Source: a virus. From it: a DNA stretch of 31,938 nt. The DNA is taken from positions 2,148 to 34,085 of the IMG/VR virus record IMGVR_UViG_3300030419_004973. One strand, given 5' to 3'. A program made the translations under genes and the position numbers. This document shows positions 1-31,938 of this stretch, in pieces (position 1 is the stretch's first letter; every line of letters begins with the position of its first letter). Under the pieces are notes generated by a model that saw only the letters and a list, made by a program, of their open reading frames with translations, searched no databases and was not told where the DNA came from.

Positions 1-150
1 AAAAGCAAAGAGTTATCTAATCATTCCTTATGGGAGTATCTTATTGCATTTTTTAATAAGGATAATTTTGATCCTGATGCAGTAACTTGCTCAATTGATG
101 GGGAAGAAGTAGATTGTGAAACATGGGAGGTAAACGATGGCAAAGGTTAA
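1..150 (+). CDS. 3' end of an unknown gene (partial)
   Basis: The first frame is open from the window edge to a TAA at 148-150 and gives 49 residues, so the gene's start lies outside the window. The visible part contains WEYLIAFFNKDNFDPDAV and a pair of cysteines six residues apart, in VTCSIDGEEVDCETW. It is acidic and shows no membrane segment. I do not recognise the family. Its last 14 bases overlap the start of the next gene, a typical arrangement of co-transcribed phage genes, and this supports it being a real coding end. The ribosome binding site of the next gene lies inside its coding sequence. Confidence 0.6.
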   Translation, partial: KSKELSNHSLWEYLIAFFNKDNFDPDAVTCSIDGEEVDCETWEVNDGKG

Positions 151-289
151 AAAGGGTCTACTAGGGACTTCAGATTATATTGAATCTATCCCTAAAAAGA
201 CCCGTCAGGGTCAAGGGAAGAATACAAAGTATGCTGCATCTAGTAGAAACAATGCTAAGAAACAATATAGAGGTCAAGGGAGGGTCTAA
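137..289 (+). CDS. Small basic hypothetical protein, 50 aa
   Basis: This short gene begins with MAKVKKGLLGTSDYIES and ends with KKQYRGQGRV. By my count it has 13 Lys or Arg against two acidic residues, so it is strongly basic and could bind nucleic acid or an acidic partner; that is inference from composition only. The start is well supported: GGGAGG at 125-130 lies six bases before the ATG. It overlaps the upstream gene by 14 bases, and its own last codons contain the ribosome binding site of the following gene. The sequence resembles short conserved proteins of unknown function seen in cyanophages, but I cannot name a function. Confidence 0.65.
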   Translation: MAKVKKGLLGTSDYIESIPKKTRQGQGKNTKYAASSRNNAKKQYRGQGRV

Positions 290-291
290 TC

Positions 292-465
292 ATGTCAGTA
301 CGTTTACCTGGATGGTTTAGGAGAGAAATTAAAAATATAGTTAGAGAAGCAATGGATGAATGGACAGAAAGTTGCGATTACCTCACCCCTAATCAAGGGG
401 AGGGTCGCTACTACTGTTCAAAACCTGATTGCGAAGGAGTGCGATTTAATCAAGATGATAATTAA
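292..465 (+). CDS. Small cysteine-containing hypothetical protein, 57 aa
   Basis: The ATG at 292 lies seven bases after a strong AGGGAGGG ribosome binding site at 277-284 and two bases after the previous stop. The N-terminal half (SVRLPGWFRREIKNIVREAM) looks like an amphipathic helix. The C-terminal half has cysteines at residues 28, 42 and 47, a spacing that could support a small metal-bound or disulfide-linked fold, although the fourth ligand usual for zinc sites is not obvious. Function unknown. Inside the gene, positions 386-400 form a CCCCT/AGGGG hairpin. From its stop to the next gene start there are 142 bases holding only the promoter-like site and ribosome binding site listed separately. 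Confidence 0.6.
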   Translation: MSVRLPGWFRREIKNIVREAMDEWTESCDYLTPNQGEGRYYCSKPDCEGVRFNQDDN

Positions 466-572
466 TACTTTCACTGCCATTTATAGTTGGTGTATATTTT
501 GCAATTGTTTATTTTTTGGGCAAGTAAGGTTCTTCTGAAAAAATTCCCGGAAAAACCCTCGTTGCTCTCTAT

Positions 573-580
573 ATTAAATA
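573..580 (+). promoter_or_regulatory. T4-type late promoter-like site ATTAAATA
   Basis: The octamer ATTAAATA differs from the T4 late promoter core TATAAATA at two positions, and TTAAATA is shared with the site before gp15. It lies 27 bases before the CP12-like start, in a gap with no supported gene. If used, it would place CP12 and the small gene after it in the late transcript. In AT-rich DNA this motif also occurs by chance, so position in the gap is the main support. Confidence 0.45.
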
Positions 581-588
581 GTATTGTT

Positions 589-595
589 AGAAGGA
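589..595 (+). promoter_or_regulatory. Ribosome binding site AGAAGGA before the CP12-like gene
   Basis: AGAAGGA ends 12 bases before the ATG at 608 but only four bases before an out-of-frame ATG at 600. The ATG at 600 reads three codons and stops in TGA at 609-611, overlapping the ATG at 608. The site rules out the upstream TTG at 584, because it lies downstream of that codon. It leaves open either a long spacing or coupling through the three-codon reading frame. Confidence 0.5.
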
Positions 596-607
596 CGTTA
601 TGCAATT

Positions 608-871
608 ATGACTACTAAACCACATGACTTAGAGCATGAAGTTTACATTGAAGAAGATGGTAAAGAGCATATCAATCATGGTATGCATGAATACACTAAG
701 GCTGATTTAGAATCTACTCATGCTTATTATGATGAATACCATAAAGATGATGTAGTTGAATCTAATGAAGGTAAGATCAATGATTGGCATACCAGACATC
801 AGGATCAACATTTAGAAGTTTACTGTGACAATCATCCTGATGCAGACGAATGTAAAGTTTACGACGACTAA
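608..871 (+). CDS. cp12: CP12-like Calvin-cycle regulator (auxiliary metabolic gene), 87 aa
   Basis: The C-terminus, residues 69-87, contains LEVYCDNHPDADECKVYDD, which closely matches the CP12 ending: a cysteine pair eight residues apart (C73 and C82) around a proline, then an E-C-x-V-Y-D-D tail. In cyanobacteria CP12 bridges glyceraldehyde-3-phosphate dehydrogenase and phosphoribulokinase and shuts down the Calvin cycle in the dark; cyanophage copies are thought to shift host carbon flow to the pentose phosphate pathway and nucleotide synthesis. The N-terminal 60 residues are rich in His, Asp and Glu and lack the second cysteine pair of plant CP12, as in many cyanobacterial forms. The ATG at 608 is preferred over the in-frame TTG at 584 because the ribosome binding site lies between them. 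The next gene follows after four bases. Assignment is from the motif by eye. Confidence 0.75.
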   Translation: MTTKPHDLEHEVYIEEDGKEHINHGMHEYTKADLESTHAYYDEYHKDDVVESNEGKINDWHTRHQDQHLEVYCDNHPDADECKVYDD

Positions 872-875
872 AAAA

Positions 876-1058
876 ATGGAAAATGATTTTTTAGACAACT
901 TAGGCAATCATCAGCATCAAAAAATGCTAAGAGAAATAGCAAATGATGGAGCTACTCCTAAAAAGAATAAGGTTTCGTCCCATAATGACCTTTATTTTGT
1001 GGATGAAGAAGATGAATTAGAGTACGAAGGTGCTCCCACAACGTTAAATGAATTTTAG
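876..1058 (+). CDS. Acidic hypothetical protein, 60 aa
   Basis: The protein begins MENDFLDNLGNHQHQKMLRE and ends in a strongly acidic stretch (VDEEDELEYEG) before a short neutral tail. The ATG at 876, four bases after the CP12-like stop, is chosen because the longer in-frame start at 825 would lie deep inside CP12. No clear ribosome binding site precedes it, so coupling to CP12 translation is likely. It has no membrane segment or known motif that I can name. The position directly before the baseplate operon suggests a late or structural-accessory role, but that is only context. Confidence 0.55.
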   Translation: MENDFLDNLGNHQHQKMLREIANDGATPKKNKVSSHNDLYFVDEEDELEYEGAPTTLNEF

Positions 1059-1061
1059 TGA

Positions 1062-1068
1062 CTAAATA
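1062..1068 (+). promoter_or_regulatory. T4-type late promoter-like site CTAAATA before gp25
   Basis: CTAAATA lies in the 35-base gap between the 60-aa protein and gp25, 25 bases before the gp25 start. The same seven bases occur before gp13 and before the last gene, each time immediately upstream of a structural gene. It likely starts the baseplate transcript. Confidence 0.6.
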
Positions 1069-1093
1069 AGGTAGAATTCTTGTACCAAATATA

Positions 1094-1495
1094 GTGCCTG
1101 TCCAAAGGGTCAGTAAGCAATTTAAAGATATTAGTGCTACTTTTCAGATTAATCCTCTGAATAGAGATCTAATCCAGCTTAAAAATGCCAATGCTATTGC
1201 AAGGTCAATTCGTAATTTAATTATGACTGTACCTGGTGAACGTCCTTTTAATCCTGTTCTGGGATCACAAGTGACTGGCTTATTATTTGAATCTTTGGAT
1301 AAATTAACTGCATCTACTATAAAATCTGAAATTATTAATACTATAGAAAACTTTGAACCTAGGGTCAAATTGAATGAAGTGATTGTGAAAGCAAATGCAG
1401 AAGACAATCAATTTGATGTACAAATCCAATATTATATTATTGGTATTGACGTACCTCCACAAGAACTCACATTCGCATTAGAACCCACTAGATAA
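1094..1495 (+). CDS. gp25: Baseplate wedge subunit gp25
   Basis: At 133 residues this matches the usual size of the gp25 family, the wedge component that shares a fold with lysozyme-like gpW of phage P2 and contacts the tail sheath. The start (QRVSKQFKDIS), the internal LIMTVPGERPFNPVLGSQV segment and the acidic region around ENFEPRV are characteristic: the PGER-x-F-x-P-x-x-G motif is the family signature. The GTG at 1094 is chosen as start because TAG at 1092-1094 closes the frame just before it and no better start lies near. No strong ribosome binding site is visible. gp6 begins at the very next base after its stop, so the two wedge proteins are almost certainly made together. T4 has gene 25 in another cluster; gp25 beside gp6 is the order of cyanophages and of P2-type W-J. 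Confidence 0.93.
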   Translation: MPVQRVSKQFKDISATFQINPLNRDLIQLKNANAIARSIRNLIMTVPGERPFNPVLGSQVTGLLFESLDKLTASTIKSEIINTIENFEPRVKLNEVIVKANAEDNQFDVQIQYYIIGIDVPPQELTFALEPTR

Positions 1496-3451
1496 ATGCC
1501 TCTAGTTAATTTTAGCAATATAGATTTTGATCAAATTAAGGTCTCTATACGGGACTATTTGAAAGCGAACAGCAATTTTACTGATTATGATTTTGAAGGA
1601 TCAAATCTATCTACCATAATAGACACACTTGCCTACAATACCTACATATCCTCTTATAATGCCAATATGGTATCCAATGAGGTATTCATTGATAGTGCCA
1701 CCCTGAGGGAGAACGTAGTCTCTCTAGCAAGGAATATAGGGTACGTACCAAGAGCAAGAAAGGCAGCAACTGCAAATATTTCTTTCGAAGTAGATGTTTC
1801 TGATAGTAATATCTCTACTGTAACCCTTCAACCAGGAATTGTTGCTACTTCTAGCTTACTTTTTGGAAATACAAGCTTCGTTTTCTCAGTTTTAGAAGAA
1901 ACAAAGGTTGCTGTAAGCTCACAAGGCATAGCAGCTTTCAATAATATTCCAATTTATGAAGGAACTTACGTAAAACAGACTTTTACAGTCAGTTCGAGGA
2001 CTCCGAATCAAAAATATATCCTTACGAATACTGGAATTGACACAAGTTTGTTAAAAGTTATTGTAAAAAGGGATGAAGGGTCCAGCGTTTCAAGAGTTTT
2101 TAGGAAATTTGACAGTTTACATAACATAGATTCCACAACTCCTGTCTATTTTCTTCAAGAAGTAGAAAATGAGAGGTACGAAATGCTCTTCGGAGATGGA
2201 ATTTTTGGAATGAATCTGTCCGAAGAGGCTTTATCTTACATCGAAGCAACTTATGTTGTCTCTAGTGGTGAATTGGGCAATAATATTTCACAATTTTCCT
2301 TTGCTGGACAGTTATTAGACCAAAATGACAGTCCAATAACCACTGGAATTTCTGTTGTAAGTACAGATGTTGCCTCTTATGGGGGATCTGCCATTGAAAG
2401 TGTAGAATCGGTTAAAAAATATTCCACTCAGATCTTCTCATCTAAGAATAGAGCAGTTACTTCCTCTGATTATGAGGCAATTATACCTCAAATTTACCCA
2501 GAAACAGAGTCAGTTTCTGCTTTTGGGGGTGAAGACCTTAGCCCGCCAGCATATGGAAGGGTTTTTGTCAGTGTTAAGCCTTATAATGGTACTCATCTCT
2601 CTAGTTCCATCAAGAGAAGTATATCTAATGACCTTAAAAAGTACTCAGTAGCAGGAATTGTACCTGAAATTGTTGATTTAAAGTATCTTTGGATAGAAAC
2701 TACTTCTAATGTTTACTATAATACTAACTTAGCACCAGGTGCAGATTATGTTAAAGCTGTAGTATTAAAGAATATCTTAAATTACTCCAAATCTTCTCAG
2801 TTAAATAAGTTTGGTGGGAGATTTAAATACAGTAAGTTTCAAAAAATTATTGATGACAGTCATGAAGCAGTGACTTCTAATATCACTACAGTGGATATGA
2901 GAAGAGATCTTGAAGCTTCAGTTGGTCAATTTGGTGATTATGAAATTTGCTTTGGTAATAGATTCCATATTAAGAACCCTGGTAAACCACCAGTAATGAA
3001 TAATATGGTTATTGGATACAATATTAGATCTTCTGGATTTAAAGTAAGTGGAGTAAGTGATACTTTGTATTTGGGAGATATTCCAAATGCAGACTTAAAA
3101 ACTGGATCATTACTTTTATTTAAATTAAATTCTCCAACAGAGGTGGTAGTTGTTAAAAAATCAATTGGAACAGTTGATTACATTAAAGGTGAAATCAAAC
3201 TTAGTGCCATTAAGTTTATACAAACTGAAGTGAATCGTGGAACACCTCTAATTGAAATTTCCGCTACACCTTATTCTAATGATGTAATTGGATTACAAGA
3301 CCTTTATTTGCAACTAGATATGAGTAATGTGGATGTTACTATGGTTGATGACAGAATTTCTTCTGGAAATGATAATTCTGGTAGCAATTATCTAGTTAAA
3401 TCTAGTTATGAACATAGTTTAGTTCGTGGGAACCCTGTTTACTCCTCATAA
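1496..3451 (+). CDS. gp6: Baseplate wedge subunit gp6
   Basis: The 651-aa product is close to T4 gp6 (660 aa), the protein that forms the continuous inner ring of the baseplate and joins the wedges. The N-terminal region at residues 10-90 shows the gp6/gpJ pattern: a DYLKANSNFTDYDFEGSNL segment, a LAYNTYISSYNANM segment and an ATLRENVVSLARNIGYVPR segment, all of which align with the start of T4 gp6. The middle contains an FGDGIFG motif typical of baseplate J-like proteins at about residues 230-240. The ATG directly abuts the gp25 stop without its own ribosome binding site, so translation is probably coupled. A 20-base gap without a late promoter motif separates it from the giant gene downstream. 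Confidence 0.93.
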   Translation: MPLVNFSNIDFDQIKVSIRDYLKANSNFTDYDFEGSNLSTIIDTLAYNTYISSYNANMVSNEVFIDSATLRENVVSLARNIGYVPRARKAATANISFEVDVSDSNISTVTLQPGIVATSSLLFGNTSFVFSVLEETKVAVSSQGIAAFNNIPIYEGTYVKQTFTVSSRTPNQKYILTNTGIDTSLLKVIVKRDEGSSVSRVFRKFDSLHNIDSTTPVYFLQEVENERYEMLFGDGIFGMNLSEEALSYIEATYVVSSGELGNNISQFSFAGQLLDQNDSPITTGISVVSTDVASYGGSAIESVESVKKYSTQIFSSKNRAVTSSDYEAIIPQIYPETESVSAFGGEDLSPPAYGRVFVSVKPYNGTHLSSSIKRSISNDLKKYSVAGIVPEIVDLKYLWIETTSNVYYNTNLAPGADYVKAVVLKNILNYSKSSQLNKFGGRFKYSKFQKIIDDSHEAVTSNITTVDMRRDLEASVGQFGDYEICFGNRFHIKNPGKPPVMNNMVIGYNIRSSGFKVSGVSDTLYLGDIPNADLKTGSLLLFKLNSPTEVVVVKKSIGTVDYIKGEIKLSAIKFIQTEVNRGTPLIEISATPYSNDVIGLQDLYLQLDMSNVDVTMVDDRISSGNDNSGSNYLVKSSYEHSLVRGNPVYSS

Positions 3452-3471
3452 AAAAACATAACTTCAAGTAA

Positions 3472-6400
3472 ATGGCAATAGATAGAATCCAATTACAAGA
3501 CATTGTTGCTAGTCAACTGCCGACGTATGTGCAAGAAGACTTTCCTCTTTTGGGAGAATTTTTGCAACAGTATTATGTGTCTCAGGAGATTGAAGGAGGC
3601 ACCTACGATTTAATACAGAATATAGATCAATATGTCAAAGTTGATGAATTATATAATTTAAATGATTATACTAGTTTAAGTGCAGATATTTCATATACAG
3701 ATACTACTGTTGGTGCAGGAGCATCTACTAATTTTACTTATGGATTTCCTGAAGAAAATGGCATTATAAGAATAGATGATGAAATTATATTTTATGGAAA
3801 TAAAACCACAACCTCTTTTGAGAACTGTGTAAGGGGTTTCAGTGGCATTACAACCTATATCGGACCCGATACTCCAGATCAACTAGTATTTGAAGAAACT
3901 GCTGCTCAGAAGCATAGTGCAGGTGCTCAAATACAAAATTTAAATATTCTTTTCCTTAAAGAATTTTTCAAAAAAATTAAATATCAGTTTGCTCCTGGAT
4001 TTTCTGATAGAAAATTATCATCAGGTTTAGATCAAAGAAATTTTGTTTTTGGTGCAAGTAGTTTTTATGATTCTAAGGGAACAGATCAGTCATTTAAAAT
4101 ACTTTTCCAAGCACTTTATGGCGATGAAGTAAAAGTTATTAAGCCTAGTGAATTTTTATTCCGTCCATCTGATGCTAATTATGTTGTAACTAATGATTAT
4201 GTGGTAGAGAAGGTTGAAGGGGATCCTTTAGATCTTAAAAATCTTACTCTATTCCAAGATAGCACAAAAGCACGTGGAACAGTAACAAATGTTCAAAATG
4301 TTTTATATGGAGATGGACAATATTATCAAATTAGTATTGACTCTGGTTATCAAAGAGATATTGATTTAACTAGTGGAACAATTTATGGAAAATTTGCAGT
4401 TAATCCTAAAACTCAACTTTTAACTACTGTTGGATCAGGAGCTACCATTCTTGATGTTGATTCTACAATAGGATTTCCTCAAGAAGGAGATTTAACAACT
4501 TTCGATAGTAATGGATCTATTCTTAAATTAAAATATGGAAGTAAAACTTCAAATCAATTTTTTGATGTTTTAACTGGTGCAGGAGTTACTTTAACTCAAA
4601 CAATTGACGACAAGACTGATATACATTTGGATGATTATGCTTATGCTTATGTTGGAATTAATACTGCCAATCCAATTAAAGTTAGATTTACTACAACTCT
4701 TAAAAATCTTAAATTAGATGATACTACTTATTTGTATAATGTAAATGATACAATTAAAATTCAGTCTTTGGGGATAGAATCTGATGCAATCCCTTCTAAA
4801 AATTGGACTATTAATGTTAAAACTAACTGGGATGTTAGTTTTATTGGTATCCTTGATACTACAGAGAAAAAATATAGAGTATCTACTTTTGAAGATAATT
4901 TCTTCAGACCAGGATATGAAATTAATTTAATTGATGGTAATGGAGATGTCACTTCAGGAAGAGTAATTAAGAAAACTTCTGCAGTTGGAGTGGAGATTAT
5001 TTTAGATTCCAATGTAGATGTTGGTGCAACTTATACAATTGAAAATAAGATTTTAAAGGGAAATTATGCAGATAAGGTACTAGCTAATCAATCTATTGCT
5101 AATGTACAGAATACATATTCCAAATTTGATGGAGATGTTTTAATAGCATCTAATTCTTTAGCAAGTTATGGTGAAGATAAAGAAATTACCACATATGATA
5201 AGGTTAAGACTTTTTCTGGAAGAGCTGATTCTGAAACTATTACATTCTCAGGGTCTGCAGATCATGGATTCTATACTGGAGATGCTGTTTATTATCAGCA
5301 AGGTGAAAGTAAAACTACTGTAGAAATAGATCAAACAATAGTTACTGATATTACTATTAGTAAATTTGATAATATGGATGAAGGTGTCTACTATGTTTAT
5401 CGAGTAGATCCTACTAGTATTAAGTTAGGTAGAAGTAGAGCAGATTTGTATGATGAAAAATATATTTCACCTTCAGGATCTGTTGAAAATAATAAGTTCA
5501 TATATTATCCCCATTATCAAAAATCATTAACTCCTCAAAAACTTTATAGAAAAGTTACTGCTCCAATTAAAAAAGATGCTTCTTACCAGACAGAAACTGG
5601 TTATACTGGTATATTGGTAAATGGCGTAGAGATTCTTAATTATAAATCTGGAGATCAAGTAATTTATGGTGATTTAAGGAGTGTTGATATTGTAGATGGT
5701 GGGGATGGATATGATATTATTGAGCCACCTCTTTTCCATGTTTCTGATGTTGTTGGAAGTGGTGCAACTGGAACAACTGCTGTTGAGGGTAGTTTAAAAG
5801 AAATTAAAGTTGTAGATACTGGATTTGATTATGTTGGCGATCCTATTGTTAATATTGTTGGAGGAAATCCAACTAAACCTGCATCTGCAGATGTTGTTAC
5901 TACTGATATAATTCATACTGTTTCTTTTAATGCTGAAAGAGCAGGTGGTAATGTTGCTGTAGCCACAGATGGTGGTTTAAGCGGTATTGGTACTACTGAG
6001 GCAAGTATTGGATTTTCAACTTATCATAAATTTGCACCTGCAGAAAAGGTTATCTATAAAACAAATGGAGGAGATGCTCTTGTAGGTTTAGTTACTAATT
6101 CCTCTTATTTTGTACAGGTTGTAAATGATTCTAAAATTAAACTTCATACCAGTTATAGTGATGCAGTAGTAGGAGTTAATACTGTAGAGTTTACTAAGTA
6201 TGGAACTGGTAACCAAGATATTCAATCTGCTAGTAAAAAGAAAGTAGTATCCAATATTGTTGTAACTGATTCAGGATCTGGATATAAAAATAAAAAAAGG
6301 ACTATTCCTAGTGGTGGAATTAGTACTTCTCGTAATCAAATTAATATAATCAGTCATGGTTATGAGACTGGGGAAATTATTAGATATACTTCAGCCATTC

Positions 6401-9400
6401 CCGTTGTTTCTGGTCTTTCTACTACCACTGATTATTATGTGCATAAGGTAGATGATAATAATTTCTCTTTAAGTGTTGTTGGGAGTGGAGTTACAATAAA
6501 ATATTACTTAGATAATAATATTTTTGTTTCTCTTGGTTCCACTGGAAATGGATCTTTTAATTACAAACCAATTAGTGTTACTATTGATGGTGTAATTGGT
6601 ATTGCCACTTTAACTGGTCAAGATTTTAGAGCAAAAATTCAACCCCTCTTTAGAGGTGCAATTGATTCAGTTGATTTAACTAATAATGGAACTGGATATG
6701 GATCTTCTGAAATTATTAATTTTGATAGACAACCAGAAATTACGTTCCAGAGTGGAAGTGCTGCTTTAGTTAGTCCTGTTATTGATAATGGGAAAATTAT
6801 TGAAGTAGTTATTAATAAATCTGGAAGCGGATATAATACACCTCCTAATCTAACAATTAGTGGCATTGGTTCTTATGCCCGATTGACTCCAATAATAAAC
6901 AATGGACAATTAATAGAAGTTAAGGTACTTAATGGTGGTGTGGGATATGAAGCAGATAAAACATCTATTACTGTAAAAGCTGCTGGAGAAAATGCTACTG
7001 TAGATACTAATATTCGTAGATGGACTGTTAATCTATTCCAGAAGAATTTGAATATTCTTCAATCAGATGATGGATTAATTAGTAATAATCTTTCTAATGA
7101 TTCTTTACAATATGCACATGTTTATCTGCCTCGTTTATTGAGGGAGAGTGTTTATGGTATAACAGAAGAAAGGATTATGTATGGTAATCCTGATTTAGAA
7201 AGAAATGCAGTAAGTGAGGAAGAAGAGAATAGTCAATACCATTCTCCCATAGTTGGTTGGGCATATGATGGTAATCCCATCTATGGTCCTTATGGATATG
7301 CAAATCCTAGTGGTGGATCAATCACCCGAATGAAGACAGGATATAAGGTTCAGGTTGATTCTACAAATAGACCTAGTGCTTCTTTATATGGTGATGGATT
7401 CTTTATAGAAGATTATACTTTTACAGATCAAGGACATTTAGATATCCACAATGGAAGATTCGGCGTAACTCCGGATTATCCTAATGGAGTGTATGCGTAT
7501 TTTGCTACTATTGATTCTATTAATAGTGGAACAGAACCATTTGAGAAATCTAGACCACCTCTTTTCCCTTATTTCATTGGTGATAGTTATCACTCTGAAC
7601 CCAATTCCTATAACTTTAAGAAATCTTCCAATCAAAATGAATATGATGTAGTATCTGAATCTTGGTTAAGAAATACGAGTGATTATCATTTGAATGATGC
7701 GAAAAGTGGATATAATTATATCTTCAATTCTAATAAATTGAAGGAACAAACAATTAATATTACAGGAGCAACAATTGGAGATATAGAATCAGTAAAAATA
7801 GTTAGTGGAGGTGATAAGTATCAAGTTGGAGATAAAATTAGCTTTGATAATGATGGAACTGCTGGAAGTGGAGCTAGAGCAAAAGTTAGTAGGGTAGGTG
7901 GAAAGAAAGTTATAACCACCAACACTACCACTAGAGAAATTACTAATGTAGAGTTTGCTTCTGCTAGTTACGATACATTTATTGGATTTACTTCTACTCC
8001 TCATTCTTTTGAAAATGAGGAAGTTCTTAGTATTTCAGGTCTCTCTACTCATTTCCCTGGATTTGATGGAGATTATGCAGTTGGAGTAAGATCTGATAAT
8101 TTTGTTTTACAATTGGGAGTAGGCAATACTTCTGCTACTGGTATTGTTACTTACTTCTATGTAAGTGGTCAATTGGAGTATCCTGCGATTCGTCCTAATG
8201 ACATTTTGGGAATTGGAACTGAAAAAGTTAAGGTTTTGAATATTGATAATAAGAGTAAGAGAATTAGAGTTCTTAGAGAAGTTGATAATACTCAAACTTC
8301 TGGTATTGCATATACTAGCGGTAGAGTATTATTTGAGAATCCTAGGAAATTTACTATAGATGCTGGATTAGCAAAGACTACTAAATCTTTTACTTTAAAT
8401 GAGGAATTTTATTTCTATCCTCCAGAGTCTGTAGGTCTAGGAACTGTTACTCCTACTGGTGCTGGAACAACTATTACTTTTGCAAATCCAGGAGTTGGAG
8501 TTGCTTCTATCTTCCTTGAGCCACAGTCCATTTATATTCCAAATCATGGATTACAATTAAATGATAAGGTAACTTATCAAACTAATACTGGAACTGCTAT
8601 TTCTGCTTGGAATGGAATTACAACTAATACCATTGGACCTGCTTATGATCCTTTAACAGATCATGATTATTTGTATATTGCTCCTCTTACTAGAGATACA
8701 ATTGGTCTAGCAACAAATAAAGTTGGAGTAGCATCCACTGGTGGTGGTTATGCTGGTGTTGGTACTGATATTGGATTATTATATTTTACTGCTCTTGGAA
8801 CTGGTTCTTATCACAGTATTAAAACTTCTCTGGATAAAGTAATAAGTGGAGAAGTAAGTATTAGTACAGTTACGGTTGCAGTATCTACTGCTCATGGATT
8901 AACTAAAGGTGATGAGATTTTCTATGATTTAAATCCCAGAGATACTAAGACAATAAATGTTCTTTATGATGATTATACTAGGAGAATAGTTTTTGATCCT
9001 ATAACCTTTGTAGCTGCAAATGTTAATGTAATAAACAATACTATTACTCTTAATAATCATAATTTCAATACAGGAGACAAAATAATCTATAAGTCTTCAT
9101 CTCCGATGACTAACCTTCAGAATCAGGGGATGTACTTTGTTTTAGTTGATACTAAGCATAAGATTAAGTTAGTAAAGAATGAAGCAGATTTAGAAACTGC
9201 ATTAATTATTAATTTGGAAAATGCTTCTGATGGAACTATTTGTAGAATTAATCCTTATGTAAAGGTGAATAAGAATCAAACTTTAAAATTTGATTTGTCT
9301 AGTACAACTTTAGCATTTGTTCAAAATAGTACTAATTATTCTGCTTTTGATTTAGATCTTTATTCTGATAGTAAGTATAGTAATATATTTTTAACTTCTA

Positions 9401-12400
9401 AAGCAACTTCAACATTTGAAGTCACAAAGAGTGGAGATGTTGGGATAACTACCACTGCTAACTTAACTGTAGATTTTACTGATGATGTTCCTGATAACTT
9501 ATGGTATAAGTTCTCTCTTCAAAATACTGATCTCATTCCAGCTATTAAGAGTGAGTTAGTAAATGATACTGAAGCATATGGACATAATAAGGTAGATGTA
9601 GTTAAAACTGTTTATGATGGCAAACAAACTATTGTAGGAGTTGGAACTACTACCTTTACTTTCAATATCAAGAAAGCACCTGTTAAAGCTGGGTATGGTG
9701 AAACTAATTCAAGCTCTACTTATGAAACTACTTCCACTACTGCAGTTGGTCCTATCAAGAAGGTAAGAATTAGTAATCCTGGATTCTCTTATAAGAATGT
9801 ACCTGGAATTTCCAGTATTACTACTACTCTTGGTGAAGGGGGTATTTTAGAAGCAGAGAGTAAGAGCATTGGATCTATATTGAGTGAAGAGTTTGATGCT
9901 AATGGTGTTGGATTTGCATATCCATCAGATGAAACTTTAAGAGCAGTTGCAAATCTTCCAGAAATTATAAAAGTAGAACCACTTTCTTCTTTTGAGAGTA
10001 TTGGAATTACTTCTGCTGGTAAGAATTATCTTGTAGCACCTGATCTGATTGCTATAGATGGATTTACTAAGAAAGTTCTTAGTGAAGCTGATATAGAATT
10101 TGAATTGGGTGATAATAAGGTTACCATTATCAATAATACTACAGGATTGTACAATACAACTCCAACAATTCTTCCTATTAATAATTCTAATGGAGTTGGA
10201 ATTACATCTTTATCATATACCTCTGCTACAAAGACAGTAAGACTTTATTTGAACACTACATTTAGTAGTGCTTCTGATTTCCCTTACAAGGTTGGAGAGA
10301 CTATTTTAGTTGAAAATGTTAATGTGGGCGTCACTACTACTGGAAAGGGTTATAACTCTGCTGGTTATGATTATGCACTTTTTGAGATGACTGCTGTTGC
10401 TCCTCAATTGGGAGGTAGTGGAGCTTATGTTGAATATAGTCTTGAAGACCATTTAGGGACTGGAGAGATTCCCGGAGAGGTGGTATCTGGAACATCCTAT
10501 GCAAGAGTAATACCTTCAAATCAATTCCCCATTTTTGATCCAGTATTGAAGAAAAATAATTTTGCTATTGGGGAAGATGTTACAAATGGTGAAACTGTAG
10601 GACAAGTTGAATCTTGGAATAATAAAACTGAAACATTGAAAGTTTCAGTCAGCACTGAATATGAAATTGGTCAGACTCTAAAAGGTCTAAGTTCCAATAC
10701 TCAAGGGGTAATAGGAGGGAAGAATGATTTTAATGCTCAGATTATAACCGGAGCTGGTGCAACCATAGTGGATGGATGGTCCAAGAATACTGGATTCTTG
10801 AATAACAGTATGCAGAAGTTACCAGATAATCAATATTATCAGAATTTCTCTTATTCAATTAGTTCTAAAGTACCATTACAAACATGGGATGATCCTGTAA
10901 GTATATTAAATCATCCATCTGGATTTGAAAAATTTGCAGATCTTCAAGTAGTAAGCGAACAAAATAATCCTAGAGATGCAGTTGTAGTCGCTGATGAAAC
11001 TAATATTGAGATAGTAGTAGATTGTATTAGTGAAAGTGATTTAAATTGTGTTTATAATTTTGATTATGTTAGAGAAGGTACAGTCTTTATTAATGGGGGA
11101 GCTTACTCTAATGAGATAATCTTTGAAAATAGAACAATAAGTGATTACTATGAATCTGTTGGTAATAGAGTATTGAGTATTGATGACTTTAGTTCAACAT
11201 TTAATAGTAATGAAAGAACTACTAAATTTGGACAAGTAGGTGCAGGTAATTCAAATTATACTTTTAATAAGATATTTACTTATGTAAAAGATAACATTTA
11301 TACTGATGAAAGACAGTTCTTAGTTGCATCAGTTCTTCAAAATGAAGCCGTTGGTTATATGCAGGAATATGCCACTATTGAGTCTGTTGATAACTTGGGA
11401 TATTATAATTATCTGGCAACTGCAGAAGGTTGGGATTTAACCTTCTATCCCCTTAATTATGAAACTAGATCTTATAGTGTTTCTACAGTTAACTTTAGTA
11501 TATTGAATAATTATAGTGGAGTAACAACCACTGCTCAATTGGGTGATGTAGTTAAAATAAGCAGTGGTGTATCTACTATAGGTGCTGGTTCTTCTGGAAA
11601 TATCGTTTCTATTTCCTCCACATATAGGGCCGCCAAAGTTTTAGTAATGGCTCAAGATAGCAGTAATAATTATACTGCAAATGAATTTAATATGATTCAT
11701 GATGGGTCTATTGTATTCTTAAATGAGTATGGAAATATTGATACTGTAGATAGCCCAGTATTTACTGGATTTGGTACATTTAATGCTTTTGTTGATGGGG
11801 AATCAAATCTTAAGGTAGATTTTATTTCTTCCTCTTCTGTTGAACTTACATTAAATGCTTCTATTGTTGCTATTGCAGATACAGCAACTGGAATTGGAAC
11901 ATATTCACTTAATACAGGTAAACTGGATTCTAGTTATACCGCTATAGCAGCTACAACTGTTTTAGCACCTGTTGCTGTTGCCTCTTTTGATGATCCTTAT
12001 GATTCTTCTTATTGTGTTCTTTCTGTGAAAGATACTACTAATGATCTTTATGAAGTAATTGAGATTGCTGCTATTAAACAAGGAGAAGATCAAGAAGAAG
12101 TATATGTTGATTGGGGAAATGTTGGAACTGGAGGAAGTATAGGAAAAGTTGGTATTGCTACTGATGGCAGTAGTGCTCTTAATATCACTTATACTCCTAA
12201 TACCTCCACTGCTGTTCAAGTAAGAACATTTGGTGTTGACCTTCAAATTTATAATGATAATGACAATGATACTTCAATGCCTGCAGACAATATAGTCATT
12301 CATGGCAATAAAGGTAGCTATAGTGGAACTAAATTAGATCTTCAAACTCAATTTGCTCTTAATCATGATGGTAATGCCATCTTTAGAAGAATATTTGATG

Positions 12401-15400
12401 GAAGTGATGCTGGAATTGCTGATTCAACTTCCAATTATGTAAGAATTGCTGATCATTATTGGGTAACTGGAGAAAATGTAACTTATGGGTGGCCAGGTAC
12501 TGGAACTACTATGGCAATTGGTGTTGCTTCAACTAATCTTTCTGGAGTAACTACTGATAAATTACCTTCTGATCTTTATGTGGTTAAAGTGGATGCAGGG
12601 AAGTTAAGATTTGCAGCAAGTGCAGAAGATGCATTAGCAGTTAATCCTAGCGTCTTTGAATTAAATGCAGTTGGTGTTGGTGAATCTCATACCATTACAT
12701 CTAAGAAACAGAATACAAAAGCAATCATTACAATTGATAATATGATCCAATCCCCTGTTGTTGCTACAGCAGTAACATCAACATTGGGTGAAGATATTGT
12801 TTTCCAAGAGAGATTCCTTACTACTGGAATTAGTTCTTTTGCTTCTCAAGATATTATTAAGGTAGATAATGAGTATATGATTATTGAGGATATTGGAGTT
12901 GGAGCAACTTATAAAATTGGTGTTGAAAGAGGTAAGTTGGGAACCAACGTTGCAATTCACACTTCAGGGGCCTTAATTACTAAGATATCTGGAAATTATA
13001 ATATTGTTGATAATACCCTTAATCTCTCTCAAGCACCTCATGGAGGTATACCTATTAGTAGTACTACTAATGAACCAGATGATAGAGATTGGGTAGGAAT
13101 TACTACTAATTCTACTTTCCATGGTAGAACATTTATGAGAAGGGTTGCTACAGGAACTGATGAAGAAACCTATGCTAGCAACCATACTTTTGATGATATC
13201 TCTCATCAATTTACAGGAATTAAGTCTGACTTTATTTTAAAATCTGGTGGATCTAATGTTACTGGATTCTCTACTCATAATGCAGTGGTTTTAGTTAATG
13301 GAGTATTCCAATTAGCTGCAGGTGAGCAACCTAATGATGATCATGATTATGATATTACTGAGGATGTTGGAGTTTCTACTATTAAGTTTAGTGGAACAGA
13401 CAGACGTTTTGGATATGATCCTAATAGAACAGAATATCCAGTAGGAGGATTGATTGTTTCTGTAGCATCTAGTGCTGGATTTGCTTATCAACCTCTTGTA
13501 GCAGCAGGAGCAACTTGTGATGTAGGAACTGCAGGTACTGTTACTGTTGTAAGTATTGGTAATACCGGATCTGGATACCGACACGGGGTTCAAACAGTTA
13601 ATGTTGGCATTCAAACAGTAAGTGTTGGATCTTCTAATCCAATTGCTATTGGAACAGCAATAATCACTGATGGGCATATTACTTCAGTTGCTATTAATAC
13701 TGATCCTGTATTCTATATCCCAAGATCTGTTGCGGGAGTTGCTTATAGTTCTACAAGTGGAATAACCACTGTAACTACTAATTGGAATCATGGATTAAAT
13801 GCAGGTGATGAAGTTCTTCTTTCAGGTATAGCATTTACTTGTGAATATGCTCCATCAGTTTCTGTTGGTGTTGCAACTTATACCAATACTACTGGTGTTA
13901 TGACAGTTACTACTTCAACTGCTCATGGATTAAGTACCAGTAAAACTAAAGATTTTGTTATTCTAACTGGATTGGGATTCACCTGTAACATTGATTCGGG
14001 TGTTAGCACTCATTTCTATCCAAGAGCCAAAGATCCTTTCTACGATACCGCTGTTTCTATTGCTTCAACTACTGCTACCACCATTACTCTTGAGGTTGGA
14101 TATGCTAATGCTGGTCAACAGTATACTCACACTTGGAAGGGTGGAACAGCAACTAATGCAGTACAGAGTGGTGGTAATTATGGGCATAAGTTTGTAAGAG
14201 CAGTATCTAATTCTGTAAGTGCAGATTCTGGTGCTACATTTACACCAACTAATGCTGCTTATACTCCTTCGAGTGGTCTTTTAGTTCTGACTGTCCCAAG
14301 CCATGGATTGACCACTTCTAATACTATTCAATTCGCTCAAGATGCTTTGACATTTACTTGTGCAATGGATGCTAATAGGACTGAGCATACTTATCCTAGA
14401 ACAAGTGATCCTGTTGCTGGTATAGGAACTACTATTTCTTCGGTTACTACAGATACCATTTCACTTAATGTTGGTATTTCTACAATTGTAAATCATAGCA
14501 TTACAACTGCCACTTACAATGCCTCTAGCGGTATTATGACAGTTACTATTGGTGCTCATACACTTAAAACAGGTACTAGTGTCAAGATTGCTGAAGAATC
14601 ATTAACATTTGCTTGCTCTAGAGATGGATATGCTACTGATCATAAGTATCCAAGAAGAGGAGATCCTTTCTTCAATGGAATGAAGGTTCTTAATGTTAAT
14701 TCTACTAGAGAATTTGAAGTGAATGTTGGAACTTCAACAGTTCCTACTTACTATAAGACTGGTGGTATAGTTCAACCAGCTATTATTGCTCCTAGACAGG
14801 GAACTAGCAGTGGTGGTACAGGAATTGCTACAGGGGTAGATCCTGCCTTTAATGGCACTCCTGTTAATAGGATTCTCAGTGATACTAAGTTTGAAGTTAA
14901 TAGTGGTATATCCAGTAGAGATCATCACTATGCTAGAGGTGGAACTGTGAAGAAACCACTTGAGGTGGTAATTGATTCTCCTCTAAGTTATGAGAATATT
15001 CCTTTAGAATATAGTACAGATTCTGCAACAGGTGCAGGTCAAAGTGCTACTGTTGATATTGTAGTTGGACAGGGTTCTAGTGTTATCCATTTTGAAGTTC
15101 ATGATTATGGATTTGGTTATGGTAATGGAGAAATTCTCACAATTCCTACTGGAGGAACAACAGGAATTCCTACAGATACTACTACCAACGTCTTTGCTGA
15201 ATTTACCTTAACTATAGAAGATGTTTATAGTGATAGTTTTAATGGATGGTCATTGGGACAAATGCAAGTTTTAGATGCATTTGATAGTCAATTTGATGGA
15301 ACTAAAAAATCATTTAGACTTTCTGTTAATGGTGAACCCATTTCTATTCAAGCATCTAAGGGATCTGATATTGAAGTAGAAGATACTCTTTTAGTCTTTA

Positions 15401-16872
15401 TTAATAATGTTCTTCAAAAACCAGGAGATGCATATCAATTCCAGGGTGGAAGTATTCTTACCTTTAGTGAAGCTCCTAAGGGACCTAATTTTGAAAATGG
15501 AAATGTAGCAATTGGAGACAGTTCTCAAATCCTATTTTATAAGGGTGCTGGTAGTGTTGACGTTGTCTTCAAAGATATTCTTGAAACTGTCAAGAAGGGT
15601 GACAAATTAGATATTGATTTTAATCCATTAATGGGTCAGACAGTAGTTCTGGATGAAGAGCCTAGAGTAGTTACTGGTATTAATACCATTGATACAGCTG
15701 AAACTAATCTCTATAATGGTCTTGGAATTACTACTGATAAGAGTGTTGTTAGACCAGTTACTTGGTGTAGACAAACAGTAGATCTTATGTCCAATAATAA
15801 TAAGATTGGAAAAGATAGGCCACATTATGAACCACAAATTCGTCCTTCTACATATTTGATTCAATCTGTAGGATTAGATACTACTACAATCTATGTTAAC
15901 AGTGCAGTACCATATTTTAATCCTGTTAATGAAATAGAAGATAGTGGAGAAAGAAGTACATGGCAAGACATCATTGTAGTAAATGATGCAGATACATTAA
16001 CAGGAGCAGCAGCCACTGCGAATGTTTCTACTGGTGGAACAATTTCTTCTATTATAATCAGTAATGGAGGTATTGGATATACCGCAGCACCTACAGTTAC
16101 TATTTCTAATATTGTTGGTGGTGGTAATAGCACTGGAGTTGGATTAGCAACTGCAGTTGTAAGTGCTGCTGGAACTGTAAGTTCTATTATAATCAGTTAT
16201 GGTGGAACCACTACTGGTACAGCATATAGTTCAGTTACTCCACCTGCGGTGTTGATTGAACCACCTACTCTGCAAAGAGAAAAGATGAATGTAGATTCTT
16301 ATAATGGTGATTCTGGTGTTATTGTTGGGGTGGGAACTACAACTTCCGGAACACAACAACAATTCTATTTTGATCTCTTTATTCCTCAAGGTTCTTATCT
16401 GAGAAATACTAGTATAGTTTCCACTGCTGTAACAGTAAGTGGTATTAGTACAGATGATTACTTTGTAGCTTTTGACACTAATGCTTCTATTGGAAGCACA
16501 TTTGCATCTGAATCTGGAGATGGTACTACAACTGTAGGAATTGGAACTACACAACTTGATGCTGTATACAGAGTGAAGAGTGTAGAAACAAGAACCATGG
16601 CTAATGTAACTGCTGGTTCTACTATAGGATTCTCTACTGATGTGAGAAGAGTATTTGTTAATGTTGATACTTACAATACTGGCATTGCATATACCACTTC
16701 TCCTTTCTTAGGACAATTTACTTGGGGTAGGATTGTTACAGAAGAAAGAGCCAAACCCAAGACATTTGATGCTCATACTATGAGTGGTATTGGAACCCCA
16801 GGAAGTGGAATATCTACTTCTAGTGTAGTTACTAGATTTAATTCCCTCAAGTACATCGCTTACACCGAATAA
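3472..16872 (+). CDS. Giant virion structural protein, 4466 aa, in the gp7 position
   Basis: One uninterrupted frame of 13.4 kb lies between gp6 and gp8, the place occupied by gp7 (1032 aa) in T4. I do not see convincing similarity to gp7, so function is placed by context: a baseplate or peripheral tail structure. The N-terminus (residues 1-60, RIQLQDIVASQLPTYVQEDF) is a compact helical start, followed by an EII...RG module at about 97-160. Later come several GxGY repeat units (three in tandem near 1064-1175, others near 3369 and 4203), a YHYH-like domain at about 1255-1375, repeated H-G-(L/F/Y) elements, four FTC units at 3455-3740, and a fibre-type VFINNVLQKPGDAYQFQGG segment near 3973. The body is rich in Thr, Ser, Gly and Val, as in beta-rich fibres. 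No signal peptide or membrane segment. The assembly is consistent with similarly placed long virion proteins of cyanophages. Confidence 0.88.
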   Translation: MAIDRIQLQDIVASQLPTYVQEDFPLLGEFLQQYYVSQEIEGGTYDLIQNIDQYVKVDELYNLNDYTSLSADISYTDTTVGAGASTNFTYGFPEENGIIRIDDEIIFYGNKTTTSFENCVRGFSGITTYIGPDTPDQLVFEETAAQKHSAGAQIQNLNILFLKEFFKKIKYQFAPGFSDRKLSSGLDQRNFVFGASSFYDSKGTDQSFKILFQALYGDEVKVIKPSEFLFRPSDANYVVTNDYVVEKVEGDPLDLKNLTLFQDSTKARGTVTNVQNVLYGDGQYYQISIDSGYQRDIDLTSGTIYGKFAVNPKTQLLTTVGSGATILDVDSTIGFPQEGDLTTFDSNGSILKLKYGSKTSNQFFDVLTGAGVTLTQTIDDKTDIHLDDYAYAYVGINTANPIKVRFTTTLKNLKLDDTTYLYNVNDTIKIQSLGIESDAIPSKNWTINVKTNWDVSFIGILDTTEKKYRVSTFEDNFFRPGYEINLIDGNGDVTSGRVIKKTSAVGVEIILDSNVDVGATYTIENKILKGNYADKVLANQSIANVQNTYSKFDGDVLIASNSLASYGEDKEITTYDKVKTFSGRADSETITFSGSADHGFYTGDAVYYQQGESKTTVEIDQTIVTDITISKFDNMDEGVYYVYRVDPTSIKLGRSRADLYDEKYISPSGSVENNKFIYYPHYQKSLTPQKLYRKVTAPIKKDASYQTETGYTGILVNGVEILNYKSGDQVIYGDLRSVDIVDGGDGYDIIEPPLFHVSDVVGSGATGTTAVEGSLKEIKVVDTGFDYVGDPIVNIVGGNPTKPASADVVTTDIIHTVSFNAERAGGNVAVATDGGLSGIGTTEASIGFSTYHKFAPAEKVIYKTNGGDALVGLVTNSSYFVQVVNDSKIKLHTSYSDAVVGVNTVEFTKYGTGNQDIQSASKKKVVSNIVVTDSGSGYKNKKRTIPSGGISTSRNQINIISHGYETGEIIRYTSAIPVVSGLSTTTDYYVHKVDDNNFSLSVVGSGVTIKYYLDNNIFVSLGSTGNGSFNYKPISVTIDGVIGIATLTGQDFRAKIQPLFRGAIDSVDLTNNGTGYGSSEIINFDRQPEITFQSGSAALVSPVIDNGKIIEVVINKSGSGYNTPPNLTISGIGSYARLTPIINNGQLIEVKVLNGGVGYEADKTSITVKAAGENATVDTNIRRWTVNLFQKNLNILQSDDGLISNNLSNDSLQYAHVYLPRLLRESVYGITEERIMYGNPDLERNAVSEEEENSQYHSPIVGWAYDGNPIYGPYGYANPSGGSITRMKTGYKVQVDSTNRPSASLYGDGFFIEDYTFTDQGHLDIHNGRFGVTPDYPNGVYAYFATIDSINSGTEPFEKSRPPLFPYFIGDSYHSEPNSYNFKKSSNQNEYDVVSESWLRNTSDYHLNDAKSGYNYIFNSNKLKEQTINITGATIGDIESVKIVSGGDKYQVGDKISFDNDGTAGSGARAKVSRVGGKKVITTNTTTREITNVEFASASYDTFIGFTSTPHSFENEEVLSISGLSTHFPGFDGDYAVGVRSDNFVLQLGVGNTSATGIVTYFYVSGQLEYPAIRPNDILGIGTEKVKVLNIDNKSKRIRVLREVDNTQTSGIAYTSGRVLFENPRKFTIDAGLAKTTKSFTLNEEFYFYPPESVGLGTVTPTGAGTTITFANPGVGVASIFLEPQSIYIPNHGLQLNDKVTYQTNTGTAISAWNGITTNTIGPAYDPLTDHDYLYIAPLTRDTIGLATNKVGVASTGGGYAGVGTDIGLLYFTALGTGSYHSIKTSLDKVISGEVSISTVTVAVSTAHGLTKGDEIFYDLNPRDTKTINVLYDDYTRRIVFDPITFVAANVNVINNTITLNNHNFNTGDKIIYKSSSPMTNLQNQGMYFVLVDTKHKIKLVKNEADLETALIINLENASDGTICRINPYVKVNKNQTLKFDLSSTTLAFVQNSTNYSAFDLDLYSDSKYSNIFLTSKATSTFEVTKSGDVGITTTANLTVDFTDDVPDNLWYKFSLQNTDLIPAIKSELVNDTEAYGHNKVDVVKTVYDGKQTIVGVGTTTFTFNIKKAPVKAGYGETNSSSTYETTSTTAVGPIKKVRISNPGFSYKNVPGISSITTTLGEGGILEAESKSIGSILSEEFDANGVGFAYPSDETLRAVANLPEIIKVEPLSSFESIGITSAGKNYLVAPDLIAIDGFTKKVLSEADIEFELGDNKVTIINNTTGLYNTTPTILPINNSNGVGITSLSYTSATKTVRLYLNTTFSSASDFPYKVGETILVENVNVGVTTTGKGYNSAGYDYALFEMTAVAPQLGGSGAYVEYSLEDHLGTGEIPGEVVSGTSYARVIPSNQFPIFDPVLKKNNFAIGEDVTNGETVGQVESWNNKTETLKVSVSTEYEIGQTLKGLSSNTQGVIGGKNDFNAQIITGAGATIVDGWSKNTGFLNNSMQKLPDNQYYQNFSYSISSKVPLQTWDDPVSILNHPSGFEKFADLQVVSEQNNPRDAVVVADETNIEIVVDCISESDLNCVYNFDYVREGTVFINGGAYSNEIIFENRTISDYYESVGNRVLSIDDFSSTFNSNERTTKFGQVGAGNSNYTFNKIFTYVKDNIYTDERQFLVASVLQNEAVGYMQEYATIESVDNLGYYNYLATAEGWDLTFYPLNYETRSYSVSTVNFSILNNYSGVTTTAQLGDVVKISSGVSTIGAGSSGNIVSISSTYRAAKVLVMAQDSSNNYTANEFNMIHDGSIVFLNEYGNIDTVDSPVFTGFGTFNAFVDGESNLKVDFISSSSVELTLNASIVAIADTATGIGTYSLNTGKLDSSYTAIAATTVLAPVAVASFDDPYDSSYCVLSVKDTTNDLYEVIEIAAIKQGEDQEEVYVDWGNVGTGGSIGKVGIATDGSSALNITYTPNTSTAVQVRTFGVDLQIYNDNDNDTSMPADNIVIHGNKGSYSGTKLDLQTQFALNHDGNAIFRRIFDGSDAGIADSTSNYVRIADHYWVTGENVTYGWPGTGTTMAIGVASTNLSGVTTDKLPSDLYVVKVDAGKLRFAASAEDALAVNPSVFELNAVGVGESHTITSKKQNTKAIITIDNMIQSPVVATAVTSTLGEDIVFQERFLTTGISSFASQDIIKVDNEYMIIEDIGVGATYKIGVERGKLGTNVAIHTSGALITKISGNYNIVDNTLNLSQAPHGGIPISSTTNEPDDRDWVGITTNSTFHGRTFMRRVATGTDEETYASNHTFDDISHQFTGIKSDFILKSGGSNVTGFSTHNAVVLVNGVFQLAAGEQPNDDHDYDITEDVGVSTIKFSGTDRRFGYDPNRTEYPVGGLIVSVASSAGFAYQPLVAAGATCDVGTAGTVTVVSIGNTGSGYRHGVQTVNVGIQTVSVGSSNPIAIGTAIITDGHITSVAINTDPVFYIPRSVAGVAYSSTSGITTVTTNWNHGLNAGDEVLLSGIAFTCEYAPSVSVGVATYTNTTGVMTVTTSTAHGLSTSKTKDFVILTGLGFTCNIDSGVSTHFYPRAKDPFYDTAVSIASTTATTITLEVGYANAGQQYTHTWKGGTATNAVQSGGNYGHKFVRAVSNSVSADSGATFTPTNAAYTPSSGLLVLTVPSHGLTTSNTIQFAQDALTFTCAMDANRTEHTYPRTSDPVAGIGTTISSVTTDTISLNVGISTIVNHSITTATYNASSGIMTVTIGAHTLKTGTSVKIAEESLTFACSRDGYATDHKYPRRGDPFFNGMKVLNVNSTREFEVNVGTSTVPTYYKTGGIVQPAIIAPRQGTSSGGTGIATGVDPAFNGTPVNRILSDTKFEVNSGISSRDHHYARGGTVKKPLEVVIDSPLSYENIPLEYSTDSATGAGQSATVDIVVGQGSSVIHFEVHDYGFGYGNGEILTIPTGGTTGIPTDTTTNVFAEFTLTIEDVYSDSFNGWSLGQMQVLDAFDSQFDGTKKSFRLSVNGEPISIQASKGSDIEVEDTLLVFINNVLQKPGDAYQFQGGSILTFSEAPKGPNFENGNVAIGDSSQILFYKGAGSVDVVFKDILETVKKGDKLDIDFNPLMGQTVVLDEEPRVVTGINTIDTAETNLYNGLGITTDKSVVRPVTWCRQTVDLMSNNNKIGKDRPHYEPQIRPSTYLIQSVGLDTTTIYVNSAVPYFNPVNEIEDSGERSTWQDIIVVNDADTLTGAAATANVSTGGTISSIIISNGGIGYTAAPTVTISNIVGGGNSTGVGLATAVVSAAGTVSSIIISYGGTTTGTAYSSVTPPAVLIEPPTLQREKMNVDSYNGDSGVIVGVGTTTSGTQQQFYFDLFIPQGSYLRNTSIVSTAVTVSGISTDDYFVAFDTNASIGSTFASESGDGTTTVGIGTTQLDAVYRVKSVETRTMANVTAGSTIGFSTDVRRVFVNVDTYNTGIAYTTSPFLGQFTWGRIVTEERAKPKTFDAHTMSGIGTPGSGISTSSVVTRFNSLKYIAYTE
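6661..6996 (+). repeat. Three tandem GxGY beta-repeat units in the giant protein
   Basis: Within residues 1064-1175 the pattern 'I-x-x-V-x-(L/I)-x-N-x-G-x-G-Y' recurs as NNGTGYG, KSGSGYN and NGGVGYE, with the tyrosine codons at 6697, 6832 and 6946, so the units are 45 and 38 residues apart. Each is followed by a short strand such as PPNLTISG. Single related units occur near 5700 and 5810 and further downstream. Confidence 0.8.
7231..7581 (+). other. YHYH-like domain inside the giant protein
   Basis: Residues about 1254-1373 carry the hallmark run of the YHYH family: YHSPIVGWAYDGNPIYGPYG, then HLDIHNGRFGVTPDYPNGVY from about 1322, then LFPYFIG at 1364-1370. In YHYH proteins these correspond to the G-W-x-x-D-G-x-P-I-Y-G-P-Y-G motif, the L-D-x-x-N-G-R-x-G-x-T-P-x-Y-P-x-G-x-Y motif and the F-P-Y-x-x-G motif. 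The family's biochemical role is not established to my knowledge. All the expected motifs are present in the right order, so the domain looks intact. Confidence 0.8.
13834..14670 (+). repeat. Four FTC...YPR..DP repeat units in the giant protein
   Basis: The elements FTCEYAP (residue 3455), FTCNID (3503), FTCAMD (3628) and FACSRD (3713) each follow an H-G-L or related element. The last three are followed by H-x-Y-P-R-x-x-D-P: HFYPRAKDP, HTYPRTSDP and HKYPRRGDP. Spacings are 48, 125 and 85 residues, so units are of uneven length or degenerate. The first lacks the YPR part. Confidence 0.78.
16047..16197 (+). repeat. Short direct repeat, in-frame duplication in the giant gene
   Basis: The 16-base string TTCTATTATAATCAGT occurs at 16047-16062 and again at 16182-16197, exactly 135 bases (45 codons) apart and in the same reading frame. 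Both encode SIIIS followed by Asn-Gly-Gly or Tyr-Gly-Gly at the head of a GxGY-type unit. DNA-level identity suggests a fairly recent duplication of one unit. Confidence 0.7.
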
Positions 16873-16876
16873 GTGT

Positions 16877-16884
16877 AATAAATA
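16877..16884 (+). promoter_or_regulatory. T4-type late promoter-like site AATAAATA before gp8
   Basis: AATAAATA matches the T4 late promoter core TATAAATA at seven of eight positions. It lies in the 32-base gap after the giant gene's stop and 20 bases before the gp8 start, so the leader would be very short. Confidence 0.55.
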
Positions 16885-16904
16885 AGAAAAAAAGTCCTCT
16901 TAAA

Positions 16905-18461
16905 ATGGCGGCCATAATTACTGACCAACTTCGTATTTTAAACGCTAAGAACTTTATTGCTGGTGTTCAGACTAGCACTAATTCTTATTATACGTTTATT
17001 GGATTACCCAATCCAGCAGATGTTCAATCTGATTGGGATGTAAGTCCTCCTACGCCGGAGGATAGCTTGAATAGTTTCAATGAAGATTGGGACACTATGT
17101 TAGCAGTGAAAAAAATTAATACTGCTGATGTCAGTCAGGTTGTTAATAAGAATACATGGTCATCTGGTGTAACATATGACATGTGGAGAAATGATATCAC
17201 TATTGATAATCAATCTCAACCGTCTGGTGTTGCTGATATCTATTCAGCAAAATACTATGTAATGAACTCAGATTATAGAGTTTATATTTGTTTGTATAAT
17301 AATTCTAAACCAGAAAATAATCATAGAGGAGGACCTTCTTTAGATGAACCAACTTTCACTGATTTAGAACCTAGAGCTGCAGGTACTAGTGGTGATGGTT
17401 ATATTTGGAAGTATCTTTATACTATTAAACCTAGTCAAGCAATTAAGTTTGATTCTACTAACTATATTCCTGTTCCCAGTGAATGGTCTACTAATACTAC
17501 AGATGCTGCTGTTAGACAAAATGCAGCAACTAGTGGTCAGATAAAAATTGTAACTATTAGAAGTAGAGGTGCTGGTTTAGGAACTGCTAGATCTTATACC
17601 AATGTTCCTATTAATGGGGATGGTGCAGGAGCAAAGGCAACAGTTGTTATTAACTCTGATTCTAAAATTGATTCTGTAACCGTTTCAAATGGGGGTTCTG
17701 GATATTCATTTGGTAGTTTAGATTTAGAATCTGGTGGTGTTCCAACAGGAACTACTATTCCTGATTTTGATGTTATTATGCCTCCTCCAGGAGGTCATGG
17801 TAAAGACATTTATCGTGAATTGGGTGCTTTTAATGTTTTATGTTATGCACGTTTTGAAAATGATACAGAAAATCCAGACTTTGTTACTGGTCAACAATTT
17901 GCTAGGGTTGGTTTATTAGAAAATCCTGAACTTTTCAATTCTTCTAGCATATTTACTGATGATAAAGGTAGTACATCTTATGCTATAAAATTAACTGGTG
18001 TTGGTTATAGTGAAGCTACTTTTACACCTGACAGTTTTGTTACTCAAACAGTGGGAGTGGGATCCACTGCTGTTGGAAGAGTTATTGCATATGAGCAAAT
18101 TACTGGGGTATTAAAATTATGGCAGGATAGATCTACTGCTGGATTTACTACAGTTGGAGCAGCTATAACAAATCCAACTTATGGATTTACACTGAATAGA
18201 TTTACCGCAGGTATTGCAACTGGTGGAAGTTATAATATTGTTCCTACTACCGGTAATACTTTAGCTATTGAAACTTCCTTTACCGATAATAAAGTAGTAA
18301 TAAATAATAGAGATTATTATCTGGGACAAGATTTTACCCTAGGTGTTGCTCAACCTGAAGTCCAGAAATATTCTGGAAATATTATTCACGTTGATAATAG
18401 ACCATCTGTTACAAGGTCATCATCCCAAAAAGAAGACGTCAAAATTATCTTGCAATTCTAA
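16905..18461 (+). CDS. gp8: Baseplate wedge subunit gp8, enlarged
   Basis: gp8 is a dimeric wedge protein that binds gp6, gp7 and gp10 in T4. Two landmarks identify it: GDGYIWKYLYTI (about residues 164-175), matching GDGYVWEYLFEI of T4 gp8, and the C-terminal SGNIIHVDNRPSV followed by a stretch ending VKIILQF, matching the T4 ending with MENRPPI and INILFTF. The N-terminal YYTFIGLPNPADVQSDWD and PPTPEDSLNSF also fit. At 518 residues it is much longer than T4 gp8 (334). Part of the excess is an insertion around residues 220-290 carrying a GxGY unit (NGGSGYS, near residue 263) like those of the giant protein. No ribosome binding site is obvious; a late promoter-like site precedes it. The next gene starts six bases after its stop. 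Confidence 0.92.
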   Translation: MAAIITDQLRILNAKNFIAGVQTSTNSYYTFIGLPNPADVQSDWDVSPPTPEDSLNSFNEDWDTMLAVKKINTADVSQVVNKNTWSSGVTYDMWRNDITIDNQSQPSGVADIYSAKYYVMNSDYRVYICLYNNSKPENNHRGGPSLDEPTFTDLEPRAAGTSGDGYIWKYLYTIKPSQAIKFDSTNYIPVPSEWSTNTTDAAVRQNAATSGQIKIVTIRSRGAGLGTARSYTNVPINGDGAGAKATVVINSDSKIDSVTVSNGGSGYSFGSLDLESGGVPTGTTIPDFDVIMPPPGGHGKDIYRELGAFNVLCYARFENDTENPDFVTGQQFARVGLLENPELFNSSSIFTDDKGSTSYAIKLTGVGYSEATFTPDSFVTQTVGVGSTAVGRVIAYEQITGVLKLWQDRSTAGFTTVGAAITNPTYGFTLNRFTAGIATGGSYNIVPTTGNTLAIETSFTDNKVVINNRDYYLGQDFTLGVAQPEVQKYSGNIIHVDNRPSVTRSSSQKEDVKIILQF

Positions 18462-18467
18462 GAAATC

Positions 18468-21400
18468 ATGCCACAGGAAACGAACCTAAATGTTGCTCCT
18501 TACTTTGATGATTTTGATGCGCAGAGCAATTACTATAAAGTATTATTCAAACCTGCTTATCCAGTTCAGGCAAGAGAGTTAAATAATCTTCAGTCAATAC
18601 TGCAAGATCAGGTTGAGAATGTAGGTAACCACTTCTTTAAAGAAGGAGCAAAGGTTATTCCTGGGCAAACATCATATTTGAGTCAATTTTATGCCGTTCA
18701 AATTGAACCTCAATTTACAGGTTTGCCAGTATCTCTTTATTTGGACCAATTAGTTGGTAAAAAGGTTACAGGTAGAACTTCTGGAATTACAGCAAAAGTT
18801 GTCAAATATATTACAGATGAAGAATCTGAGAGAAGTACTTATACGATTTATGTTGATTATATAGATTCAAGTAGCACTGATTCTTCAACGCAACAATTTT
18901 TTGATAATGAAGTTTTAACAATTGACGATACTATTAGTTTTTCTAATACTTTTATATCTGCAGGGGAAGGTGTAGTTCAAACTCTTACTGCAGATGCCAC
19001 AGCTGTAGGTTCTGCTTTTGGAATTAGTGATGGAGTTTATTTTTTAAGGGGATATTTCGTTGATGTTTTTGAGCAAATTTTAATTCTTGATCAATATACC
19101 AATTCTCCTAGTTATAGGATAGGATTATATGTAAAAGAAGAATTAATTTCTTCAGAAAGTGATAGAGATTTAAATGATAATGCCCAAGGATTTAGTAATT
19201 TTACTGCACCTGGTGCTGATAGATTAAAAATTTCTGCTACTTTAGCAAAAAGAGAAATTGACGAATTTGATGATCAGAACTTTGTTCAAATAGCAGAAGT
19301 CAGAAATGGTATTTTAAGAGAACTTAATAAAGATGGAGAATGGGCAAATTCTCTTCGCAATGAATTAGCCAGAAGAACTTTTGATGAATCTGGACATTAT
19401 TATATAAGAGAATTTGTAACTACTGTAAAAGATAGTTTAAATAATGGATTTGGTAATAGAGGAATTTATAATGCTGATCAACTTACTGATGGTGGAAGTA
19501 AGCCTAGTGAATCTTTAGCACTTTATAAAATATCCCCAGGCAAAGCTTATGTAAAGGGATATGAGGTTGATAAGAATTATCCTACATTTTTAGATTGCCC
19601 AAAACCTAGAACTACTTCTTTAAAAGAAAATCAAGCAATTAATTTTGGTTTTGGTCCAACTTTTAGAGTTAATAGGGTAACTGGTGCAGCTAATATTGGA
19701 TTCGATACTACTGGAACTATTGGATTAAGGGACCAACGCGTTGGAGTTGGATCTATGACAGCTCCTGGTAATGAAATTGGAATAGCGAGAGTTTATGATT
19801 TTGCTTTAGAATCGGGTTCTTATGATTTACCTAATCCCAATATAAATCAATGGGATTTATCCTTATTTGATCTTCAAACTTATACAGATATTAGTGTAAA
19901 TGAAACCACTACTCAACCTGTCCCATGTTTTGTTGAAGGGCAATCTAGTGGAGCTAATGGATTTTTAAGGCATGAGGTAGTAGTAGGAACTGGATTAACT
20001 CTTTATAATACAAAAGGTAATTTTGTTGTTGGAGAAAGATTAACATTTAATGGAATAGGAACTGATGGAAGAACTTCTATAGGAGTTACTGCTCATTCCA
20101 TTTCTGATATAAATTCTGTTTATGCTAGTGTTGGAACTGCTAAAACATTTACTGCTGATATAATTCCATCAGAAGCTAGAGTTATTGGTATTGCTTCTAT
20201 TGCTGTGTCTAATAGGAGTGTTGCTTGGATAGCAGCAAATGGTGGTGGTATTGGTACTGTAACATCCCCTTCCTTTACTTGGCCTGGTATTGTTACTACG
20301 GGAGATTTGGTCAGTTATAGTCTTCCTGGTCAACAAGATATTTCTTATGCTAGAGTAAGTACAGTTAATACTAATTCTATTGGAATATCTACTGTAGCAG
20401 GTGTATCTGGTATTAATACAGGAGATCTTCCTAAAGTTCCAACTACTGTTACTAATTTCTCTCTTTTAGAAACTAGATTACAAAATCAGTTAGGAGCAGG
20501 AAATCAGACTAATAATGAATCTCTTTATAGTGTTTTCCCAAGGAAAAATATAGAATCTGTTAATTTTGTTGATTCTACTTTAGATATTAGAAAACAATAT
20601 GATTTAACCATAGGTACAAACGGAGAAAGTGGTACTATTGCAGCAGGTACTAATGAAGTATTTTTATCTTATGATGAAGAAAGATATATTCTAGTGCGTG
20701 GTGATGGCGGCACAGAAAATCTTTCAGCAGATAAGTTAGACTTTGGAACTTCAGGAAATACTCAACTTACATTTAAGGGATTAAGAGGACTTCCAGATGG
20801 GACAGAAGATAAAGCAGCACGTGCAATTTGCACCTTAAGAAAGAGTAGTCTTACTTCTAAGTCAAAAGTTAGAAATATTGGAGCTACTACTTTAATTGAT
20901 AAGTCAACCAATTCTGCATCTGGTACAGATGCTTCTGGAGCTAAAGCTACTCTTAATGATGGGTTAACTTATGGTAATTATCCTTTTGGAACAAGAGTAC
21001 AAGATTCTGTAGTTTCTTTGAATGTTCCAGATGTAGACACTCTTTATGCTGTCTATGAATCTGAGGATACTAGTGATCCTATTCCTCCTTCTATGACTGT
21101 TGGATCTATGGATGGGCCTACATCCACTGCTAGTGATTTAATATTAGGAGAAGAAGTAGTTGGGCAAGTTAGTGGAGCAAGAGCCATCTTTATTGATAAG
21201 GTATCAGATACTTCTATAAGGATGGTATATGAAAATCAAACTGTTTTCACTAGTAATGAAATTATAAGGTTTACAGAATCTGGTATAACTGCTATTGCTT
21301 CTAATATTAGTATAGGAAGTAAAAATGTTACTGGAAACTTCACTTTCTCCAATGGGCAGAAAGGTTCAATTTATGATTATGCAAGAATTACTAGAAAATC

Positions 21401-24400
21401 AGATGCTCCTACTCCATCCAGAAAACTTAAAGCTTATTATTTGAGTGCAAGTTATAATTCTTCTGATACTGGTGATATAACAACCATTAATTCATATCAA
21501 GATTTCAAATATGGAACTGAAATTTCATCTGTAGATGGAATTAGAAATAGTGATATTGTTGATGCACGTCCCAGAGTTAGTGATTATAGTGTAAGTGCAG
21601 GTGAAAGATCTCCTCTTGAATTTTTAGGTAGAAGTTTTAATGGTGGCCAACACAGTTCTAAAAATGTAATAGCAAATGATGAATCTATCATTTTAGATTA
21701 TTCTTATTATCTTCCAAGAATTGATAGAATTTTCTTAGATGTTGAAGGGTTGTTTACTGTTAAATATGGAGTTCCTGCAGATAATCCAGTTCCTCCAGAA
21801 GGAATTCCTGGAGCAATAAATATTGCTAATGCATTTTTACCTGCTTATCTTTATAATAATGCAAATGTAAAAATAAAATTCATTGATTATAAGAGATATC
21901 AGATGTCTGATATCAATAGATTGGAACAGAGATTGAGAAATGTTGAATATTATACTTCTTTAAGTAGATTGGAGCAAAATGTTGCTAATCAATTTGTTCC
22001 CGATGCAAATGGATTGAATAGGTTTAAATCTGGATTCTTTACAGATAATTTTAATGATTTAAGTGGACAAGATTTAGATGTAGGTATTAGAAATAGTATT
22101 GATAGAAAGAGAGGAGAACTTCGTCCTTCTCATTACACAACAGCATTTAAGTTGGAATTAGGTTCTGATTCTATTTCTGGAATTGGTACTACAGCATTGA
22201 GTTCCGATTCTAGATTTGCTAATATTTTAGGATCTGGTATTAGAAAAAATACAAAGAATGATGGAGACCCATCTAGTGTAATTTGTTTAGATTATAGTGA
22301 GGAATCCTGGTTACAACAACCCTTTGCTACTAGAAGTGAGAGTGTAACTCCTTTCCTTGTGAGATTCTGGCAAGGAACTGTATCCCTTGATCCTACTGCT
22401 GATGTGTGGATTGATACTAATCAATTTGAAACACGAGCTGTTACTATGATGGGATCACTTGAAGGTCTTGCTGGAGCAATGAGAGTAGAACTTCAAGGTG
22501 AACCTGGATCTAGATCTGGCACAAGTCCTATTATCTGGAATTCATGGGAGACTAATAGTGTTGATGTTGATTTTAGTTTGGATAGTTCTCAATCCACATC
22601 AAGTAATACTTCCTGGAGACAAGGAGGTGCTGGTGATTTGGGACTCTTAGGTGCCGATGATTGGAGAAGGGAAGCTTGGAATGCTAATACAAATTTCCCT
22701 AACACTTTCCAAGTAGCAGAAGAAACAAGCTCTACTACTACAACTATTACTGGAAGTGTAGGAGTTGATCTTAATCAAAGAAGAACAGGTATTCAAAATA
22801 CTGTAGTTGAAAAAATTGATACTGAATCATTAGGATCAAGAATGGTTAGTCGTGAAATTATTAATTTCATGAGAGCTAAGAATATTGAATTTACTGGAAG
22901 AAGTTTGAAGCCATTTACTAGGTTATATACCTTCTTTGATAATGTGGATGTTACTGATTTCTGTTTCCCTAAGCTTCTAGAGATTTCTATGACTTCTGGA
23001 ACATTCCAGGTAGGTGAAGTAGTTATTGGTAGAATGCCTTCGCTGGATTTAAATATTCAAGTTGCTAATAGTAGCTTACCTGAAATAAACTTTATGGTTG
23101 CTCAATCAAATCATAAGTATGGTCCATTTGATGATCCTACTGATACTTTTATTAATAGTCCCTATGATAGAGGTAATGTTATACCTGCCACTTATTCAGA
23201 AACTTCTACTATTTTAAATGTAGATACCAAGTCTTTGGCAAATGAATCTGAAACAAATCAAAGTGGTTATGTTGCTAGTGGAATGGTATTAATAGGACAA
23301 ACAAGTGGAGCTCAGGCAACTATTTCTGATCTTAGATTAATTAGTGATGGATTAGGAACTATGATTGGTTCCTATAGAGTCCCAACTTCTCAGAATAGTG
23401 CTAATCCTATATTTGAAACTGGTAGAAATAGATTTAGACTTACAAGTAGTCCAATTGATAGTAAAGTTCAAGGATTGTTTAGTACTGCAGCAGAAGAAAC
23501 TTTCTTCTCTCAGGGAGATATTGATAATAGTGAAGAAGTAACATTATCATTGAGGAATGCAACAGTTACTGTTGATACTGCTGAAACTAATCCTAATCTG
23601 ATTCAGACTAGAACTATAGGAGATAGGGCTACTGCTTCAACTTCCTTTACTACAGGTGCTACTGAAGATACTGGGGAATATTTAGATCCTCTTGCTCAAT
23701 CCTTTACAGTTGATGATGCAGAAGGTATTTTTGTAAGTAGTATAGATATCTTCTTCCAATCAGTTGACTTTACTGGACCAGTTTATGTTGAACTTAGAGA
23801 AGTAGAATTGGGGGTTCCTGTTACAAAGAGAATAGCAGGTTCTCAAGTAATTCTAGACCCTAATAGTATAGTTACTTCCCAAGATGCAACTGTTGCTACT
23901 AATGTAGTATTTGATTATCCAGTTTATTTGAATGGAAAAAGAGAATATGCAGTTGCTATTCTTTCAAATGCAACAGATTATAGGGTTTGGATTTCTAGAC
24001 TTGGTGAGGTAGATGTAACTACTCTTTCAGAAGGAGAAGCTGGTCAAACTCTTGTCTCATCTCAGACTACATTAGGATCACTATTTAAATCACAAACTGG
24101 TTCTACTTGGACTCCAAGTCAATATGAAGATCTTAAATTTACTCTTTATCGTTCCAACTTTGTTCCTGAAGGAGATGTTCAATTCTTTAATCCTCCTTTG
24201 ACTGCAGAATTAGAACAAATTAAGGAAAATGGTTTAACTGCTTATTCTAATGATATTAGAGTAGGATTGGGCACTACAGTTGCAGATAATGGTCTAGTGA
24301 CAGGGTGTAAGATTCTTCAACAAAATACTACTGCCTCTGGTATATTTGTAGGGTATGGTGGATCAGCTACTGGTGCTTTATCATTGATTAATACTGGTAT

Positions 24401-26153
24401 TGGATATACTCCTTTAGCAGCAGGTCAATCATATGATAATATTTCTCTCACAAGTTTAACAGGAAATGGAATTAATGGTACTGCCAATATAACTATCGTA
24501 AATGGTGTGGCCATTGCTGCTACTATTAATGCTGGTGGTAAAGGATATGCTGTTGGAGACGTATTAACTGCTACTTCTATTGGAGCTACTACTACTGGAT
24601 CTGGACTTAAACTTTCAGTTACTGAAATTAAAGGACAGAATGAATTAAGGTTAGTGGGAGTTCAAGGAGAATTTTCAACAGGATCTTCAGATTATCTGAA
24701 GTATCAAAATAGTGTTGGTGTTACTACTATTCTTAACTATGCTGTTGGACCTTCTGGAACTGTTATTCCACAATCTCCAATTAGAACTGAAAGTGATGGT
24801 CTTCATATGAAGGTTTTCCACAGAAATCATGGTATGCATGCTTCTGGTAATGTGGTTACATTAAAGGGTGTGGGTTCTAATGTTTCACCAACAACTTTAA
24901 GTTCTGCTATTCTCAGCACTTCCACTGCAGCTATTAGTGTTGGCAGTACTGCTAATTATGGATCATTTGAAAATATTTCAGTGGGATCAACTAATCCTGG
25001 TTTTGTGAAGATTGGTGAGGAAATTATTAAGTATACAGGTGTTTCTGCAAATACTTTAACAGGTATTAGTAGATCTCAGGATAGTACTATTGCAGCAAAC
25101 CATGCTGCAAGTGATCAGGTTTATAAGTATGAGTTAAATGGAGTTTCCTTAAGAAGGATCAATACTAATCATAATCTTAATGAAGTAACTGTAAGTGATC
25201 CACTTACTTTGGATTCTTACTATATTAAGATTGATATGGCTAGCAATGGTGAGAATAGAACAGGTGCAGCAGGTAGCTTACCTTCTCTTCATTTTGATAA
25301 TACTCAATCTGTTGGAGGAGTTAATGCTCAGGGAACTTATAATGTTCCCTTTGATCAAGTAGTACCAACTTTTAATGCTATTACACCATCTGATACAAAT
25401 ATTACTTCTTCTTTAAGAACTACTAGTGGTACTAGTATTGATGGAACTGAATCTTCCTTTGTAGATAAAGGATTTGAAGACATCACTCTTAACCGACCAA
25501 ATTATTTTGATTCTCCTAGAATAGTTGCTTCTAGTATTAATGAAGAAACATATCTCTCCACATTACCTGGTAATAAATCTCTTACCATGAATGTGAATAT
25601 GACTACAGCTAATCCTAAGCTAAGTCCAATGATAGATTTGGATCAAGCATCTATTAAGTTTATTTCAAATAGAGTTAATGCTCCAGTAACTGATTTCGCA
25701 TCTAATTATAAGGTTGATACTGTTGTTGAGGATCCTAATAGATTTTTCTATGTTACTAAGAATATTAATCTTGAAAATCCTTCTACATCATTAAAAGTTA
25801 TTTTAGATGCTTATGTTTCTAATGTTAATGACTTGAGAGTATTCTATGCTCTTAATCAAAATGTAAATGTTAGTCAGGCAATCTTTGTTCCTTTCCCTGG
25901 ATACAATAATTTGGACCAGGAAAGAGAGGGAGTAATTACTAATCTTGCTAATAGTGATGGAAGACCTGATAAGAATGTTCCTAAATTGGATAATTATGCT
26001 CCAGTTCCTTTAACTAATATGTTCCAAGAATATCAATTTACTGTTGATAGGTTACCAGCATTTAGTTCTTTTAGGGTAAAAATTATAGGTACTAGCACTA
26101 ATAGTGCTATTGTCCCAATAGTTAAGAATTTGAGGGTCTTGGCCTTAGCATAA
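18468..26153 (+). CDS. Large DUF4815-type virion structural protein, 2561 aa
   Basis: The N-terminal region, APYFDDFDAQSNYYKVLFKP followed by YPVQARELNNLQSILQDQVE and FKEGAKVIPGQ, is the DUF4815 signature found in baseplate or tail proteins of large phages. The middle and C-terminal parts are long beta-rich segments. LAQSFTVDDAEGIFVSSIDI near residue 1735 begins a roughly 120-residue domain common in tail-fibre-like proteins. GxGY units occur near residues 1980 and 2027, and an EII...RS...H module at about 2178-2222. It lies between gp8 and gp13, where T4 has genes 9-12 and wac, so it likely supplies peripheral baseplate and host-contact parts; that is inference from position. It has no ribosome binding site of its own. 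Its stop overlaps the next start (TAATG). Confidence 0.88.
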   Translation: MPQETNLNVAPYFDDFDAQSNYYKVLFKPAYPVQARELNNLQSILQDQVENVGNHFFKEGAKVIPGQTSYLSQFYAVQIEPQFTGLPVSLYLDQLVGKKVTGRTSGITAKVVKYITDEESERSTYTIYVDYIDSSSTDSSTQQFFDNEVLTIDDTISFSNTFISAGEGVVQTLTADATAVGSAFGISDGVYFLRGYFVDVFEQILILDQYTNSPSYRIGLYVKEELISSESDRDLNDNAQGFSNFTAPGADRLKISATLAKREIDEFDDQNFVQIAEVRNGILRELNKDGEWANSLRNELARRTFDESGHYYIREFVTTVKDSLNNGFGNRGIYNADQLTDGGSKPSESLALYKISPGKAYVKGYEVDKNYPTFLDCPKPRTTSLKENQAINFGFGPTFRVNRVTGAANIGFDTTGTIGLRDQRVGVGSMTAPGNEIGIARVYDFALESGSYDLPNPNINQWDLSLFDLQTYTDISVNETTTQPVPCFVEGQSSGANGFLRHEVVVGTGLTLYNTKGNFVVGERLTFNGIGTDGRTSIGVTAHSISDINSVYASVGTAKTFTADIIPSEARVIGIASIAVSNRSVAWIAANGGGIGTVTSPSFTWPGIVTTGDLVSYSLPGQQDISYARVSTVNTNSIGISTVAGVSGINTGDLPKVPTTVTNFSLLETRLQNQLGAGNQTNNESLYSVFPRKNIESVNFVDSTLDIRKQYDLTIGTNGESGTIAAGTNEVFLSYDEERYILVRGDGGTENLSADKLDFGTSGNTQLTFKGLRGLPDGTEDKAARAICTLRKSSLTSKSKVRNIGATTLIDKSTNSASGTDASGAKATLNDGLTYGNYPFGTRVQDSVVSLNVPDVDTLYAVYESEDTSDPIPPSMTVGSMDGPTSTASDLILGEEVVGQVSGARAIFIDKVSDTSIRMVYENQTVFTSNEIIRFTESGITAIASNISIGSKNVTGNFTFSNGQKGSIYDYARITRKSDAPTPSRKLKAYYLSASYNSSDTGDITTINSYQDFKYGTEISSVDGIRNSDIVDARPRVSDYSVSAGERSPLEFLGRSFNGGQHSSKNVIANDESIILDYSYYLPRIDRIFLDVEGLFTVKYGVPADNPVPPEGIPGAINIANAFLPAYLYNNANVKIKFIDYKRYQMSDINRLEQRLRNVEYYTSLSRLEQNVANQFVPDANGLNRFKSGFFTDNFNDLSGQDLDVGIRNSIDRKRGELRPSHYTTAFKLELGSDSISGIGTTALSSDSRFANILGSGIRKNTKNDGDPSSVICLDYSEESWLQQPFATRSESVTPFLVRFWQGTVSLDPTADVWIDTNQFETRAVTMMGSLEGLAGAMRVELQGEPGSRSGTSPIIWNSWETNSVDVDFSLDSSQSTSSNTSWRQGGAGDLGLLGADDWRREAWNANTNFPNTFQVAEETSSTTTTITGSVGVDLNQRRTGIQNTVVEKIDTESLGSRMVSREIINFMRAKNIEFTGRSLKPFTRLYTFFDNVDVTDFCFPKLLEISMTSGTFQVGEVVIGRMPSLDLNIQVANSSLPEINFMVAQSNHKYGPFDDPTDTFINSPYDRGNVIPATYSETSTILNVDTKSLANESETNQSGYVASGMVLIGQTSGAQATISDLRLISDGLGTMIGSYRVPTSQNSANPIFETGRNRFRLTSSPIDSKVQGLFSTAAEETFFSQGDIDNSEEVTLSLRNATVTVDTAETNPNLIQTRTIGDRATASTSFTTGATEDTGEYLDPLAQSFTVDDAEGIFVSSIDIFFQSVDFTGPVYVELREVELGVPVTKRIAGSQVILDPNSIVTSQDATVATNVVFDYPVYLNGKREYAVAILSNATDYRVWISRLGEVDVTTLSEGEAGQTLVSSQTTLGSLFKSQTGSTWTPSQYEDLKFTLYRSNFVPEGDVQFFNPPLTAELEQIKENGLTAYSNDIRVGLGTTVADNGLVTGCKILQQNTTASGIFVGYGGSATGALSLINTGIGYTPLAAGQSYDNISLTSLTGNGINGTANITIVNGVAIAATINAGGKGYAVGDVLTATSIGATTTGSGLKLSVTEIKGQNELRLVGVQGEFSTGSSDYLKYQNSVGVTTILNYAVGPSGTVIPQSPIRTESDGLHMKVFHRNHGMHASGNVVTLKGVGSNVSPTTLSSAILSTSTAAISVGSTANYGSFENISVGSTNPGFVKIGEEIIKYTGVSANTLTGISRSQDSTIAANHAASDQVYKYELNGVSLRRINTNHNLNEVTVSDPLTLDSYYIKIDMASNGENRTGAAGSLPSLHFDNTQSVGGVNAQGTYNVPFDQVVPTFNAITPSDTNITSSLRTTSGTSIDGTESSFVDKGFEDITLNRPNYFDSPRIVASSINEETYLSTLPGNKSLTMNVNMTTANPKLSPMIDLDQASIKFISNRVNAPVTDFASNYKVDTVVEDPNRFFYVTKNINLENPSTSLKVILDAYVSNVNDLRVFYALNQNVNVSQAIFVPFPGYNNLDQEREGVITNLANSDGRPDKNVPKLDNYAPVPLTNMFQEYQFTVDRLPAFSSFRVKIIGTSTNSAIVPIVKNLRVLALA

Positions 26154-26359
26154 TGAGTTTAATTCCAATTAAAGATCATGATGGATTATATAAGGATAGT
26201 TCTACAGGAGCTATTATTAATAAAGACATCAGTGGTTACCAACAATATATCCAAAATAGGGATAAACTTCTTTCAGATAAAGAAAGATTGGATTCAATTG
26301 AAAATGATATAAATGATATTAAGACGTTGCTCCTTAAATTCTTAGAATCAAATGGCTAA
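26153..26359 (+). CDS. Small coiled-coil hypothetical protein, 68 aa
   Basis: The start overlaps the stop of the large upstream gene by one base and its own end overlaps the next gene by eight bases, so all three are translated as a coupled set. The N-terminal half (IPIKDHDGLYKDSSTGAIIN) resembles a short beta hairpin. The C-terminal half, with LLSDKERLDSIENDINDIKT and LLLKFLE, has regular hydrophobic spacing typical of a coiled coil. Tight coupling to structural genes on both sides suggests a small virion or assembly part. I do not recognise a named family, though proteins of this size and position occur in cyanophages. Confidence 0.75.
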   Translation: MSLIPIKDHDGLYKDSSTGAIINKDISGYQQYIQNRDKLLSDKERLDSIENDINDIKTLLLKFLESNG

Positions 26360-26774
26360 TAATACTCTTACTTTTGACCCTAATGCTGATGTTGCTTATG
26401 GTGTCAATTTAACCATTCTTACAGGAGCAGATTTTAAATCTACTTTTAAAGTTCAGGCTACAGATAAAACTAATTTTGATTTTAATACTGGAGCTGGTAG
26501 TACTGCAGGTGCAGGGGTAGAGTGGACTGGATCCTCTCAAATGAGAAAAAGTACAGGAACAGGATCAACTACTGTAGCAGCAGCAACTTTTACAGTGGGA
26601 TTTACCAGTGCTTCCTCTGGTGAATTTGAGATTTCCTTAGGATCTACTGCTACTAGAAATCTTGCCGGTGGAAGATATATGTATGATATTTTAGTAAGTT
26701 CTGGATCATCTATCTTTAGAATCGTTGAAGGTAATATAAATGTTATAGCAGGAGTTTCTTCTGCACCATCCTAA
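26352..26774 (+). CDS. Small virion-associated protein, probable beta-sandwich, 140 aa
   Basis: The protein alternates short strands with Gly, Ser and Thr turns. It begins with a VNLTILTGADFKSTFKVQ segment and ends with AGGRYMYDILVSSGSSIFRI followed by VEGNINV. This layout, a 'G-A-D/T-F' strand near the start and 'G-x-Y-x-Y-D-I ... R-x-x-E-G-x-I-x-V' near the end, is common in Ig-like or BppU-like phage baseplate and fibre proteins. Function is therefore likely structural or adhesive, but no specific partner can be named. Its ATG overlaps the 68-aa gene by eight bases. Its stop TAA lies inside the CTAAATA promoter-like site that precedes gp13. Confidence 0.75.
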   Translation: MANNTLTFDPNADVAYGVNLTILTGADFKSTFKVQATDKTNFDFNTGAGSTAGAGVEWTGSSQMRKSTGTGSTTVAAATFTVGFTSASSGEFEISLGSTATRNLAGGRYMYDILVSSGSSIFRIVEGNINVIAGVSSAPS

Positions 26775-26777
26775 ATA
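26771..26777 (+). promoter_or_regulatory. T4-type late promoter-like site CTAAATA before gp13
   Basis: CTAAATA contains the TAA stop of the upstream 140-aa gene at 26772-26774 and lies 20 bases before the gp13 start. It is identical to the sites before gp25 and before the last gene. It likely starts a neck and packaging transcript. Confidence 0.6.
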
Positions 26778-26797
26778 ATAAAAAAGTATAGTGTATA

Positions 26798-27664
26798 ATG
26801 GCGCAACCTACTACACGATCCGAATTTAAAGAATACGTTCTAAGGAAGTTAGGTGCTCCTGTATTGGACGTTAATCTTGCTTCGGAACAATGTGAAGATT
26901 TAATTGATGATGCGCTGCAATTATTTTATGAGAGACATTTTGATGGCGTTTCTAGATGTTATTTAAAATATAAAGTAACTCAAGCGGATAAAGACAGAGG
27001 AAAAGGACGTCCTCCTGGTGCTAATCCTGCAGGTAGTCAGACTGGTATAACAACCACTACTGTTACTGAAAGTATGCCTACTAAAGGTAGTACAGATTTT
27101 TCATGGTATGAGAATAGTAATTACATTCCAGTCCCTAATCATATTATAGGGGTTGAAAAAGTAATGCAATGGGATAACGCACAATCAATAAGCGTTAGCA
27201 ATATGTTTAGTTTTAAATATCAGTTATTTTTGAATGACATTTACTTTTGGGGAAGTACTGATTTATTAAGCTTTTCCATGGCAATGAGTTATTTGGAAAC
27301 AATGAATTTCCTACTGAATACTCATAAACAAATTAGATTTAATCAGAGGCAAGATAGATTATATTTGGATGTTGATTGGGATCAATTTGATGTAGGTGAT
27401 TTTATAGTTATGGATTGTTGGAGAACTGTGGATCCTAGTGATTATCCTAGAGTTTGGAATGATTCTTTCTTAAAACCTTATGCTACTGCATTGTTTAAAA
27501 AGCAATGGGGTCAAAATCTTATTAAGTTCCAAGGTGTAAAACTTCCAGGTGGTGTTGAGTTTAATGGAAGACAACTTTATGATGATGGACAAAGAGAAAT
27601 TGATGAAATCAAACAAAGTATGCTTAGTACTTATGAGCTTCCACCTTTAGATATGATAGGTTAA
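26798..27664 (+). CDS. gp13: Neck protein gp13 (head completion)
   Basis: gp13 and gp14 form the neck ring that seals the filled T4 head and allows tail joining. The 288-aa length fits T4 gp13 (309 aa). The N-terminal SEFKEYVLRKLGAPVLDVNL and CEDLIDDALQLFYERHFDG are family hallmarks (helical pair followed by a conserved E-R-H-F-D-G). The C-terminal part includes VWNDSFLKPYATALFKKQWG, then FQGVKLPGGVEFNGRQLYD, which align well with the end of T4 gp13. A 23-base gap with a late promoter-like site precedes it, and gp14 starts four bases after its stop. No clear ribosome binding site. Confidence 0.93.
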   Translation: MAQPTTRSEFKEYVLRKLGAPVLDVNLASEQCEDLIDDALQLFYERHFDGVSRCYLKYKVTQADKDRGKGRPPGANPAGSQTGITTTTVTESMPTKGSTDFSWYENSNYIPVPNHIIGVEKVMQWDNAQSISVSNMFSFKYQLFLNDIYFWGSTDLLSFSMAMSYLETMNFLLNTHKQIRFNQRQDRLYLDVDWDQFDVGDFIVMDCWRTVDPSDYPRVWNDSFLKPYATALFKKQWGQNLIKFQGVKLPGGVEFNGRQLYDDGQREIDEIKQSMLSTYELPPLDMIG

Positions 27665-27668
27665 GATT

Positions 27669-29081
27669 ATGGTACTTAACCCATACTTCCTCAATGGTTC
27701 TGCCACTGAGCAGAATTTACTTCAAAGTCTTATAGACGAACAGTTGAAGATGTATGGCGTCGAGGTATATTATATGCCTCGTAAGTATGTCAGCAAAACT
27801 ACGGTTATAAAGGAAGTTATTGAATCAAAATTTGATGATGCCTATCCACTTGAGGCATATGTGGATACTTATGAAGGATATGGTGGTCAAGGAACTATTC
27901 TTTCTAAATTTGGAATTCAAGAACAGGATGATCTTACTCTGATCATTTCTAAAGATAGATGGGAGACTTATATAAAACCTTTGATGAAGAATTTATCTAA
28001 TGTTGAGCTAATAACTAGACCTAAAGAAGGAGACCTTATATATTTTCCTTTAGGTGATAGATTATTTGAAATTAAATATGTAGAACATGAGCAACCTTTT
28101 TATCAATTGAAGAAGAATTATGTTTATGAATTGAGATGTGAACTTTACAGATATGAGGATGAAACTATTGATACAGGAGTTGAAACTATTGATGATGAGA
28201 TAGAACAACTAGGTTACATTCAAACTCTTACATTAATAGGAACAGCAACTACTGCTGTAGCATCTGTTTCTATTGCTAATAGTGGCTCTGTTACTAATGT
28301 TACTATTACTGATATGGGCGGTGGTTATACGATGCCACCTATTATTGGATTCTCTTCTGCACCTTCTGGAGGAACAACTGCAGTTGGTGTTGCCTCTGTA
28401 ACGACGGATTATGTTGGTTGTGATGGTTTGAAAGGTGGAAAAATTGCAGCAATTTTCCTTACCAATGCAGGTTCTGGATATACTGAAGCTCCTACTGTGA
28501 CAATTCAAGGCGGAGGTGGTGCTGGAGCTGCTGCTACTGTTGGAATTGCTACTACATTGGGATCTATTCAGACCATTAGTATTGCAAGCACTCCTGGTTC
28601 TGGATATACTTCTAATCCAACTATTTCCTTTAGTGCTCCTGGACTTGGAAACACTAGTGCTTATGGTATAGCTCATGCTAATTCTGCAGGTATATTGACT
28701 ACTGCATATCTACTTAATTCTGGAGTTGGTTATACTTCTGTTGATTATACTACTGTCACTATTACTGATCCTGCTGGTATTGGAGCAACTATGGGTAAAG
28801 GCACATTCCTCTTTAATGAATTGGTTAAGGGTATTACTACAGGAACTCAAGCACGTGTGAAGGAATGGGATGCTTCCAATAATACTCTTGAAATTGGAGT
28901 TATTACTGGATCATTTGGTGCTGGAGAAGTAATTATTGGTCAATCTTCAGGAGCAACTTATGTGGTCAGATCTCTCAATACCGACGATGTAGTTGATCCA
29001 TTTGCAGAGAATGATATAATTGAAACAAATGCAGATGATATTATAGACTTTACTCAGACTAATCCTTTTGGAATGCCTTAA
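27669..29081 (+). CDS. gp14: Neck protein gp14 with a large repeat insertion
   Basis: The N-terminal 185 residues match T4 gp14: MYGVEVYYMPRKYVSKT, then YVDTYEGYGGQGTILSKFGI, then EGDLIYFPLGDRLFEIKYVE and PFYQLKK. At 470 residues it is nearly twice T4 gp14 (256). The extra length is an insertion at about residues 185-372 made of four GxGY units, after which a normal acidic C-terminus resumes (ETNADDIIDFTQTNPFGMP). gp14 forms the neck with gp13 and is a site where whiskers and collar parts may attach in T4-like phages, so the inserted domain is probably exposed at the neck; that location is inference. The start lies four bases after gp13, with AGG close upstream. Confidence 0.9.
   Translation: MVLNPYFLNGSATEQNLLQSLIDEQLKMYGVEVYYMPRKYVSKTTVIKEVIESKFDDAYPLEAYVDTYEGYGGQGTILSKFGIQEQDDLTLIISKDRWETYIKPLMKNLSNVELITRPKEGDLIYFPLGDRLFEIKYVEHEQPFYQLKKNYVYELRCELYRYEDETIDTGVETIDDEIEQLGYIQTLTLIGTATTAVASVSIANSGSVTNVTITDMGGGYTMPPIIGFSSAPSGGTTAVGVASVTTDYVGCDGLKGGKIAAIFLTNAGSGYTEAPTVTIQGGGGAGAAATVGIATTLGSIQTISIASTPGSGYTSNPTISFSAPGLGNTSAYGIAHANSAGILTTAYLLNSGVGYTSVDYTTVTITDPAGIGATMGKGTFLFNELVKGITTGTQARVKEWDASNNTLEIGVITGSFGAGEVIIGQSSGATYVVRSLNTDDVVDPFAENDIIETNADDIIDFTQTNPFGMP
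28221..28784 (+). repeat. Four GxGY units inserted in gp14
   Basis: The units are MGGGYTMPP, AGSGYTEAP, PGSGYTSNP and SGVGYTSVD, with tyrosines at residues 220, 271, 313 and 355, a spacing of 51, 42 and 42 residues. Each is preceded by an 'I-x-x-I-x-(I/L)-x-x' strand and followed by a strand such as PTVTIQGG or PTISFSA. The repeat replaces nothing recognisable in T4 gp14. Confidence 0.85.
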
Positions 29082-29092
29082 TTAAAAAGTTG

Positions 29093-29099
29093 TTAAATA
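29093..29099 (+). promoter_or_regulatory. T4-type late promoter-like site TTAAATA before gp15
   Basis: TTAAATA lies in the 42-base gap between gp14 and gp15, 24 bases before the gp15 ATG. The same heptamer occurs before the CP12-like gene. An AGGA at 29118-29121 next to the ATG may serve as a weak ribosome binding site. Confidence 0.5.
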
Positions 29100-29123
29100 G
29101 TATTATATCCCTATAACAGGACA

Positions 29124-30128
29124 ATGTTTGAGTATTTTTATAACGAGATCTTTAGATCCGTTATTATTTCTTTTGGTTCTCTTTTTAATGGGCTAGAGAT
29201 TAAACATAAGAATGGGGACGATACTGTAAGTATCATCAAAGTTCCTCTTGCTTATGGTCCTACTCAGAAATTTTTAGCGAGACTGCAACAACAAGCAGAC
29301 TTGAATAAACCCATTCAAATGTCTCTTCCTAGAATGTCATTTGAATTCACAGGAATACAGTATGATCCCACTAGAAAGTCTACTCAAACACAACAATTTG
29401 TTGTAAAAGATCCTACTACTGGATCTAATGTTAAGAGGGGTTATCTTCCAGTTCCATATAATATGCAACTTGAATTGAGCATTATGACTAAATTAAATGA
29501 TGATGCTCTTCAAATTACTGAACAAATTTTACCATATTTTCAACCAGCATATCAAATCCCTATTAAGTTTTTAGGTAGTACTGCTACTGATACAAAAGAT
29601 GTTGCTATTCAACTTGACAATATTACTATGGAAGATGATTATGAAGGAAATTTTGATACTAGAAGAGCACTAGTATATACTTTAAGATTTACAGCTAAAA
29701 CTTATCTTTATGGTCCTATTAGTGATGTTACTAATGATGTTATTAAGAAGGTTCAAGTTGGATATATTGCTGGAAGTAGAGGATCAGGTACTTATGATAG
29801 AGATTTGACCTATAGTGTAGTACCTAAAGCAACTAAAGATTATGATGGTGATGATAAGACCTATGTTACTGAAAACATTGATCTAACAGAAACTGTTATT
29901 ACAGTAGCTAATGCAGAAGCATTGACTGTTAATACCAATATCTACATTGGTCAAGAGAATATCTATATTGATAAGATTTCTGGAAATGATCTAACAGTTA
30001 AGAGGGGACAGTATAATACTGCTCCTCAAGAACATGTTTCAGGTGCTAAAGTTTATGAGATTACTAGTTCTGATGCAGATCTCATAGAGGTTGGTGATGA
30101 CTTTGGATTTGATGGATCTGTATTTTGA
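29124..30128 (+). CDS. gp15: Tail sheath stabiliser and tail completion protein gp15
   Basis: gp15 is the hexameric tail terminator that caps the finished tube and sheath and docks to the neck. The start MFEYFYNEIFRSVIISFGSL is very close to T4 gp15 (MFGYFYNSSFRRY), and LSIMTKLNDDALQITEQILP followed by YFQPAYQ matches the conserved T4 core LSIFTRYEDDMFQIVEQILP and YFQPHF. The first 250 residues cover the T4 protein. The remaining C-terminal part contains a module at about residues 271-313 (YIGQENIYIDKISGNDLTVK, then RGQYNTAPQEHVSG) not found in T4 but similar to segments in the giant and DUF4815 proteins. Total length is 334 residues against 272 in T4. Confidence 0.93.
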   Translation: MFEYFYNEIFRSVIISFGSLFNGLEIKHKNGDDTVSIIKVPLAYGPTQKFLARLQQQADLNKPIQMSLPRMSFEFTGIQYDPTRKSTQTQQFVVKDPTTGSNVKRGYLPVPYNMQLELSIMTKLNDDALQITEQILPYFQPAYQIPIKFLGSTATDTKDVAIQLDNITMEDDYEGNFDTRRALVYTLRFTAKTYLYGPISDVTNDVIKKVQVGYIAGSRGSGTYDRDLTYSVVPKATKDYDGDDKTYVTENIDLTETVITVANAEALTVNTNIYIGQENIYIDKISGNDLTVKRGQYNTAPQEHVSGAKVYEITSSDADLIEVGDDFGFDGSVF

Positions 30129-30138
30129 GGAATGACCC

Positions 30139-30525
30139 ATGCATGATGTTACTGATGTTATAGTAGATCAAACAGATTCTGTTGGAATACAAAAACCTGA
30201 CAGATTGACTAAAGATGATATTGAGAAAGATTATGAATACACACGAGGCAATTTATACTCTATTATTGAAAAAGGACAAGAAGCAATTAATGGAATTCTT
30301 GAGCTTGCTCAAGAGAGTGAAATGCCTAGAGCATATGAAGTAGCTGGACAGTTAATTAAGAGTGTTGCTGATGCTACAGATAAATTAATGGACTTGCAAA
30401 AGAAACTTAAAGATGTGAATGAAGAGCAAGAAAGTAAAGGACCTACTACAGTCAATAATGCTTTATTTGTAGGATCCACTGCAGAATTACAAAAATTGTT
30501 GAAAGGTCAAAATACATCTAAATAG
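30139..30525 (+). CDS. gp16: Terminase small subunit gp16
   Basis: The 128-aa protein is mainly helical: an N-terminal segment with LTKDDIEKDYEYTRGNLYSI, a central IEKGQEAINGILELAQESEM stretch and a helix around VAGQLIKSVADATDKLMDLQ, which is the pattern of T4-type gp16 (164 aa in T4, often shorter in cyanophages). The small terminase recognises phage DNA and stimulates the large terminase gp17 during packaging. The conserved order 13-14-15-16 is as in T4. A GAGGA ribosome binding site at 30127-30131, seven bases before the ATG, overlaps the gp15 stop. Its own stop lies inside the next promoter-like site. Confidence 0.88.
   Translation: MHDVTDVIVDQTDSVGIQKPDRLTKDDIEKDYEYTRGNLYSIIEKGQEAINGILELAQESEMPRAYEVAGQLIKSVADATDKLMDLQKKLKDVNEEQESKGPTTVNNALFVGSTAELQKLLKGQNTSK
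30518..30524 (+). promoter_or_regulatory. T4-type late promoter-like site CTAAATA after gp16
   Basis: CTAAATA overlaps the last codons of gp16 (stop TAG at 30523-30525) and lies 48 bases before the next gene. It is identical to the sites before gp25 and gp13. Confidence 0.55.
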
Positions 30526-30572
30526 TATGGGGAGAGAAATCCCAAAGTACTTTAGATACTCATACTATAGAA

Positions 30573-31938
30573 ATGTCAGATATTAATGACGAAAATTTAC
30601 CTTCAATAGAAGATTATTCTGACAATTCAGATGATTTACCATCTCTTAATGATTTTTTAGTAGAAGAAGAATTACCATCAGTTCAAGAGTTTGTTAATCC
30701 TGAGGAAGGAGAGGAGGATGCTCAAACTATTGAAGATGCAGAAGGAAATGCTTTTATAGAAGTTACAGACGTTATAAAAGCACCAGAATGGTCAGAATTA
30801 GTTCGTCTAGTTAATAATGTTAGGGAATCTATTCCAGATATTCCTGAAATTAAATATTATGATAAAGAATTAGAAGCACTTGAAGAGGAAATAAATCAAT
30901 TAAGGTCAGAGATACCTAAACATGAGATAGAAGCAATTTGTGAGCAGATTGATTTAGTACGAGCAGAAATAAATCAAAATGCTGCTGATATACCAGAGAT
31001 AAAATATTATGATGAACAATTAGATCAGGTTGAGGATAAGATTGACCTTATTCAACAGGAAATAGCTAATCTTCCTGAACCAAAATATTATGAAGAAGAT
31101 TTTCAATCTATAAAAGAAGAGCTTCAGGTAATTAGGGATGAAATCCCAACTTTTCCAAAATGGGTTAATGAAGTTAATGAAGTTCCAGATTTTTCATGGA
31201 TCGGTAAGACTTTTAGCGTAATTGATGATGACTTTATAAAAGTAGGTGATAATTTAAAAGAATTAAGAGTTAAATTTGATAGTGATATTCATGCAATTAG
31301 TGAAAGTTTTGATACTAAAGATTTTGAAAGAAGGGTAGAAATTGATGAAATAAAGGAGAATTTTAAAAATACTAAAGATAAGATATTTGAAGAACTAAAA
31401 GAAACTGCTATAAGATTGTGGAATCATCATGATCAATTTAAGGATGATGATAGAAAATTAAAGAAAAATGTATTAAGTAAATTAAATGAAGCAAAACAAA
31501 AAATTGAGCAACAAATAGATGATTTTAAAGAGAAAAATCATTATGAAAATAAACTTCTTACTTCTTATTTTGAAGGATTGAAAGAAGAGATTGATAATCT
31601 CCCTAAAGTAAAATATTATGATGATCCGATTAGGGATTTGAAAAAAGATTTATCTTTTATTGATAAAAGAATAGAAGAGAAAGGTCTTAATATTGCTGAG
31701 TTATATAAAATTGTTGAAGAATTAAGATCTACTCAGACAGAATTAACTGAGGGTCTTCTTAATGAACCTCCTGATACTAATAATAAAGATCCCCTTACTC
31801 CTTTAGATAAAGAGAATACAACTCTTAAACAATTAGCTAGTCAATATAGACAATTCACTATTAGAGTTCAAGAACAATTAGCAACTTTTGGTGGTGGTGG
31901 ATCTGTCCAGTTGCAGTTCTTGGATGATATTACTGGTA
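30573..31938 (+). CDS. Coiled-coil protein with KYY repeats (partial, runs off window)
   Basis: I read one open frame from the ATG at 30573 to the window end, 455 codons without a stop. The start is acidic (SDINDENLPSIEDYSDNSDD). It then alternates long charged helices with four P-x-(I/V/P)-K-Y-Y-(D/E) elements: PEIKYYD, PEIKYYD, PEPKYYE and PKVKYYD, with the lysines at residues 94, 144, 171 and 347. The helices between them have strong coiled-coil character. The last visible part, FGGGGSVQLQFLDDITG, resembles the opening of fibre-type repeats. In T4 gene 17 follows gene 16 directly, so this gene is an insertion between packaging genes. A fibritin-like or fibre-like virion protein is likely by composition. 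No ribosome binding site is visible. Confidence 0.78.
   Translation, partial: MSDINDENLPSIEDYSDNSDDLPSLNDFLVEEELPSVQEFVNPEEGEEDAQTIEDAEGNAFIEVTDVIKAPEWSELVRLVNNVRESIPDIPEIKYYDKELEALEEEINQLRSEIPKHEIEAICEQIDLVRAEINQNAADIPEIKYYDEQLDQVEDKIDLIQQEIANLPEPKYYEEDFQSIKEELQVIRDEIPTFPKWVNEVNEVPDFSWIGKTFSVIDDDFIKVGDNLKELRVKFDSDIHAISESFDTKDFERRVEIDEIKENFKNTKDKIFEELKETAIRLWNHHDQFKDDDRKLKKNVLSKLNEAKQKIEQQIDDFKEKNHYENKLLTSYFEGLKEEIDNLPKVKYYDDPIRDLKKDLSFIDKRIEEKGLNIAELYKIVEELRSTQTELTEGLLNEPPDTNNKDPLTPLDKENTTLKQLASQYRQFTIRVQEQLATFGGGGSVQLQFLDDITG

Follow-up and report, generated by a model that had tools for sequence, protein, structure and literature searches.

Conserved late-type promoter motif upstream of a T4-GC63-type CP12 gene that precedes gp25 and other baseplate genes in a T4-like cyanophage

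Among the auxiliary metabolic genes of cyanophages, that for CP12 is well known, and it is held to act in the early or middle phase of infection so as to supply nucleotide synthesis. Two clusters of T4-like genes, 337 and 63, were described by Sullivan et al. (2010) as "CP12 = carbon metabolic regulator", the P-SSM2 gene being 267 bases long (PMC3037559). Expression data place cp12 of phage P-HM2, along with other auxiliary metabolic genes, in a middle expression cluster (PMC5082946). Of the two cysteine pairs of Synechocystis CP12, the C-terminal pair docks GapDH2 while the N-terminal pair, together with the AWD_VEEL motif, acts on phosphoribulokinase (PRK), the C-terminal pair being the one whose loss matters more (PMC9623430). 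Here we compare these systems with a cp12 gene found at positions 608..871 (+ strand) of the window, i.e. the whole stretch of 31,938 bases that was analysed (bases 2148-34085 of the 34,085-base virus record IMGVR_UViG_3300030419_004973), on which an earlier note had been made from sequence alone.

The window has a T4-like cyanophage gene order, in which small ORFs are followed by cp12, a 60-aa ORF, gp25, gp6, and a very long wedge gene. The gp25 baseplate wedge subunit (1094..1495, +) was identified by Pfam GPW_gp25 (E 2.7e-16) and PHROG 261, and the cultured phages closest by this protein are the Synechococcus phages S-B05, RN05-S, RB11-B, and S-B43 (68%) and Prochlorococcus phage P-TIM68 (67%), the match to gp25 of P-TIM68 and S-B05 thus being 67-68%. 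A gp6-like baseplate wedge subunit (1496..3451, +) was assigned by position and by synteny with the gp25-gp6 genes of P-TIM68 and S-SM2. The single ORF of 4466 aa that comes after it (3472-16872) looks normal for the group, since the corresponding position in P-TIM68 is taken up by a baseplate wedge gene of 12.9 kb. Upstream of cp12, a 57-aa ORF with a C-x4-C pair (292-465) is conserved in cp12-bearing contigs, and gave a weak, below cut-off match to a Pfam zinc domain (zf_CopZ, E 0.023).

The 87-aa product of cp12, counted from its ATG, matched the CP12 profile PF02672 (E 1.5e-7; 32.5 bits versus a cut-off of 22.7) over residues 47-86 (746..865, +), the match spanning profile positions 30-70 of 70 only. 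Residues 69-87, LEVYCDNHPDADECKVYDD, carry the CP12 ending that the earlier note had recognised in the last 19 residues, and their match to the nearest solved CP12 peptide, 3zdf, had an E value of 0.0012 with the single sequence and 1.1e-5 with the family profile. The cysteine pair within this ending (C-x8-C; Cys73 at 824-826, Cys82 at 851-853) is present without exception in all 65 non-identical relatives, as are V84 and D86 of the terminal [VI]-Y-[DE]-[DE], while Y85 is kept in 64 of the 65; the C-terminal profile match and the conserved cysteine pair are the two features on which the earlier note had staked its identification, and both are borne out. The best PHROG was 2603 (function not assigned; E 2.6e-22), and an NCBIfam search of the 87-aa protein gave no match. 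With tblastn, relatives matching along the full length came from P-SSM2 and P-SSM5, at 78%, and from single-cell virus records of marine origin, at up to 79.5%. The P-SSM2 protein, PSSM2_066, is 78% identical over all 87 aa and its record bears the note T4-GC 63; judged by sequence, the gene is an already known type of auxiliary gene (T4-GC63) and not a new one, and genes of this type are often still "hypothetical" in database records. Purifying selection acts on cp12, with dN well below dS: dN/dS was about 0.06-0.19 against 12 relatives (e.g. dN 0.054 and dS 0.58 for one, dN 0.071 and dS 1.07 for another), and dN was low in both halves of the gene.

Compared to canonical CP12 with both N- and C-terminal modules (Synechocystis, chloroplasts), the window protein has the C-terminal cysteine pair and the Y-[DE]-[DE] tail in common, but lacks the N-terminal (PRK-docking) cysteine pair, C73 and C82 being its sole cysteines, and the core AWD_VEE motif; phmmer pairs 48-DVVESNEGK with DVVEELQAE of 5nmu, without the AWD. 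GAPDH is therefore probably the protein's only target, unless PRK is weakly recruited, and a full GAPDH-CP12-PRK complex is unlikely. Since only the GAPDH-docking pair is kept, a GAPDH-directed inhibitor is the best reading. AlphaFold2 placed helices at residues 31-44 and 69-75 in a model whose confidence was low (mean pLDDT 52.7); such a model would be compatible with a conditionally disordered CP12 and is no proof of disorder. We infer that CP12 would be made during infection of a marine picocyanobacterium and would most likely stay largely disordered until the C73-C82 disulphide forms, upon which the C-terminal helix and tail of the oxidised protein would dock into host GAPDH and inhibit it. 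The Calvin cycle would then slow, leaving more NADPH and carbon available to the pentose-phosphate route and to the making of nucleotides. To the whole explanation, namely that the window encodes a T4-GC63-type cyanophage CP12 that serves as a redox-dependent GAPDH inhibitor in the host and is probably expressed from its own late-type promoter, we assign a probability of roughly 0.8.

Phage CP12 proteins fall into a GC63 type (the window and P-SSM2, with shorter forms in Syn1, RB11-B, and ACG-2014f) and a host-like type (T4-GC337 of P-HM2 and S-SM2, and also P-TIM68), which were separated with 100% SH-aLRT support in a tree of 93 sequences. That tree had no single clade of gp25-linked window-type genes, yet such a clade was not rejected (AU p 0.198; few columns). 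The two subfamilies align over their C-terminal half; H45, H64, C73, P77, and C82 are the only residues invariant in 12 sequences. PSSM2_066 has the His-rich N-terminus and the C-terminal cysteine pair of the window protein, but its gene is some 19 kb upstream of gp25; the neighbours there are a methyltransferase and small genes, and TAAATA is missing from the sequence immediately preceding it. The T4-GC337 and P-TIM68 proteins have the C-terminal CP12 half, equivalents of H45 and H64, and the central helix in common with the window protein, but form the separate subfamily, with a host-like N-terminus (MKSIE-HI type) and 24-35% identity to it. All 12 phage records checked had one CP12 match each; one phage contig in the sample has two cp12 genes some 1 kb from each other (1289-1519 and 2495-2728), one host-like and the other of the short GC63 type, which suggests that the types are not simply interchangeable.

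The GC63 type is not exclusive to phages, as had been considered, because strong PHROG 2603 matches (55-96 bits), albeit of the short type, turned up in 19 out of 300 genomes belonging to one cyanobacterial family; ordinary CP12 scores only about 16-33 bits against this profile. In these genomes (~19 of 300) the second, short GC63-like gene is present in addition to ordinary CP12, and many of its products end in CKVFDC. Both picocyanobacterial proteins have the CP12 tail of the window protein, but the GC63-like ones are short, resembling those of Syn1 and RB11-B, and lack the long His-rich front; they are a possible source of the short phage GC63 type. Host-like cyanophage CP12 (53-76% to S-SCSM1) was also found in contigs of genome assemblies labelled Nonlabens, Rhodopirellula, Euryarchaeota, and Anaerolineales, one of which (NZ_RMVE01000006.1, Nonlabens, 188,235 bases) approximates a whole cyanomyovirus genome in extent; such contigs probably come from phages and ended up in the bins or assemblies of other organisms. 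A 189,106-base contig of Prochlorococcus AG-418-C09 carries a phage-like CP12, the host-type CP12 of the same genome being on another contig, and this 189-kb contig may be an infecting phage.

The earlier note had placed cp12 just upstream of gp25. Its position by the baseplate genes is conserved, but a 60-aa ORF (876..1058, +) intervenes, which tblastn in syntenic contigs shows to be kept at that place. The order cp12, 60-aa ORF, gp25, gp6 was found in the IMG/VR contigs whose gp25 is nearest to that of the window, and a similar ORF is present in a further contig. At the equivalent place P-TIM68 has an annotated "CP12 protein", of the host-like subfamily, and the next ORF, which carries no annotation, is homologous to the 60-aa ORF (42 aa; 53% over 32 aa, E 5e-11). 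Five contigs have a host-like cp12 only ~31 bases before gp25. A second junction occupied by cp12, in S-SM2 and many contigs, is flanked by a tail gene (T4-GC15) and gp5; within the contig sample, in which numbers are skewed by relatedness and by the choice of queries that gathered the contigs, 25 GC63-type and 82 host-like cp12 genes had both neighbours, and 12 more GC63-type and 17 more host-like genes had the tail gene alone. In cyanomyoviruses, then, two distant CP12 subfamilies are both found at these two junctions of baseplate genes, a recurrent arrangement.

Ahead of cp12 lies a late-type promoter motif, TAAATAGTA (575..583, +), whose TAAATA (575-580) is 33 bases before the ATG; read as ATTAAATA (573-580), it has one mismatch to NATAAATA, the late promoter of S-PM2 (PMC2984593). 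A second late-type motif, gacTAAATAagg (1063..1068, +), is found 31 bases before gp25. We surveyed gp25-linked cp12 genes with 60 bases of upstream sequence, a set that includes both CP12 subfamilies and, owing to relatedness, represents fewer than 26 independent cases: TAAATA was present 27-36 bases before the start in 26 of 26, mostly as TAAATAGTA and always followed by [GAC]T[AT], compared to 4.4 on average, and at most 10, in shuffled upstreams. When 16 ORF starts of the window were checked, six had TAAATA 26-54 bases ahead of them (cp12, gp25, and those at 16905, 26798, 29124, and 30573). The late-type promoter proposed for cp12 in the earlier note is thus well supported, given TAAATA in all 26 gp25-linked genes and at five other window starts, and cp12 of the window lineage is probably transcribed from it, ahead of the gp25 baseplate operon. 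The motif is not specific to gp25-linked cp12, a notion rejected because 53 of 82 host-like cp12 genes between the tail gene and gp5 also carry TAAATA; among GC63-type genes at that junction it precedes 5 of 25.

The earlier note had gone on to suggest that host carbon metabolism is redirected late, together with virion assembly. In the window lineage the TAAATA motif would support late expression without proving it, and the timing of cp12 may differ from that measured in other phages. The motif alone does not fix timing, because cp12 of P-HM2 belongs to the middle cluster despite having CATAAATA upstream, which, as read from the sequence, overlaps a sigma-70-like TTGACA. It is close to an even bet that a location ahead of gp25 carries no information on timing, cp12 having landed at the edge of the gp46-gp25 small-gene hot spot named by Sullivan et al. 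(PMC3037559) and being of the middle class as in P-HM2; middle promoters of cyanophages may indeed combine early and late elements (PMC2984593). Such chance placement sits less easily with the near-fixed spacing of the motif in 26 of 26 gp25-linked genes from two CP12 subfamilies, with the location of most other sampled cp12 genes between tail and gp5 genes, and with a promoter scan that found no sigma-70-like site across 560-608, the nearest being at 470-498. We offer more tentatively, with the odds leaning against it, the opposite proposal that cp12 of the window lineage and those related to it is genuinely late, with a promoter and a location that couple arrest of the Calvin cycle to virion assembly, in contrast to P-HM2, and that two subfamilies repeatedly fill two junctions because late CP12 is selected.

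The residues preceding the CP12 ending had been described as unusually rich in His, Asp, and Glu, and the His-rich front as a possible phage-specific addition. While the richness is real, it is mild: these residues make up 41% of residues 1-68 versus a mean of 36% (range 28-46%) in the equivalent part of 74 host-type CP12s, in which His averages 5 compared to 10 in the window protein. Phage specificity applies to approximately the first 26 residues (608..685, +), a His-containing N-terminal extension that alignments show to be conserved among the long GC63-type proteins of phages but missing from CP12 of the hosts. Residues ~27-68 do align with host and host-like CP12, and because residues ~27-50 correspond to its central helix, only the first 26 or so look type-specific. 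Among 65 non-identical long GC63-type proteins, His 6, 10, 21, 24, 38, 45, 61, 64, and 76 are each kept in at least 95%, with His6, 10, 21, and 24 at 96% or above, and purifying selection on the His-rich N-terminus is strong over residues 1-46. As Chlamydomonas CP12 binds Cu and Ni (PMC9406205), metal binding by the window protein would, by analogy, be a fair idea.

The nine conserved His, the strong selection on residues 1-46, the metal binding of the Chlamydomonas protein, and the contig bearing both CP12 types could also be taken to indicate a CP12 descendant that has been repurposed, its front binding metal or another partner and its C-terminal tail serving as a redox or docking tag with no shut-down of the Calvin cycle. 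We consider this unlikely: the best-conserved part of the protein is its C-terminal GAPDH-docking residues, H45 and H64 are conserved in host-like CP12 as well, so that part of the His content is simply CP12, and a host-like CP12 fills the equivalent junction in P-TIM68. We regard it as very improbable that CP12 is made late and travels in the particle, packaged together with the baseplate or attached to it, and so reaches the next cell to be infected. The repeated location of cp12 at two baseplate junctions is the one point in favour, but cp12 is away from structural genes in P-HM2 (with talC) and Syn1 (next to td).

A GAPDH-directed CP12, probably with its own late-type promoter, remains our preferred reading of the gene. 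What is mildly new is the occurrence of two CP12 subfamilies at two common baseplate junctions, the gp25 junction having a conserved late-type motif. If many environmental cyanomyoviruses carry cp12 among late baseplate genes, the picture based on P-HM2 may fail for them.
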